In this document: piece after piece, positions 1 through 64,000 of the stretch
Numbering within the stretch: position 1 is the stretch's first letter
How the letters are laid out: every line of letters begins with the position of its first letter
Assembly: GCA_947259575.1 (NCBI GenBank)
Contig: CAMYMU010000046.1
Coordinates: forward strand, 62,001 to 126,000
DNA length: 64,000 bases
Direction of reading: 5' to 3'
From: an uncultured Ectothiorhodospiraceae bacterium
Lineage (GTDB): Bacteria > Pseudomonadota > Gammaproteobacteria > UBA6429 > Thiohalophilaceae
Notes under the pieces: model-generated
What the model was told of the DNA's origin: nothing
Seen by the model: only the letters and a program-made list of their open reading frames with translations
Database searches by the model: none
Position numbers and translations under genes: made by a program

Positions 1-327
1 ACCAAGAAAATCACCCTGACTGAGCTCGCCAACCACAAAGCTATTTTACCCGCACGCGGTACCTTCACGCGTGAAATTATTGAACATGCCTTTGCAGATA
101 AGAAACTTGAACTGGATATCAGCCTGGCCAGTAATTATCTTGAAACTATCAAAATGATGGTCAGTGTAGGAATTGGCTGGAGTATCTTACCGGAACAAAT
201 GAAGAGCCGTGACCTGAAGTTTATAAATGTCGCCGGCTTAAGCTTGCAACGTAAACTCGGTGTGGTTACGCATGCAAAACGTACTCTCTCCAATGCAGCG
301 ATCGAATTGTTTAAATTATTAACTTAA
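1..327 (+). CDS. LysR-family transcriptional regulator, C-terminal part (start outside window)
   Basis: The reading frame is open from base 1 to a TAA at 325-327 and gives about 108 residues. The text resembles the second half of a LysR substrate-binding domain: a beta strand, then 'ASNYLETIKMMVSVGIGWSILP', where the G-I-G-W-S-I-L-P stretch is the usual hinge-side motif of this fold, and a short C-terminal helix. The DNA-binding helix-turn-helix would lie upstream of the window, so the regulated pathway cannot be read. The family assignment is fairly safe; the exact regulator is unknown. Confidence 0.8.
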   Translation, partial: TKKITLTELANHKAILPARGTFTREIIEHAFADKKLELDISLASNYLETIKMMVSVGIGWSILPEQMKSRDLKFINVAGLSLQRKLGVVTHAKRTLSNAAIELFKLLT

Positions 328-413
328 GGGAAATGTTAATCGAAGCTAATTTTTAAACACCCGCTGACGACCAATAGCAGTCATTAAATCCATTTCAATC
401 GAGTTCAACCCAA

Positions 414-442
414 TTGACCCGTATCAATAACTGTAATATATA
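414..442 (+). promoter_or_regulatory. Candidate sigma-70 promoter for the 240-aa gene
   Basis: TTGACC (414-419) is followed after 17 bases by TATATA (437-442). Transcription would start near 450, leaving an untranslated leader of roughly 90 bases before the gene at 538. It is the best promoter-like pair in the gap after the LysR gene. It is based on inspection only. Confidence 0.45.
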
Positions 443-537
443 ATTATGATATACAGATGGTAATGGTATTTTTTATGGAGGGATATTATATTTGATACAA
501 ACATTACCCCCTATTTCAGCCTTTTCTATGTCTTATT

Positions 538-1260
538 ATGCCTCATAAAATAGAAAGTCACCCAGATACAGAGGCTGCCCTGGCAACAGCAGTCGAGTTG
601 GCCGATGCCGTGCGCGAGGTGTTAACCAAAGAAGCATGGCCGAAAGTATTGGACAAAATAAATAAGCAATACACGCTGGAAGAAGACAAATACAACCTGG
701 ATAGCTGTTCCAGTGATAACCCATCTTATATAGGTTACTTTTGTCTTGCGCGCGTACGCTTTCTTTCTGTGTTGGCTGAAGGTTTTGATTCCGAAAAAGC
801 AGATAATCGACTAAAAAAAACTATAGCCGAGATAACGCCCAAGACGAATCCGAAGTTAGATAGATGGCAGCAAGAGGAATTGGAAAAACAACAAGATTTT
901 TTAAAGCGTGGAGCGATAACAAAGCAGGAGTATGAAACGTTTAGGTCTATACTGTCCAAAGAGAATGAGTACTTACATGTAGACCATCTTGGTTTAATGA
1001 ATTTCGACAATTGGCTAAAAGACATGAGCGATGGAGAGACAGACCCTGTTAAGCTGAAAGCCCAACTTGAAAAAGTTCCCCCTGGCAAGGTAAATCCGAA
1101 AGAACTTGTTGAACATAAACTTATCGAAGATTTAGTTGCTGTGCTAGCAGCAGCAGGCATGAGCACAACTCAAGCAACCTTACATATTGCAAATCTGGCC
1201 AAGCATTTTAACTTTAACATTAACCCTGACTCTAAACAGGTACAGCCCGCGATTAGCTAA
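538..1260 (+). CDS. Protein of unknown function, 240 aa
   Basis: I do not recognise this protein. It is soluble, highly charged and probably all-helical, with no signal peptide or membrane segment. It has a Lys/Glu-rich middle (residues about 95-145) and an Ala/Leu-rich helix near residues 195-220 ('VAVLAAAGMSTTQATLHIANLA'-like). There is no clear Shine-Dalgarno before the ATG at 538, so the start is uncertain. A plausible sigma-70 promoter lies upstream, and the downstream gene is on the other strand, so it is monocistronic. The amino-acid text looks like real coding sequence, but the role is unknown. Confidence 0.65.
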   Translation: MPHKIESHPDTEAALATAVELADAVREVLTKEAWPKVLDKINKQYTLEEDKYNLDSCSSDNPSYIGYFCLARVRFLSVLAEGFDSEKADNRLKKTIAEITPKTNPKLDRWQQEELEKQQDFLKRGAITKQEYETFRSILSKENEYLHVDHLGLMNFDNWLKDMSDGETDPVKLKAQLEKVPPGKVNPKELVEHKLIEDLVAVLAAAGMSTTQATLHIANLAKHFNFNINPDSKQVQPAIS

Positions 1261-1294
1261 TTTAATATTTTCGTATTTTTTATATCCAAAATTA

Positions 1295-2617
1295 TTAATT
1301 ATTCTTGAGTTCCTTATCTAATTGTTCCTGCTTAAACTCACAGCCAAGATAATTAGCAAGCGCTTGCACATCCTGTTCCGCGTTTTGTAAACAACTGGTC
1401 GCACCGGGCGATGGCGTCATGTTAAAGATAATGCCATTACCTGGATTAATTTTGGCCTCGCCCATATGTAATTTTCGATTTTCTTTATCGATCATTACCG
1501 GCCTGATACCGCCAATTCTTTTTGCGAAAGTTAGATCTTGTAGCTGCAAGGTGGGAACGATCTTGCGCGCGTCTTTCAAAAAAAGTCTTTGTCGAATATA
1601 GGGCACTTCAAAAAGAATATTCTTGATCATGTAGTTGCGAATATCCGAGACCTTGAACAGATCCCACATGACTTTCAGTACGCCTGGGTCAAGGTGGAAT
1701 AAACGCATGAAGTCAGGGATGGTCTTGTAGTTATGTCTTTCTAGCATTGGCAATACGAGAGCAGTTGGGCCAAACCGGGTTTTACCTCTAACCAGCAAAT
1801 CCGGATCACCATGGATTGCAGCAAAGGGCAACTTGTCATTCTGTATCGTATAAACCTTGCCTCTTAACACGTCAGGTGCATAATAAAAACTTCCGGCCAC
1901 TGGTAAACATGCATATTGATTGCCATAGCCCATGCGCTGCGCAAACAATAAACTGTGGCCACCTGCTGAGACCACCACAGAGCGCGCCTGAATTTTTCCT
2001 TCTTTAGTGCACAGTTCGAAACCGTCGTTATTCCGTTCAATAATTTTTGTGATTTTGGTGTTTAGTAAGACATCAACATTGGTGTCCGATCGTTTTGATT
2101 GCGCAACAAAGGAATCAGCCAGCGCCTGAAAATTTACCGCGCTATAATCATCGGTAACACCCAACGCGGCGATGCGCTCGTTCCGTCCCCAAACCACATT
2201 CGGTTCTATTCGACTAATACCATCTGCATCCCAGAGTTCCATCTTGTCGTAATGAGGATGGAACGCCTGATAACGCTCATGCAACTCATCACACTCCTGC
2301 TCACCTACGGCCAGTACCATTTTTGAATACTTATAGAGAATGTGTTCACAACTGGGCAGTTGCGATGCATAGTTCACCACCATGCTCGCGCCGGCTTTTA
2401 CCTTGACTGCTTTTTCTAACGAATAATTAGTCTCGATGTCACCACAGTGAAGGGTTTGACTGTTATTGCGGCCGTGAGAATTTAAGGTGGCAATGCCCTT
2501 ATCTTTTTCAACCAGGGCAATGGAGTTTAGATCGGTGTAGCGTGAAAGCAAATACAACAGTGCTGTCCCGGAGATGCCACCACCAATGATCACTACATCA
2601 TATTGCTTGGTTTCCAT
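1295..2617 (-). CDS. mqo: Malate:quinone oxidoreductase, epsilonproteobacterial type (FAD-dependent)
   Basis: Membrane-associated flavoenzyme expected to oxidise malate to oxaloacetate and pass electrons to quinone. The N-terminus has the FAD-binding GxGxxG motif (VVIIGGGISG, residues 9-18). The 440-aa length and segments such as 'CLPVAGSFYYAPDVLRGK', 'LPFAAIHGDPD', 'GKTRFGPTAL' and the C-terminal 'NMTPSPGATSCLQNA' match, from memory, the Helicobacter/Campylobacter Mqo family rather than the longer E. coli/Pseudomonas enzyme. The related L-2-hydroxyglutarate oxidases are the main alternative. The gene stands alone on the minus strand with an ATG start. A substrate assay or phylogeny would decide between the two. 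Confidence 0.8.
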   Translation of the reverse strand: METKQYDVVIIGGGISGTALLYLLSRYTDLNSIALVEKDKGIATLNSHGRNNSQTLHCGDIETNYSLEKAVKVKAGASMVVNYASQLPSCEHILYKYSKMVLAVGEQECDELHERYQAFHPHYDKMELWDADGISRIEPNVVWGRNERIAALGVTDDYSAVNFQALADSFVAQSKRSDTNVDVLLNTKITKIIERNNDGFELCTKEGKIQARSVVVSAGGHSLLFAQRMGYGNQYACLPVAGSFYYAPDVLRGKVYTIQNDKLPFAAIHGDPDLLVRGKTRFGPTALVLPMLERHNYKTIPDFMRLFHLDPGVLKVMWDLFKVSDIRNYMIKNILFEVPYIRQRLFLKDARKIVPTLQLQDLTFAKRIGGIRPVMIDKENRKLHMGEAKINPGNGIIFNMTPSPGATSCLQNAEQDVQALANYLGCEFKQEQLDKELKNN

Positions 2618-2748
2618 TTATTTACCAGATTCTGTTTGCTTAGGATAATTATCGGCCCACTCACTTATTCCATTAAGTGTAGTAGCTAAGATGAGCTAAC
2701 CTTGAAATTTTTTGGTTAAGCCATAAACAGGCATTCCCCTGATTCTTG

Positions 2749-3927
2749 TCAGGTTTCACTAACAGGCTGGTTAGTAACCTCAGGTTTGACAAAAATATAA
2801 ACCAGCATAAACCCAATCAGGCCAAAGCCAATAGAACCAGCAAAGACCCACGAGCGATCGATATAATCCCAGGCAAAACCACCATAAAGACTACCAAGCG
2901 CGCCACCTGCGCCATAGCTAATACTGCTATATAGGGCCTGCCCTTTACCCTGGTGTCGACCGCGAAATAGTTGATGAATCAAACGAATCGCAGCGGCATG
3001 GTGCAAGCCAAATGTAGCCGCATGTAAGATTTGTGCAAACAGCATGACCGGCAGCTGAGTAGGAAACAACACGATCAAGGTCCAGCGCAACACGGCCAGG
3101 GCAAAACTAATTAATAAAAGTTTTTGTAACAGGTAACGCGCTGACAGCTTGTGCATATACAAGAACAGAATCACCTCGGCAATGACGCCAATCCCCCACA
3201 ACCAACCGACCGTTCCACTGGAGTAATCAAAACTCTGCATATATAAATTATAAAAAGCGTAATACGGGCCATGGCTGGCCTGCATACAAAAACAGGCGGC
3301 GAGCAAACCAAGCACATGAGGTTTACTCAGGGTCTTGCGCAACGGTTCATGATCCAAAGCTAAGTGCCCTGCCGCAGACTCTGGTACGGTTAAACTTACT
3401 AACCAAATACCAATCAGCAAAATGGAAACAAAATAAGGCAGGCTTGAGTACGGTAATACCTGAAACACATAACCGAGTACGACAACGGTAATAATAAAAC
3501 CAATTGAACCCCAAAGACGGATAGAACTATAACGATCTTCTTCGTTATTCAGATGGCTAAAGGTCGTCGCTTCAAATTGCGGTAAGGCCGCATTCCAGAA
3601 GAAACTGAACACGGTCATCACTAACACCACCATAAAATAAGTTTGGTTAATTAGCAGACCTAAAAAACTAAGCGCCGCAAAGAAACAACCTAACCTGACG
3701 ATGAGCATTCGTTTGCCAGAGTGATCCGCAATCCAGCCCCAGATATTGGGTGCGATAATCTTTGTCGCCATGGTGATCGCAATGATGACGCCGATCTGAA
3801 ACGTGGTGATGTCCAAGGTTTTCAAATACGGACCAAGATAAGGCACAAACGCACCTAAGCTTGCGAAGTAAAAAAAGTAAAACCCGGATAGTCGCCAATA
3901 CGGCGCGGATGATGAAGCGGGTGACAT
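2749..3927 (-). CDS. MFS permease of the HcaT/MFS_1-like group
   Basis: A 392-aa integral membrane protein with about 12 hydrophobic segments. It begins 'YWRLSGFYFFYFASLGAF', the signature opening of the 3-phenylpropionate/nucleoside-symporter-like MFS group (MFS_1_like). The loop 'WGWIADHSGKR' between helices 2 and 3 is the usual MFS G-x-x-x-D-x-x-G-x-R motif. The ATG lies 7 bases after the aroC stop, so it is probably co-transcribed with aroC. The substrate cannot be read; the HcaT name in databases for this group is often nominal. Confidence 0.8.
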   Translation of the reverse strand: MSPASSSAPYWRLSGFYFFYFASLGAFVPYLGPYLKTLDITTFQIGVIIAITMATKIIAPNIWGWIADHSGKRMLIVRLGCFFAALSFLGLLINQTYFMVVLVMTVFSFFWNAALPQFEATTFSHLNNEEDRYSSIRLWGSIGFIITVVVLGYVFQVLPYSSLPYFVSILLIGIWLVSLTVPESAAGHLALDHEPLRKTLSKPHVLGLLAACFCMQASHGPYYAFYNLYMQSFDYSSGTVGWLWGIGVIAEVILFLYMHKLSARYLLQKLLLISFALAVLRWTLIVLFPTQLPVMLFAQILHAATFGLHHAAAIRLIHQLFRGRHQGKGQALYSSISYGAGGALGSLYGGFAWDYIDRSWVFAGSIGFGLIGFMLVYIFVKPEVTNQPVSET

Positions 3928-3934
3928 CCCGCAG

Positions 3935-5035
3935 CTAGTCCTTTTGAGAAGGAATAACGGGCGTGTCTACTTTGACGTCCATATTTTGCGCACGATGCCG
4001 CAGCACATGGTCCATTAATGTAATCGCTAACATTGCTTCAGCAATCGGGGTGGCACGAATCCCTACACAAGGGTCGTGGCGACCTGTTGTCACCACCTCA
4101 ACGGGATTACCTTCCAGGTCGATGCTTTGACCAGGTAAACGAATACTCGAGGTAGGCTTCAGAGCGATGCTGACCAGAATATCTTGCCCAGAAGAAATAC
4201 CGCCTAGTACACCACCCGCATGGTTTGACAAGAATCCCTCGGTTGTCATTTCGTCCCGATGTTCAGTGCCCTTTTGGGTCACACTTTCAAAGCCGGCTCC
4301 AATCTCCACTCCTTTGACCGCATTGATACTCATCATGGCATGGGCGATATCGGCATCGAGTCGATCAAAAATAGGCTCACCAAGTCCAGGCATCATCCCG
4401 GTTGCAACTACGTTGATTCTCGCACCAACAGAGTTACCTTCCTTACGTAAGGCGTCCATATAATTTTCAAGTTCGGCTACTTTATCGGCATCAGGGAAAA
4501 AGAAAGGATTTTCTTCAACCGCATCCCAATCAAACTTGTCAGCTGAAATCGGTCCCAGTTGAGCCATATAGCCGCGAATTTCAATGCCGTATCTATCTTT
4601 GAGATATTTTTTAGCAACAGCACCTGCGGCTACTCGCATGGCGGTCTCACGAGCCGATGAACGACCACCACCGCGATAGTCACGTAAACCATATTTCTGA
4701 AGATAGGTATAATCTGCGTGGCCAGGGCGGAAACGATCTAATATATTAGAGTAATCTTTTGAGCGTTGATCTGTGTTCTCGATCATCAGCCCAATAGGCG
4801 TGCCCGTTGTTTTGCCTTCAAAAACACCGGAGAGGATTCTAACCATGTCATCTTCGCGTCTTTGAGTTGTATGGCGGGTCTTGCCAGGCTTGCGGCGCTC
4901 GAGATCGTTTTGAAGATCAGCCTCAGTCAATTCGAGGCCCGGGGGGCATCCATCAATAATACAGCCAAGCGCAGGCCCATGGCTCTCGCCGAAGCTGGTG
5001 ATGGTGAAAATTTTACCAAATGTATTTCCTGACAT
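3935..5035 (-). CDS. aroC: Chorismate synthase
   Basis: Converts 5-enolpyruvylshikimate-3-phosphate to chorismate using reduced FMN, the last common step of aromatic biosynthesis. The start '[10 protein letters not shown]' with the motif '[10 protein letters not shown]' and the signature '[18 protein letters not shown]' are diagnostic; the length of 366 aa is normal. The frame is open further upstream, but those residues do not belong to the family, so ATG 5033-5035 is chosen. It sits divergently from the GGDEF-EAL gene with 124 bases between. Chorismate is also the substrate of the XanB2-like enzyme at 58.2 kb, although the genes are far apart. Confidence 0.97.
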
Positions 5036-5159
5036 AGTCCGATATTGTACTGTGTTAATGCGGCTGCGTCTTGTCCCGTTTTGAAGAATAAAATACTGAA
5101 AAAGAACATATCCAGATGAGTATTTCCCCACAAGGGGAAAACACAATATTATAGAAAAT

Positions 5160-7520
5160 ATGCCTAAATCGCAGTCTACAAAAACTACCACCAGCGTTAA
5201 TTATGGAAAGCGGATCCTGATTTTTTGGTTTTTTGCGAGCCTAATTATTGGCGCCACCACCATCATCTACGGTGCTCAACAACGAAAAGCGAGTCATGAT
5301 CGGATCAATAATCTGCTAACCACGGAATCGAGGAAATCTGACCTATTAACTGATATGCGTAGTGCCGCTCGCGAACGTAGCTTGTGCTTATTTAATATGG
5401 TCAGCCTCGAGGATCCTTTTGAACGCGATGTATGGTTTCTTGAATTTAATAAACAGGGCGCTCGCTTTGCACGAGCCCGCCTACAGTTAACTGAATTGGC
5501 AATATCACCAGAAGAAATTCGTTTCCTTGAATTACAGGGAAGACTTTCTGGCAAAGCGATCCCAACCCAAAACAAAGTCGTTGACCTGGTACAGTCGTAT
5601 CAAGTCGATCAAGCAAAGCAAATATTAATGTCAAAAGGTATCCCGTTTCAAAACAATGTGTTTACGGTTATTGATGACTATCTATATTACATTCGAACCA
5701 ACATCAACGAGCAGCTTCAGATTCTAAATAGTGACTACGATCAGGCACAAATAAACGTATTGCTTTTGGGTTTTGTCGCATTTGTTTTAGTGGTGTGGAT
5801 TGCCATCCACGTAATTCGTAATACAGCTCGTATGGCGCGGGAGGCTTATATCGAAAAAGAACAGGCGCTTGTAACACTGGGCTCAATTGGTGATGCGGTA
5901 ATCACTACCGATAGTACTGGCCTGGTTCATATAATGAATAAAGAAGCTGAAAAACTGACCGGTTGGTTACAAGATGAAGCTCAAAACAAACCGCTGTTGG
6001 CTGTTATGAAATTAATTGATAGTAAGAGCAATCGCAGCTTGAGAAATCCGGTTATCGAGGCCATCAGTTCAAAACAGAGTGTTACGTCTCCCGCTAATAG
6101 CGCCTTACTGGATCGATACAACCAAAAATCCGAGATTGAATATAATGCAAGCGCCATTAATGATCAGAATCATCAAACTTATGGTGGTGTCATAGTATTT
6201 CGTGACGTAACAGAAAACAGAGAACTGGAAAAACAGTTAACCTACCATGCTAGCCATGATGAATTAACTGGACTCGTTAACCGACGTGAGTTTGAAATTC
6301 GACTGTCACAGGCAATATCAAATGCAAAAGTCGAACATTCTAATTATTCATTGCTCTATCTAGATCTTGATCAATTCAAAGTCATTAATGACATGGGCGG
6401 TCATAATGCTGGCGATGAGTTATTAAAACAACTTAGCAAGTCAGTTAAAAATATACTACGTGAAAGCGACACCCTGGCAAGATTGGGCGGTGATGAATTT
6501 GGAATTCTACTTGATGGCTGCCCCCTCCCCAAGGCCATTGAGATTGCTGAGACAATACGTAAAACCATTTCAGAGTTTCAGTTTTACTGGCAAGGCCAGG
6601 TGTTTACCGTTGGAGTAAGTATTGGTGCCATTTCCATCACTGCAGACTCCGGTAAAATGAATGAAGTGATGAGCGCGGTTGATACCGCCTGTTACACTGC
6701 AAAGGACCTGGGTAGAAACCGGATTCAGGTTTACCAACATGGCGATCAGGAACTTACAAAACGAAAAAATGAAATGCACTGGAAACAGCGCATTAGTGAA
6801 GCAGTAAACGATGACTCATTTGTATTATATGCCCAGGAAATTTTTCCACGCGACAAGAAAAACCAAGCGATCCGGCGTTTGGAAATTCTAGTTCGCCTGC
6901 ATGACGCAGACGGAAACTTGATTACACCCCATGCTTTTTTACCCGCCGCAGAACGTTATGCACTAACCGCCGACATCGATCTATGGGTTATAAAAAAGAC
7001 GTTACAGACAATTTCAGAATTAAAACTGGATAAACAGAATTACAACATCAGTATCAACCTCTCAGGTCAATCACTCAATACGCCTAACATACTTCGTACC
7101 ATTATAAATAATTTTGAGACCAGTGGCGTTGATCCTGAAATGATTTGTTTTGAAATAACGGAGTCTATGGCGATATCAAACATCACGGCAGCCAGAAAAT
7201 TTATTTCAATCCTGAAAGGAATGGGTTGTCAATTCGCGCTGGATGATTTCGGAAAGGGACTTAGCTCTTTTACTTACCTTAAACATATTCCAGTAGACAT
7301 TATTAAAATAGATGGTAGCTTTGTTCGTGATATTGTCGATGATCCCATTAATATGAGTTTTGTTGAAGCCATTATTAAAATTGCGCACGTGATGGGTTTA
7401 GAGACCGTCGCTGAATATGTTGAAAATGAAGCTATCTATAATGCTATTCAGGGGACCCAAATTGATTACATACAGGGCAATCACGTTTCAAGACCCTCTC
7501 CTTTCGAAAAAATTATATAA
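5160..7520 (+). CDS. Membrane GGDEF-EAL protein with PAS domain (c-di-GMP turnover)
   Basis: A 786-aa sensor with a membrane helix at about 18-38, a 160-residue periplasmic region, a second helix at about 199-219, a PAS domain (about 233-355), a GGDEF domain and an EAL domain. The GGDEF motif is intact (443-447), with an inhibitory RxxD site five residues before it (R434-D437). In the EAL domain the motif reads E-I-L (575-577). The other metal and substrate residues are present: N633, E665, D695-D696 (DDFG), K716 and E752. Both activities are therefore plausible. The gene interrupts the usual prmB-aroC neighbourhood on the opposite strand. A TTTCCCC/GGGGAAA hairpin lies just before the ATG, and no clear Shine-Dalgarno is visible. 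Confidence 0.92.
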
Positions 7521-7544
7521 CAGCAAAACCTTACCGATTAGAAC

Positions 7545-7565
7545 AAAAAACCAGGGCATTCCCTG
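7545..7565 (-). terminator. Rho-independent terminator after prmB
   Basis: Read on the minus strand, CAGGG-AATG-CCCTG (7552-7565) is followed by GG and then TTTTTT (7545-7550). It lies about 25 bases beyond the prmB stop and between two convergent genes. Confidence 0.65.
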
Positions 7566-7589
7566 ATGATGGCTATCATTAATTTACTA

Positions 7590-8480
7590 CTATAAATTAG
7601 TTAAGTGTTTTCTTTCTAACAGAAAAACCCCTTCACCCCCCCTTTCAAACTCCAACCACATAAATGGGAGCTTTGGAAAAGCACGTTGCAAGGCATCCTG
7701 GCTATTGCCTACTTCAACGATTAAAATACCATGCGGGTTAAGATGTTGTGCTGCCTGATTTAAAATTTTCGTTACGCAGTCCAGGCCGTCATCCCCCGAG
7801 GTTAAACCAATGACAGGCTCTTCTTTATACTCTAAAGGCAATCCGTCGTATTCCTGCTGGCTAACGTAGGGTGGATTGCTCACAATGATGTCATATTTCT
7901 CATCTGCCAGACTCTCAAAAACATCAGATTTGATAATTGAGACTCTATCCTGCAGGTTCATGCGCTGCACATTTATTTTTGCAACCTCAATCGCGCCATC
8001 ATCGATATCAACAGCTGTCACCTTTGTGTTGTCGAGATAGTGTGCACAGCTTAGCGCAATACAGCCACTTCCTGTTCCAATTTCAAGAATCGAGTTTATT
8101 TTATCCCGTGCAATCCAGGGCTGGAATTCGTCATGGATTAATTCTGCAATTGGTGAACGCGGTACCAACACCCGCTCATCGACAAAAAAGGGCAAACCAC
8201 AAAACCAGGCCTCATGAACCAGGTAGGCCGCAGGCTTTTTAGTTGAAATTCTTTGCTGTAGTAAATCCTGGATGGATTTATTGTTCTTTGGACTAAGAGT
8301 TTCTTTCGGATCATAACCGGTTAGACCATAATCAGTATTTAATGCGTGGGAAATTAAATATACTGCTTCATCGATCGCATTATCAGTTCCATGCCCATAA
8401 AAAAGATCGGCGGCCGAAAACTTTTTCTCGGCCCAGTACACCCAATCTTCAATGGTTGTAGGCTGTAGCGCTGTATTCAT
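7590..8480 (-). CDS. prmB: Ribosomal protein L3 (glutamine-N5) methyltransferase PrmB
   Basis: SAM-dependent methyltransferase expected to methylate a glutamine of ribosomal protein L3. It has the class-I SAM site 'LEIGTGSGCIAL', the acidic 'VDIDDGAI' strand and the catalytic NPPY motif ('VSNPPYVSQQEY'), which is shared with PrmC. The N-terminal helical domain and a length of 296 aa fit PrmB; 'ERVLVPRSPIAELI' is typical of PrmB, where PrmC has a different substrate loop. It starts 4 bases after the mog stop, so the two genes are translationally close. Confidence 0.93.
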   Translation of the reverse strand: MNTALQPTTIEDWVYWAEKKFSAADLFYGHGTDNAIDEAVYLISHALNTDYGLTGYDPKETLSPKNNKSIQDLLQQRISTKKPAAYLVHEAWFCGLPFFVDERVLVPRSPIAELIHDEFQPWIARDKINSILEIGTGSGCIALSCAHYLDNTKVTAVDIDDGAIEVAKINVQRMNLQDRVSIIKSDVFESLADEKYDIIVSNPPYVSQQEYDGLPLEYKEEPVIGLTSGDDGLDCVTKILNQAAQHLNPHGILIVEVGNSQDALQRAFPKLPFMWLEFERGGEGVFLLERKHLTNL

Positions 8481-8483
8481 TTT

Positions 8484-9026
8484 TCAATCTGACTTCTTTG
8501 CATGCTTGGGTCGGAATGCTTTGATGACATCGTCATTAGCTTCTATATAAGGACCTTCAATCAAATCAATGCAATAAGGGATAGCGGGAAAAACAGCATT
8601 CAGGCAATCGGATATTGCCGAGGGTTTACCTGGAAGATTGACAATTAAACAACGATTGCGAGTGCCGGCAATCTGTCTAGACAAAATGGCGGTGGGTACA
8701 AACTGTAAAGAGACAGCGCGCATTTGTTCACCAAAGCCATCCAGAATTTTGTCGCAGACAGCTTCGGTTGCCTCTGGGGTCACATCTCTTTGCGCCGGTC
8801 CAGTACCACCTGTGGTTACGATCAGGCAACACCCCTCCTCTTCGAGTTCAATCAACGTCTTTTCAATTAACGCTTGTTCATCAGCTATGATCCGTGCAAC
8901 AGGTGACCACTCGCTGGTAATTGCAGTTGTCATCCACTCTTGCATCGCCGGTCCACCTAGATCCTCATACTCACCTTTACTGGCACGATCTGATACCGTC
9001 ACAAATCCGATTTTAATCTCACTCAT
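8484..9026 (-). CDS. mog: Molybdopterin adenylyltransferase
   Basis: Adenylylates molybdopterin before molybdenum insertion in cofactor biosynthesis. The 180-aa protein has the MoaB/Mog fold signatures 'GFVTVSDRASKGEYEDLGGP' and 'TTGGTGPAQRDVTPEA', and 'NLPGKPSAISDCL' near the end. The Asp/Glu-rich start and the length favour Mog over MoaB. It lies between the radical SAM gene and prmB on the same strand. No other molybdenum cofactor gene is in the window. Confidence 0.92.
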   Translation of the reverse strand: MSEIKIGFVTVSDRASKGEYEDLGGPAMQEWMTTAITSEWSPVARIIADEQALIEKTLIELEEEGCCLIVTTGGTGPAQRDVTPEATEAVCDKILDGFGEQMRAVSLQFVPTAILSRQIAGTRNRCLIVNLPGKPSAISDCLNAVFPAIPYCIDLIEGPYIEANDDVIKAFRPKHAKKSD

Positions 9027-9108
9027 ACTTTTTCCTGTTTGCTAACCATATAAAAACCTGACCATCATATTGATCGTATGCAAGTTAGCGTTTTAGTGTT
9101 TCGATGTT

Positions 9109-10218
9109 TTAGGTAATACCGAATGTATCACTTAGATGTACGGGCTGGCGCCTGGAACCCCAATTACCAGGTGGACCATCAAATCTACCGGCGCATAGCG
9201 TACCACATTTTGTACAGTGACCATCATCAGTCAGATTCCAGTCACTCAGGATATACCAGTCACGACCGATTAAGGTGGTTCCACACTTATGGCAATAAGT
9301 ACTCTCACCTTGCTTATCATGCACATTACCCGTGTACGCGTAATAGATACCATTTTCCAGGGCTATTTGACGAGCACGTGTCAGGGTCGCAGGTGGAGTT
9401 GCAGGCGTATCCATCATCTTCCAATCAGGATGAAAGGCACTAAAGTGAATGGGTACATCAGGGCCAAGGTGCTCAACCATCCACTGAGTCAAACGATGTA
9501 ACTCTTCATCTGAGTCGTTGTGGCCGGGGATCAACAGGGTTGTGACTTCGAGCCAGGTATCCGTTTCGTGTTTGATGTACTTGAGAGTATCCAGTACAGG
9601 CTCGAGATGCCCACCCGTAAGTTTATAATAAAAGTCTTCGGTAAAGGCCTTGAGGTCAACATTCGCAGCGTCCATATGTTGATAAAATTCTGCACGCGGT
9701 TCTGGACAGACATAGCCTGCGGTAACGGCAACCGTCTTGATATCTTTTGCCTTACAGGCCTTAGCCACATCAATGGCGTACTCATGAAATATCACCGGGT
9801 CGTTATAGGTGAAGGCAATGCTTTTACAGTTATATTTCTCTGCCGCTTCGGCTAACTGCTCCGGGCTGGCAGCATCGGCGAGGGTATCGATCTCACGTGA
9901 CTTGCTCATATCCCAGTTTTGGCAGAACTTGCACGCCAAATTACAACCAGCGGTCCCAAAAGACAGGACCGGCGTACCGGGATAAAAGTGGTTTAAGGGT
10001 TTCTTTTCTATCGGGTCGATGCAAAAGCCGCTCGAACGTCCATAGCTGGTTAATACCATCTGGTCATGCAGGCGGCCTCTGATAAAACATAAACCCCTTT
10101 GCCCTTCATGCAGCTTGCAGTAGCGAGGACAAAGATCACACTGTATGCGCTTGTCATCTAGCATGTGCCAGTATTTGACTGGTCTGGCGCTATCTTCTGT
10201 GATTAACGTATCTGACAT
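9109..10218 (-). CDS. amrS: AmmeMemoRadiSam system radical SAM enzyme (AmrS)
   Basis: A 369-aa radical SAM protein. The 4Fe-4S motif is C-x3-C-x2-C ('CNLACKFC'). An extra cysteine cluster precedes it ('CDLCPRYC...GLC'), and the C-terminus has two zinc-ribbon-like pairs ('CHKCG', 'CTKCG') before the conserved 'GRFDGPPGNWGSRRQPV'. This layout is that of AmrS, the radical SAM partner of MEMO1-like and AMMECR1-like proteins. The reaction is not established, to my knowledge. It is divergent from the amrB-amrA pair and upstream of mog. Confidence 0.93.
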   Translation of the reverse strand: MSDTLITEDSARPVKYWHMLDDKRIQCDLCPRYCKLHEGQRGLCFIRGRLHDQMVLTSYGRSSGFCIDPIEKKPLNHFYPGTPVLSFGTAGCNLACKFCQNWDMSKSREIDTLADAASPEQLAEAAEKYNCKSIAFTYNDPVIFHEYAIDVAKACKAKDIKTVAVTAGYVCPEPRAEFYQHMDAANVDLKAFTEDFYYKLTGGHLEPVLDTLKYIKHETDTWLEVTTLLIPGHNDSDEELHRLTQWMVEHLGPDVPIHFSAFHPDWKMMDTPATPPATLTRARQIALENGIYYAYTGNVHDKQGESTYCHKCGTTLIGRDWYILSDWNLTDDGHCTKCGTLCAGRFDGPPGNWGSRRQPVHLSDTFGIT

Positions 10219-10399
10219 ATTTCCAACGATATAATTTTATTGATCGATTCAGCCTGAATTCTTTAAAATAGTAACTACTCTATATATAGGGCACCTGTAG
10301 ACCGATCTTCAAGTTAAATACGAAATTATATTTCATTGTAGTTTGAATACCTGACCACATTAATGATGTATTACCACAACAGTATTTAAGGTTACGCAG

Positions 10400-11191
10400 A
10401 TGAATACATATACCAGAGAGCCAGCCGTCGCCGGAGCATTTTACCCTGCCGACATGGATACTTTAAAAAGCGAGGTTAATCACTTACTTGCAGAAACTAA
10501 GACCACTTCTGCGACGATGCCGAAGGCCATCATCGTACCCCACGCCGGCTATATTTACTCAGGCCCGGTCGCTGCACCGGCATATCACACTCTGATCGAA
10601 TACAAAGATCAGATTAAACGCGTTGTCTTATTAGGCCCTTCACACCGGGTTGCGGTGAATGGACTCGCTTTAAGCAGTGCGACTTATTTCGCCACCCCAT
10701 TAGGCAATATTCCAATCGATCAACAGGCAGTTAGCATGCTGGCCAATCAGCGCGGAATTGAAGTGATTGAGCAAGCACACTTATATGAACACAGCTTAGA
10801 AGTCCACCTGCCCTTTTTACAAACTGTGTTGGGTGATTTCCAACTAGTCCCTATTGTCGTAGGCGAGGCTCCACCTGAATTAGTTGCTACCGTGCTGGAA
10901 GAATTATTAACTGATGATTCAACTATCTGTGTTACCAGTACAGACCTCAGCCACTTTCATGACTACACTACTGCACAAAAATTGGACACAGCCACCTCTA
11001 AATCAATCGTTGAACTGGATTACAAAAAAATTGGTTATGAGGATGCGTGTGGTCGCAATCCACTAAATGGACTTTTGTATTGGGCCAAAATGCATCACTA
11101 CAAAGTTACACAATTAGATGTACGTAATTCTGGCGACACCTCTGGTTCTAAAGATCGAGTGGTTGGATATGGTTCTTATCTTGTTAACTAG
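10400..11191 (+). CDS. amrB: AmmeMemoRadiSam system protein B (MEMO1 family)
   Basis: A 263-aa MEMO1 homologue, related in fold to extradiol dioxygenases. The putative metal histidines are present in 'VPHAGYIYSGP' (H48), 'EHSLEVHLPFL' and 'TDLSHFHDY', and the conserved cysteine in 'ACGRNPL'. An AAGG sequence lies 8 bases before the ATG. It is followed after 35 bases by amrA and faces amrS across a 181-base divergent gap. The family's function in bacteria is unknown; the genomic link of the three proteins is well recognised. Confidence 0.93.
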   Translation: MNTYTREPAVAGAFYPADMDTLKSEVNHLLAETKTTSATMPKAIIVPHAGYIYSGPVAAPAYHTLIEYKDQIKRVVLLGPSHRVAVNGLALSSATYFATPLGNIPIDQQAVSMLANQRGIEVIEQAHLYEHSLEVHLPFLQTVLGDFQLVPIVVGEAPPELVATVLEELLTDDSTICVTSTDLSHFHDYTTAQKLDTATSKSIVELDYKKIGYEDACGRNPLNGLLYWAKMHHYKVTQLDVRNSGDTSGSKDRVVGYGSYLVN

Positions 11192-11226
11192 GTCTTAGTC
11201 TCTAGGCCTTATCAATTGGATAACTT

Positions 11227-11778
11227 ATGCTAAGCGAACAACACCAACAAATATTAATGCAAGTCGCGAAAGATGCGATTCAGTATGGTTTGGAACATGG
11301 GCAACCGCTAAGTGTTGATATTAATGATTTCCCGCCGGAGTTGTCACCGACACGTGCAACCTTTGTAACCTTGAAAATAAATGGCCAGCTGCGAGGTTGC
11401 ATCGGCACATTAACTGCACATGCGCCGCTGGTTATTGATATTGCAGATAATGCGTATTCAGCTGCATTCAAAGATCCAAGATTTCCACCGGTCACCCAAG
11501 CCGAGTTTGATTCTCTGCAATATCACATTTCCATATTGACAGAACCAGAACCATTACCTGTGAAAGATGAAGCGGACTTATTGACTAAACTCAGACCGGG
11601 GATTGATGGTCTTGTGCTTCATGAGGGGACAAGACGAAGTACTTTCTTGCCCAGCGTTTGGGAATCTTTGAGCGAGCCTGGCAGTTTTTTGCAAAACCTG
11701 AAGTTAAAAGCCGGGCTCGCAAAAAATCACTGGTCGGATAGCATTCACTTCGAACGTTATGAGGTTGAAGAGTTTTAA
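11227..11778 (+). CDS. amrA: AmmeMemoRadiSam system protein A (AMMECR1 family)
   Basis: A 183-aa AMMECR1-domain protein. The hallmark 'LRGCIGTL' is present near residue 57, followed by 'AFKDPRFPPV', 'FDSLQYHISILTEPEPL' and the C-terminal 'LPSVWE', all typical of the fold. It is soluble, without a signal peptide. It is presumably co-transcribed with amrB. The biochemical role is not known. Confidence 0.93.
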   Translation: MLSEQHQQILMQVAKDAIQYGLEHGQPLSVDINDFPPELSPTRATFVTLKINGQLRGCIGTLTAHAPLVIDIADNAYSAAFKDPRFPPVTQAEFDSLQYHISILTEPEPLPVKDEADLLTKLRPGIDGLVLHEGTRRSTFLPSVWESLSEPGSFLQNLKLKAGLAKNHWSDSIHFERYEVEEF

Positions 11779-11803
11779 ACAGATACTGCTGGAATGAATT
11801 AAC

Positions 11804-12670
11804 CTATTGTGTGTTGCACTGACCAATCGAGGGTGCAATACATTTCTTACCATCAATCCAAATTGCGTTAGATAACACGGTCTCTGAAAAGTTTGAGTTG
11901 CTAATACTCGCGCCTTTCAGGTTCGCATAGGAAAGATCGGCCTTACTTAAATCTGCGTTGTTTAAATCTGCATTGCGCAGATCGGCACCAATCATTCTTG
12001 CGCCCTGGAACTCAACAAAGGTGACATTTGCGTCTTTCAAGTTTACATAGGAAAGATCTGCATTTTGAATATTTGAACCCAACAAATTTGCAGATTCCAG
12101 ATTAGCACTGGATAGCCGTGCTTCACTTAAATTGCTATTAATACTTTGAAGCCCGATTAACTGACAATGCATCCAGTTAATTTTAGGTTGGGCAGGAGCA
12201 TTACACTGCGCTTCTTCCTGAACAGGTGCTGGCAACATAAAGGCCGCGATGACTCCACCTACGATAAGCACTATTACGACCACCAGGCTAATAATACTTT
12301 TATCACGCCGACTCCGAATTTCTGCAGCAGTGGCCTCGCGTTGCTGGCGATACTCAGCGGTGATAAATGCCTCTTCCTCTCGTCGTCCCGCTGACAGTCT
12401 TTCCGGGTCATCGTCTTCTCTGCGTTCACCGCGCCTTTCATCGGCCCAACGCTTGGCCGCCTTTATGCGTTCTTTTCGATTTTCATCAGAAGGGTCCCCT
12501 TTGAGAACATCGGGGATGAGTTCGGGGCATTTGCGAATAAGCTTCCATTCCTCTTTATCCTTGCTGGCAGAATCGTCCAGGCCCACACGACCCAACAATA
12601 TAGATTGCTGGATCTGGCCACTGGGAAAGGGGCCCGTTATCTTATTTTGGGTACGCACATACCAATACAT
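11804..12670 (-). CDS. Membrane-anchored pentapeptide-repeat protein with N-terminal GYF_2-like domain
   Basis: A 288-aa protein with three parts. Residues 1-56 ('YWYVRTQNKITGPFPSGQI') resemble the GYF_2/DUF4339 domain. A charged, Arg-rich stretch (57-123) precedes one membrane helix (about 125-146). After that come roughly 18 pentapeptide repeats of the A(D/N)Lxx type (about 173-265), which should form a right-handed quadrilateral beta helix on the periplasmic side. A disulphide is possible between the C-terminal cysteines in 'KKCIAPSIGQC'. Function unknown; it may be a protein-interaction scaffold. It is a single gene convergent with amrA. Confidence 0.75.
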   Translation of the reverse strand: MYWYVRTQNKITGPFPSGQIQQSILLGRVGLDDSASKDKEEWKLIRKCPELIPDVLKGDPSDENRKERIKAAKRWADERRGERREDDDPERLSAGRREEEAFITAEYRQQREATAAEIRSRRDKSIISLVVVIVLIVGGVIAAFMLPAPVQEEAQCNAPAQPKINWMHCQLIGLQSINSNLSEARLSSANLESANLLGSNIQNADLSYVNLKDANVTFVEFQGARMIGADLRNADLNNADLSKADLSYANLKGASISNSNFSETVLSNAIWIDGKKCIAPSIGQCNTQ

Positions 12671-12773
12671 AGTGTTTAGGGTTCAACTCATCGAGATCAT
12701 GGACGCTATCTATATTATTAGTATCATATTTCGGCCAAAAATTGGCATAGCTTGAGGGTAATCGGTCACGATC

Positions 12774-14180
12774 ATGGAGATTAAGGGTCCTACAGGGTCA
12801 ATTCCAGTGGATAATGACGCAGTGCAGGTCGAGCCCAGCACCGCGAGCCGCCAATCGCGTAATAGCCAGCCATCACCTTCGCAATCGGTCTTATTAAAAC
12901 TGAGCCCAAATTTATTCAAACTTGGCCAGGTTCTAGACGTCATCGTCACAAAAGTCGAGCAAAATAGCTTGCTGCTGATGCTACAAAATAAGATGACCGA
13001 TCCAGATGGCAATCCTTTGAATGTTCAACTCAGAGCACCTCGCACAGCACCTGCTGAAGTTGGCCAAAGACTACAAGTACAGGTTACAGATACAAAACAA
13101 AATATACCTGTTCTGCAGGTTGTGAACAGCCAGCGCCCTGCCCTGGTCTTGGCCGATTTGATAAACCAGGCACAGGCTAAACAACAACCCTTACAACAAT
13201 TGCTCAATAGCCTGGTTCAAGTTAAATCGACAGATGCGTTATTGGGTGCGTTACCTAAACAAGTAACCGAGCATATTGATACACTGTGGCGCGCCTTACC
13301 CGATGCTAGTCAATTGCAGCGACCTGATAATCTCCGACAGGCGATTCAATATTCGGGTCCGTTTCTTGAGTCGCAATTGTTAAAAGCCGAGCAAGGCTCA
13401 ACACGTTTTTTTCCCGCGATGGATACCAAAACGAGTCTGCTAAGAATCGCCGAAGCGCTCCGACAACAAAATATAAACGTCGGTAACAGGGATACTAGTG
13501 CAGCCACACAAACACCACTGACGCAGCCACAAACCCAATCGCCACTGCAATCTCAACCTAGAAATAATAGTTTAAATCCTCAAGTGGGCGTTGAAACAAA
13601 AAATCAGCCGCCAGCTGGACGTGTTGATCCAAATATCCCCGCGCCGCCGTCGCGCCAAACTCAGGCGCTAATTAACATGACTACGAATCAGTTGCTTGAG
13701 TTATTAACCCAGCAAACCGAAGGTAGTTTACAGCGCACCTTAACGCATCAATTACAAATGCTAAACCCTGACAATGTCCGACAACAACTGGCTTTTGAAT
13801 TACCAATTAAACATGGCAATGAGGTCGATGTATTTGATATGCGTATTCACCCAGATCAGGAAGGTTCGCAACAAAATACAGCGGAACAAGAACGCCCCTG
13901 GACTATTATGATGGCTTTTAATCTTGAAGGTTTAGGCGCAATAAGAGCTCAGATAAGTTTAGTCAACGACCATATTTCAACGCATTGGTGGGCAGAGCAA
14001 CAGCAAACTGTCGATTTGTTTCAACAGCATATGTCAACCTTACAGGATCGTCTCAGTCATGTAGGGCTAGATGTAGACAAAGTCCAGTGCCAATGTGGTG
14101 TCCCAAAAGTTTCCGGTGAAGACGAAGTAAAACCACAAAAGACCTTGTATACCGATATCAATCTGGATGAAAAAGTATGA
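12774..14180 (+). CDS. FliK-like flagellar hook-length control domain protein
   Basis: A 468-aa Gln/Pro-rich protein with no membrane segment. The C-terminal part (about 345-440) resembles the Flg_hook domain of FliK: 'LAFELPIKHGNEVDVFDMRIHPDQE', then 'WTIMMAFNLEGLGAIRAQISL'. The middle (about 235-300) is a low-complexity Gln/Thr/Pro linker. It overlaps the FhlB-like gene by four bases (ATGA), so the pair is translated together. It could be the working FliK, since no other fliK is visible in the main cluster, or a paralogue of the YlqG type. Confidence 0.72.
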   Translation: MEIKGPTGSIPVDNDAVQVEPSTASRQSRNSQPSPSQSVLLKLSPNLFKLGQVLDVIVTKVEQNSLLLMLQNKMTDPDGNPLNVQLRAPRTAPAEVGQRLQVQVTDTKQNIPVLQVVNSQRPALVLADLINQAQAKQQPLQQLLNSLVQVKSTDALLGALPKQVTEHIDTLWRALPDASQLQRPDNLRQAIQYSGPFLESQLLKAEQGSTRFFPAMDTKTSLLRIAEALRQQNINVGNRDTSAATQTPLTQPQTQSPLQSQPRNNSLNPQVGVETKNQPPAGRVDPNIPAPPSRQTQALINMTTNQLLELLTQQTEGSLQRTLTHQLQMLNPDNVRQQLAFELPIKHGNEVDVFDMRIHPDQEGSQQNTAEQERPWTIMMAFNLEGLGAIRAQISLVNDHISTHWWAEQQQTVDLFQQHMSTLQDRLSHVGLDVDKVQCQCGVPKVSGEDEVKPQKTLYTDINLDEKV

Positions 14181-14467
14181 GTGAGTTTGAACAACAACGC
14201 ACAGTCACCCTGGCGGTTGCCCTAAACTATGATGAAGTGAATGCGCCCAGAGTAACCGCTAAGGGACAGGATGAACTGGCGCAAAAGATTTATGAAATTG
14301 CCCGGCATCATAATGTACCGCTGCAGGAAAATCATGAGCTAGTCAAATTACTTTCAAAAATAGAACTGGGGGAACAAATACCCGAGGTATTGTATCTAGC
14401 GGTGGCGGAGATTATTGCGTTTGCGTATTATCTTAAAGGTAAAGTACCAAAAAGAACCTCTGATTAA
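14177..14467 (+). CDS. FhlB-like protein (FlhB cytoplasmic-domain homologue)
   Basis: A 96-aa stand-alone version of the C-terminal cytoplasmic domain of the export switch protein FlhB/YscU. 'AVALNYDEVNAPRVTAKGQDELAQKI' and 'IPEVLYLAVAEIIAFAYYLKGK' align with the end of the FlhB at 29.0 kb. It lacks the N-P-x-H self-cleavage site, beginning just after where that would be. It is coupled by overlap to the FliK-like gene, which fits the known FliK-FlhB partnership in substrate switching. The role of such short homologues is not settled. Confidence 0.85.
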   Translation: MSEFEQQRTVTLAVALNYDEVNAPRVTAKGQDELAQKIYEIARHHNVPLQENHELVKLLSKIELGEQIPEVLYLAVAEIIAFAYYLKGKVPKRTSD

Positions 14468-14528
14468 TCCCTGAAGCGGTGCTGGCTTTGTTCACCCTCC
14501 ATTTAGATTTACATGTGGGGTACGATGT

Positions 14529-14587
14529 AAAAGGAACTCGAAATGCTCATTTACTAACGTGTAAACTCCGCTTTCTCGTTCCTTTTT
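14529..14587. terminator. Imperfect inverted repeat between convergent genes, possible bidirectional terminator
   Basis: AAAAGGAAC...GAAA (from 14529) pairs with TTTC...GTTCCTTTT (to 14586), a 15-base arm with two central mismatches and a loop of about 28 bases. Each strand ends the stem in a T run. It lies between the rightward FhlB-like gene and the leftward DUF2802 gene. The long loop makes this a moderate call. Confidence 0.4.
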
Positions 14588-14636
14588 GCCGCGCCATCAT
14601 CCGCTTGATGACTTAATCATAGATTCTTTAACAAAA

Positions 14637-15059
14637 CTAACTCGCTTCCTCTAGTCTATTCATCATTTTAATCAACTCAGCTTCATTCTGACTAATCCCA
14701 CACATCGAGACAATTTCCGCGGTTGGCTTACCTTGCTGTGCCAGATGCTTGGCATGATCATATGGTTGGTTTGATGATTCATATAGTTCTACAACCGGTG
14801 CCTTTTTCTCAGCCTTAATTGCTATCTTTCTTTGTCGACGCTCTAACTCTTGAATCCTGCTACCCATACCAAGTGAAGCTGTCGTTAGCGCCTTTAGATC
14901 ATTCCTTGCCTGTTTCAATTCTCGTTGTAACTGCGACATTTTTGAGTGGCTGCGACGACTCACCCATAAGCTAATCATCAATACAATAGCTGACAATCCA
15001 ATCAAAACAGATCCCGATTCCAGGATGCTTATAAATTGATTCAGTATGTTTTGTGTCAT
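14637..15059 (-). CDS. DUF2802 membrane-anchored protein of the chemotaxis operon
   Basis: A 140-aa protein with one N-terminal membrane helix (about 14-33), a coiled-coil region (about 40-75, 'MSQLQRELKQARNDLKAL...IQELERRQRK') and a C-terminal segment 'YDHAKHLAQQGKPTAEIVSMCGISQNEAELI', which looks like a helix-turn-helix and is the conserved part of DUF2802. These proteins sit downstream of cheW in Pseudomonas-type operons. Function unknown. Its ATG overlaps the stop of the preceding 60-aa gene (TAATG). Confidence 0.85.
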   Translation of the reverse strand: MTQNILNQFISILESGSVLIGLSAIVLMISLWVSRRSHSKMSQLQRELKQARNDLKALTTASLGMGSRIQELERRQRKIAIKAEKKAPVVELYESSNQPYDHAKHLAQQGKPTAEIVSMCGISQNEAELIKMMNRLEEAS

Positions 15060-15241
15060 TATGCGTACTCGTCTAAGTGATTATCGTCGTTGTCTTCATC
15101 TAGGTAGTCTTTTTTTTGTTTCTTGTTTTTCTGTTGCTGATCTGAGTGTTGATCTTTTTTCTGATCCGCAGGCGTTATAGCTTTTGGCTGTTTCGGCCAA
15201 TTAATAGGGTTGGTAGGTCTTACGTTGCCTATTTCTGCCAT
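15059..15241 (-). CDS. Small hydrophilic protein between cheW and DUF2802 (60 aa)
   Basis: I think this is a real gene. It has a good Shine-Dalgarno (GAGG, 4 bases before the ATG), lies 22 bases after cheW, and its stop overlaps the next start as TAATG. The product is very charged: a Pro-rich start ('NVRPTNPINWPKQPK'), a Lys/Gln-rich middle and an Asp/Glu-rich tail ending 'DDNHLDEYA'. It is probably disordered. Short proteins occupy the same slot in related operons, as I recall, but no function is known to me. Confidence 0.65.
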   Translation of the reverse strand: MAEIGNVRPTNPINWPKQPKAITPADQKKDQHSDQQQKNKKQKKDYLDEDNDDNHLDEYA

Positions 15242-15263
15242 TGGTCCTCAACAGGATGACATC

Positions 15264-15746
15264 CTACAACGATGCCACCTCTTGCCACTCCTCATCAGAT
15301 AATAATTTGTCTACATCGACCAGGATCAATAATTCATCCGTCTGGTTTGAGACACCCTGAATATATTTAGAACTCTCATCTGTTCCTACGTTTGGCGCAG
15401 TCTCAATATCATTGGTTTGGAGATCGACAACTTCTGCGACACTATCCACCAGGATACCAACAACGTTGTCGCCTGCTTCGATAATAACAATACGTGTAGA
15501 ATCGTCAGCTTCTTTGTCAGGTAAACCAAAGCGTTTGCGTGAATCGATGACGGTCACGACGTTACCACGAAGATTAATAATTCCGATGACATAGTGGGGC
15601 GCCCCCGGGACCGGAGCCACTTCAGTCATTCGCAGCACTTCTTGTACTTGCATGACCTTGATGCCATATTTTTCATTCTCTAGGTAGAAAGTGACCCACT
15701 GGGTAATAGCGCTATCAGCATTTTCTGCAGCTTGGTTCATTTCCAT
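15264..15746 (-). CDS. cheW: Chemotaxis coupling protein CheW
   Basis: A 160-aa single CheW domain that links chemoreceptors to CheA. 'WVTFYLENEKYGIKVMQVQEVLR', 'PGAPHYVIGIINLRGNVVTVIDSRKRFGL' and 'VGILVDSVAEVVDL' are the canonical blocks. An AGGAG is correctly placed before the ATG. The 122-base gap upstream contains a sigma-54-like promoter, so cheW and the two genes after it may be expressed separately from parP. Confidence 0.96.
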   Translation of the reverse strand: MEMNQAAENADSAITQWVTFYLENEKYGIKVMQVQEVLRMTEVAPVPGAPHYVIGIINLRGNVVTVIDSRKRFGLPDKEADDSTRIVIIEAGDNVVGILVDSVAEVVDLQTNDIETAPNVGTDESSKYIQGVSNQTDELLILVDVDKLLSDEEWQEVASL

Positions 15747-15839
15747 TATCTCCTGTCAGCTATAGCTAAATAATCGTTCAAAATGGTACAAAATCCAGGT
15801 GCCAAATTTCAGTCACGCCTACATCTTGCCTATGGAAGT

Positions 15840-15855
15840 TGCATAACTTGTGCCA
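15840..15855 (-). promoter_or_regulatory. Candidate sigma-54 promoter upstream of cheW
   Basis: On the minus strand the sequence TGGCAC-AAGTTA-TGCA has GG and GC separated by the required 10 bases. Two positions differ from the TGGCACG-N4-TTGC consensus. Transcription would start near 15830, about 85 bases before the cheW ATG. It lies just after the parP stop. Confidence 0.5.
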
Positions 15856-15868
15856 ATTAATTAACGGT

Positions 15869-16912
15869 TCATTCACGAAATTCTTGAATCGGTGCCCGAC
15901 TCGCCAGCAACTCAGCAAAGGCATTAGCGTCAATCAAGGCGCACATGTGTTCTACCACCGTACCCGCTAACCAACGGCGCTGGGTACGCTGAGAGCGCCA
16001 ACGGACTGAATCAGGGTTTAGTGTAATAACCTCATTGACCTCATCGCAGGCCAGGCCATAATTGCAGTCCTGAATCATGACCACACGAGTAATACGCTCT
16101 TTGGGGTCATCCCCCGCCAAAATTTTGAGCTTATCCGGTGGTAGCACAAAGCGGGCGGTATCCACCAATGGCACGGACTTCTCCAAATAATTCATCAATC
16201 CCAGGTAAAAGTCCGCATGCCCTGGCATCGCCGTGACATCAGACAGGTCACACTCCACGACGCCATTTAATTCAATTAATGGGACTGCCAGCGCTAAGCC
16301 AGCGACTTTAAACATCATTGCCTGGAATTCTGATTCTGCCCATTCCGGTCTACCTGCGGGAACCGGTTGTGTTTCTTCTGCGGCTTGTTCAGTGGCCTCT
16401 GGTTTAACTGCCTCTGGCTCAGCGATTTCAGGTTCTAAAACTGGCTCTTCCGCTGCGGGTGTTACAACAGGGGTTGGCGCAACCGGCGGCAATCCTTCGA
16501 AGATACGGTTATCTTGCGGCGCTTCCTTTACCTGGCTAGCTTGTGGTGTGGCTGTAGATACTGATGGCTCAACGGCAGGTGCAACCGACTCAGTTGGGCT
16601 GGTCTCGATGGGAGGTGTTTCCACAGTAGCTTGTTGTTCTGATTCTACTTTTGTTGGTTCAACTTGTTTTGGTTCTGATTCCGGTTCTGATTTTAATTCC
16701 GGGGCAGGTGCAATTGTCTCACTAACATTGCCCTTTGCTGTTACTTGCGTCTGTTCCGGGCTTGTCAGGTCAACCGTTCGAAGTCCGTTTTCATTTTGCT
16801 TTTTGCCGTTTGATTCCATCTCGTCATAGGCCTCTACATCACGCATTAGAGATTCAAAAAAGGAATCTAATGCCTGTGATTGATCGACGAGTTTGTTTGA
16901 GTTATCCGCCAT
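15869..16912 (-). CDS. parP: ParP-type CheW-like protein (polar array localisation)
   Basis: A 347-aa protein. Residues 1-60 are helical and acidic. Residues about 60-195 are a Pro/Glu/Ala/Thr-rich linker. The C-terminal part (about 200-340) is a CheW-like fold ('FQAMMFKVAGLALAVPLIELNGVVE', 'MPGHADFYLGLMNYLEKSVPLVDTARFV', 'GLACDEVNEVITL'). Such a protein placed between a ParA-like ATPase and cheW matches ParP of Vibrio and Pseudomonas, whose C-terminal domain binds CheA and helps hold arrays at the cell pole. The parC gene ends 4 bases before its start. Confidence 0.82.
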   Translation of the reverse strand: MADNSNKLVDQSQALDSFFESLMRDVEAYDEMESNGKKQNENGLRTVDLTSPEQTQVTAKGNVSETIAPAPELKSEPESEPKQVEPTKVESEQQATVETPPIETSPTESVAPAVEPSVSTATPQASQVKEAPQDNRIFEGLPPVAPTPVVTPAAEEPVLEPEIAEPEAVKPEATEQAAEETQPVPAGRPEWAESEFQAMMFKVAGLALAVPLIELNGVVECDLSDVTAMPGHADFYLGLMNYLEKSVPLVDTARFVLPPDKLKILAGDDPKERITRVVMIQDCNYGLACDEVNEVITLNPDSVRWRSQRTQRRWLAGTVVEHMCALIDANAFAELLASRAPIQEFRE

Positions 16913-16915
16913 GAC

Positions 16916-17704
16916 TTAACGCCCCATCGCCGTAATCGAGGTCACGTTACCTGGTAAGGTTAATTTATTTAGTAACGCATAATATGATTTTGCACCACGA
17001 CTGGATGCTGCGAGGTGTGTAATGGGCAGGCCACGACGACTGGCTTCGCGAAATTTAGTATCGACGGGAATCACCCCTTCCCAGATATGTTCGCCATAAC
17101 TTTCACGCAACTGACGTAGGCTTTCAATCGCGGCACGGGTACGACGATCAAACATTGTAGGCACAATCAAATAGTCCAGAGGATCTTTACGTGCACGCAA
17201 AATCATATTCAACGTATGCAGCATCCGCTCAAGTCCTTTGATCGCTAAAAATTCGGTCTGCACGGGCACTAACAACTTCGATGCAGCAGCCAGGGCATTC
17301 ACCATCAAAATACCCAACAGTGGCGGACAATCAATGAGACAATAGTCGAACTGTGCTGCGCAGGCATCTAATCCTTTCTTTATCACCAGACCTTTACCTT
17401 CCTGTGTACCGAGCTGCCGATCAAGTGTGGCAATCGCCGTCGAAGCAGGTATAAGTTTGGTATTTTCTATATTCGTTTCAATCATTACATCATCGATGGC
17501 TAACGCAGGTGTCTGAAACAAATGATAAACACTCGGTTCCTGTGTATCAGGATCTAACTTAAAGTACGCACTCATTGATCCATGGGGATCAAGATCGATA
17601 AGCAATACAGACTTACCCTGCTGGCTTAGTACACCGGCAAGGGACACAGCGGATGTGGTTTTACCCACACCACCCTTTTGATTTGCGATCGCCCAAACTT
17701 CCAA
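16916..17704 (-). CDS. parC: ParC-type ParA-like ATPase for chemotaxis array positioning
   Basis: A 262-aa MinD/ParA ATPase with the deviant Walker A motif 'NQKGGVGKTTSAVSLA' (residues 8-23), 'LIDLDPHGSM' and 'LIDCPPLLG'. The start codon is TTG, forced by the position of the Walker motif and backed by an AGGAG about 9 bases upstream. In this operon position it corresponds to ParC of Vibrio and the ParA of Pseudomonas che clusters, which recruits arrays to the cell pole. It follows motD after 27 bases. Confidence 0.88.
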   Translation of the reverse strand: MEVWAIANQKGGVGKTTSAVSLAGVLSQQGKSVLLIDLDPHGSMSAYFKLDPDTQEPSVYHLFQTPALAIDDVMIETNIENTKLIPASTAIATLDRQLGTQEGKGLVIKKGLDACAAQFDYCLIDCPPLLGILMVNALAAASKLLVPVQTEFLAIKGLERMLHTLNMILRARKDPLDYLIVPTMFDRRTRAAIESLRQLRESYGEHIWEGVIPVDTKFREASRRGLPITHLAASSRGAKSYYALLNKLTLPGNVTSITAMGR

Positions 17705-17731
17705 GACGTCAACAACTCCTGCTCTTAAAAC

Positions 17732-18544
17732 TCATTCTGTTTGCTCACCATCTACATTTTCAATTACAGCTGCACGACGGGAATTCTTATCCGCCAGGAC
17801 AACTACTTTCACGCGACGATTTTGGCGTCGCCCCAATACCGTATCATTACTAGCAACCGGCCTAAATTCACCAAAGCCTATCGCTGCCAGTCGTGTTGGC
17901 GGAATTCCCTCCTTAGTAAATAAATGCACCACACTGGCTGCGCGTGATGCTGAAAGCTCCCAGTTGCTTGGAAACACCGATGTTTTAATCGGTAAGTTAT
18001 CGGTGTGGCCCTCCACATCGATGTGATTAGGAAGAGCTTTCAAAACTTTGGCTAACTTCTTCAAAGGAGTAAAGGCTTCTATCTCTAACTCGGCACTACC
18101 ACTCGAATAAAGGACGCTAGATTTGATCTCAATTTCTACCCACAACTTGTTATGAGTGACCTTTATCAATTCTTGATCAATCAAAGGTCGTAGACTGTTT
18201 TCAACCTGGCGAGCAATCAAAGCCATCTTGGCCCTCTGATTATCTGCCTTAGGTGGCTCGACACGAATAGGTTTTGTCACGCCTGGTGTTGTTTTAGGTG
18301 CGACAACTTCTTCGATTGGTTTACCTATCTGAATGGGTTCATTTGATTTAGGCGGTGTATTAAATGCGGCTACCAGGGTATCGGAAAGCACCCGATACTT
18401 GCCTTCATTGATCGATGATATCGCATACATCACTACAAAAAATGCAAATAATAATGTTACAAAGTCTGCATACGACACTAACCAACGGTCAACGTTTTCA
18501 CTTGCTTCGACCGTACGGCGACGACTTGACTCTCGCTTACGCAT
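17732..18544 (-). CDS. motD: Flagellar stator protein MotD (MotB family)
   Basis: A 270-aa inner-membrane stator subunit that anchors the MotC channel to peptidoglycan. The N-terminal motif 'WLVSYADFVTLLFAFFVVMYA' carries the proton-binding aspartate D27. The C-terminal OmpA-like peptidoglycan domain has 'VEGHTDNLPI' and 'NWELSASRAASVVHLF'. Its start overlaps the motC stop (TAATG). A second pair, MotA/MotB, lies at 39-41 kb. Confidence 0.93.
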   Translation of the reverse strand: MRKRESSRRRTVEASENVDRWLVSYADFVTLLFAFFVVMYAISSINEGKYRVLSDTLVAAFNTPPKSNEPIQIGKPIEEVVAPKTTPGVTKPIRVEPPKADNQRAKMALIARQVENSLRPLIDQELIKVTHNKLWVEIEIKSSVLYSSGSAELEIEAFTPLKKLAKVLKALPNHIDVEGHTDNLPIKTSVFPSNWELSASRAASVVHLFTKEGIPPTRLAAIGFGEFRPVASNDTVLGRRQNRRVKVVVLADKNSRRAAVIENVDGEQTE

Positions 18545-19290
18545 TATCTTACAAACCCGAACAATTTAGTTTCAATGTTTCGTGGGTTTTCTCCTTCCGC
18601 TATGGACACGACACCTTCTACAATCATTTCGCGAAATTGCGATTGCATGTGCACAATATTTTTTAATTTGGTCGCAATGGGTAAAAACACCAGGTTTGCC
18701 GCACCTACACCATAGATGGTTGCAACAAAGGCAACCGCAATGCCGCTACCGAGTTTACTTGGATCAGAAAGATTACCCATGACCTGAATCAGTCCAATCA
18801 CCGCACCGATAATACCGATAGTCGGGCTGTAGCCACCCATACTTTCAAATATTCTTGCGCCTTGATTATCCGAATGTTCTTTTGTATTAATTTCGACGTC
18901 CAGAATGGCTCTTATATTTTCAGGTTCTGAACCATCAACAAGAAGCTGCAATCCTTTTCGAGTAAACGGATCTTTTTCCGTTTCTTCAATATTCTCCAGG
19001 CCTAATAAACCTTCTTTACGAGCGATATCACTCCAGGACACAATCTTTTCGATAGCCTCGATGTTTTCAACCTTAGGTGGACTGAATGTCCAGAACAACA
19101 TACGCATACCGCGTGCAAATGTAGAGAAAGGTGATTGCAACATAACAGCACCGAGTGTGCCGCCTAGTACAATCAGAATCGCAGGACCATTCAGCAACTG
19201 ACCAATATGGCCACCTTCAAGGTATTGTCCGACCAGGATTGCAGCAACCCCGATAAGCAGACCAACAATACTTAAAATATCTAATCTCAT
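18544..19290 (-). CDS. motC: Flagellar stator protein MotC (MotA family)
   Basis: A 248-aa channel subunit with four membrane segments and a cytoplasmic loop 'SDIARKEGLLGLEN', which holds the charged residues facing FliG. 'GGYSPTIGIIGAVIGLIQVM' and 'GVGAANLVFLPIATKLK' mark helices 3 and 4. It overlaps cheB by four bases (ATGA). The pair MotC-MotD within a che operon is the Pseudomonas arrangement. Confidence 0.93.
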   Translation of the reverse strand: MRLDILSIVGLLIGVAAILVGQYLEGGHIGQLLNGPAILIVLGGTLGAVMLQSPFSTFARGMRMLFWTFSPPKVENIEAIEKIVSWSDIARKEGLLGLENIEETEKDPFTRKGLQLLVDGSEPENIRAILDVEINTKEHSDNQGARIFESMGGYSPTIGIIGAVIGLIQVMGNLSDPSKLGSGIAVAFVATIYGVGAANLVFLPIATKLKNIVHMQSQFREMIVEGVVSIAEGENPRNIETKLFGFVR

Positions 19291-20384
19291 ACTCTTTGCG
19301 CAATGTTGGGCCCAACATCAACCAGGGTCATTTCCTGATCGGTTATTCCCGCTTCTGTTACTGCGGAAGGCATTCCATAAACGACACAACTACTTTCATC
19401 TTGTGCCCAAACAGTTGATCCTGACGTTTTTAACTCTCGAGAACCTTCACGCCCATCTGCTCCCATGCCAGTCAAAATAATTGCCAGTGTATTGTTGGGG
19501 TAGAGCTTTGCGATTGACGAAAACGTGATATCAACCGAGGGTTTATATGTTTGACTTGCATCGGCCTCGGTTATTTTTATTACTGGATTTCCTGCGCGTC
19601 CTTCAATAAGCATTTGTTTGCCGCCGGGTGCAAGATAGGCGCAGGCATTATTAAGTGGCTCACCATCTTCTGCTTCTTTCACTGTAATCTCGCATAGATC
19701 ATTCAGGCGTTGCGCGAAGGCTGGCGTAAACGAGCCAGGCATATGCTGTACGAGAATGATTGGCACAGGAAAATCAGCTGGGATTTTTGTAAGTACTTCT
19801 TGTAAAGCCACAGGACCACCTGTTGATGTACCTATGGCAACCAGTTCAATACCACCACGTTTGTTTGTTTTGGGTGCGGTTGCAGCATCTGGTGCCGACG
19901 AAGTAGCTTTCGCAGTAGAAGGCATTCTCCTCGCTGCAGGTTTTGATAATGGTTTCTTAGCTACCGATGGAGTAAGAAGATTAATCGGTTGTTTAACTAA
20001 TAGCTTAACGCGTTCGCAAAGTAATTTCTTTGCTTCTTCGCGATCACTGGAAATTTCTTCAAAACGTTTGGGTAAAAAATCTAAGGCGCCAGCATCAAGT
20101 GCATCGAGTGTTGATTTTGCACCATCAGTGGTTAAAGACGAAAACATGATAATACGTGTCGGTGTAGACTGCATTATTTCACGCGTTGCAGTGATGCCAT
20201 CCATCTCTGGCATCTCAATATCCATAGTGACTACATCAGGTTTGAGCTCCTTAACTTTCTCAATCGCGACCTTCCCATTTTCGGCGTCACCAATAACACT
20301 GATATCGCTGTCCGCCTCCAACATCTCAGTTACACGTCGGCGGAAAAATCCTGAGTCATCCACCACCAAGACGCGTACTGCCAT
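19287..20384 (-). CDS. cheB: Chemotaxis methylesterase/glutamine deamidase CheB
   Basis: A 365-aa response regulator-esterase that demethylates receptors during adaptation. The receiver domain (1-120) has D10-D11 and phospho-acceptor D55 ('VVTMDIEMPEMDG'). A long linker (about 135-175) leads to the esterase domain with the serine in 'AIGTSTGGPVAL', the histidine in 'LVQHMPGSFT' and the aspartate in 'GMGADG'. The partner methyltransferase cheR is not in the window. Confidence 0.96.
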   Translation of the reverse strand: MAVRVLVVDDSGFFRRRVTEMLEADSDISVIGDAENGKVAIEKVKELKPDVVTMDIEMPEMDGITATREIMQSTPTRIIMFSSLTTDGAKSTLDALDAGALDFLPKRFEEISSDREEAKKLLCERVKLLVKQPINLLTPSVAKKPLSKPAARRMPSTAKATSSAPDAATAPKTNKRGGIELVAIGTSTGGPVALQEVLTKIPADFPVPIILVQHMPGSFTPAFAQRLNDLCEITVKEAEDGEPLNNACAYLAPGGKQMLIEGRAGNPVIKITEADASQTYKPSVDITFSSIAKLYPNNTLAIILTGMGADGREGSRELKTSGSTVWAQDESSCVVYGMPSAVTEAGITDQEMTLVDVGPNIAQRV

Positions 20385-20444
20385 GTCACTTACTCCTTTA
20401 GATATACTTTTGTATTTTGCAGCGAGATTAAAATCAGCATCGTG

Positions 20445-22550
20445 TTATCGCGACGTTCCATAACGTCGCATCAAACCCGGTATATCAAGAATGATTGCAA
20501 TCCCACCGTCACCCGTGATGGTGGCACCTGCCAACCCAGCTGTGCCATGCAATAATGCACCCAGTGGTTTAATCACAACTTCTTCCTGACCGATCAATTC
20601 ATCAACAAGGAAACCGATACGCTGTGTACCTGACTGAACCACAACCACATGTCCTTCTGAAGGCAGCTCTGTTGAGGCATAACCATTTACTAACCAACGA
20701 CGTAAATAGTAAAGCGGCAAGGTTCTCTCGCGGTTAACCACGACCAGTTGACCATCGACAATATTTGTTTTACTTAGATCAAGATGGAAAATTTCATTTA
20801 CATTCACAAGTGGCAAGGCAAATAATTGTTTTTCCAGTTGCACCATCAGGGTTGGCATAATCGCTAACGTCAATGGCAATTTGATACTAAGACGACTACC
20901 CTTACCGAGCGCGGAATCAATTTCAACTGATCCATTCAACTGGGCAATGCGGGTTTTCACCACATCCATGCCCACACCGCGGCCAGATATGTCAGAGATC
21001 TCTTTCTTGGTGGAAAAACCTGGCGCAAAAATAAGACCATAAGCTTCTTTGTCATCCAGGCGTGCAGCCGCTTCCTTATCCATAAGTCCTTTTTCAACTG
21101 CGATTCCACGCAATACATCTGCGTCCATTCCCTTACCATCGTCTTCAATGGTCAATAGGATGTGATCGCCTTCCTGCGCCGCCGTTAATACCACTGTACC
21201 TTCTTTCTGTTTTCCGGAGGCCTCACGATCAGCTGGCATTTCAATACCATGATCCACTGCATTACGAACCAGGTGAACAAGAGGATCTGCCAGTGCTTCG
21301 ACTAGGTTTTTATCCAGATCGGTTTCTTCGCCAATCATTTCAAGGCGAATTTCTTTCTTCAAGCTTCTTGCTAAATCACGTACAACGCGAGGGAAACGGC
21401 CAAAGACTTTCTTGATTGGCTGCATACGTGTCTTCATCACAGCCATTTGCAGATCAGTTGTCACCAAATCCAGGTTGGCAACAGCCTTAACCATTTCTTC
21501 GTTTCCAGAAGCTGAGCCTAAGCGGTCAATTCGATTACGTACTAATACTAATTCACCAACCATATTCATGATGTCATCAAGGCGCTTAGTATCGACCCGA
21601 ACAGATGTTTCCTGTGTCGCTGGTTTTTCTTTAGCTGCTGGTTTAGCTGCTGGTTTAGCCGCTGGTTTTGGTGTGGCTTTTGCTGCTGGTTTCGGTGTGG
21701 CTTTAGCCACAGCTTTAGGTGCTGGTGTCTTACTTTGATCTATATTTCCGCTTTGGAAACTTCCTTTGCCATGAATATTATCGAGTAGGTTTTCAAACTC
21801 ATCTTCCGAGATTTCGTCACTTTCTGTATGAGTCTCAGCAACTTCGGATTTTTCTTCTGGTTTATTCGTTTCTGGTGTTTTAGTGTCGGGTGCAGCTTTT
21901 TGTTCGACACCCCCGAACTTCCCTGCTCCATGTATATCATCGAGCAGGTTTTCAAACTCATCCTCGGAAATTTCATCGCTAGCAGGTTCTGCACTAGCGG
22001 GGTCAGCGGCTGACGCTGTAGGTGCAACCGCAGGTGTTTTACCATCTAATGCATCTAACAATGATTCGAACTCTTCATCGGTGATATCCATATCACCATC
22101 ACTGGCTGCAACTGTTTCAGCAGGTTCTGCTGCTGCCGGCGCTTCTGCTTCAGCGGCAGGTGCCGCAGCCTCTTCACCACTAAGAATTTGTTCAAGTGCT
22201 GCAATAAGACTTTGATCGGCAGAAGGTGGTTCTTCACCATCCTTGAGTGCATCAAACTGATCGTTCAGAACATCGAGTACAGGTAGGATGGCATCCATTA
22301 ACTCAGGAGAAACCTGGCGCTCACCATTTCTTAACAGGTTAAAAATATCCTCAGAACGATGGCAAATCACAACCATCGGTTCAACATTCAGGAAACCGGC
22401 ACCACCTTTGATGGTATGAAATCCACGAAAAACAGTGTTAAGCAAGTCCATATCATCTGGACTTTGCTCCAGATCGACCAGTTGCTCATTCAGCTGTTCC
22501 AGGATTTCTCCTGCTTCTACCAGGAAGTCTTGTAAAAGCTCGTCATCCAC
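20445..22550 (-). CDS. cheA: Chemotaxis histidine kinase CheA
   Basis: A 701-aa kinase. The Hpt domain has the phosphorylated histidine H45 ('FHTIKGGAGF'). The long linker contains three similar acidic blocks (residues 155-170, 193-210 and 246-263) and then a Lys/Pro/Ala-rich repeat. After that come the dimerisation helices ('MNMVGELVLVRNRI'), the ATPase domain with N box 'HLVRNAVDHGIE', G1 'DDGKGMD' and G2 'GRGVGMDVV', and the CheW-like C-terminus. The start is GTG. The linker blocks may serve ParP binding, by analogy with the CheA localisation domain in Vibrio. Confidence 0.96.
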   Translation of the reverse strand: MDDELLQDFLVEAGEILEQLNEQLVDLEQSPDDMDLLNTVFRGFHTIKGGAGFLNVEPMVVICHRSEDIFNLLRNGERQVSPELMDAILPVLDVLNDQFDALKDGEEPPSADQSLIAALEQILSGEEAAAPAAEAEAPAAAEPAETVAASDGDMDITDEEFESLLDALDGKTPAVAPTASAADPASAEPASDEISEDEFENLLDDIHGAGKFGGVEQKAAPDTKTPETNKPEEKSEVAETHTESDEISEDEFENLLDNIHGKGSFQSGNIDQSKTPAPKAVAKATPKPAAKATPKPAAKPAAKPAAKEKPATQETSVRVDTKRLDDIMNMVGELVLVRNRIDRLGSASGNEEMVKAVANLDLVTTDLQMAVMKTRMQPIKKVFGRFPRVVRDLARSLKKEIRLEMIGEETDLDKNLVEALADPLVHLVRNAVDHGIEMPADREASGKQKEGTVVLTAAQEGDHILLTIEDDGKGMDADVLRGIAVEKGLMDKEAAARLDDKEAYGLIFAPGFSTKKEISDISGRGVGMDVVKTRIAQLNGSVEIDSALGKGSRLSIKLPLTLAIMPTLMVQLEKQLFALPLVNVNEIFHLDLSKTNIVDGQLVVVNRERTLPLYYLRRWLVNGYASTELPSEGHVVVVQSGTQRIGFLVDELIGQEEVVIKPLGALLHGTAGLAGATITGDGGIAIILDIPGLMRRYGTSR

Positions 22551-22596
22551 AATCTAATCCTTATGCTCTTCTGACAAATTTCTTAATTAAACTCGT

Positions 22597-23352
22597 TTAA
22601 AATCCAAGGCTAGATAACAAATCATCAACATCATCTTGGCCTGAGACAGTACTGCCACTGTCATTGACGCCTGGCACAACAGGACCCGCCAGTTTGTCTT
22701 CTCGTGCAACCTTGTTAGCATCAACTTTATCAAGACTACCTGTAAGCTTGATAATCTCCACCAGATTACTTTCAACTTCTTCAACCAGCGTAATAACTTT
22801 CTTAATAATCTGGCTGGTGAGATCCTGAAAATCCTGGGCCATTAACACATTGGTCAATGAACCCCTTAACTTGCCGGCGTCACCTGTATTCGCGTCAAAA
22901 AATTCATCCAGGCTGTTAGCAAGTTGTTTAAATTCATTAATGTCCATGTCGCGCTGTTTAAACCGTTTCCATTTTTCATGCAATGCGTTGGAGCGTGTTT
23001 CCAGTTCTTCACAAATTGGTAGCGAATCTTCAACTTCATTCAAAGTTCTGTTCGCTGCCTGATCAGTCATGTCAATGACGTGGCGTAACCGCTGACGCGC
23101 ATCGGGTATCTCAGACTGAGCAAGTACGCTGATTTGCTCGTCCATGCCAAACGCAGATATCGCATCATGTAACTCTCGCGTTATCCGACCCATTTCCTTA
23201 TAGATATCCGTTTCACGAATTTTCGCAAGATCGTCTATCACTTCACTTGCCCCGACAGCATCACCCTTTTCCATCGCTGCCAATAGATCTCTTACCCGTG
23301 CGATGTTCTCATCCGTCAGGATTTCATTTTCATCCATTAATTTTGCTTCCAT
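22597..23352 (-). CDS. cheZ: CheY-phosphate phosphatase CheZ
   Basis: A 251-aa dephosphorylase for CheY-P. The long four-helix hairpin carries the active-site aspartate and glutamine in 'QDFQDLTSQ' (D177 and Q181 here), and the C-terminal peptide 'DDVDDLLSSLGF' is the CheY-docking tail. Its ATG overlaps the cheY stop (TAATG). A second ATG five codons in is also possible. Confidence 0.95.
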   Translation of the reverse strand: MEAKLMDENEILTDENIARVRDLLAAMEKGDAVGASEVIDDLAKIRETDIYKEMGRITRELHDAISAFGMDEQISVLAQSEIPDARQRLRHVIDMTDQAANRTLNEVEDSLPICEELETRSNALHEKWKRFKQRDMDINEFKQLANSLDEFFDANTGDAGKLRGSLTNVLMAQDFQDLTSQIIKKVITLVEEVESNLVEIIKLTGSLDKVDANKVAREDKLAGPVVPGVNDSGSTVSGQDDVDDLLSSLGF

Positions 23353-23738
23353 TAACCTTCGATACGCTCAAAGATTTTATCGAGCTTTTCCTTAAGCGTT
23401 GCGGCAGTAAAAGGTTTAACAATATAACCATTCACACCCGCCTGTGCAGCTTCAACAATCTGCTCACGTTTTTGTTCGGCCGTAACCATAAGTACCGGAA
23501 GGTCCTTCAACTTTTCATCGGCTCGCACATGTTTGAGTAAATCGATTCCCTGCATACCTGGCATGTTCCAGTCGGTAACAAGAAAATCAATGCCTCCAGC
23601 CTGCAATATTGGCAATGCTGTTGTGCCATCATCTGCTTCTGCGGTATTGTTAAACCCCAGATCACGGAGCAAGTTTTTAATGATACGTCGCATCGTAGAA
23701 AAATCATCGACGACGAGAATTTTCATATTTGTATCCAC
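23352..23738 (-). CDS. cheY: Chemotaxis response regulator CheY
   Basis: A 128-aa single receiver domain that binds FliM when phosphorylated. It has the acid pair D11-D12, acceptor D56 ('LVTDWNMPG'), the threonine in 'VMVTAE' and the lysine in 'YIVKPF'. A GTG start (MDTNMKIL...) is favoured because GGAGG lies 6 bases before it; the internal ATG that would match most relatives has no properly spaced Shine-Dalgarno. It is the first gene after a sigma-28 promoter. Confidence 0.96.
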
Positions 23739-23832
23739 GAAATCCCTCCAGACTTCCTAACTATTCCTAAACATCGAATAAGACATCCTTCAATATCAAC
23801 ATGCGTTGCGATACACACACCGCACAAGATTA

Positions 23833-23859
23833 GTATCGGACGGGGTAGGAAAAGATTTA
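23833..23859 (-). promoter_or_regulatory. Sigma-28 (FliA) promoter of the che operon
   Basis: On the minus strand: TAAA, exactly 15 bases, then TCCGATAC, against the consensus TAAA-N15-GCCGATAA (10 of 12 positions). It lies in the 217-base gap between fliA and cheY, with a start point about 100 bases before cheY. Confidence 0.75.
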
Positions 23860-23955
23860 ATTTCGGAGGCTAAAGATTGAGAAAAAAATGCGACTATTCA
23901 TGAAATTAGCCGCAATAATTCGTTCAGAAAACGTACAGAAAATCCTTGCGATGAC

Positions 23956-24693
23956 TCAGGCATTTTCGCTGATACGATTCGACATCCGTGCTTGTAGACG
24001 AATGACCGCCTGTGAATGAATCTGGCTGACCCGGGATTCACTGACCCCCATAACCGCACCAATTTCACGGAGATTAAGCTCTTCATCATAGTACAACGCC
24101 ATCACCAGTCGCTCGCGCTCAGGTAAACTTGCCACAGCCTCAGAGATAATCTTTTGCATATCTTCTTTCTGTAAGCCATCAAGAATACCAGGGGTATTGT
24201 CGGAGATATTCTCGAGCAGAGACTCTTCACCCAGGCCCATATCTTCAACGCTCAGGACTTTGTGATAACTGTTGTCTTGCAGAATTTTGTAATAATCCTC
24301 GATCGGCATATCCAGGGTATCTGCAATTTCTGTATCACGTGCATCACGACCATGTTCATTTTCAATTTCACGTACCGCCTCAGCCACCATTCGGGCTTTA
24401 CGGTGGACTGAACGAGGTGCCCAGTCATTCTTACGGATTTCATCCAGCATCGAGCCTCGGATACGAATACCTGCATAGGTTTCAAAACTGGCTCCCTGGG
24501 TAGCATCGTAGTTGCGTGAGGCTTCAAGCAATCCGATCATACCCGCCTGAATCAGGTCTTCGAGCTGGACACTAGCAGGTAAACGATTAATCAAATGACA
24601 AGCGATCCGTTTCACTAACGACGCATGTTTTTCGACGAGTTCATTGTGACTCGTTAGATGTTGTTCAGATGCATACATAGCTACCCCGTTCAT
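23956..24693 (-). CDS. fliA: RNA polymerase sigma-28 factor FliA
   Basis: A 245-aa flagellar sigma factor. Region 2 has 'LEDLIQAGMIGLLEASRNYD' and 'IRIRGSMLDEIRKNDWAPRSV'. Region 4 has 'ERERLVMALYYDEELNLREIGAVMGVSESRVSQIHSQA'-type helix-turn-helix text. It overlaps flhG by four bases. Four good sigma-28 promoters in the window are its likely targets. The anti-sigma factor FlgM is not present here. Confidence 0.97.
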   Translation of the reverse strand: MNGVAMYASEQHLTSHNELVEKHASLVKRIACHLINRLPASVQLEDLIQAGMIGLLEASRNYDATQGASFETYAGIRIRGSMLDEIRKNDWAPRSVHRKARMVAEAVREIENEHGRDARDTEIADTLDMPIEDYYKILQDNSYHKVLSVEDMGLGEESLLENISDNTPGILDGLQKEDMQKIISEAVASLPERERLVMALYYDEELNLREIGAVMGVSESRVSQIHSQAVIRLQARMSNRISENA

Positions 24694-25580
24694 GACACCG
24701 CCTCAATTGTTGTGGTCTGTGGTTGTATGAGTCGTTCTACGAAAAATTCAAGATGACCACTTGCTGATGCGGGTAACGGCCATTTTACTGCTTTATCCGC
24801 CAGCGTCATGAAGGCCTGTGCCGATTTACTTCTCGGAAAGGCCTCAACTACCGCTCGCTGCTTCTTGACCGACTTTTGTAAAAACTCATCTCGTGGAACG
24901 TATCCCATATAGTCTAGCGCAACATCCAGAAAACGATCGGTTACTTTCAAGATTTTGTTATAGATTTCTCTACCATGTTGCGCTCCATCTGCCATATTAG
25001 CCATCACCCGGAAGCGGAAAATGCCATGCTCACGACTTAATAGCTTAATAATAGCGTAGGCATCGGTCACCGATGCCGGCTCATCGCAGACGACAACAAC
25101 GACTTCCTGTGCTGCGCGAGTAAAACTAGTCACTGAGTCGGAAATACCGGCAGCGGTATCGACAATCAATGTATCAAATTCCTGATTCAATTCGCTGAAG
25201 GCTTGAATAACGCCTGCATGAGTTTCAGGTGAGAGCTCAGCCATATCCTTGATACCTGAAGCTGCAGGAATGATCTTAATCCCTTCCGGTCCTTCTAACA
25301 TAATTTCTTCCAGTGTCCGTTCGCCGGTAATAACATGATGTAAATTGGCTGAGGCATGCAGACCTAACAAAATATCGATATTGGCAAGACCGAGATCAGC
25401 ATCCAGAATTAAAACTTTGTTACCGTTATGTGCCAACGCAACACCGAGATTAACAGCAACATTGGTTTTACCAACACCGCCCTTTCCACCTGTGACTGCC
25501 AACACTCTTACTGGTTTTGGGTTTGCCATTCGACGTAATCCTGAGGCTTGATCAATTGGCACGGCATCAACCATGAGCAT
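24690..25580 (-). CDS. flhG: Flagellar number regulator FlhG (FleN), MinD-like ATPase
   Basis: A 296-aa MinD-family ATPase that limits flagellar number and acts with FlhF. The Walker A is 'VTGGKGGVGKTNVAVNLG', with 'LDADLGLANIDILLG' and 'IVDTAAGISDSV' following. The N-terminal 'PIDQASGLRRM' is the usual FlhG activator helix that stimulates FlhF. The frame is open slightly further up to a TTG, but ATG 25578-25580 (or ATG 25572-25574) with GGTGG upstream is preferred. It overlaps the end of flhF. Confidence 0.94.
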   Translation of the reverse strand: MLMVDAVPIDQASGLRRMANPKPVRVLAVTGGKGGVGKTNVAVNLGVALAHNGNKVLILDADLGLANIDILLGLHASANLHHVITGERTLEEIMLEGPEGIKIIPAASGIKDMAELSPETHAGVIQAFSELNQEFDTLIVDTAAGISDSVTSFTRAAQEVVVVVCDEPASVTDAYAIIKLLSREHGIFRFRVMANMADGAQHGREIYNKILKVTDRFLDVALDYMGYVPRDEFLQKSVKKQRAVVEAFPRSKSAQAFMTLADKAVKWPLPASASGHLEFFVERLIQPQTTTIEAVS

Positions 25581-26862
25581 GCGCCACCATACCGCCAATC
25601 ATTTGTGAAATCGGATCATCCTTGGCACCGATACCCACATCCTGCATGATCGCAACGGCACGGCTCACCAGTGCATGTGCTCGTGCAGGATGTAAATCTT
25701 CAGGTACTTGTTGACCATCACTGATGTAAGCAATAGGCAACTTATGCTCAACTGCTACCGATAAACCACCACCCAGGCTAGTTGTCTCATCCACCTTGGT
25801 AAGAATGCATCCAGTCAGCGGTACCGCTTTAAAAGCACGTTCAACATCGGTCATCACACCACGTTGGTTATTAGCGGCCATCGCGAGAAATACCTTGATA
25901 TCATGGCCGCATTCTTTCAACAGATTAAACTGTTCGTTCAGTCGCATATCACGCTGACTCATTCCTGCGGTATCGATAATCACTAGCTCTTTGTCATGAA
26001 AAGCAGCTAACGCATCTTGTAAACTCTCAACATCACTGGCAACACGCATGGGCGCACCCATAATCCTTGCATAACTTCTTAGTTGCTCATGTGCTGCAAC
26101 CCTATAATTATCGGTAGTAACTAGTCCTACCCGACCTTTACCATGTCGCAACAAATAGCGAGCGGCTAACTTGGCCACGGTGGTCGTCTTACCAACACCG
26201 GTTGCACCAACGATTGCAATCACATTCTTTTTGGTATTCAGAATCGAATCGTCCATCACGGGTAACTGGTGAGCGAGGACACCCAATGCCATTCGCCAGT
26301 TATGATCAATGTCTTCGCTTTCCTGCAACTGCTCAGTGATGTTTCTAGATAATGTAGGACTGAGTCCTAAGGCAATAAGACGTTGTAATATACGTGCGCG
26401 AACAGGGTGATAACGTGTTTCATTTTCCCAGGCCAGACCGGAGAGCTGATTCACCAGTAGCCCACGTAATGATTTAATCTCTGATTGCATTTCTTTGAAC
26501 GACTGATCATTATTCAGCTTAAAGGGTTCTTGCTGCACTGCACTCGCGGCAGTAGCTTGTGCTTGTGCAAAATTATTATTCTGTGCAGGCTTCTGATTTG
26601 TTGCGGGAATACCTCGGCCATAGCGTACGTCATCCCAGATCGCTTCGCGCTGTAATTCCTGGTCGTTATCGTCAAATCCAATGGCATTCGATTCGGCCTC
26701 ACTCGGACCCAGCAGACTTTCGTCATAGTCGATAGCGGCAACCACTTCAACACCTGCGGCAGTTGTCTGATTAGAAAGGATTACTGCGTCTTCTCCCAGT
26801 GCATCCCGTACCTGGCGAATGGCCTGACGCATATCGGGACCTGTAAAGCGTTTTATTTTCAT
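25567..26862 (-). CDS. flhF: Flagellar SRP-like GTPase FlhF
   Basis: A 431-aa GTPase that places the flagellum at the pole. It has a short basic N-terminus, a Gln/Asn-rich linker (about 85-120) and an SRP-type NG domain with G1 'GATGVGKTT' (219-227), 'DTAGMSQRD' and 'TKVDET'. The gene lies between flhA and flhG in the canonical order. The 38-base gap to flhA shows no promoter that I can see. Confidence 0.95.
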   Translation of the reverse strand: MKIKRFTGPDMRQAIRQVRDALGEDAVILSNQTTAAGVEVVAAIDYDESLLGPSEAESNAIGFDDNDQELQREAIWDDVRYGRGIPATNQKPAQNNNFAQAQATAASAVQQEPFKLNNDQSFKEMQSEIKSLRGLLVNQLSGLAWENETRYHPVRARILQRLIALGLSPTLSRNITEQLQESEDIDHNWRMALGVLAHQLPVMDDSILNTKKNVIAIVGATGVGKTTTVAKLAARYLLRHGKGRVGLVTTDNYRVAAHEQLRSYARIMGAPMRVASDVESLQDALAAFHDKELVIIDTAGMSQRDMRLNEQFNLLKECGHDIKVFLAMAANNQRGVMTDVERAFKAVPLTGCILTKVDETTSLGGGLSVAVEHKLPIAYISDGQQVPEDLHPARAHALVSRAVAIMQDVGIGAKDDPISQMIGGMVAHAHG

Positions 26863-26900
26863 GTTCTACCTTCGTTCTCTCGCTGGGTTACTTACTCGTC

Positions 26901-28997
26901 CTAACTAACTTGCTGATTCTGTCCTACTGTTGCCACAATCTTTATTTGCTTATCGTTGGGTATTTCGTTGTAAGACAAAACATGTAGTGCCGGTATGGTA
27001 TGTCTTACAAACTTCGCCAACATCGGCCGCAAGAATGCGGAGACCAGTAAAATGGCTGGAACACCGTTTTGCTCTTGCGCCTGGGTCGCCTCCTGCAATG
27101 AGCTGTGAATCCTTTCTGCCAGGCCGGGTTCGATGCTGGCGGCCCCGCCTTCTGTGGCCTGCATGGTCTGATGCAACAACTGTTCCAATGCACCATCGAG
27201 GGTGATAACGGGTAATTCCACCGCCATCCCATTGATTTGCTGGGTAATTGATCGTCCAAGCGAGACACGCACTGCCGCCGTCAGAATGTCAGGCTCTTGA
27301 CTCCTGGCGCCATACTCCGCCAAGGTTTCGGCAATCGTCCTGATATCCCGGATTGCCACCCCTTCTTCCAATAGGTTTTGCAGGACCTTGACGATGGTGC
27401 CCAATGACAAGGTCTCTGGGGTGAGATTCTCAACCAGCTTGGGTGCTGATTTTGAAAGCATATCGAGAATATGCTGTACCTCTTCATGACCCAATAATTC
27501 ATGACCATGGGTCTTGACCAATTGACTCAAGTGCGTCGCGACAACGGTATTTGCATCCACCACGGTATAGCCGAAGGTCTGAGCCTGATCACGTTGTGCA
27601 GGTTCAATCCAGACAGCTTCGAGACCAAAGGCGGGATCGCGGGTTTCAATCCCCTGCAAGACACCAAACACCTGACCCGGATTGATCGCCAGGTCACGCT
27701 CAGGATAAATTTCTGACTCACCCACAGTCACGCCCATCAAAGTAATGCGGTAGGCGCTCGGAGCGAGATCCAGGTTGTCACGGATATGCACCGCGGGGAT
27801 CAAAAAGCCAAGTTCCTGTGATAGCTTTTTACGAACACCACGAATGCGCGGCATTAACTGACCACCTTGTTGCTTGTCGACCATTGGGATCAAGCGGTAA
27901 CCCACTTCAAGTCCGACCGCGTCGAGGGGTTGCACGTCATCCCAACTCAGTTCAGTTGATTCAACAGGCTTAGCTTGCTCTTCTGGTTCGGCTACCTGCT
28001 CAACCAGGCGTTTATTATGCTGGCTAATCCAGTATGCGCCAAAACCACACAAGGCAGAGATAATTAAAAAGATTAAATTCGGCATGCCCGGGATGACTCC
28101 CATAATGCCTAAGATTCCTGCCGTGACACCCAGTGAGCGTGGATTATTAAACAACTGGCGTAACATTTGTTCGCCCATGTCCTGCGAGCTGGAGACACGG
28201 GTAATAATGATACCGGCCGCGGTTGAGAGTAACAGACCGGGTATTTGTGCTACCAAACCATCACCAATGGTTAGTAGAGTATAGTTCTTAGCTGCCTGTG
28301 CAAACGTCAGATCATGCTGGGCAATACCGATTGAGAGCCCGCCTATAATATTAATCAACAGAATTAAAATACCGGCAACCGCATCACCACGAACAAACTT
28401 ACTGGCACCATCCATGGATCCATAAAACTCTGCCTCTGCACTTATTTCTGTCCGACGGGTACGCGCTTCGTCCTGATCGATAAGCCCCGCATTTAAATCA
28501 GCGTCGATGGCCATTTGTTTGCCGGGCATCGCATCTAATGTGAAACGTGCACTGACTTCTGAGATGCGGGTTGCACCCTTGGTAATTACAACGAAGTTGA
28601 TAATCACCAGGATTAAAAACACCACCAGGCCAACAGCATAGTTACCACCGACTACGAATTCACCAAAGGCCTTGATAACCTGACCCGCAGCATCGGATCC
28701 TGTGTGTCCTTCTAAAAGCACAACCCGGGTTGACGCTACATTCAAAGCTAAACGCAACAACGTTGTTACCAGCAAGATGGTTGGGAATAATGCGAAATCT
28801 AGCGGACGTTTGGTGTAAACCGTCACCAGTAGAATGATCAACGCCAGTGAGATATTGAATGTGAACATCACATCCAGGGCAAACGGTTGGAGCGGTATGA
28901 TGATCATACCGATCATCAATAACATCAGAAGCGGTGCACCTAAGCCGGAACGACTTACGTTTCTGAGTGAACTCATAAATGCTGCTTGTTCTGCCAT
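26901..28997 (-). CDS. flhA: Flagellar export gate protein FlhA
   Basis: A 698-aa core component of the type III export gate. The N-terminal half has about eight membrane helices and the FHIPEP-type loop. 'PGKQMAIDADLNAGLIDQDEARTRR' is the strongly conserved FlhA cytoplasmic loop. The C-terminal half is the soluble nonameric ring that receives chaperone-substrate complexes. It starts 15 bases after flhB. Confidence 0.97.
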   Translation of the reverse strand: MAEQAAFMSSLRNVSRSGLGAPLLMLLMIGMIIIPLQPFALDVMFTFNISLALIILLVTVYTKRPLDFALFPTILLVTTLLRLALNVASTRVVLLEGHTGSDAAGQVIKAFGEFVVGGNYAVGLVVFLILVIINFVVITKGATRISEVSARFTLDAMPGKQMAIDADLNAGLIDQDEARTRRTEISAEAEFYGSMDGASKFVRGDAVAGILILLINIIGGLSIGIAQHDLTFAQAAKNYTLLTIGDGLVAQIPGLLLSTAAGIIITRVSSSQDMGEQMLRQLFNNPRSLGVTAGILGIMGVIPGMPNLIFLIISALCGFGAYWISQHNKRLVEQVAEPEEQAKPVESTELSWDDVQPLDAVGLEVGYRLIPMVDKQQGGQLMPRIRGVRKKLSQELGFLIPAVHIRDNLDLAPSAYRITLMGVTVGESEIYPERDLAINPGQVFGVLQGIETRDPAFGLEAVWIEPAQRDQAQTFGYTVVDANTVVATHLSQLVKTHGHELLGHEEVQHILDMLSKSAPKLVENLTPETLSLGTIVKVLQNLLEEGVAIRDIRTIAETLAEYGARSQEPDILTAAVRVSLGRSITQQINGMAVELPVITLDGALEQLLHQTMQATEGGAASIEPGLAERIHSSLQEATQAQEQNGVPAILLVSAFLRPMLAKFVRHTIPALHVLSYNEIPNDKQIKIVATVGQNQQVS

Positions 28998-29012
28998 ATT
29001 CTCTCTACTTGA

Positions 29013-30146
29013 TTATTCGTCGTATTTCATATCATCGGGGATTGGCAAATCGTCCAATCGAGATGACTGCTGCTTGTTACCGCCGGGGCGTTGTTTTAAC
29101 TGGAATACATACGCTAGTACCTTAGCCACAGCTAAATATAGTCCTGCCGGTACTTCATCATTTAGCTCAGTCGTATGATGTAGTGCACGTGCTAAGGGAG
29201 GCGCTTCAACGATCATGACTTCATGTTCTATCGCGATTTTTCTGATCTGCATTGCGATAATATCGACACCCTTTGCAAGAACAACTGGCGCATTCATGGT
29301 CTCTTGATCGTATTTAAGTGCGACCGAATAGTGTTCGGGGTTGGTGATTACCACATCGGCCTTAGGCACTTCAGCCATCATTCTGCGTTGCGCAATTTCT
29401 CGTTGTTGTCTGCGTATGCGTCCACGTAATTCAGGATCACCTTCGGTATCCTTAGAATCATCTCTGACTTCCTGATGTGTCATTTTCAGTTGTTGATTAT
29501 GATCCCATATCTGAAAAGGTACATCGGCCATCGCGATGATCACCATGGTTGCCGAAATAGTCACAAAGCCCCAAATCAATAAATTACTGGTGTGGGCAAT
29601 TGCCGAGTCTAAAGTCTCGTAACCAAGGCCGAGGTAAGTTTCGGAACGGCCGTAGAGAAAAATGATTGCGACCGTGCCTATAAATACAAATTTAAATAAC
29701 GCCTTTAGTAACTCAATCAATCCACGCCAGGCAAAAATACGTTTCATACCCTTAAATGGATCCAGCTTTTCAAACTTAAAGGCAATCGCTTTACCACTAA
29801 GATTAAAACCACCCATCAATATTGGGCCAGCCACTGCAGCAATCGTTAAAATAATAAAAAAGGGGGATATTGCCATCAGCGCATCGATAACTGCATCTGA
29901 AAAGTGATCGGGTAACGCCGCAGTATTAAAAATGGCTTCACGGTCAACAGAAAAATATTTACGCGCTATATCGAGAATATTCCTGACCGTATAAGGACCG
30001 ACCATGGCAGCAGCCAAACCAGCACCTAATAACATCAACATCGTGTTGAGTTCTCTTGACTGCGCGACTTGTCCTTTTTCGCGTGCCTGTTGTTTGCGTC
30101 GCGGGGTCGCGTCCTGGGTGCGTTCCTGACCGGAGTCTTCAGCCAT
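29013..30146 (-). CDS. flhB: Flagellar export switch protein FlhB
   Basis: A 377-aa export-gate protein with four membrane helices and a cytoplasmic domain that cleaves itself to switch substrate class. The cleavage motif reads N269-P270-E271-H272 instead of the common N-P-T-H. The N and P needed for cleavage are intact. It begins three bases after fliR. A short FhlB homologue of its cytoplasmic domain is encoded at 14.2 kb. Confidence 0.96.
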   Translation of the reverse strand: MAEDSGQERTQDATPRRKQQAREKGQVAQSRELNTMLMLLGAGLAAAMVGPYTVRNILDIARKYFSVDREAIFNTAALPDHFSDAVIDALMAISPFFIILTIAAVAGPILMGGFNLSGKAIAFKFEKLDPFKGMKRIFAWRGLIELLKALFKFVFIGTVAIIFLYGRSETYLGLGYETLDSAIAHTSNLLIWGFVTISATMVIIAMADVPFQIWDHNQQLKMTHQEVRDDSKDTEGDPELRGRIRRQQREIAQRRMMAEVPKADVVITNPEHYSVALKYDQETMNAPVVLAKGVDIIAMQIRKIAIEHEVMIVEAPPLARALHHTTELNDEVPAGLYLAVAKVLAYVFQLKQRPGGNKQQSSRLDDLPIPDDMKYDE

Positions 30147-30149
30147 AGC

Positions 30150-30926
30150 CTAGCCTCCCCCTACTATGCTTCGTAGCAGGCGATAAGCACCTGAAAACAA
30201 ATTCGAAGACTGTGGAACAACACTCGGTAGCGTTGCGAAGATCACGCCGTAACCTAATAACATGGTTAAGGGAAATCCAATCGCAAAGATATTCATTTGT
30301 GGCGCCGCTCTTGTCATGATGCCAAAAGTAAAGTTAACAATCAGCAAGGAGGCGATCGCGGGGATTGCGATACCAACAGCGCCAGAGAACAAGATCGCAG
30401 CCCAGTGAACGACTTTATAAAAGTCATTCGCCACTAAACCGGTCATTGACACCGGCATTGTTTTGAAACTATCGATTAATACCTCGATCAACACCAGATG
30501 TCCGTTCATTGCGAGATAAATGAGCACAACCATGATCACGTAAAATTGACTAAGTACCGGTGTCTGCTGACCATTTTGTGGATCAACCATAGCCGCAAAG
30601 CCTAAACCCATTTGCATAGCAACTACTTGCCCGCCGGTGACAATGGCCGCAAGTACAATCTGTAATGTGAAGCCCATTAATACGCCTATCAGTAATTGTT
30701 GTGCTACCAGGAAGAATGCACTTGCACTAAACAACTCTACTTGTGGAGCCGGTGGCATGATGGGCAATATCATCACCGTAATCGCCACACTCAAACCAAG
30801 TCGCACCCGAACAGGTACTGTACGTGCTGCGAAAATGGGGGCCGTCATAACAAGACCAGCAACGCGAAACAACGGCCACAACAGAGTGCCGACATAGGCT
30901 GTTATTTCGCTGCTTGTAAATACCAT
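30150..30926 (-). CDS. fliR: Flagellar export protein FliR
   Basis: A 258-aa inner-membrane protein with about six hydrophobic helices. 'LLWPLFRVAGLVMTAPIF' at the start and 'GLGFAAMVDPQNGQQTPVLSQFY' in the middle are typical of FliR. It forms the FliPQR core of the export channel. It begins five bases after fliQ. Confidence 0.95.
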   Translation of the reverse strand: MVFTSSEITAYVGTLLWPLFRVAGLVMTAPIFAARTVPVRVRLGLSVAITVMILPIMPPAPQVELFSASAFFLVAQQLLIGVLMGFTLQIVLAAIVTGGQVVAMQMGLGFAAMVDPQNGQQTPVLSQFYVIMVVLIYLAMNGHLVLIEVLIDSFKTMPVSMTGLVANDFYKVVHWAAILFSGAVGIAIPAIASLLIVNFTFGIMTRAAPQMNIFAIGFPLTMLLGYGVIFATLPSVVPQSSNLFSGAYRLLRSIVGGG

Positions 30927-30931
30927 CCTAT

Positions 30932-31201
30932 TTACCCTATCAAGAACGGGATGTTTTTAATCAGACTACGGGTATACTCAATTATCAAATTCAATAGCCA
31001 GGGACCCGCAATCATTAAAGTAAAAACAGTGATAATTAGTTTCGGAATAAAGCTGAGTGTCATTTCATTTATTTGTGTCGCCGCCTGAATCATACTAACG
31101 AACAGACCCACCACTAATGCAGGGATCAACACGATCAACAATATGATTAGGATCACCTGTAGCGTGTTCTGAAAAATAGTTATGACAGTTTCAGGGGTCA
31201 T
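30932..31201 (-). CDS. fliQ: Flagellar export protein FliQ
   Basis: An 89-aa protein with two membrane helices, start 'MTPETVITIFQNTLQVI'. The frame remains open upstream into the end of fliP, but the family starts at this ATG (31199-31201). It is part of the FliPQR channel. The usual 'ALVVGLFVSMIQAATQINEMTLSFIPK' block is present (residues about 29-55). Confidence 0.95.
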   Translation of the reverse strand: MTPETVITIFQNTLQVILIILLIVLIPALVVGLFVSMIQAATQINEMTLSFIPKLIITVFTLMIAGPWLLNLIIEYTRSLIKNIPFLIG

Positions 31202-31223
31202 GTGTTTGCTCGGTTTAGAGTAG

Positions 31224-31982
31224 CTATGTAAAGAAACTAGAGGCCAGGGTACCCATGATAATGTTCCAGCCATCTACCAGAACAAACAACATGATCTTAA
31301 ATGGCAGGGAGATAATCATGGGTGACAACATCATCATACCCATTGACATCAGGACACTGGCAACAACTAAATCAATAATCAAAAATGGAATAAATAACAA
31401 AAAGCCGATCTGAAATGCCGTTTTCAACTCACTGGTGACAAATGCGGGCACCAGTACCCGAAAAGGAATATCATCAACATCCTTTGCATCTTTAACGCCC
31501 GCAATATCCGCAAACATGGATAAGTCGCTACGACGTGTTTGACCTATCATGAACGCTCGCAAAGGTTCACTTGCTTTTTGCACCGCCGTCTCTAAATCAA
31601 TTTTCTCCGCCATGTAGGGTTGCAGTGCTGCATCATTGATTTTATCCAGCACGGGTGCCATAACAAAAAAAGTTAAGAACAAAGCTAAACCAATCAAGGT
31701 TTGTGATGAGGGTGTCTGTACAAGACCAATAGCCTGACGAAGAATCGCCAACACAATAATAATTCTTGTAAACGAGGTCATCATCATGACACCTGCAGGC
31801 AACAGGGTCAGCATGGTCATTAAGATCAAAACCTGGATACTTAATGAGTATGTTTCCGTACCTGCTTCCTTAGTCACCGTGATCGCAGGCAAACCTTCAA
31901 TCGCAAACCCAGAAACAGGAATAAGTACTAATAAGACTCCAAAAGAAAACATAGAAACGTAGTAAGACATCTTTTGTTTCAC
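31224..31982 (-). CDS. fliP: Flagellar export protein FliP
   Basis: A 252-aa protein with a cleavable signal peptide (about residues 1-28), a short periplasmic region and four helices. The signature '[16 protein letters not shown]' and the C-terminal '[14 protein letters not shown]' are clear. The start is GTG and overlaps the fliO stop (GTGA). It forms the main ring of the export channel. Confidence 0.96.
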
Positions 31983-32425
31983 GATTTATCCCTCGGCATT
32001 GTTTCTTTACGCATGAATGTATTTAGTTTTTGCGCAAAACTCTCCATGACGGGTTTATCGCTACCGATAACATCAATATTCTCTTCTAGTTCATGTAGGG
32101 TCGATATCCGCCCTGGTGCAACACCAATAAGCAGTTGTTTTTTTCCCACTTGAACTAATAGTAAGCGTTCACGTTGGGTCAATGTCAGACCACCAACAAC
32201 TTTCAATTGACCATTTGCACGTGTATTGACATAGCCTGTGCGTTTAATGATCCAGGCCATCGCGACAATCGCCACGACAACCACAGCCAGGCCAAGAAAG
32301 ACCTGAACAAAATCACCAACCCCTACGGGATCGGGGACGGAAGGAGTTGTTTGTTTCTTTTCATCGGTCACCGCATAGAGTGCAGACGCGAAAAACTGAA
32401 GACATATGAAAAAGCAAGCACGCAT
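31979..32425 (-). CDS. fliO: Flagellar export assembly protein FliO
   Basis: A 148-aa protein with a signal-like N-terminus, one membrane helix (about 38-58) and a small cytoplasmic domain with '[24 protein letters not shown]', the conserved FliO/FliZ-type block. It helps assemble FliP. It lies between fliN and fliP as expected. Confidence 0.93.
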
Positions 32426-32442
32426 GACTGTTACCTGCCTTG

Positions 32443-32865
32443 TTATTTTAGTTTTTTGACACGTTCTGCCGGACTAATCACGTCAGTTAAACGGATACCA
32501 AACTTTTCATTAACAACAACTACTTCGCCGTGAGCAATTAAAGTCCCGTTGACTTTAATATCAAGCGGTTCGCCTGCCATTCGATCAAGTTCAATAACAG
32601 AACCCTGATTCAGTTGTAACAGGTTACGTATATTAATTTTGGTACTACCGACTTCCATCGCAATGGTGACGGGAATATCTAAAATAACTTCGAGGTTGAC
32701 GTCCTCATCCAGGTTAGATAAGCCGCTACTATCTGCCTCAAGATTTTCCAGGCCTGCAGGTTGTGCTGTATCACCACCATCAGCATCTGTACCTGCTTCT
32801 GAGAGGGCATCAGCCCACTCGTCCATCACACCTTGATCGCCACTTTCTACGTCTGTATCACTCAT
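32443..32865 (-). CDS. fliN: Flagellar motor switch protein FliN
   Basis: A 140-aa C-ring protein. An acidic Gly/Ala/Asp-rich N-terminus (1-55) precedes the SpoA domain with 'LEVILDIPVTIAMEVGSTKINIRNLLQLNQGSVIELD'-type text. It overlaps fliM by four bases. Confidence 0.96.
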   Translation of the reverse strand: MSDTDVESGDQGVMDEWADALSEAGTDADGGDTAQPAGLENLEADSSGLSNLDEDVNLEVILDIPVTIAMEVGSTKINIRNLLQLNQGSVIELDRMAGEPLDIKVNGTLIAHGEVVVVNEKFGIRLTDVISPAERVKKLK

Positions 32866-33881
32866 TTCTCTACTCCTGCCGCTACCAGTGCGAAGTTATC
32901 GCCACTAATTTTCGGACGTTCTACCATTTCCGTAACTTTTATTGCCTTGCTTCCTTTGTGCACGCCATAGGTCCCACGAAATACAGGAACATCTTCGGCT
33001 ACCACTGTGATTTTTTCCGGATATTCAATCGGAATGATGTCCCCTTCCTGTAAATTGAGTACATCTTCCAAGGTTAATTGCGCATCAGTTAGTTCACAAT
33101 TAAGGGTCACCTCAGCACATTTGACCTCTTCTCTCAGTGCAATTGTCCAACGATCATCTGTATCAGAACGATCACTTTGTACACCTGCATCCAGAATATC
33201 TCTAATAGGTTCCAGCATTGAATAAGGCATGACGACATAGAAAGTTCCGCCGCCACCATCAAGCTCAACATGAAAACTGCTCACTACAACTACTTCTGTT
33301 GGACTAACAATGTTTGCAAACTGGGGATTCACTTCCATACTCATAAATTCGAACTTGACTTTTAGTACTGGATTCCATGCCTCAATTAGGTCCTTAAAGG
33401 CAAGGTCCAGAATCATCTCGATAACTCTACCCTCGGTCGCTGAAAATTCACGACCTTCAATTTTTGCGTGACGACCGGTTCCACCAAAATAATTATCAAC
33501 GGTAATGAATACTAACTTGGGGTCAATCACACAAAGAGCTTTGCCACGCAGTGGATGTATCTTGACAATATTTAGACTGGTTGGAACAAACAGACTATGC
33601 ATGTATTCTGAAAACTTAATCATTTGCACGCCGCCCACCGATATTTCAGCAGAACGTCTTAGCATGTTAAAAAAACTGATTCGTAGATGACGCGCAAACC
33701 GCTCATTGATCATTTCGAGCGTGGGCATCCTCCCGCGAACAATTCTATCCTGGCTGGCGAAATCAAAATTCCGTGCGACGCCATCAAACATAACCTCGTC
33801 ATCGGTTTCAACATCGCCACTGTCTACGCCATGAAGTAGCGCATCAATTTCGTCTTGTGATAATAAATCGCTGGTTGCCAT
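32862..33881 (-). CDS. fliM: Flagellar motor switch protein FliM
   Basis: A 339-aa C-ring protein. The N-terminal peptide 'LLSQDEIDALLHG' is the CheY-P docking site. The CheC-like middle domain and the C-terminal SpoA domain follow. It begins six bases after the fliL stop. Confidence 0.97.
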   Translation of the reverse strand: MATSDLLSQDEIDALLHGVDSGDVETDDEVMFDGVARNFDFASQDRIVRGRMPTLEMINERFARHLRISFFNMLRRSAEISVGGVQMIKFSEYMHSLFVPTSLNIVKIHPLRGKALCVIDPKLVFITVDNYFGGTGRHAKIEGREFSATEGRVIEMILDLAFKDLIEAWNPVLKVKFEFMSMEVNPQFANIVSPTEVVVVSSFHVELDGGGGTFYVVMPYSMLEPIRDILDAGVQSDRSDTDDRWTIALREEVKCAEVTLNCELTDAQLTLEDVLNLQEGDIIPIEYPEKITVVAEDVPVFRGTYGVHKGSKAIKVTEMVERPKISGDNFALVAAGVEK

Positions 33882-33887
33882 AATTCT

Positions 33888-34481
33888 CTACTGCATTATA
33901 AAACTGGTGAAATACACTTGTTCCACATTGGGAACATCCTTATCTTTTATTTCTTCATCACTATCTTTTTGTAGTGCATCTTTCATTGCTGGCCCGATAA
34001 TGACTTTCACTGCTTCAAGCACTTCTGCCTGAAGTTGTTCTTTACCTTTCCTGGTTTTGACTACATCATATTTTTGCGCACTAAGAATCAAGATAATGTT
34101 GTTACGAATAACGGGCATGTGTTTGGTGATCTGATCGTTGACCGCTTGGTCATAGCTCATCAATTGCATCTCAATTTGCAGGTAGGCCGCACTGGATTGT
34201 TTTTCGAAGTTGACCACAAAGGCAGGCTGCAAGTCGTAATAAAAAGCTGGTTTTACCACCAGCTCTTTTGCTTCTTGTTCCTCACTGCTTGATGATTCTT
34301 TGGCTTCCTCAACATCACCGCTGCTACTACTGCCTCCACCCAGATTGCCAGTAAAATACAGGACCGCAATTACAGAGCCACTGGTTAGTAAAACTACCAG
34401 TACCAGGATCATTATTAGTTTTCCCTTACCGCCTGATTTTTGTTTTGAGGTATCGAGCTCCAGCTCGTCTTCGTCCGCCAT
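33888..34481 (-). CDS. fliL: Flagellar basal-body protein FliL
   Basis: A 197-aa single-pass inner-membrane protein associated with the stator. There is a membrane helix at about 20-42, then a Ser/Glu-rich linker and a periplasmic stomatin-like domain. The frame extends 12 codons further, but ATG 34479-34481 is preceded by AGGAG at good spacing and fits the family. It is the first gene of the long flagellar operon and lies just after a near-consensus sigma-54 promoter. Confidence 0.93.
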   Translation of the reverse strand: MADEDELELDTSKQKSGGKGKLIMILVLVVLLTSGSVIAVLYFTGNLGGGSSSSGDVEEAKESSSSEEQEAKELVVKPAFYYDLQPAFVVNFEKQSSAAYLQIEMQLMSYDQAVNDQITKHMPVIRNNIILILSAQKYDVVKTRKGKEQLQAEVLEAVKVIIGPAMKDALQKDSDEEIKDKDVPNVEQVYFTSFIMQ

Positions 34482-34512
34482 GTCTTGCTCCTGTAAGTGA
34501 TAAACACCCAGG

Positions 34513-34528
34513 TGCAAAACACATGCCA
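34513..34528 (-). promoter_or_regulatory. Sigma-54 promoter of the fliL operon
   Basis: On the minus strand: TGGCATG-TGTT-TTGCA, matching TGGCACG-N4-TTGC with a single difference and correct GG/GC spacing (10 bases). Transcription would begin near 34503, about 20 bases before the fliL start. This suggests control by an FleQ/FlrC-type activator, which is not encoded in the window. Confidence 0.85.
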
Positions 34529-34682
34529 GTGTTTTGGGATTTTGACGGCTTAAATATCAATGGCTTAGCAAAGCAAAAGCGGGCTGCGCCAGAGGTTTGA
34601 CAAGTTGTGGAATCACACTTGCCGAGAATCTGACGAGAGGCCGAGATTAACCGGCGTCTCGCTGATGGATTGATGCTTCTCG

Positions 34683-35234
34683 CTATTCCGCGGGAAGAAT
34701 CATATGTTTACGGTAATACTGTAGTTCCTCGATAGATTCCTTGATGTCATCCAGGGCCAGATGGGCGCCTTTCTTATCAAAGCCACTCGCAATATTGGGT
34801 AACCAACGCTTGGCGAGCTCTTTTAAGGTACTGACGTCGAGGTTTCGATAGTGAAAATACTCTTCCAGGCTAGGCATGCAGCGTGCTAGAAAGCGTCGGT
34901 CCTGACAAATACTGTTACCGCACATTGGAGAAGCGCTTGCAGGTACATATTGTTGCAAAAACTCAATGGTTGCGGCCTCAGCTTGTTTTTCATCAATCGT
35001 GCTCTTTTTAACACGCTCTGTTAAACCGGACTTACCATGCTGACGGGTATTCCATTCATCCATTTTGTCCAGAATACTGTCGGGCTGATGAATCGCTAAC
35101 ATCGGCCCTTCATCTAAAATATTCAATTCTGCATCTGTTACGATTGTCGCAATTTCGATAATCATATCGTTTTGTGTATCCAGTCCAGTCATCTCAAGAT
35201 CAATCCAGATTAGATTATTTGCATTCTGTGTCAT
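34683..35234 (-). CDS. orn: Oligoribonuclease
   Basis: A 183-aa 3'-5' exoribonuclease of the DEDDh family that degrades short RNAs, including pGpG from c-di-GMP breakdown. '[13 protein letters not shown]' carries the first D and E, and the later acidic and histidine motifs are in place. It is transcribed away from the M48 protease gene, its usual neighbourhood together with rsgA. Confidence 0.97.
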
Positions 35235-35415
35235 ACTCGCCCTTTATCGATGTTGGTAGCCAACTTGCCTTGTATTGTAGCAAAGGCTACCCTCCCCGAT
35301 ACAGCGGTGTTACATATATTAGCCGTACGAATCACCCTGAAATAGCCTAGTTAAATTTTACTAAATTTCTTAGGCACCAGGGTTTAGAGATATCAAAGTT
35401 AATCAGGAGTAGCTT

Positions 35416-36663
35416 GTGTGGTTTAGTTATCTTTTCATTGCCGCCCTTATCGGCGCACTGGGCCTACAGTGGTGGTTAATGGCCCGTCAATACAAACATG
35501 TATCACAATTCAGTGCGGCCGTCCCCGAAGCATTTAGCGATAAAATCAGCCTTGATGCCCATCAAAAAGCCGCGAGCTATACAATAGCCAAGCTCAATGT
35601 GGCGAAAGTTGAATTATTGTATGCTGCTGCAGTTTTGCTGGCCTGGACATACGGCGGCGGTCTAAACCTACTCGATCAACTCTGGTTATCCAGCATCGGC
35701 GATGGCTTATGGTACAGCGTCGCGGTGATGGTCAGTTTTATTATTATTGGAGTGCTCATCGATCTTCCGTTCAGTATCTACCGGACCTTTGTTGTTGAAG
35801 AAAAATATGGCTTTAACAAAATGAGCACCGGACTATTTATCAAAGACACCATCACTGGCATCGTCGTCAATCTGGCCATTGTCACTCCACTACTATGGGT
35901 GGTGTTGTGGTTAATGCAATCTGCAGGAGAAATCTGGTGGTTATATACTTGGGTCTTGCTCGTATCATTTATGCTGTTAATGATGTTTATCTACCCAACC
36001 GTGATCGCCCCTATCTTCAATAAATTTATCCCCCTCGAAGATGGTGACTTAAAACAACGTATTGAGGCACTGCTCTCGCGTTGTGGTTTTGCAAGTCAGG
36101 GAATATTTGTTATGGATGGTTCCAAGCGTTCCAGTCACGGCAACGCGTATTTCACCGGCTTTGGACAAAACAAGCGCATCGTCTTTTTCGATACCCTACT
36201 TGAGTCACTGGCACCACAGGAAATTGAAGCGGTACTGGCCCATGAGCTTGGCCATTTCAAACATAAACATATTAGAAAACAGCTAATCATTACCGCCACG
36301 CTCATGCTTGGTTCACTGGCCTTGCTGGGTTGGTTAATGCAACAGGCGTGGTTTTATGCCGGCCTCGGCATCCAGACAGAATCTACCCATATGGCACTTA
36401 TTCTGTTTATGTTGGTCATATCTATATTCGGCATTTATTTTCAGCCTATCTTTTCATTTTTTAGTCGAAAAAATGAATTTGAGGCTGATGATTTTGCAGC
36501 GAAGCAAAGTAATGCGAATGACCTGATCCAGGCGCTGGTTAAACTATACAAAGAGAATGCGAGCACGCTAACACCAGACCCGCTCTACTCTGCGTTTCAC
36601 GACTCACATCCACCCGCGCCGGTTCGTGTCGCTTATTTATCATCTAAAATAAGAACAGAATAA
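35416..36663 (+). CDS. M48 (Ste24/CAAX-type) membrane metalloprotease
   Basis: A 415-aa protein with several membrane helices. The zinc motif HELGH is at 276-280, and the third ligand is the first Glu of 'NEFEADDFA' (about 352). 'EEKYGFNKMSTGLFIKD' is the signature of the Ste24 N-terminal domain. The GTG start has AGGAG upstream. Bacterial members probably act in envelope quality control; the substrate is unknown. It is followed by the cytochrome, phhB and rsgA. Confidence 0.93.
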   Translation: MWFSYLFIAALIGALGLQWWLMARQYKHVSQFSAAVPEAFSDKISLDAHQKAASYTIAKLNVAKVELLYAAAVLLAWTYGGGLNLLDQLWLSSIGDGLWYSVAVMVSFIIIGVLIDLPFSIYRTFVVEEKYGFNKMSTGLFIKDTITGIVVNLAIVTPLLWVVLWLMQSAGEIWWLYTWVLLVSFMLLMMFIYPTVIAPIFNKFIPLEDGDLKQRIEALLSRCGFASQGIFVMDGSKRSSHGNAYFTGFGQNKRIVFFDTLLESLAPQEIEAVLAHELGHFKHKHIRKQLIITATLMLGSLALLGWLMQQAWFYAGLGIQTESTHMALILFMLVISIFGIYFQPIFSFFSRKNEFEADDFAAKQSNANDLIQALVKLYKENASTLTPDPLYSAFHDSHPPAPVRVAYLSSKIRTE

Positions 36664-36681
36664 CACAGGAGTTGAAATACT

Positions 36682-37005
36682 ATGAAAACCGGGGGTATCA
36701 ATAGTAAAACACTACTGGCCATAGTTTTGATATGTGGTTCGCCAGTGTCTTTTGCAGCGAATGTAGAATCTGGGCGTGAGTTACACCAGGAAAACTGTAT
36801 TTCATGTCACCAGGCTAAAATGGGTGGCGATGGCTCTGAGATTTATACCCGTGAGGATCGACGTATTGATTCCTTTGAGGCCTTAAACAAACAGGTAAGA
36901 CGTTGCAAAACCAGCCTGGGTGTACCCTGGCCTGATCACCAGATTGAGGATGTCATTACCTACCTCAATGAAACCTTTTATAAATTCACACCAGCAGAAG
37001 AATGA
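36682..37005 (+). CDS. Periplasmic cytochrome c, monoheme
   Basis: A 107-aa protein with a signal peptide cleaved after about residue 25 ('VSFA') and one heme site C39-I-S-C-H43. The C-terminal helix 'LGVPWPDHQIEDVITYLNETFY' is typical of small class-I cytochromes. No methionine is present in the C-terminal region; M47 lies close after the heme motif, so the sixth ligand is not obvious. An AGGAG precedes the ATG. Its stop overlaps phhB (ATGA). The redox partner is unknown. Confidence 0.88.
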   Translation: MKTGGINSKTLLAIVLICGSPVSFAANVESGRELHQENCISCHQAKMGGDGSEIYTREDRRIDSFEALNKQVRRCKTSLGVPWPDHQIEDVITYLNETFYKFTPAEE

Positions 37006-37349
37006 GTCGATCAGTACTGTCGGGGCTGTTACAGGAATCCTGTGTATCATTAAGCAAGGGAGAACCTGCGATCGACAGCAGCACAGCCCAACAGTTAGCA
37101 GACGCTATCTCTGATTGGGAAATCAGTAATGACAATCTATCCATAAGCAAAGACTTTAAATTCAAGAACTATTACGAAACGATTGCATTTGTTAACTCTG
37201 TCGCCTGGATAGCCCACCAACAAGATCACCACCCTGATTTAAAAGTCAGTTACAATCAATGTCACATAACTTACAGTACACACTCAGTCGGTGGTCTGTC
37301 ACGCAATGATTTTATTTGTGCTGCTCGAATTAATCAGCTCTTCACTTAA
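37002..37349 (+). CDS. phhB: Pterin-4a-carbinolamine dehydratase
   Basis: A 115-aa enzyme that recycles pterin cofactors. The conserved 'HQQDHHPDLKVSYNQCHITY' block contains the active-site histidines. It is translationally coupled to the preceding cytochrome gene by a four-base overlap. Phenylalanine hydroxylase is not in the window, so the pterin-dependent partner is unknown. Confidence 0.93.
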   Translation: MSRSVLSGLLQESCVSLSKGEPAIDSSTAQQLADAISDWEISNDNLSISKDFKFKNYYETIAFVNSVAWIAHQQDHHPDLKVSYNQCHITYSTHSVGGLSRNDFICAARINQLFT

Positions 37350-37364
37350 ATTGTAAGATCGATT

Positions 37365-38264
37365 ATGACAATAACGCCTGATACAGATCAGCATGCCACG
37401 GTTATCAGTCATTTTGGCAATGAAATTCTGATCTGTGATGAACAAGGACAGCGTCGGCGCGCCACTGCCAGGCAAAACCTTCCAGCACTCGTATGTGGCG
37501 ACAAGATAACCTGGCAATTAACCGAATTCGATGATGCCGTCATAGTTGGCCTGCAAGAACGACATGGTACCCTAACCCGCTCAACCCCCTTTAAGGCAAC
37601 AAAACTCATCGCGGCAAACGTCGATATTGTCCTGGTCGTTTGCAGCCACAAACCCAAGCTCAACACTGGCTTACTCGATCGCTACCTCGCTGCCTGCGAA
37701 CTGTCCGGAATTGATGCTCACATCGTGTTCAACAAAACAGACACCCTAAAGGAAACCAAAACGAAAGAATTCAAACAGCAACTCTCTGTTTACCAGGCCA
37801 TTGGCTATCCGGTTCACTATACCAGCGCCAAACAAAACGAGATTGAAACACTAAAAGAACCACTGCAGTCGAAAACAAGCATACTGGTTGGCCAATCGGG
37901 TGTCGGTAAATCCACTATCATCCGAGCCCTGGTCCCAGACGCAAAACCTAAAGTCGCCGAAGTATCAGATAAAACCAACAAAGGACGACATACAACGACA
38001 ACTAGCGAGCTCTACACACTGGATGAACACTCATATGTCATAGACTCACCGGGTATTAGAGAATTTGGACTTGGCAACATCGACCCAGAGCAACTGGCTA
38101 CAGGATTCAGGGAATTCAAACCACACCTTGGACAATGCCAGTTTAGAGACTGCACCCACACCAATGAACCCGGTTGTGCTCTTATTAAAGCAGTGCAAAC
38201 AGGCGAGATCAGTCAAATGCGGTTTGATAGTTATTTGGGGATTCTGGCTTCACTCCAAGAGTGA
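37365..38264 (+). CDS. rsgA: Ribosome small-subunit biogenesis GTPase RsgA
   Basis: A 299-aa circularly permuted GTPase acting in late 30S maturation. An OB-fold domain (1-75) is followed by the G4 motif 'NKTD', then G1 'GQSGVGKST', then G3 'DSPGIREF', and a zinc finger 'CQFRDCTHTNEPGC'. The order orn, then rsgA close by, is common in gammaproteobacteria. Confidence 0.97.
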   Translation: MTITPDTDQHATVISHFGNEILICDEQGQRRRATARQNLPALVCGDKITWQLTEFDDAVIVGLQERHGTLTRSTPFKATKLIAANVDIVLVVCSHKPKLNTGLLDRYLAACELSGIDAHIVFNKTDTLKETKTKEFKQQLSVYQAIGYPVHYTSAKQNEIETLKEPLQSKTSILVGQSGVGKSTIIRALVPDAKPKVAEVSDKTNKGRHTTTTSELYTLDEHSYVIDSPGIREFGLGNIDPEQLATGFREFKPHLGQCQFRDCTHTNEPGCALIKAVQTGEISQMRFDSYLGILASLQE

Positions 38265-39015
38265 ATCTCGTCATTCCCCTGGGAACAGGGAATCCATTTT
38301 CTTAATCATATGATTGTTTCGGCCCAACTGGGCCGAGATACTTTTCTTTGCTTGTCCAAAGAAAAGTACCCAAAAGAAAAGACACCCCCGTTGCGGGTGT
38401 AATCAGCGAGTTTTAGTCTTTTTTACCTTGTCCGGTTTTGATTCGCCTCCCTGCTCAGCAAAACCGGGCTCGGCGTCCTGCCTCGCTCTATTATTAATTC
38501 TCAAAAAACACCAAAACTCACACACCCTCACATGGGGGCGTTTTGCTCACACCCAGAATAGAGGTTCCGACACCACTTTATTTCACTGTACTTACTTAGT
38601 GGATAACACCCTTGCGCGCCATGAGAGGCGTTTGGCTAAGCGCAAGTGAAACCCGAATGGGGCGAGGCAAGGAGGAGGTGAGATTGGAAATCGAGAAGCT
38701 GGCCTGGGCCACGCCGAGCCTTTGTGATGAGCCATGGTTAGCACATGGAATGTGCTTACGTCGTGAAAGCACAGGGATGTGCGGAGCGACGCCTAAACGA
38801 TTGCACCGCTCTCGGCCGTCCATGGCCTTCGCGGTGTAAGTACATCCTGTACAAATCTTTGCCTACTTTCTTGTCGATACAAGAAAGTAGGTCGCCTCAG
38901 TGAGGCGAAATAAACATATGACAATCAAAGAATATAGCTCGTCCCAGTGGGACGAAAAATAAATTAAATTATAAATAATGGATTCCCGCCAACGCGGGAA
39001 TAACAAGAAAAATAA
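38265..39015. repeat. Hairpin-rich noncoding composite element bounded by inverted ends
   Basis: No gene is credible here; several open frames exist, but they are compositionally unlike the neighbours. The ends are related inverted repeats of the ATTCCC-N8/9-GGGAATCCATT type (about 38274-38299 on the plus strand, about 38977-39002 on the minus). Inside are paired hairpins: 38319-38336 (TCGGCCCA/TGGGCCGA type), 38340-38367 (ACTTTTCTTTG/CAAAGAAAAGT), 38862-38891 (perfect 13-base stem CCTACTTTCTTGT), 38892-38908 (TCGCCTCA/TGAGGCGA) and 38940-38954 (CGTCCCA/TGGGACG). From memory, similar CTTTCTTTG-hairpin spacers recur in many proteobacteria and are often misannotated as genes. Confidence 0.65.
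38741..38852. repeat. Hairpin module A (shared with 59300-59398)
   Basis: Contains GCACAT-GGA-ATGTGC (38741-38755), GCACA-GGGA-TGTGC (38769-38782), a GCTCTCGGCC...TGGCCTTCGCG block (about 38808-38833) and GTACA-TCC-TGTAC (38840-38852). The same succession of hairpins and the central block occur beside tRNA-Ser at 59.3 kb. Confidence 0.6.
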
Positions 39016-40029
39016 CTAAGACGCAGGCTTCCCTTTTAATTTCTCTTTAAGCTCTAAAGGCTTCACCCCTCCCTTGCCATCCAGCAACCCTAATGCAACC
39101 TCTGTTTCTCTATTCAATACAACAATGCTTATCCGTCGATTGATGGGGTTTGCTGGATTTGATTTATCAAACAACACTGAAGATGCAAGCCCTACGACCT
39201 GACCGATTTTGCTTCGCTTCATTCCACCCTTAACCAGCTCGCGACGTGCCGCATTGGCACGGTCGGCTGAGAGTTCCCAGTTGCTATAGGCGCGGCGCTC
39301 CATAAAAGAAGCATATTCCACCAGTACGGTGCTTGAAAATCCACCGGCATCAGTGTGGCCTGAGATACTGATGTGATTCGGAACGGTGTTTATTATCTTG
39401 GCTATGTCTCGAAGTATTGCTTTTGTGTACGATTTTAAAATAGCGCTACTGGAGTCAAACATTGGCCGATTCTTTTTGTCGACTATCTGAATACGTAATC
39501 CTTGTGGAGTAACGTCAAGTAGTAACTGCTCCTTAAAGGATTTTAAAGATTTACTTTGTTCAATGGCTTTCTTTAACTCAGCTAATAATTTATCCAGTCG
39601 TTTTTTATCGACTGCTCTTTCCTGTTCAGAGACAGGTGACTTTTTATCGTCTTTCTTGTCTTCTTTTTTATCTTCTTTTTCATTCCCTTCTTGGGTATTT
39701 TCTTTTGAGTTCTGTTGAAAAGATTGTTTGTTTTTGTCACTAGGTGCCTTTTTCAGTTTATTACTACGAGGCACATCCATAGCCCCCCCCATCTTGATCA
39801 TACTAGTGCTAGCACCACCCGGGCCTTGTGTACCAGTAGGATTTTTAAACCAGTCAGCAATACCTTCACGTACATGGTGAGAAGATCCACCCAATAACCA
39901 CATCAACAGGAAGAAGGCCATCATGGCTGTTACGAAATCAGCATAAGCCACCTTCCAGGCACCACCGTGATGGCCATGCCCACCCTTCTTGATCTTTTTA
40001 ATGATTATCGGTTGTTGCTTATCGTCCAT
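39016..40029 (-). CDS. motB: Flagellar stator protein MotB
   Basis: A 337-aa stator subunit. The N-terminal helix 'WKVAYADFVTAMMAFFLLMWLL' contains the proton-binding aspartate D31. A long Lys/Asp/Glu-rich linker (about 85-145) precedes the OmpA-like peptidoglycan-binding domain with 'ISGHTDAGG' and 'NWELSADRANAARRELV'. It follows motA after 21 bases. Confidence 0.95.
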   Translation of the reverse strand: MDDKQQPIIIKKIKKGGHGHHGGAWKVAYADFVTAMMAFFLLMWLLGGSSHHVREGIADWFKNPTGTQGPGGASTSMIKMGGAMDVPRSNKLKKAPSDKNKQSFQQNSKENTQEGNEKEDKKEDKKDDKKSPVSEQERAVDKKRLDKLLAELKKAIEQSKSLKSFKEQLLLDVTPQGLRIQIVDKKNRPMFDSSSAILKSYTKAILRDIAKIINTVPNHISISGHTDAGGFSSTVLVEYASFMERRAYSNWELSADRANAARRELVKGGMKRSKIGQVVGLASSVLFDKSNPANPINRRISIVVLNRETEVALGLLDGKGGVKPLELKEKLKGKPAS

Positions 40030-40050
40030 GATAGGGCCCTGTCAGGAAGC

Positions 40051-40905
40051 TCACTTCTGTCCCTTGATGTGTTCTTCCAGTTCAGTAAAGCTAGGACGAA
40101 CATTGCTGCCAAGTGCTTTACGACCAAATTCAATAGCAATCTGTGGGGTATAGCCATTCAAAGTCGCCAGGATACAAGTCTTAGCACATCCAAACAGCAT
40201 GGCATCTTCTTCAGCACGCCCCTCCATGGCTTTTGCCATTGGCCCAACAAATCCATAAGCAAATAGAATACCGAGGAAGGTACCCACCAAAGCAGCACCA
40301 ACCTTTTGACCAAGTACTTCAGGGGGTTCACTGATAAAGCCCATGGTAATAACCACGCCCATTACCGCGGCAACGATACCGAAACCGGGTAAACCATCCG
40401 ACATGGTGGTCACGGCGGTAGGCCCTGCACTCGCTTCATGGTGGTGCGTTTCCAGTTCAACATCCATTAGGCTTTCCAGTTCAATGGCATTCATGTTACC
40501 GCCCACCATCAGGCGCAAATAGTCGCAAATGAATTCAATCATGTGGTGATTATTGGATATCTTAGGAAACTGGTTAAAGATTTCACTTTCGTGAGGTTCG
40601 TCGATATCGGCTTCCAGTGCCATCAGGCCTTCCTTGCGCGCCTTGGCAAACAGGTTATGCATCAGGGTAAGCAGATCCATGTAAGTCGCCTTTTTGTACT
40701 TACTGCCCTTTAATATACCAACTAGACCACCAGCCGATGCTTTTAAAACAGAGGGAGGATTGGAAATAATAAATGCACCGGTTGCACCACCCAGAATAAT
40801 CATGAGCTCAGGTGGATGCCATAATGCCAGTAATTGTCCACCTGAAATGATGAAGCCACCAAACACGCAAACGATAACAAAGATAGTACCAAAAATGACT
40901 TTCAT
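40051..40905 (-). CDS. motA: Flagellar stator protein MotA
   Basis: A 284-aa channel subunit with four membrane helices. The cytoplasmic loop 'KARKEGLMALEADIDEPHESEIF' contains the Arg/Glu residues that act on FliG. 'GFGIVAAVMGVVITMG' and 'GILFAYGFVGPMAKAMEGR' mark helices 3 and 4. A sigma-28 promoter lies upstream. Confidence 0.96.
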   Translation of the reverse strand: MKVIFGTIFVIVCVFGGFIISGGQLLALWHPPELMIILGGATGAFIISNPPSVLKASAGGLVGILKGSKYKKATYMDLLTLMHNLFAKARKEGLMALEADIDEPHESEIFNQFPKISNNHHMIEFICDYLRLMVGGNMNAIELESLMDVELETHHHEASAGPTAVTTMSDGLPGFGIVAAVMGVVITMGFISEPPEVLGQKVGAALVGTFLGILFAYGFVGPMAKAMEGRAEEDAMLFGCAKTCILATLNGYTPQIAIEFGRKALGSNVRPSFTELEEHIKGQK

Positions 40906-40949
40906 GAGTGTTCTAATTCCTTGTTAGACTCATCTAATCCATAAGGAAT

Positions 40950-40976
40950 TTATCGTCTGGCTTGTATGAAACTTAA
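40950..40976 (-). promoter_or_regulatory. Sigma-28 promoter of motAB
   Basis: On the minus strand: TTAA, 15 bases, GACGATAA, against TAAA-N15-GCCGATAA (10 of 12 positions). The start point is about 40 bases before motA. Confidence 0.72.
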
Positions 40977-41015
40977 ATAAAATCCCTGTAGCCCATATTA
41001 TTAATTGTTCTTAAT

Positions 41016-41042
41016 TAAAGCCCGGACCACCGTTCCCGATAT
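41016..41042 (+). promoter_or_regulatory. Sigma-28 promoter of the HDOD gene
   Basis: TAAA (41016-41019), exactly 15 bases, CCCGATAT (41035-41042), matching 10 of 12 consensus positions. It points rightward, back to back with the motAB promoter, about 55 bases before the HDOD start. Confidence 0.65.
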
Positions 41043-41098
41043 AGCACTAGATAGCACTCCAACATTTACACTACACCTTACAGATAATATGGTTGAAT

Positions 41099-42541
41099 AT
41101 GGCAGTCAGTCTAGAAACTTGGGTTACGAAGATCAGGGACAAACCAATCCCGGTGCTGACACATAGTATTGAGAAACTGAGCAGATTATGTGCAAATAAT
41201 GACACATCCACGCAGCAGATTGTGGATGTAGTTGAACAGGACCCAGGCCTGACCGTCCAGCTGTTGCGCACATGTAACAGTAAGAACGGAGGTCGATTAC
41301 AACGTGAAATCAGCTCCGTACAACAGGCCGTTATGCTGGTTGGCACACAACAGTTAAAAAGTATTGCCAATCAATTACCCGTACTTGAGAAGAATTTTTC
41401 TGAGGCTGCGCAAAAACAAATCTTACGGACTTTTTGCCGTGCTTATCACGCCGGTTACCAGGCAGTCTATTGGGCGAAGTTACGCCGCGATATGACACCC
41501 GATGAAGTGTTTGCTGTCAGTCAGTTACACTTTCTCGGAGAAATGGTGTTGGCTATTCATGCTCCAGAACAATTACTAGCGGTATTCAAATTAAGGCATG
41601 ACAAGAGTATTTCTTACGAAGAAGCGCAATACATTAGTCTCGGTTTCACTTTTGATCAGCTCTCGCTGGCCATCGCCAAGGCGTGGAAATTACCTGAACT
41701 GGTTCGCGAAGCGTTACAGGCGGAGAATGCGAGTAATCCCAGAGGTTTTGGCATTATGCTGGCAGTACAATTAGCCCGAAGCGCTGCCATTGACTGGTAT
41801 AGTGATAAAATGATGAGCATCTATGAACATGCTTCTGAATTACTTGATATTACAATAGACGAAATAATTCGACAGTCACATTTACTAGCTGTTGATATCG
41901 CAAGACAAACCCAGTTCTATAGCGTGATGCAGTCAGCCTCATTATTACCGCAAATTAAAAGCAAGACTTCCCAGACTACGATAAAACAGAGCGTAGCCAC
42001 AGACTATGAGGCGGATATATGCTTGATGCCACAAATCAATCTGCTAAAAAAGACGCTAGAGCAATTAAAAATGGCGGTTCAGGAAAAGCAAGCACCGGAT
42101 AAAATTCTGAAGATTTTTTTACAGGGATTACACGATGGTATTGGTCTGAACCGGGTTGTGTATACACAATTCGAGAGTGAAAGTAACCGTCTGGTAGCAA
42201 AAGCCATCTTTGGTGCAGACAATGACCCTGTATTTAGTCGTTTCAGCATTCAACTCAATCAGGCTTCATTGTTCCAGCAGCTCGCAAGTAAATCACAAGC
42301 AGTCTGTGTAAACGATGGTAATCGTAAAAAATTCTGGTCTCTGGTTCCTGTAGAGTTTCAAAAGTTGATCGGTACAAATAGCTTTACCGCTATGTCTATT
42401 TATATAGACAACAAACTACATGGCATAGTCTATGCCGATCGGCATACCAGCTCATGCCAAATCGATAATACAAGTTACAATTATTTCAAGAAATTGTGTG
42501 GCAGTTTTTCTGCAGCTTTGGGAATCGCACAAAAAGCTTAG
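41099..42541 (+). CDS. HDOD-domain signalling protein
   Basis: A 480-aa protein. Residues about 15-215 form an HDOD domain (metal-free relative of HD domains: 'VVEQDPGLTVQLLRTCNS', 'SSVQQAVMLVGTQQLKSIANQ', 'QLHFLGEMVLAIHAPEQL', 'LGFTFDQLSLAIAKAWKLPELV'). The C-terminal part (about 310-475) looks GAF-like ('GLNRVVYTQFESESNRLVAKAIFG', 'IYIDNKLHGIVYADRH'). The ATG at 41099 is preferred over a TTG two codons earlier. It is divergent from motAB and preceded by its own sigma-28 promoter, so a link to motility is inferred. The ligand and target are unknown. Confidence 0.82.
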   Translation: MAVSLETWVTKIRDKPIPVLTHSIEKLSRLCANNDTSTQQIVDVVEQDPGLTVQLLRTCNSKNGGRLQREISSVQQAVMLVGTQQLKSIANQLPVLEKNFSEAAQKQILRTFCRAYHAGYQAVYWAKLRRDMTPDEVFAVSQLHFLGEMVLAIHAPEQLLAVFKLRHDKSISYEEAQYISLGFTFDQLSLAIAKAWKLPELVREALQAENASNPRGFGIMLAVQLARSAAIDWYSDKMMSIYEHASELLDITIDEIIRQSHLLAVDIARQTQFYSVMQSASLLPQIKSKTSQTTIKQSVATDYEADICLMPQINLLKKTLEQLKMAVQEKQAPDKILKIFLQGLHDGIGLNRVVYTQFESESNRLVAKAIFGADNDPVFSRFSIQLNQASLFQQLASKSQAVCVNDGNRKKFWSLVPVEFQKLIGTNSFTAMSIYIDNKLHGIVYADRHTSSCQIDNTSYNYFKKLCGSFSAALGIAQKA

Positions 42542-42579
42542 CTGTAAAACTTACTGGGATTAAATGAGCTAAAGTAAGA

Positions 42580-43170
42580 CTAGACTTCTCGACGGCCTGA
42601 AAAGGCATGCGACAGTGTCGAGCCATTTACATATTCCAGTTCGCCACCTATTGGTACACCATGCGCGATACGCGTGACTTTAATATCCTCTCCCGCAACC
42701 ATCTCTGCTATATAGTGCGCCGTTGCTTCACCTTCAACGGTGGTATTGGTTGCCAAAATAATTTCATTGATCGATTCCTCTGCCAGGCGTTTGGCGAGTA
42801 TATCCAGACCGATCTCTGATGGGCCCATGCCATCCAGTGGAGACAAGTGTCCCATCAGGACAAAATACAAACCTTTATAGTCCGTTGATTGTTCGATGGC
42901 GAGGATGTCCGCAGGTGTTTCAACGATACAAAGCTGGTTGCTATGTCGTGCAGTGTTTGAGCAGATTTCGCAGCGCTCATCTTCCGTAAAGGCGCGACAC
43001 ATATCGCAGTGGCCAATTTTTTCAACGGCCATCTGTAGTGATTGCGCCAGTTCTAGTGCACCTTGCTTGTCACGTTCCAGCAAATAATACGCCATGCGTT
43101 GTGCTGACTTTGGGCCAACACCGGGTAAGCACTTAAACGCGCTAATTAATTGCTCGATTAAAGGACTCAC
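42580..43170 (-). CDS. recR: Recombination protein RecR
   Basis: A 196-aa protein of the RecFOR pathway. It has the helix-hairpin-helix '[17 protein letters not shown]', a four-cysteine zinc finger ('[16 protein letters not shown]') and a Toprim domain. The start is GTG, five bases after ybaB. The order dnaX-ybaB-recR is the standard one. Confidence 0.97.
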
Positions 43171-43175
43171 GCAAT

Positions 43176-43499
43176 CTAGAAAGGTAATTTAAAACCAGGA
43201 GGTAGATCCATACCACCGGCAATACCTGACATCTTCTCCGATGTGGTTTTTTCAACCTGGCGCACCGCATCGTTAACGGCTGCTGCTATCAGGTCTTCAA
43301 GCATGTCTTTATCATCGCCCATCAAGCTGTCATCGATATGAACACGTTTAATATCATGGCGCCCAGTCATAGTGACTTTCACCATGCCGCCGCCAGCCTG
43401 CCCTTCCACTTCCATGCTGGCAACTTCTTCCTGCATTTTTTTCATGTTGTCCTGCATGGCCTGAGCCTGCTTCATTAAATTTCCTAGTCCACCTTTCAT
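43176..43499 (-). CDS. ybaB: Nucleoid-associated protein, YbaB/EbfC family
   Basis: A 107-aa DNA-binding protein. It has the helical start '[20 protein letters not shown]', the core '[21 protein letters not shown]' and the C-terminal '[16 protein letters not shown]'. It lies between dnaX and recR. Confidence 0.96.
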
Positions 43500-43550
43500 T
43501 TCATTTACCTCTGATTCTATGTTTTGCCTTTAGCAGAATGTGTTCTTAAT

Positions 43551-45167
43551 TTATTTAGGTTGAATTGTATCTGTATTGATTTGCGCCTGGAATGTGTCGA
43601 GTATTTTTTTCACATTCGCGTCGCCTTCTATCGCCTCTTGAGCATTATCGAGCCTGGCCTGTTCTTCACGTCGTTCACGCATCGCCGGAGTTTCATTCTC
43701 GGCTTGCTTTACCTCTACTTCGAGAATGAGTTTCTTATTAAACAACGTATTCAAGGCGTCGTTCAAACTGTTTTGACGCTCTTTAGTTAATAAATTTTCA
43801 AACGTTGGATCTAAAGCCAGAACAAACTGTTGTTCACTCTTTTCTAACAAAGAACAATTCATCGCAAGCTGGTTAAGCATTCCACCTAGATTGAGTTTTG
43901 CAACAATTTCTGGCCAACTGTTTAATGCATCCGGATCTTTTGCAGCGTTTAAGTCAGCCGTTTCCACTGCTTTTACCGTCGCAGTTTGCGCTGTTGTTTC
44001 TGGTATTGCCTGCGGTGCCGGTTTTTGACTTGCTGCTTGTGTTGCGACAGGTGCGGGCGTCGAAGCAGGCAAGGCCTCAGCCTTTACTGGTTTAAACGCC
44101 AACATGCGCAACAGTGTCATCTCAACCCCCATCGCTGGGTCAGGAGCAAAATTCAGATCACGCCGGCCATTAATACCGATCTGATAAAAGAGTTGAATAT
44201 CTTCAGCTGACAGCCTACCGGTAAGATCCCGTAAGGCAGCCTCATCACCCATTGAGGGATCGTAAGCAGATGGAATTTGTTGCAGCAAGGCAACATAGTG
44301 CAAGACCGATAATAAACTCGCAATGACATCTGAGTAGTCGGGTGTTGTGGTCTTCAGTTCCTTGATAACGCTATATAGTTCCTCACTATTACGCTCGGCC
44401 AGAGCAGCAAGAATTCGATACAAATGAGTTTGCTCAATAGTACCAAGCATTTGTTTTACATCTGATTCGATCACTTTACCCGAGCCATATGCAATCGCCT
44501 GATCAAGCAGGCTGAGTGCATCACGCATACTGCCATCGGCTGCACGAGCCAAATGCTGCAAGGCCGCCTCTTCAAATTCCAGCTGTTCAGAGCTAAGTAG
44601 CTTAGTCAGGTACTCACTAATTAGATCAGGATGCAAGCGACGCAAATTAAACTGTAAGCACCGTGACAAAATTGTAACCGGAAGTTTTTGAGGATCCGTG
44701 GTTGCTAGTAAAAACTTCACATGCTCTGGTGGTTCTTCTAGCGTTTTTAACAGCGCATTGAAACTGTGGTTCGAAAGCATATGCACTTCGTCGACCAGGT
44801 AGACCTTATAGCGTCCCCGGGTTGGTGCGTATTGAACGTTATCAAGTAATTCGCGTGTATCTTCAACCTTGGTTCGTGATGCTGCATCGACTTCTATCAA
44901 GTCAATGAAACGACCTGCATCGATCTCCTGACAGGTTGGGCACTCACCACAGGGTGTCGAACTAATGCCTTGTTCACAATTAAGCGATTTGGCAAAAATA
45001 CGAGCCAGGGTCGTCTTGCCAACACCACGTGTGCCGGTGAATAAAAAAGCATGATGGATCCGCCCGGTATCCAGTGCATTCGCAAGCGCACGTAGCACAT
45101 GCTCCTGGCCTACCATCTCGTCAAATTTACGGGGGCGCCATTTTCTGGCTAAAACTTGATAACTCAC
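43551..45167 (-). CDS. dnaX: DNA polymerase III subunits tau/gamma
   Basis: A 538-aa clamp-loader subunit. The Walker A is 'GTRGVGKTTLARIFA', followed by the zinc module with four cysteines ('CEQGISSTPCGECPTC') and the sensor regions. A Pro/Ala/Thr-rich linker (about 365-405) leads to the tau-specific C-terminus. The start is GTG. I did not find an obvious A-AAA-AAG slippery site, so production of a separate gamma form is not evident. The SRP RNA gene lies upstream on the same strand. Confidence 0.96.
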   Translation of the reverse strand: MSYQVLARKWRPRKFDEMVGQEHVLRALANALDTGRIHHAFLFTGTRGVGKTTLARIFAKSLNCEQGISSTPCGECPTCQEIDAGRFIDLIEVDAASRTKVEDTRELLDNVQYAPTRGRYKVYLVDEVHMLSNHSFNALLKTLEEPPEHVKFLLATTDPQKLPVTILSRCLQFNLRRLHPDLISEYLTKLLSSEQLEFEEAALQHLARAADGSMRDALSLLDQAIAYGSGKVIESDVKQMLGTIEQTHLYRILAALAERNSEELYSVIKELKTTTPDYSDVIASLLSVLHYVALLQQIPSAYDPSMGDEAALRDLTGRLSAEDIQLFYQIGINGRRDLNFAPDPAMGVEMTLLRMLAFKPVKAEALPASTPAPVATQAASQKPAPQAIPETTAQTATVKAVETADLNAAKDPDALNSWPEIVAKLNLGGMLNQLAMNCSLLEKSEQQFVLALDPTFENLLTKERQNSLNDALNTLFNKKLILEVEVKQAENETPAMRERREEQARLDNAQEAIEGDANVKKILDTFQAQINTDTIQPK

Positions 45168-45240
45168 ATTCGTCTTCTATATTAGTGGCGACACAGCATT
45201 CTAACCTCTCGCTGTCAGACACGCATCTGCTTGTGAGTAA

Positions 45241-45300
45241 AATTGGGTGGTGCTCTACAGCTATCGCTAGATATACGCAATGGCACCCGAACCCATCGCT
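45241..45300 (-). pseudogene. Degenerate partial copy of the SRP RNA 3' region
   Basis: This stretch shares AATTGGGTGG(T/C)GCTC and a 19-base identical block (45282-45300) with the true SRP RNA gene (45409-45427), in the same order and orientation. The segment between is diverged, and the SRP core tetraloop region is absent. It lies between ffs and dnaX. It looks like the remnant of a tandem duplication rather than a working RNA. Confidence 0.55.
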
Positions 45301-45382
45301 TGCCTGTGACCGCAATCATAGGGACGGTGTATACAGGAGACCCCACTTACACCTTGAATCCCTTAGCTTTTATTGTAAATTG

Positions 45383-45495
<113 letters not shown>

Positions 45496-45503
45496 ATTGA
45501 ACT

Positions 45504-45532
45504 AGATTAAATCAGTTAAATTTACTGCTCAA
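45504..45532 (-). promoter_or_regulatory. Sigma-70 promoter of ffs
   Basis: On the minus strand: TTGAGC (45527-45532), 17 bases, TAATCT (45504-45509), ending eight bases before the predicted RNA 5' end. Confidence 0.7.
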
Positions 45533-45835
45533 GAATGCCAATAGTGCCTGAAAATACTATATTAATCAATCTCTTATACTTTCAGATTATTGTGCCCAAA
45601 AATGCCTTGAGATTTCGATAGTTAAATCGCATTTGACCTTAATACAGCTCACAAATTCATCAGACGACAGGCGAAACACATACAAAACCATAACGTCATA
45701 CCTATCCCAGGCTAGTATGTCGATTCATTTCAATAAGATATGGTCATTTGGGGCTCAAATATATGATTTTCATAACTGAATTTTTAAATAGTTTACCACA
45801 GTCGTGGAAAAACCAAGCGTTGGGCAGTCGCGATA
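45533..45835. other. Intergenic stretch without a recognisable gene
   Basis: About 300 bases between the ffs promoter and the end of the flavoprotein gene. It is AT-rich. I see no open frame that reads like a protein and no RNA gene. A weak CCAA-CGC-TTGG-TTTTT signal near 45811-45826 (minus strand) could terminate the flavoprotein transcript. Confidence 0.4.
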
Positions 45836-47158
45836 CTAGTCCGACATTATTTTAACTTGAGCTCGGCGATGCAGATATGCCGTGATACTGGATTTAAACA
45901 AACTAAGGCTAAATATGTAATAGATTATTTTAAAAATAAACAATGGTTTCTTAATCGGAGTATCCCTAAACACATCTCCCGTTAGCAAGGTTATCATCGC
46001 ATCCACAATTCGATATCTGTTATTCGGGTTTACAAACAGAAAACGGATGGCAGGACTATTAAATCGATAAATCAGCCATGAAAAAGTTTTAATGCCTCGG
46101 ATAATATTATTTTGATGACGTTTAAACGGCGCAGTTGATCTGCCAGGATCCTGTAAGTATTTCGATACGGCTTCTGAGGCACTTCCTGCTGAATACATCG
46201 CAACAAAAACACCGGTAGAAAAAATGGGATCGATGAAGGCAAAAGCATCACCGACCAGCATATAGTTGTTGCCAAACAATTTTTTTGATTGGTAAGAAAA
46301 ATTGCCTGTTGCCGTTGCTTTTGTCTCTAATTTCCCATCTTTAACCCGCTCATACAGTGGCTCACATCGCTTAATAGTATTTAGTAAAAATTCATCCAAT
46401 GGCACATTGCGCATCTTTAAATATTCTGGCCAACAAACAGCACCAATGCTGGTCGTTCCATCCTTGAGTGGAATCAGCCAAAACCAACCATAATCAAACC
46501 AGTAAATGCTTATGTTGCCTTGATGCTCACCTTCACGACGAGTAACCCCACTAAAATGACCAAATACAGCGGCGCTATTATGTTTAGGGTTTTTTTGCTT
46601 TAACTTTAACTTTGAAGAGAGAAAAGTATCACGACCTGAGGCATCAATTAAGAATTTTGCATTGAAGGTATGCTCCGTATTGGATTCATCTTTTGCAACT
46701 ACAGTGACCTGGTCATTTTGACTTAAATCAAAACTTACTGCGTCATAGCCCTCGAGCACGTTTACATCATTTTTTTTACTATTCTCTAAAAGAAGATGAT
46801 CGAATTCTGAACGACGTACCTGAAAAGCAGTAGGATATTCTGGATCCATCGCCTTGGAAAAATCAAACATGACGTATTCTGAATTATCAAATGGAGGCGT
46901 AAAGTCTGCCCCAAGCTTTTTAATACCTATTTTTTCAACTTCTTCCAGCACTCCTAACTTTTTAAAGACGTCCAGGTTACGGGGTAATAGCGATTCGCCT
47001 ATATGAAAACGTGGGTGATATTCTTTTTCCAGAAGAGTGACGGTCCAGCCTTTTCTTTGCAAAAGAGTCGATACTGTTGAGCCCGCTGGCCCACCGCCAA
47101 TGACTAAAATATCACTATGATGTACTGAACCTGGCATAAGACTTGTTAATTTCACCAT
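45836..47158 (-). CDS. Flavin-dependent halogenase-like oxidoreductase of the aryl polyene cluster
   Basis: A 440-aa FAD protein. The GxGxxG motif (ILVIGGGPAG, 17-26) is followed by 'HIGESLLPRNLDVFKKLG'. The halogenase-type WxWxIP motif is W225-F-W-L-I-P230. 'VGDAFAFIDPIFSTGVFVAM' is the second FAD motif. Halogenase-like flavoproteins occur in xanthomonadin clusters, whose pigments are brominated, so a role in polyene halogenation is possible. Many close relatives (geranylgeranyl-reductase-like or hydroxylase types) do not halogenate, so this is inference. It is separated from the rest of the cluster by two rightward genes. Confidence 0.75.
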   Translation of the reverse strand: MVKLTSLMPGSVHHSDILVIGGGPAGSTVSTLLQRKGWTVTLLEKEYHPRFHIGESLLPRNLDVFKKLGVLEEVEKIGIKKLGADFTPPFDNSEYVMFDFSKAMDPEYPTAFQVRRSEFDHLLLENSKKNDVNVLEGYDAVSFDLSQNDQVTVVAKDESNTEHTFNAKFLIDASGRDTFLSSKLKLKQKNPKHNSAAVFGHFSGVTRREGEHQGNISIYWFDYGWFWLIPLKDGTTSIGAVCWPEYLKMRNVPLDEFLLNTIKRCEPLYERVKDGKLETKATATGNFSYQSKKLFGNNYMLVGDAFAFIDPIFSTGVFVAMYSAGSASEAVSKYLQDPGRSTAPFKRHQNNIIRGIKTFSWLIYRFNSPAIRFLFVNPNNRYRIVDAMITLLTGDVFRDTPIKKPLFIFKIIYYIFSLSLFKSSITAYLHRRAQVKIMSD

Positions 47159-47311
47159 TAGAATTGATATGATATGATATTAAATTGGATCTAATGAAAC
47201 AAGCCAGAATATATAAATCTAATTAAGATGAATTAATAAGACAAACGGTGGCTACATCATGTTAAATATGCCCACCCTAGCAAGTAATTACTAAAAAAGG
47301 TCCCGGTTTAC

Positions 47312-48118
47312 ATGCCTAAATATGCTGTTGTCATTCCCGCTTTCAATGAGGCAAAAACTGTTCGTGAGGTAACCGAGCAAGTTTTAAAAAACTCGATTGA
47401 TTTGGTCATTGTGGTTGACGATGGTTCGACTGATGGTACTGCTGATACGGTGCGTGACCTACCTATTATGTTGATCGAGCATGAACAGAATCAAGGAAAG
47501 GCTGTCGCATTGGTTAATGGTATGAAGCATGCTGCTGACCACGGTGTCGACGCTGTCATTACACTCGATGCTGACGGCCAACATAAGCCTGAAGATATTC
47601 CGCGCTTTATCAAGGCCTACGAAGAGAATACTAATCACATTATAATTGGCGCACGTCTAGCGGATAAACATCTGATACCACGTAAACGGTATATTGCCAA
47701 TAAAATTGCAAACTTCTGGATCTCATGGGCAGCAGGCTACCCTATCGAAGACAGTCAATCTGGATTTAGACTTTACCCGGCTGAACTAATCCGTTCGATC
47801 GACATCAAGGTCAGCAAAGACAAATCCTTTGTCTTTGAAAGTGAAATTCTTATCAAGGCGGCACAATTAAATTATTACAGCACGCCTATAAAAATAGCTG
47901 CGATCTATGAAGAAGATTCTCGCCCTTCACACTTTCGTGGTGGCATGGATATAACCTATATCACACGCATGGTAGCCTGGTCGTTAATCACGCGCTTCTT
48001 CTACCTACCGGGTTTATATCGTTCTGCGATTAAACCACAATGGCATCGCAATGATGCTCCTTTCCTGTTTCGTTATTGTTGTGACTGGGGGATTACTTTA
48101 TTTCTGGCTACTGTTTAA
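47312..48118 (+). CDS. Family 2 glycosyltransferase (dolichol-phosphate-mannose-synthase-like)
   Basis: A 268-aa GT-A enzyme. It starts 'YAVVIPAFNEAKTVREV'; the nucleotide-sugar acidic motifs are 'VVDDGSTDG' and 'TLDADGQHKPED' (DxD-like DAD). 'ISWAAGYPIEDSQSGFRLYP' is a conserved block also seen in glycosyltransferases of aryl polyene clusters, as far as I recall. It probably modifies a lipid-linked or polyene product. It overlaps the next gene by 68 bases, which is unusually long. Confidence 0.8.
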   Translation: MPKYAVVIPAFNEAKTVREVTEQVLKNSIDLVIVVDDGSTDGTADTVRDLPIMLIEHEQNQGKAVALVNGMKHAADHGVDAVITLDADGQHKPEDIPRFIKAYEENTNHIIIGARLADKHLIPRKRYIANKIANFWISWAAGYPIEDSQSGFRLYPAELIRSIDIKVSKDKSFVFESEILIKAAQLNYYSTPIKIAAIYEEDSRPSHFRGGMDITYITRMVAWSLITRFFYLPGLYRSAIKPQWHRNDAPFLFRYCCDWGITLFLATV

Positions 48119-48677
48119 AACATGGATGACTGCACGCTACACCGCAATACCTGAACAATCATTCAATACAGCCCTGGTATTGGGAATGGCACTCGACAAC
48201 AATCAACCACGCCCTTTCTATTTAGCACGTCTAGAGCGTGCAAAGAATATTTTGCAACGTAATACCAATATGAAAATTATGATACTTGGTGGTAAAACAG
48301 GACAGTCAACACTTACCGAGGCTGAGGCTGGTCGTGACTATTTGCTGTCACAAGATGTTCCCGAAAGCAATATCGTACTCGAAGATGTATCACGTCACAC
48401 TCTCGAAAACCTTAAACAGGCAAAAAACATATTATCTGAACAAGAACTTCAAGACACTGCATTGATTAGTCAGCGCTATCATTTATATAGAGCACACACC
48501 CTGGCAAATGGTTTTAAGATTCCACATACGCTTTGCCCGGCAGACGATATTTTTAGATTAAATTTTTTAAACTCTATTCGCTTGCTAAAAGAGGCCTTCT
48601 ATACACATTGGTATTGGATTGGAAAAATTTTCTCTATTCTAATCAATAACCAGCATATGCTGAACCGAATAAGATAA
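48051..48677 (+). CDS. YdcF/DUF218-family membrane protein
   Basis: A 208-aa protein with one N-terminal membrane helix (about 3-24). The soluble DUF218 domain follows: 'ALVLGMALDNNQPRPFYLARLERA', 'MILGGKTGQSTLTEAEAGRDYLL', 'VLEDVSRHTLENLKQAKNIL' and 'TALISQRYHLYRAHTLA'. Relatives include SanA and ElyC, linked to envelope integrity, but the activity is unknown. The start lies inside the glycosyltransferase gene; a later ATG would remove the helix. Confidence 0.82.
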   Translation: MMLLSCFVIVVTGGLLYFWLLFKTWMTARYTAIPEQSFNTALVLGMALDNNQPRPFYLARLERAKNILQRNTNMKIMILGGKTGQSTLTEAEAGRDYLLSQDVPESNIVLEDVSRHTLENLKQAKNILSEQELQDTALISQRYHLYRAHTLANGFKIPHTLCPADDIFRLNFLNSIRLLKEAFYTHWYWIGKIFSILINNQHMLNRIR

Positions 48678-48684
48678 TCTCTTC

Positions 48685-49404
48685 TTATACCATTCCACCA
48701 TTGACGCCGATAATCTGGCCTGAGATATAACGCGCTTCGTCAGAAACCAGGAAGGCAATCAAATTAGCAACATCTTCTGCTTTACCTGCATGTTGCATAG
48801 GAATCATTTGCCTGATCATTTCATCGCTGAAAACTTCTTTTGTCATACTGCTTTCGATTACGCCAGGCGCTACAACATTCACGGTAATACCACGCGAACC
48901 CATTTCAATCGCAAGCGACTTGCTTGCACCATGCAGTCCTGACTTGGCTGCCGCATAATTTGCCTGTCCGCGATTGCCCATCACTCCGGCTACTGATGAA
49001 AGGTTCACAATCCGTCCCCAACGTGTTTGCATCATAGGCAGAAGTAATGGTTGAGTTACATTAAAAAAACCATTTAGGGAAACATCGATTACTTTTTTCC
49101 ATTGTTCTGCTTTCATTCCTGCCATAATAGCATCATCATGAATTCCTGCATTATTCACAATGATCTGAATGGGGCCAGCACTAACTAATGTCTCGAGCGC
49201 CTGCTTAGATGCCGCGGAATCAGAAACATCGAAGCTAACGGCTTCAGCAGAACCGCCTGAACTATTGATCTCATTCACTACTCTTTCGGCTCGATCGATA
49301 CCCGTATTGGCATGCACAATCACATGTAAGCCAGCTGTGGCAAGACGGGAGCATATAACTGCACCAATGTCACCACTACCACCTGTTACCAATGCGCGTT
49401 TCAT
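48685..49404 (-). CDS. 3-oxoacyl-ACP reductase of the aryl polyene cluster (FabG-like, ApeQ-type)
   Basis: A 239-aa short-chain dehydrogenase. The NADPH site is 'VTGGSGDIGAVIC' and the catalytic Tyr/Lys are in 'YAAAKSGL', with the serine in 'NLSSVAGVMG'. It reduces the ketoacyl intermediate during polyene elongation. It overlaps the dehydratase gene by four bases and ends the leftward operon. Confidence 0.92.
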   Translation of the reverse strand: MKRALVTGGSGDIGAVICSRLATAGLHVIVHANTGIDRAERVVNEINSSGGSAEAVSFDVSDSAASKQALETLVSAGPIQIIVNNAGIHDDAIMAGMKAEQWKKVIDVSLNGFFNVTQPLLLPMMQTRWGRIVNLSSVAGVMGNRGQANYAAAKSGLHGASKSLAIEMGSRGITVNVVAPGVIESSMTKEVFSDEMIRQMIPMQHAGKAEDVANLIAFLVSDEARYISGQIIGVNGGMV

Positions 49405-49859
49405 GTTTGTTCTCCAAGTTGAATGACCGTGACCCTGCCACTGGCAACTATATTGTTATTACTACTCACTCTAAATGAATAGATCAGACTAGTACCTTGT
49501 GCCATTATTTTTTCAGCTGTGACCTCAAGAGGATTCTTTAAATCGTCTAGATACTCACAGCTTAATTTTATATCTCTCAGTGCAACCAAGTAGCCTTGCT
49601 GAATACTTTTATTATCCTTTTGCGCCAGCAGGCCACCATGAACGGCCATCGCCTGGGCACCATATTCAATCGCATGAATGCTGCTAAGTCGTGCCTTAGT
49701 CAGCAAGGGATTATCGTCTCGTTGGTGGCTCATGCTACTGCAAACGATTTGTGATTCATCATAGTCTTCAACTGAATCCAACAAACACATCGTGCCCGCG
49801 TGTGGTATCAATTCAAGCAACTGCTCGCGATTCAGCTGTTCACGTTTCATCTGGGACAT
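49401..49859 (-). CDS. Aryl polyene 3-hydroxyacyl-ACP dehydratase (ApeP-type hotdog protein)
   Basis: A 152-aa hotdog-fold protein. 'LIPHAGTMCLLDSVEDYD' at the start and 'HAIEYGAQAMAVHGGLLA' in the centre match the dehydratases of aryl polyene clusters (ApeP in the E. coli/Xenorhabdus nomenclature), as I recall. It would dehydrate the hydroxyacyl chain to build the conjugated double bonds. It overlaps the chain-length-factor gene by 13 bases. Confidence 0.85.
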   Translation of the reverse strand: MSQMKREQLNREQLLELIPHAGTMCLLDSVEDYDESQIVCSSMSHQRDDNPLLTKARLSSIHAIEYGAQAMAVHGGLLAQKDNKSIQQGYLVALRDIKLSCEYLDDLKNPLEVTAEKIMAQGTSLIYSFRVSSNNNIVASGRVTVIQLGEQT

Positions 49860-50650
49860 GCGCTAACTTCGACACTCAATATTGTCTCATGCGGTGCAGG
49901 TAATTGAATAGTTGCATCAGTGTTGCATGAAAAAGTTTCCAGTAGCGGTAGACTACGTGCTGCTGGATTACCGATACGAAGTTTTTCCAGCTCTTTGTTT
50001 TCGCTGACCGTTTGAACACCTGATTGTTTAAGACTACATTTCAACGCTGCTACTGAATCAGTTGTTTTAGTCGGCGAGATTACCATAGCAGTAGCAAAGG
50101 CCGAATACATGGGGCGTGCACTTGCCAACGGCTCCATAAGTACAGGCACATCGTAAGCAACAAATAACACCGGTTGTTGCTCGCATGAAGCAAATGTAAC
50201 GGCTTCGAGTAAACCTGCCGCAAAACTGAAATCGGCTGCAGAAATCGAAGTTGATGCAAGTTGTGCATTTGCTGCAATGGCCCAATATCCGGCCGGGGCA
50301 TTATGAACCGAATTATGAAAATGTGTTGGTGACACAGGTTTACCGGGCTGCATCAGTGCCGTACATATACGGTGTATAATTTCTATATCACCATCAGATG
50401 CTGCAAAAACCGTTGCATAGTTATTGCTGTCTTGCATCTTATCAGCCAAAGCATCCTGTGCCACTTGTAAGGCGATTTTTATTAAGCTTGTCGTGCGGCG
50501 GCGCTCATTCGCTGGCAACAAGCTTGGAGAAAGTTTTGGAATATCTTCATACTTATAACTAGCCTTCCCCGTCAATATGGGTAAGCTCATTTTCCAGCCA
50601 TCAAGGCCAGGACCTTGCAAGCTGACAGACTCCACATATACTTGCTTCAT
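49847..50650 (-). CDS. Beta-ketoacyl synthase chain-length factor (ApeC-type)
   Basis: A 267-aa truncated thiolase-fold protein of the ketosynthase-like family without the catalytic Cys. 'FHNSVHNAPAGYWAIAANAQLASTSISA' is the signature block of this family. It should pair with the ketosynthase encoded immediately upstream; their genes overlap by four bases (ATGA). Such heterodimers set polyene length. Confidence 0.88.
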   Translation of the reverse strand: MKQVYVESVSLQGPGLDGWKMSLPILTGKASYKYEDIPKLSPSLLPANERRRTTSLIKIALQVAQDALADKMQDSNNYATVFAASDGDIEIIHRICTALMQPGKPVSPTHFHNSVHNAPAGYWAIAANAQLASTSISAADFSFAAGLLEAVTFASCEQQPVLFVAYDVPVLMEPLASARPMYSAFATAMVISPTKTTDSVAALKCSLKQSGVQTVSENKELEKLRIGNPAARSLPLLETFSCNTDATIQLPAPHETILSVEVSACPR

Positions 50651-51840
50651 TCCGTCCGCCCTATTACCAAACTACAGTTACTACCGCCAAAACCAAATGA
50701 ATTGGATAAAATTGTTTTTACGTTTGTATATTGTGACTGTTGTACGATGTTCGCAGAAGTATCAGGATCTATTTCTTCAGTATTCAAACTAATAGGCATA
50801 AAGTCATGTTCTATCGCTAGACAACCAAACACAGCTTCAGTTATTCCGGCAGCGCCAAGCGTATGCCCAGTCCATCCTTTGGTCGAACTACAAGGAGTCT
50901 TTTTACCAAAAACAGAAACTACTGCCTTATCTTCAGCACTATCATTGGAGCGTGTTGCTGTACCATGTAGGTTAATATAATCAATCGCATCTGGATTGAG
51001 ACCCGCAGTGTTTAATGCTTGTTGCATAGCTTGTATCGCACCACGTCCTTCTGGGTGTGGTGTTGACATATGATAAGCGTCGCTACTCTCACCATAACCT
51101 AACATAGCGAGACATGCCTCCCCCTCTGCTGCCGGTTCAAGCAAGGCAAATCCTGCCCCTTCTCCTATATTGATCCCATTTCGTTGAGCATCCCAGGGGC
51201 GGCAAGGTTGTTCTGACACCAACTGTAAACTATTGAAACCATATAATGTGGTCAAACATAGACTGTCGACGCCCCCTACGACAGCTGCATCACAATAACC
51301 GCTTTGGATATGACGCCACGCGCTAGCAAAGACCTTGCTACTGGAAGAGCAGGCCGTTGAAACAGCATGTGCAGGTCCTTTTAAGTTCAAATAGCGTTGG
51401 GTAAAGTTCACTAACGAAAATACATTATGGGTTTCCAGATAATGATAGTCGTTTGGCAAATTTTGAGTCTGAGGTTCCATGTTACGAAATGCCAATTCAG
51501 TTTCCTGTATGCCTGACGTGCTCGTACCCAAAAACACCCCAACTCTATGAGCGCCATAGCGTTCGCTCGCCTGGTGTACTTGTTCTACAAAAGCATCTTG
51601 TTCTAATCCCAGCAGGGTTAATTTGTTATTGCGACAACTATATTCTTGTAGTTGTGCGGGCATCTTTACCTGTTCAAGACCATCGACACGACCGATATAA
51701 GTAGACAAATCACACTCATCGAAGTCACAAGTGCTAAGTCCTGATCTCTCGCTCTGTAAGGCAGTTAAAGATGCTTGCAGACCTGTACCTAAGGCATTGG
51801 TCAATGTATAACTACTTATTTTAAGAGGTTTAATGGCCAA
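50647..51840 (-). CDS. Beta-ketoacyl-ACP synthase (ApeO-type)
   Basis: A 397-aa condensing enzyme. The active-site cysteine is C164 in 'STACSSSSKVF', with the two histidines in 'NLHGTATRSND' and 'GWTGHTLGAAGITEA'. The start is TTG, supported by AGGAA seven bases upstream. It is the only catalytic ketosynthase in the cluster; typical aryl polyene loci also carry a second one (ApeR-type), which is missing here. Confidence 0.92.
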   Translation of the reverse strand: MAIKPLKISSYTLTNALGTGLQASLTALQSERSGLSTCDFDECDLSTYIGRVDGLEQVKMPAQLQEYSCRNNKLTLLGLEQDAFVEQVHQASERYGAHRVGVFLGTSTSGIQETELAFRNMEPQTQNLPNDYHYLETHNVFSLVNFTQRYLNLKGPAHAVSTACSSSSKVFASAWRHIQSGYCDAAVVGGVDSLCLTTLYGFNSLQLVSEQPCRPWDAQRNGINIGEGAGFALLEPAAEGEACLAMLGYGESSDAYHMSTPHPEGRGAIQAMQQALNTAGLNPDAIDYINLHGTATRSNDSAEDKAVVSVFGKKTPCSSTKGWTGHTLGAAGITEAVFGCLAIEHDFMPISLNTEEIDPDTSANIVQQSQYTNVKTILSNSFGFGGSNCSLVIGRTE

Positions 51841-51866
51841 TATAATTCCTGTAAATCAATTAGTTA

Positions 51867-54209
51867 TTATAATTCTTCTTGCTCAAATATTACCGGCTGA
51901 CGGGCCAACCAGTAACTAAGTACAAAACTGATAGCAACTCCTAATGCTACTGTTTGTCCCATGGCGTGTAAAACGGGAATACTCGAAAAAGACAGAATAC
52001 CAAAAACTGATACGGTAGAGATCATACACACCACAATTCCATGCAAAGTTCGACAACGTGAGGTTAGCTGGTGGTCAGGACGGCTAAAAAATAAACTGTA
52101 ATCTAGACCTATCCCTGCAACCAACACCAGTGCAAGCAAGTGAAACAAGGATAAAACTTCTCCAAGGCTATTCAATAACACTAGCGTTATCAATATAGAG
52201 CTATAAAGCGTTGCTAGCACTGATACAAACCGACGATTAGGTTTCAATGCCAGCAACAAAAACAATGCAATAATCCCTGCACCCCACATTAAACGTGACA
52301 TTGCCTCTGACCGAAAACGATTAAGTGTCGTTTCAGTTAGTTGCCTGATATTGACGTACTGAATCTGCGAGTTTTTCTGTTGTTCTGCCCATTCGATAAG
52401 ACGTTCGGGTTGAGTGACATTGCTAAAGCGTATTAAGCCAACGTACCCACTATCATTCTTAAGGTAAAGTCCGGATAATTTTAAACCCACAATGGTTTTC
52501 TCAAGTCCGTCCAGTTCAATCGGTTCTAATGATTTTGAAGCAGACACATCTAATATAAACTGTTCGAATGTTCCTGATTGAAATGGTAGATCATGTTGTG
52601 CTTTTATGATTCGTTTTGATAGCTCGCTAGACTGAGGTAGAAATGCCTGTCGACGTTGTTGTTGCTGAAAACTGGGCAAATACTTATGCAAACTTTCAAA
52701 ACTATCAATAGCACCGCTTTTCTGCAAACTAAGAAGACCTGGCTCCAGGCTTTCTTGTAATTCGAGAAGTTTTTGAATATCGCTAGCCTGAATCAACGCA
52801 ATATGATTTAGATCGGCTACAGCCAACTTATCACGTAAGTGTTGATCGACTTTACGTGCCTGTTCTGGCAATGGACTCAATGCTGTGAGGTTCGTCTCCC
52901 AACGTGAGGGAATCATCCAAATCAACACTATGCTAAACAATAACACCAACAAAGCAATATAGGGTGAGATTACTCTTCCATGCTGTAAGCGTTGAGTACA
53001 ACGTTCAACATTTAGGCTAACACCGCTCGAACCAGCCAAATTCGGTAGGACATACCTTGTAACGAGTGCCGCACTAATCAATCCTACAATCGTGAATACA
53101 CCTAATTGTTTAAGACCACTGAAGTCAGTCAGCAACAAACTTAGGTAACCTAAGCACGTAGTAACAACACTGAGTAACAGAGTTGGCCAAATTTTTTGTA
53201 GACTTCTAGACAGGGATTCATTGTTGATCCAATGACTAAAACTGTGTACCGGATAATCGATACTTACACCAATTAGCGTCATTCCAAATGCAATGGTAAT
53301 ACCATGTACAGACGAAAAAATCGTAGTCGAAACGGCTAAAGCGACGACCAATGCAGTAGCTAAGGGCAAACTACTCAGCAGGACAAGTCTGATGCGACGA
53401 TAGGCGACAGCAAGTATCAAGACGATGAACAAACTGGCGATAGTACTTAACCATTTAATCTCAGTACGAATTTGATTTCGCGTCGACACTGCAAAACGGG
53501 CCGGACCACTATAAATCATTGTTACATCAGTTTGCTTGCGAATGCTTTCAAACGTAGTTTCAAGATAATTGAGTAAAAACTCCTGCTGATCTATGTCGTA
53601 ACCGGTTAACTTCATCTCAGCTAAAATCAATGCACTCTCACCTTTTTGATCAAACCAGACACCAAATTTCTTTTTCAGGTGAGTATCGCCTCGCCACTGA
53701 TTCAAGATACTTAACGTTTCCATGGTTGGATCAGACCGCAAATAACGTTTTACAATTGATCCTTGCGCCGATTGTAGATCGTCGAGTCGTTGGGTGAATG
53801 TCTCTTTAAGCGCTGGTTGTGAGAATGTTTCTGGATTTGTATTTTTACTGAGCAAATAGCGGTAACGATAAATAAGTGAATCTTTACCCGGTAATACTGA
53901 CTTAGATCCATTTTTCACTTGTTTGAAGTGCTGACTGGCTTCGAGTTGGGCAACAAGCTGACGACTTTGGCTAGCAAGCTCTTCCGCGTTATCGCCCTCA
54001 AGGGCAATCATAATTAATGTATTATGGCCGCCCTGGACAAGATCATTCAGCACACTCTGTGCCATACCTGAATGTGTTGAATCGCTAGTCTCAATCGGCG
54101 GCAAAAATTGTCCCAAGTCAGAGCTAACACTGAGCCGTGTTGCTATTATGTATATACATACCAGCAATACTGCAACCCAAATAAATAGTAAGAGAGATGC
54201 GCGTTTCAA
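51867..54209 (-). CDS. MMPL/RND-family exporter of the aryl polyene cluster
   Basis: A 780-aa membrane protein with two repeats, each of a single helix, a large periplasmic loop and five helices. 'AFGMTLIGVSIDYPVHSFSHW' in the first half and 'LVAGIGLDYSLFFSRP' in the second carry the Asp-Tyr motifs of helix 4 and 10. It is expected to move the polyene lipid across or out of the inner membrane. The start is TTG, five bases after the LolA-like gene. Confidence 0.9.
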   Translation of the reverse strand: MKRASLLLFIWVAVLLVCIYIIATRLSVSSDLGQFLPPIETSDSTHSGMAQSVLNDLVQGGHNTLIMIALEGDNAEELASQSRQLVAQLEASQHFKQVKNGSKSVLPGKDSLIYRYRYLLSKNTNPETFSQPALKETFTQRLDDLQSAQGSIVKRYLRSDPTMETLSILNQWRGDTHLKKKFGVWFDQKGESALILAEMKLTGYDIDQQEFLLNYLETTFESIRKQTDVTMIYSGPARFAVSTRNQIRTEIKWLSTIASLFIVLILAVAYRRIRLVLLSSLPLATALVVALAVSTTIFSSVHGITIAFGMTLIGVSIDYPVHSFSHWINNESLSRSLQKIWPTLLLSVVTTCLGYLSLLLTDFSGLKQLGVFTIVGLISAALVTRYVLPNLAGSSGVSLNVERCTQRLQHGRVISPYIALLVLLFSIVLIWMIPSRWETNLTALSPLPEQARKVDQHLRDKLAVADLNHIALIQASDIQKLLELQESLEPGLLSLQKSGAIDSFESLHKYLPSFQQQQRRQAFLPQSSELSKRIIKAQHDLPFQSGTFEQFILDVSASKSLEPIELDGLEKTIVGLKLSGLYLKNDSGYVGLIRFSNVTQPERLIEWAEQQKNSQIQYVNIRQLTETTLNRFRSEAMSRLMWGAGIIALFLLLALKPNRRFVSVLATLYSSILITLVLLNSLGEVLSLFHLLALVLVAGIGLDYSLFFSRPDHQLTSRCRTLHGIVVCMISTVSVFGILSFSSIPVLHAMGQTVALGVAISFVLSYWLARQPVIFEQEEL

Positions 54210-54213
54210 AATA

Positions 54214-54819
54214 TCATCTAACCTGAATTATATTCATTTCCGTGTTATCACCACCTGTTTCGACTGTGATCATTTTTGTCACTGCACCAGCATGACCTTC
54301 AACCACAAGTTTTTCGATATACTCACTCATCTCATCATCTTTGGGGACAAGCACAATTATCCAGTGCCGAATTTCGCCGCTAAAACTAATTTCATAAAAT
54401 TGTTCAAGGCGCTTGAGGTTACCGCCCAGGACACCACGATATGCTTCTGCAAATGCCTTTATAGCCGGATAGTTCTGTAGATTTATCTCATGAGTTTCGC
54501 CGTTTGCTTTACTGACTTGCAAGAAATCACCTTTGATTTCAAACTTTTCATAATTTGGTTTAAGAGTTTCTTTTAAAATGTGGTCGGGTGCAACATAAGA
54601 AAGACGACCTTCGCTCAGTAGCGGTTTGTTTAAAAACGCAATCGTTTTTGTTTCATTAAAGTTTGCTTGTGATGAACTAATTTCGGATAACTTGGCCATT
54701 ACCTCTTCTAAAGCTATCTGAGGTTCCCCTAACTCTACAGTAGCTGCTACAGTGGCTATAAAAAACAAAACACTGCACAGAAGAAACCTAGTCTTTATTA
54801 TAATCTTTCCAGTAATCAT
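54214..54819 (-). CDS. LolA-like periplasmic lipoprotein carrier of the aryl polyene cluster
   Basis: A 201-aa protein with a signal peptide (about 1-27). The middle reads like the LolA fold: 'QANFNETKTIAFLNKPLLSEGRLSYVAPDHILKETLKPNYE'-type strands. It probably carries the lipid-anchored polyene through the periplasm, beside the MMPL exporter. Its ATG lies inside the frame-shifted tail of the disrupted acyltransferase, which suggests that the two genes overlapped originally. Confidence 0.85.
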   Translation of the reverse strand: MITGKIIIKTRFLLCSVLFFIATVAATVELGEPQIALEEVMAKLSEISSSQANFNETKTIAFLNKPLLSEGRLSYVAPDHILKETLKPNYEKFEIKGDFLQVSKANGETHEINLQNYPAIKAFAEAYRGVLGGNLKRLEQFYEISFSGEIRHWIIVLVPKDDEMSEYIEKLVVEGHAGAVTKMITVETGGDNTEMNIIQVR

Positions 54820-55520
54820 AAAAGTTAAACCAGTTATAAGGTGCTTGTCTCATATGCCTCTCGATATGCCGAAGGAAAATCAGTCGCTTCACCCAGTAGT
54901 TTACAAGATGTCTTCTTTTCGTTGCCAGAAACCCTATCGCCTAACATACCAACCAAATATCCAGACTCAATTGCCTCTTGCATCTGTAACATAGCATCGG
55001 CATCACTCAGGTTAATCACAGACGCTGCAACAGCAGGATTAAGCGCATTTAAAACCGTAGTAATCATTTGATTATGATCACGATACATCAGGATCTTGAC
55101 CGGCAAATGGTAACGTGATATCGCCAACGCTCGCAAGACTTCAAAGCTACCAAGATGAGAACCTAACAGGATTGCCCCGCGCTTATCCTTTAGAAAGGAG
55201 TCAAATATCTCAGCATTATGAACACGTATGTCAAAGCGTTCATACTGATCAGTCAGGAAATAGACGCGATCAAGTACTGTAGAAGCGAATGTGTATATAT
55301 GCCTGGCAACCTCAGAAATTTTTGCTGGTCGCCCCAATATACGTTTTAGATAACTACGACTACTGCGAACAACCTTGTTTGACGTCAATAAGAAATATGC
55401 AACGATTGGATAAAGTAAAATACGCGAGAAACGTCGGCCAATGTGTAATGCGATCCAGCGAATCAATTTTAAAGTAAATGGATTGCTACGCTCACTCTGT
55501 TGAATCCATTCCTGACTCAT
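54788..55520 (-). pseudogene. Disrupted lysophospholipid acyltransferase of the aryl polyene cluster
   Basis: The open frame (54834-55520) gives 228 aa against about 300 in the family. It has the acyltransferase motif H122-x4-E127 ('SHLGSFE') and 'GMLGDR' (191-196), then reads normally to 'LLGEATDFPSA' (about residue 218) and ends abruptly with ten unrelated residues. The expected C-terminus is present in the next frame: 'RQAPYNWFNFYDYWKDYNKD' and a stop at 54788-54790. Roughly 60-70 residues between these points are missing. A frameshifting internal deletion explains this; a sequence or assembly error is the alternative. Confidence 0.8.
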
Positions 55521-55816
55521 GAGTTTGTTTCCACGATAATACTGCCACGCGATATAACAACATCATTTACTCGACAGGTAAATTTTATATTTGAAGATTT
55601 CTCGGACGCCTCAAACTCGACATGACAAAGCTGCTCGGGTAACAACGGTTGGACAAACTTTACTTGGCTAAAACCAATGATATTCATATATCCTTGCTTC
55701 TTGAGTGCTCCAACTACTTCATCAAGGACAACGACACCTGGTACGATTGGATTACCTGGGAAATGCCCAGCCAAGCTCGGGTGCAATGCACTAATTGTGA
55801 ATAACGAAGAATACAT
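55517..55816 (-). CDS. Short hotdog-fold dehydratase of the aryl polyene cluster (ApeI-type)
   Basis: A 99-aa FabA/FabZ-like hotdog domain. 'HPSLAGHFPGNPIVPGVVVLDEV' contains the catalytic histidine of the GHFPG motif and the helix that follows. It is shorter than FabZ, as are the ApeI proteins. It overlaps the acyltransferase gene by four bases. It may pair with the second dehydratase. Confidence 0.88.
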   Translation of the reverse strand: MYSSLFTISALHPSLAGHFPGNPIVPGVVVLDEVVGALKKQGYMNIIGFSQVKFVQPLLPEQLCHVEFEASEKSSNIKFTCRVNDVVISRGSIIVETNS

Positions 55817-55819
55817 AGA

Positions 55820-57092
55820 TTATGTACGTAACTTATTATATAAATCTTGTAATGTAGTACGAGTCAGTTTGCCCGTTTCGTTGTATGGCAATGAATCTAC
55901 TTTAAATAGCGGCCGAGGTAGAAAAACAGGATCAACTTTTGATGACAATGACTTTATTATATCTTCTTGACGAACATCAGGGGCTACAATAAAGGCCGTT
56001 AAGCGTTGTGTAGCGTCGTCGCTATCAGGTTGAAAAAAAACACCTTGCTCTACACCTTGAATCGATTGCAATTTCTGGTTTAAATCCCCTATTGAACCAC
56101 GCTTACCAGCAATGTTAATCATATCTGCATTACGACCTAATAACTGAAATTGTGAATCATCAGTAATCTCGATAACATCATTCAAGTCTACTTCACCCGA
56201 TAAATGTGGAGCCGTCACGAAAGTTCGTTGGTTGTCTTGTTCGAGTCTAACGCTATATTTCTAACACGGGACATTGGAATGCCTGCTCAACATCTAGTGC
56301 CAATGCTTTACTAAGCGGCGCTGTTGCAGAAATTATATATTCAAGTTCAGGCCACTCTAGCTGGCTACCGACACAGGCACGAAGGTGTACTGGTGTTGTA
56401 ACCAAGACACGTTTGCCTTCATTATAGTTCAGTGCATGCTGAATGTCGGCTGGATAAAAAGGTCGATCGGCATAAACTGCATTCCCAGTCAGCCATGGAA
56501 GCAACACCGATGTTTCCAATCCATACATGTGCTGAGGCGGCACAGTAGCTACTATCCGATACTGCCCTTGATCAAGGTGAAAACGTTCCGCAGCAATGCT
56601 TGTCCCTTCAATGAGATCACGCCAAAGCTTATGGTTTGGTTTTGGCTCACCAGTACTTCCAGAAGTAAAGACGATGGCTGCAAGATGATTACGATCAAGC
56701 ATAGGTACATCCATACTTGGTTGATTGTTAAGTTCAGGCCAGAGAAACTGTGGAATTGAAATAGTATCTTGCTTTAGTTCTAGTAATGCATAGTTAGAAA
56801 CATGTTGGCTGGCAATTTTATTTATGTCAATACCTGAGCGTGAAGGCGGTAAAAGATTAGTTTGTCCACGTACCATGGCTGCGGCAAAGCCCACCATAAA
56901 GTGATAGCGATTTTCACATAAGTTAAATACATATTTGGCGTCAGGGAGTTGTTCTGCCAAACAAAGTACGTCTGCAATAAATTGGCCATGTGTGATCTTG
57001 TCTTCTGACCAGGCCAGTAAACTATCGAGTTGATGTCCAATTGTAAGTGGAAGTTTATCTTGCATATGTGTAGCGTTAATAGTTGTTTCCAA
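55820..57092 (-). pseudogene. Disrupted acyl/aryl-ACP ligase (AMP-forming, ApeH/XanA2-like)
   Basis: Two frames make one gene. The first (56253-57092) has 279 aa with the AMP-binding P-loop 'FTSGSTGEPK' and 'VPPQHMYGLETSVLLPWL', ending 'QCPVLEI' and a stop. The second continues in another frame from about 56264 ('YSVRLEQDNQRTF', then 'APHLSGEV') to 55820, with the hinge 'LLGRNADMINIAGKRG' and the lysine motif 'YNETGKLTR'. The expected adenylate-binding block 'YGCTEAG' and about 20 residues after it are absent. This is a frameshifting deletion of roughly 65 bases through a core catalytic motif. The first start could be TTG 57092 or ATG 57065. Confidence 0.82.
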
Positions 57093-57681
57093 AAAGCCGA
57101 AGCATAAATTGCTTAAAATTATCGTGTTTCAGATGATGTAAAAATTTGATCCTAACTAAATATTCCACTACGAACATCGCAATGATAATTAAATAGTTCA
57201 ATAGATTAGCAAACAACGACCAGGTTTTATGACTGGCAAAATTACTTAGCAACACGCATTCGATGCCAATGCCAATAAATAACACTGTCCAAATCCAGGT
57301 CACTACTCTTGTATAAGCTATTGCTCGTGCATCTAGTTCTTGACCACGCATCTTTGTCGCTATCTGAGTTACCAATGCAACTCGACCGTGGAATAAGGTA
57401 TGACCAAAGGCGTATGCTAAAGAAAGTTGTATAACAACGGGCACGGAATAGATTACCCAACTCTCTTTGCGCATAATAATTAAAGTGAGAATAATTCCGA
57501 AAATGATCAGTGCTGTGACTGCCAGAATCAAATGTTTGTGAACGATATTTACCAGTGCGAAACTAAATAATAAAATTGATAAATAGATGGCAGGCGGAGC
57601 TAAGTCACCCTGTAACACACTGATGTGAACAACAAATGGATAGGCTACGACAGCAACTAGCGTCAGCATGCGCAGCAACAT
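57076..57681 (-). CDS. Aryl polyene cluster membrane protein (COG4648-like, ApeG-type)
   Basis: A 201-aa integral membrane protein with about six hydrophobic helices. 'FGHTLFHGRVALVTQIATKM' and 'VTWIWTVLFIGIGIECVLL' are recognisable from membrane proteins that accompany the ACP and ligase in these clusters. The function is unknown; it may help anchor the synthase to the membrane. It overlaps the ligase start and follows the ACP after seven bases. Confidence 0.82.
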   Translation of the reverse strand: MLLRMLTLVAVVAYPFVVHISVLQGDLAPPAIYLSILLFSFALVNIVHKHLILAVTALIIFGIILTLIIMRKESWVIYSVPVVIQLSLAYAFGHTLFHGRVALVTQIATKMRGQELDARAIAYTRVVTWIWTVLFIGIGIECVLLSNFASHKTWSLFANLLNYLIIIAMFVVEYLVRIKFLHHLKHDNFKQFMLRLFGNNY

Positions 57682-57688
57682 ATTTAAG

Positions 57689-57955
57689 TCAGACTCGATT
57701 TTTGTCGATATGAGCTGTCAGCTCGCGTAAGGACGAAAATATTTTAGTGTTTTCCGGATCATCAGAGCGTAGCTGAAATCCATATTTTTGTGATATTGCC
57801 ATCGCAATTTCTAGTGCATCAATCGAATCTAAGCCAAGACCATCTCTAAATAATGCCGCATCAGGTTCAATTTCACTGGCCTCGACATCTTCTAAATTTA
57901 ACGCCTCGACGATCAGCGCTGCAACTTCACTTTCTGCTGCCGTCTGTGTTGCCAT
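57689..57955 (-). CDS. Acyl carrier protein of the aryl polyene cluster
   Basis: An 88-aa ACP with the phosphopantetheine serine S44 in 'GLGLDSIDALEIAM'. It carries the growing polyene chain. It is the first gene of the leftward operon and lies after an extended -10 promoter. Most aryl polyene loci encode two ACPs side by side; only one is found here. Confidence 0.93.
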   Translation of the reverse strand: MATQTAAESEVAALIVEALNLEDVEASEIEPDAALFRDGLGLDSIDALEIAMAISQKYGFQLRSDDPENTKIFSSLRELTAHIDKNRV

Positions 57956-58021
57956 CTCCTAACCGCTCTCCCCTTTAAAAGTTGGTTATTAATTAACCAA
58001 TCCAGCCTAAAATTTCAAGGG

Positions 58022-58030
58022 ATTATAGCA
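58022..58030 (-). promoter_or_regulatory. Extended -10 promoter of the aryl polyene operon
   Basis: On the minus strand TGCTATAAT is a perfect extended -10 element. Transcription would begin near 58015, about 60 bases before the ACP gene. A second TATAAT lies at 58066-58071 on the same strand. On the plus strand, TTGTTC (58045-58050), 17 bases, TATAGC (58068-58073) could serve the divergent xanB2-like gene. Confidence 0.5.
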
Positions 58031-58227
58031 GGATCATTCTGGACTTGTTCATAAAAACAATGGCAATTATAGCGTAATGGACCGTTGCCAGGCCCAGCTC
58101 GTGATTAGAAATTTTACATAGAATACAGTAAGTTAAGTCTTACACAAATTGACTCCTCTCTGCACTTATACCCTTCAATGCAAATAGGCATTATTCATGT
58201 AAAATGAACACTTAATATTTAGTCTGC

Positions 58228-59283
58228 ATGGAAAAATTGAACGGCATGAGTGTCAGCCCATTTCGAAAAAAATACCCCAAAAGTGGCAAAACACTGGAGG
58301 CTGTCTATACCAATAGACGTAGTGTAAGCGAACTCGATCCTGCCCATATTCTTGGACTTGTTACTTATGGCGCTCCGCTAGAGCCAGACACCCAACACGC
58401 AGATATTCGAACCAGTCTTCGCATTTCCTTACCCTCACTGAGCGAGAGCAACAATATCGAAGCCTGGATTAGCGGAGATCCAGTTAAGACGGGGCAAATG
58501 AGAAATCTTCATTATCGTCACACTGGAGATTTAATGTTTGGCACGATTGAGATGAATGAAAGTGACTGCAGTAGCATTTCAGAATGCAGCCGTTCTGCTT
58601 ACACAGAAATCATTGAGGCCATCCAGCAACTTGGCTATCAGCATCTTCTCCGTATGTGGAACTACTTCCCTGATATCAACAAGGACACCGATGGTCTTGA
58701 GCGTTATCGCGCATTCACTGTTGGTCGACATCAAGCCTTAAGCGTAATACCTGATTTCGAGCGCTATCTACCTTCTGCGAGTGCCGTCGGAACCCAAGAA
58801 AATGGATTTCAAATAGTTTTTCTGGCGGCAACAAAACCCGGTATTCAAGTTGAGAACCCACGCCAAATTAGCGCATTTCACTACCCAGAGACATATGGAC
58901 CTAAAAGTCCATCATTCGCCAGGGCAACACTTAAGCACTGGCCAGAAGGAAAACACAGTCAGCTATTTATTTCTGGGACAGCAAGCATAGTAGGTCATGA
59001 GACGCTTTATCCTGAAAGTACTTCAAAACAAACTGAAGAAATAATCAATAACATAAATTCTCTGATCGAAAATGTCCGCGATAGTCACCAGCTAAATGTG
59101 AACAACATCGCTGATATCTCATTTCTGAAGGTCTATATACGACACCCCAAAGATATTAACGATGTGAAAAAAGTTCTCAAGGCACACCTAAAACCTAGCC
59201 AGCCAATCATGTTTTTACAGGGCGACATCTGCCGTAGAGAACTACTGGTTGAAATCGAAGGTGTTATCGATATCCAGCGATAG
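58228..59283 (+). CDS. xanB2: Chorismatase (XanB2/FkbO/Hyg5 family), hydroxybenzoate-forming
   Basis: A 351-aa chorismate-hydrolysing enzyme. The blocks 'LLRMWNYFPDIN', 'ERYRAFTVGR', 'ENPRQISAFHYPETYGPKSPSFARA', 'LFISGTASIVGHETLYP' and the C-terminal 'GDICRRELLVEIEGV' are those of XanB2, which makes 3- and 4-hydroxybenzoate from chorismate as starter units for xanthomonadin and, in Xanthomonas, for ubiquinone. It is divergent from the polyene operon, which supports a xanthomonadin-like product. Which hydroxybenzoate isomer it makes cannot be read. Confidence 0.9.
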   Translation: MEKLNGMSVSPFRKKYPKSGKTLEAVYTNRRSVSELDPAHILGLVTYGAPLEPDTQHADIRTSLRISLPSLSESNNIEAWISGDPVKTGQMRNLHYRHTGDLMFGTIEMNESDCSSISECSRSAYTEIIEAIQQLGYQHLLRMWNYFPDINKDTDGLERYRAFTVGRHQALSVIPDFERYLPSASAVGTQENGFQIVFLAATKPGIQVENPRQISAFHYPETYGPKSPSFARATLKHWPEGKHSQLFISGTASIVGHETLYPESTSKQTEEIINNINSLIENVRDSHQLNVNNIADISFLKVYIRHPKDINDVKKVLKAHLKPSQPIMFLQGDICRRELLVEIEGVIDIQR

Positions 59284-59299
59284 GAATTGGCGGAGACGA

Positions 59300-59398
59300 G
59301 CACACGGATGTGCGAGGTAGACTGCGTCGGGAACCGGCAGTCGGAGGAGGTCGCTCTCGGCCATCCCTGGCCTTCGCGACACCTGCACATCCATGTGC
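59300..59398. repeat. Hairpin module B (shared with 38741-38852)
   Basis: GCACA-CGGA-TGTGC (59300-59313), GGCCA-TCCC-TGGCC within a GCTCTCGGCC...TGGCCTTCGCG block (about 59353-59378), and GCACAT-CC-ATGTGC (59385-59398). The order and central block repeat the module in the element at 38.7 kb. It lies between xanB2 and the tRNA-Ser terminator. I do not see a coding frame. Confidence 0.6.
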
Positions 59399-59447
59399 AA
59401 TGGGATTCTCACCCTCTTCTCGGGTTCAAATCACGAATTCACAAATT

Positions 59448-59471
59448 AAAAAACCGGGTCTTTCACCCGGC
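59448..59471 (-). terminator. Rho-independent terminator of tRNA-Ser
   Basis: On the minus strand CCGGGT-GAAAG-ACCCGG (59454-59470) is followed directly by TTTTTT (59448-59453). It begins 11 bases after the tRNA 3' end. Confidence 0.85.
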
Positions 59472-59481
59472 TTTATTAATT

Positions 59482-59569
<88 letters not shown>

Positions 59570-59954
59570 ATTCTTATTTGTAAGCTTTTAGTAGCCCCTA
59601 CAGGAATACACTCGCTAATAAGGCGCGCAAGGGTATAACACCTTGCCCAGATGAGGCAAATTGCTGCTGTTGCTAACCATTCAGGGTCTGTTCACTCAAG
59701 CCCACTAAGCTGGGTCACTTATAACAAAGCAGTTTGACTGTGAATACAATGGAAAATGTAGTTATTTACACATATAGATCAACTAGTTAAATAGATCACT
59801 TAAGTATTTTGATCGGAAATAGATGATAACATACAGTAATTACAGGAAATTAGTCTAAAATGTTCGAAATGGTCGTTAATTTCTACGAAAAAGCAGTATC
59901 GTGTGAAATTAAAACTATAAGTATGTTATTATTTGCTGATATTAAAGGCGATCT
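59570..59954. other. Intergenic stretch before mltF
   Basis: About 385 bases, AT-rich towards the right. A small GCAAGG/CCTTGC hairpin near 59628-59646 is the only structure I notice. It should hold the promoters of tRNA-Ser (leftward) and mltF (rightward), but none stands out. I see no credible gene. Confidence 0.4.
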
Positions 59955-61457
59955 ATGTCGCAAAAACCACAGGAAAAAGATGTATGTAGGCCTCAGGACC
60001 TATCGGTATCGGCCGATAAGTGTGATGGACTTCTCACTTTATTGATGAATATGCGTGTTTTTAGTGGAATCATAGTTTTCTCGGTGGCACTGGTGTTTGT
60101 CCTCAATGCCTGTGCACCTCAGCGTTCTGTACTGCAGCAAGTACTCGCTGCCGGCGAACTGCATGTCCTGACTCGCAATAGTGGTACTACCTATTTTGAA
60201 GGCCCTCAGGGCCCATCAGGGCTCGAATATGAGCTGATGCGACGTTTTGCCGAAAAGCTCGGTGTCGAACTGAAAATTTCCGTCCCAGACAATCTAAACG
60301 ACATTTTGGAGCAAATTAGCGACGGTGAAGCGCACATTGCGGCAGCTGGTTTGACCATTACCGAACAGCGCAAACAGCAAGTTCGCTTCGCTCCTGCTTA
60401 TCAGACTATTACACAGCAAGTTGTCTATAACGTTAAAAATGCTAAGCCCCGCTCGATTAAACAACTGGATGGCAACTTCGAGGTCGTTTCTCTAAGCAGT
60501 CATGTGGAACAACTCAACCGTCTCAAAACTAAACACACTAAACTCGAGTGGATAGAAAATAGCGAAGCTGATAGCACTGAGCTACTTACTCTGGTGGCAG
60601 AGGAGCTCATTGATTATACGGTTGCTGACTCAAACGAGGTAACCTATAACAGACGCTATTATCCAAGGCTCAGAGTGGCTTTTGATATAACCGATCCACA
60701 GGGGCTTGCCTGGGCATTCCCGATTTCGGAAGATAACAGTCTGTATGACGCTGCCGTTGAATTTTTAAATGAACTCAAGGAATCTGGTGAGTTAGAGCGT
60801 CTCCTGAAACATAACTACCAGCATGTGCAAAACTACGATTACGCCGGCACTCACAGTTACCTGGCACAAATTCGTCGACGCCTGCCCACTTACCAGGAAA
60901 TGTTCCAGCAAGCGGCGGAGAAATATGACCTTGATTGGAAACTGTTGGCTTCACTGTCATATCAGGAATCACACTGGCGCCAAAATGCAGTTTCACCCAC
61001 TGGGGTACGCGGCATGATGATGCTAACCAATGCGACCGCGGATCACCTGGGTGTCGTCGACCGCACCGATCCCTATGAAAGCATCATGGGTGGCGCTCGT
61101 TATTTGCGTGCCCTCATTAATAAGGTACCGGCTCACATACCTGAACCTGATCGTGTTTGGATTGCTGTCGCCTCTTACAATGTTGGCTATGGTCATGTTG
61201 TTGATGCAAGAAAACTGGCGACCAAACGTGGCGACAACCCCGATAAGTGGGTCGACATAAAGGCTACACTGCCCTTACTCAGCAAACGTAAATGGTATAA
61301 ACAAACTCGTTATGGATATGCGCGCGGTTGGGAACCGGTTCGCTATGTAGAAAATATTCGTAGTTACTACGACATTCTTACCTGGCATCTGGAAAAAGAA
61401 CAACCACACCTACAGAACTCACGTCCTGTCCTGGCGTTTTCATCCAACATCCTTTAA
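59955..61457 (+). CDS. mltF: Membrane-bound lytic murein transglycosylase F
   Basis: An enzyme that cleaves the glycan strands of peptidoglycan at the outer membrane. The lipobox 'LNAC' identifies a lipoprotein. An SBP_bac_3-like domain (about 65-300 from this start) precedes a Slt-type lysozyme fold with the catalytic glutamate in 'SYQESHWRQNAVSPTGVRGMMMLT'. ATG 59955 has an AGG-type site upstream but adds 30 residues before the signal peptide; ATG 60045 gives a normal signal peptide but no good Shine-Dalgarno. The 3' end overlaps the convergent GGDEF gene by 18 bases. Confidence 0.93.
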   Translation: MSQKPQEKDVCRPQDLSVSADKCDGLLTLLMNMRVFSGIIVFSVALVFVLNACAPQRSVLQQVLAAGELHVLTRNSGTTYFEGPQGPSGLEYELMRRFAEKLGVELKISVPDNLNDILEQISDGEAHIAAAGLTITEQRKQQVRFAPAYQTITQQVVYNVKNAKPRSIKQLDGNFEVVSLSSHVEQLNRLKTKHTKLEWIENSEADSTELLTLVAEELIDYTVADSNEVTYNRRYYPRLRVAFDITDPQGLAWAFPISEDNSLYDAAVEFLNELKESGELERLLKHNYQHVQNYDYAGTHSYLAQIRRRLPTYQEMFQQAAEKYDLDWKLLASLSYQESHWRQNAVSPTGVRGMMMLTNATADHLGVVDRTDPYESIMGGARYLRALINKVPAHIPEPDRVWIAVASYNVGYGHVVDARKLATKRGDNPDKWVDIKATLPLLSKRKWYKQTRYGYARGWEPVRYVENIRSYYDILTWHLEKEQPHLQNSRPVLAFSSNIL

Positions 61458-62426
61458 CTCACCCATTTTCTCTTTTGAATAAATCGTTGTTTGGTTACGG
61501 CCATTCTCTTTAGAGTAATAAAGAGCCTGATCTGCCTCTTCCAGCCACTGTTTGTAATCTTTCGTGTCTTTATTCAATTCCGAAACGCCGATACTAATCT
61601 TGAATTCTATTTTGAGATCTTCATGTTGAACTGTGAGCGCTTCTATTCTTTTTCGCAAGCGTTCCGCTAGGATCATTGCATTGTCTGTTTTAGTATCAAC
61701 TAATAGAACCGTAAACTCTTCACCACCGTAGCGACCGGCGATATCCGTTTTACGAATCGTTCGGCGCAAGGTCTTTGAGGTCTGACGAATAACTTCATCC
61801 CCGGCCTGGTGTCCATAGGTATCATTCACATTTTTAAAATGATCAATATCAAAAATGATTAAGGTTATGGGTTGCTTTGTACGTTTGTATCGATCGAACT
61901 CTGCCTCTAAGCATTCCTCCCAATAGCCACGATTGTTCAATTGTGTCAGACGATCGGTACGGCTTAATTGCGCGAGTTCATCGTTGGCGGTCTCAAGTTG
62001 CTGTTTACCAACCGCTGCATCAGTAACATCATATATAACGATACCAATATTTTTAATCATTCCATTGGTACCCATAAGTGGCAGAAAAGTTATATTCTGA
62101 TACATAAAGGGTGAAGCACCGGTGATGGGACGATAATTTTTAAATTTAAATACGTAGGGGCGTTGTTCCCAGGTCGTAAAAGCACGGTTTGCCAATGTAT
62201 AAACAGATTCGACTTTACGCTCAAACCATTGTTGCGGTACTTCAGGAAACAGATCTAACAGTTTTTTTCCCATGACTGCATCTGCACGTTTACCGCTGCG
62301 ATTCTCCATGAAGCTATTCCATAGTTTAATTGTATAATTTCGGTCAATAACGATAATACCCACGTTAATAGAGTGCACGACCCCCATTAACCAGTGTAGT
62401 TCGTCAAGATCTGTATCGTCATTCAT
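61440..62426 (-). CDS. PAS-GGDEF diguanylate cyclase
   Basis: A 328-aa cytosolic enzyme predicted to make c-di-GMP. A PAS domain (about 10-135; 'VHSINVGIIVIDRNYTIKLWN') leads via a helix to the GGDEF domain. The active site reads G234-G-E-E-F238, and an inhibitory RxxD site lies at R225-D228, five residues before it. Metal-binding 'FDIDHFKNVNDTYGH' is intact. It begins two bases after the receiver-CheC gene and shares its sigma-28 promoter, so the two probably form one signalling unit. Confidence 0.93.
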   Translation of the reverse strand: MNDDTDLDELHWLMGVVHSINVGIIVIDRNYTIKLWNSFMENRSGKRADAVMGKKLLDLFPEVPQQWFERKVESVYTLANRAFTTWEQRPYVFKFKNYRPITGASPFMYQNITFLPLMGTNGMIKNIGIVIYDVTDAAVGKQQLETANDELAQLSRTDRLTQLNNRGYWEECLEAEFDRYKRTKQPITLIIFDIDHFKNVNDTYGHQAGDEVIRQTSKTLRRTIRKTDIAGRYGGEEFTVLLVDTKTDNAMILAERLRKRIEALTVQHEDLKIEFKISIGVSELNKDTKDYKQWLEEADQALYYSKENGRNQTTIYSKEKMGELKDVG

Positions 62427-62428
62427 AA

Positions 62429-63415
62429 CTATGCCGCAACATATGAGATTAGTTGGTTAAACCTGGGTATCGAATCTTCAGTGAAGAGTAATAACAGGTT
62501 CACGTGAACATCTTTATTTTCAATCGATATCTGCATATCGATTGCCAAGGTACTTTTCCAAAAATCATTTCCATTCTTTATAATATCTTCGCTCTTGGCA
62601 TGTCTCCCCAGGACCATGGGGTGACTCAGACTCATATTGATATCAAACTGTTCTGCTATCCCATTTATGCAGGCACCAATCAGAATATTCGACAGATCCA
62701 TCAATAATTCCATTTCGGCGGTATCATCCAACTCACCATCAAACTGGGTCATCTCTGCGATGTCTTGATAACTGGAGTCGGAAAAAACCAGCATGACCTC
62801 GCCTGCCAGACCGCCGCCAATAAAGCCTTGGCAAACGGCAGAAGTACTTTCATGTTCGGTTGCTTGATGCACGGCCATTTGCAACTCACTGACTTCGAGC
62901 ATACTGACATTGGGAATAGGCATGATCACGAAGGAATCCAGCACACTAGCAAGCAGTGCCGCAGCCTGCCCCATTGCAACGTTAGTAACTTCTCGATAAG
63001 CATCAAATAATTCCAGGTCCTGGGTATCATTTGCTGAATCTAATTGTTCATTATCGAGATCATATTCTTTAATGATGCCGCCCATATCAACGTTGTTGAC
63101 TGGCTTCTTAATAAAAGCCGCAGCCCCAAGACTCATCACACGCTCATTTGCCTCCGGCTGAATATCACCAGAAACGACGATAACTTTGATGTTCATTTTT
63201 TCATCATAGATATGCTGCAGGACACCATAGCCATCAAGAATAGGCATATTTAAATCAAGGAAAAGTACTTTGATTTTTCCTGTCTTGAGAATCTCGATCG
63301 CCTCTACACCATTATTGGCAAAACTCAACTCCGCATCGAAATCTTCAGGTAATGCGCGCATTAGCTGTTTTTGAGCAAAACTAGAGTCGTCGCATATGAG
63401 AACAGGGATGGCCAT
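62429..63415 (-). CDS. Response regulator with C-terminal CheC-type phosphatase domain
   Basis: A 328-aa protein. The receiver domain (1-118) has D9-D10, acceptor D54, S82 and K104. The second half (about 135-328) is CheC/CheX-like. The first phosphatase motif is D138-x3-E142-x2-N145 with P168 exactly 22 residues on. The second is E236-x3-D240-x2-N243 with P266, also at 22, but has Asp for the key Glu. At least one catalytic site is therefore intact. It may dephosphorylate CheY-P or its own receiver. The start ATG follows a sigma-28 promoter so closely that there is almost no leader and no Shine-Dalgarno. Confidence 0.9.
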   Translation of the reverse strand: MAIPVLICDDSSFAQKQLMRALPEDFDAELSFANNGVEAIEILKTGKIKVLFLDLNMPILDGYGVLQHIYDEKMNIKVIVVSGDIQPEANERVMSLGAAAFIKKPVNNVDMGGIIKEYDLDNEQLDSANDTQDLELFDAYREVTNVAMGQAAALLASVLDSFVIMPIPNVSMLEVSELQMAVHQATEHESTSAVCQGFIGGGLAGEVMLVFSDSSYQDIAEMTQFDGELDDTAEMELLMDLSNILIGACINGIAEQFDINMSLSHPMVLGRHAKSEDIIKNGNDFWKSTLAIDMQISIENKDVHVNLLLLFTEDSIPRFNQLISYVAA

Positions 63416-63423
63416 GCTAATTA

Positions 63424-63450
63424 CTATCGGCGATCCGCCTATTACATTTA
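63424..63450 (-). promoter_or_regulatory. Sigma-28 promoter of the receiver-CheC/GGDEF operon
   Basis: On the minus strand: TAAA, exactly 15 bases, GCCGATAG, matching 11 of 12 consensus positions. It is the best sigma-28 match that I found in the window. Only eight bases separate the -10 element from the ATG, so the transcript should be leaderless or nearly so. Confidence 0.85.
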
Positions 63451-63564
63451 GCGTTGGTGATGATAATTGGCTGGTAATTAGCTGAAAATGGACGGCTAGG
63501 ACAAAGACAGGGGGGGCCAGCTCTAAGCTGGTGAAATTATAGGCAAAATAAGTCTAGATCGGAC

Positions 63565-64000
<436 letters not shown>

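Follow-up and report, generated by a model that had tools for sequence, protein, structure and literature searches.

What kind of mRNA is made when a flagellar-type promoter ends only eight nucleotides before a start codon, and how could ribosomes begin on it? The question is raised by a site on the minus strand of the window (the whole 64-kb stretch of DNA analysed here). We consider it quite probable that a FliA (sigma-28) promoter drives a receiver-CheC and PAS-GGDEF gene pair from a start 2-4 nt before the ATG, yielding a functionally leaderless mRNA on which the GGDEF gene is translated by coupling. The features on which this reading is built are the following.

63447-63450, minus strand: TAAA, the sigma-28 -35 element (from the sequence)
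63432-63446, minus strand: 15-bp spacer, TGTAATAGGCGGATC (from the sequence)
63424-63431, minus strand: sigma-28 -10 octamer, GCCGATAG (from the sequence and ortholog identity)
63416-63423, minus strand: 8-nt gap from octamer to ATG, TAATTAGC (from the sequence and orthologs)
63413-63415, minus strand: ATG of the receiver-CheC/CheX gene (from the sequence)
62429-63415, minus strand: receiver (PF00072) and CheC/CheX-like (PF13690) protein, 328 aa (Pfam matches over cut-off)
61440-62426, minus strand: PAS-GGDEF diguanylate cyclase (GGEEF), the second gene (domain match and sequence)

The sequence, the start codon, the lack of a Shine-Dalgarno (SD) and the conserved spacing are seen directly. The minus strand reads TAAA-TGTAATAGGCGGATC-GCCGATAG-TAATTAGC-ATG, that is, a sigma-28-type promoter and then a start codon, within the letters ...cgcTAAAtgtaataggcggatcGCCGATAGtaattagcATGGCCATCCCTG. 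The site, TAAA-N15-GCCGATAG, agrees with the FliA-type core in 11 of 11 letters, and both the promoter at 63424-63450 and the eight bases that separate it from the ATG had been placed exactly by the sequence-only reading. The exact string TAAA-N15-GCCGATA has its sole match in the window here; the pattern ending in GCCGATAA has no match in the window, because this site ends in G. The ATG at 63415 is the first ATG, GTG or TTG downstream of an in-frame stop, none of these codons lying in frame between the two, so that the exclusion of earlier starts holds. A later start codon is implausible, since it would remove the first strand and acid pocket of the receiver (residues 5-10, VLICDD). No SD precedes the ATG: the anti-SD duplex energy is +0.3 kcal/mol, the fourth weakest pairing among 40 window genes (median -3.6 kcal/mol). 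The first 50 nt show nothing remarkable in their predicted RNA folding.

Where would transcription begin? For E. coli aer, mapping placed the sigma-28 +1 at a distance of 6 bp after the -10 octamer, CGA occupying positions -11 to -9 (PMC2859248). Applied here, this rule gives:

63418, minus strand: predicted transcription start, an A preceded by T, with the leader 5'-AGC-AUG

We thus infer a start about 3 nt before the ATG, with a range of about 0-4, in line with the 0-3 bases proposed earlier. In Salmonella, leaderless genes were defined by a start 0-6 nt before the AUG and no SD, and 33 such genes were counted (PMC3293720); the predicted 3-nt leader without SD would fit this definition. In Alteromonas, 10 leaderless transcripts were found among 1315 gene start sites, the median leader being 63 nt (PMC5864184). 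The observation made by the sequence-only reading is confirmed, while its interpretation is partly supported. Its gene would count as leaderless by the published definition, but the predicted leader is three nucleotides long and not necessarily absent; such a gene is indeed rare in a gammaproteobacterium, but the kind is already known from these two organisms. The suggested tie between its translation and a ribosome state is speculative.

Of 40 genomes from the same bacterial family (the family- and order-level sets are the same 40 genomes), 12 encode the protein, which is also widespread in Gammaproteobacteria. Alignment of the promoter-ATG spacing in relatives had been proposed as a check, and the gap is exactly 8 nt in five orthologs: those of every genome of the window's genus (four) and that of G019, from another genus. 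They group together as a single clade (SH-aLRT support 100%), and each begins with ATG. When they are anchored at the ATG, pairwise identity is 93% in the octamer, 36% in the gap, 32% in the spacer and 30% upstream. Since the octamer and the 8-nt length are kept in randomised surroundings, the motif and its distance to the ATG appear to be under selection. By the aer rule the predicted leaders are AGC, GUC, GUC, GGU and GCU; all five have a purine at the predicted +1 (A, G, G, G, G at -3), and the base before it is T, T, T, T, G (T at -4 in four of five). Two points against our main reading also come from this comparison: the spacer is 16 bp in the three congeners versus 15 bp in the window, and the -35 element, TAAA in the congeners (G001-G003), is TCAA in G019.

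Two further orthologs look similar (G008, with 9 nt and a poor -35; G197, with 7 nt and TTAA/GCCGACAC) but are placed elsewhere in the tree. In six other family members (G015, G034, G016, G027, G020, G005) and in G037, from a neighbouring family, the sigma-28-like sites lie farther off, at 44-84 nt upstream, and distant orthologs mostly have none near the start. The short arrangement is therefore not universal: as judged from these sequences, it is a lineage-specific state, other orthologs having putative long leaders or no sigma-28 site.

As to the proteins, the assignment as a receiver-CheC protein was correct by both Pfam matches. Receiver residues D9, D10, D54, S82 and K104, among them the phospho-acceptor Asp and the acid pocket, are invariant in 15 orthologs, as are E142 and N145 of an E-x-x-N phosphatase-type motif. 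The GGDEF gene starts 2 nt past the stop of the first gene in the window (2-3 nt in the short-gap clade) and has a very weak SD (-1.7 kcal/mol); given this closeness and the little SD, it is probably translationally coupled to the receiver-CheC gene. Our literature search for a studied receiver-CheC/GGDEF pair found none. A sigma factor that could read the promoter is encoded in the same window:

23956-24693, minus strand: fliA (sigma-28), FliA_WhiG match over the curated cut-off

This gene sits in a flagellar/chemotaxis cluster (flhF, cheY, cheZ, cheA, cheB, cheW). A second FliA-type sigma factor is encoded at G000:C1:162962-163621 of the same genome, also above the curated FliA_WhiG cut-off, and either of the two might read this promoter. 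The genome's CheY, CheZ, CheA, CheB and CheW are of the classical kind. A TAAA-N15-TCCGATAC site at window position 23859 (minus strand), which has one mismatch and precedes cheY (23738) by about 95 nt, is probably an ordinary sigma-28 promoter. The gene pair is plausibly a phospho-signalling/c-di-GMP module induced alongside late flagellar genes.

The mechanism that we propose joins these elements, and its start site, FliA dependence, leaderless initiation and coupling are what we infer. Sigma-28 RNA polymerase would start 2-4 nt ahead of the ATG, and the mRNA would have no space for an SD; it would be functionally leaderless because of where the start is placed. On leaderless mRNAs it is mainly the 70S ribosome that initiates at the 5'-terminal AUG, with aid from initiator tRNA and inhibition by excess IF3, and ppGpp has been reported as favourable (PMC9031893). 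Here, too, ribosomes, mostly 70S and led by initiator tRNA, would initiate on the 5'-terminal AUG. The diguanylate cyclase would be translated through coupling to the first gene, so that both proteins would hang on the leaderless start. The likely outcome would be a modest co-expression of the module with late flagellar genes; sRNAs and leader-binding regulators would find no target on an mRNA that lacks a leader.

Is this gene alone in its arrangement? A search of the family and the class for exact sigma-28 sites at 7-9 nt from an ATG yielded mostly chance ATGs without a proper ORF, and hence we did not accept short gaps at face value. Two apparent short gaps in the window's own genome (L018, L019, with GTG starts) were discounted, since these starts are probably intragenic or wrongly called. 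Among 60 strong sigma-28 sites sampled from 8 genomes (42 of 60 with a downstream ORF), a plausible ATG gap below 10 nt occurs only in a family of proteins of ~185 aa; the remainder are mostly 25-100 nt from the ATG. The short leader is thus gene-specific, an exception among sigma-28 genes. Near-perfect sigma-28 sites with gaps of 38-39 nt also precede two genes of the window's own genome (G000:C2 and C24; L002, L003), whose proteins resemble rhodaneses on visual inspection and have N-termini that look like signal peptides.

Gaps of 6-10 nt are kept in two other gene families that this bacterial family links to sigma-28 sites. One encodes a CRP-like regulator (cNMP_binding and Crp HTH; L232-L238), with gaps of 8 (G022), 9 (G008) and 10 nt (G019, G001, G002, G003, G007) and short-gap promoters that are nearly all strong. 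In the window's own genome the site at this gene (G000:C37:120619-120644) is 20 nt away from the first ATG in frame and 113 nt from the homologous ATG, both downstream of it; the reading frame there is extended upstream. The other encodes the ~185-aa protein (L262-L264, L352, L361 and relatives), found in several genera, which has no Pfam match and is predicted from its hydrophobic stretches to be membrane-bound. Its gaps are 7, 7 and 8 nt within a single genus (three genomes), 8 in G014 and 7 in G009, and about 6-7 elsewhere, with weaker octamers. One may speculate that the family has a small selected leaderless sigma-28 set (the receiver-CheC/GGDEF operon, the CRP-like regulator and the ~185-aa predicted membrane protein), which would make up a translational tier of its own within the flagellar regulon, with an output governed by ribosome state (IF3, initiator tRNA, ppGpp) and not by leader-binding regulators. 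We offer this tentatively and regard it as rather unlikely.

Other explanations of the locus have to be weighed against the leaderless one. A single match in the window might be chance, given that TAAAN14-16GCCGATA has 24 matches genome-wide versus 6 per genome for the reversed control pattern, so that about 25% of own-genome matches are expected to be false; it is the relatives that decide. The motif and the 8-nt gap are retained in five diverged genomes with randomised flanks, and the exact core has 0 matches across ten Markov-1 simulated windows. In our opinion, a mere chance resemblance is hardly credible. It would also be conceivable, though very improbable, that sigma-28 transcription begins on the AUG itself or slightly within it, so that some of the RNA could not be translated and the geometry would restrict expression. 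Start-site choice generally shifts by a few bases and the gap is short, but the conserved purine 3 nt before the ATG matches the distance measured for aer.

A more serious rival accepts the sigma-28 promoter as real and takes most of the protein to come from longer mRNAs by SD-independent initiation, the leaderless RNA being minor. Two upstream features are relevant to it:

63565-63999, minus strand: tadA, the upstream neighbour, on the same strand as the receiver-CheC gene, its 5' end outside the window
63536-63541, minus strand: TATAAT hexamer, 120 nt ahead of the ATG, a possible weak sigma-70 promoter that would give a leadered mRNA

The same interval, between tadA and the promoter, holds at about 63532-63518 (minus strand) a perfect hairpin, CCAGCT-TAG-AGCTGG, followed by a C run; it is not a standard terminator. 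Since tadA lies 149 nt upstream of the receiver-CheC ATG on the same strand, and a scan predicted no terminator in between, read-through from tadA, or transcription from the TATAAT at 63541-63536, could add a leadered mRNA lacking an SD. Moreover, many orthologs have neither an SD nor a nearby sigma-28 site. On the other side, the TATAAT has no good -35 and is absent from the promoter scan list, and longer mRNAs leave the constant 8-nt gap amid randomised sequence unexplained. We judge it unlikely that they are the main source of the protein.

If the leaderless reading is right, how new is it? Lambda cI and Tn1721 tetR are leaderless mRNAs of gammaproteobacterial phages and transposons, and leaderless mRNAs are often low-abundance regulators. 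Reports of them from gammaproteobacteria mostly concern isolated, scattered examples. At this locus the promoter-AUG distance is kept and the sequence is not, over two genera, and the same holds for no fewer than two more sigma-28-linked genes in the bacterial family. On that reading, a type of mRNA that is rare but already described would occur here in a sigma-28-linked form that is both new and conserved. We found no FliA-driven leaderless gene in the literature covered (openly licensed papers, apart from their supplements). Should the start be confirmed, nature would have supplied conserved genes on which to test how a motility regulon employs leaderless translation, and for what reason.

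With the known gammaproteobacterial leaderless mRNAs (Salmonella, PMC3293720; Alteromonas, PMC5864184) the locus shares the lack of an SD and would share an AUG 0-6 nt from the 5' end, which is here a predicted one; it differs in its sigma-28-type promoter and in a geometry kept across genera. With the E. coli FliA class 3 promoters of aer, tar and tsr (PMC4183435, PMC2859248) it has in common the TAAA-N15-GCCGATAA architecture and a gene for chemotaxis/motility signalling. In contrast to it, the majority of the sigma-28-linked genes that were sampled in this bacterial family have gaps of tens of nucleotides and space for an SD. Finally, the receiver-CheC/CheX proteins of Pseudomonas, Vibrio, Shewanella, Pseudoalteromonas and others are orthologous over their full length, with about 39-52% identity, but most of their genes have no sigma-28 site near the start.
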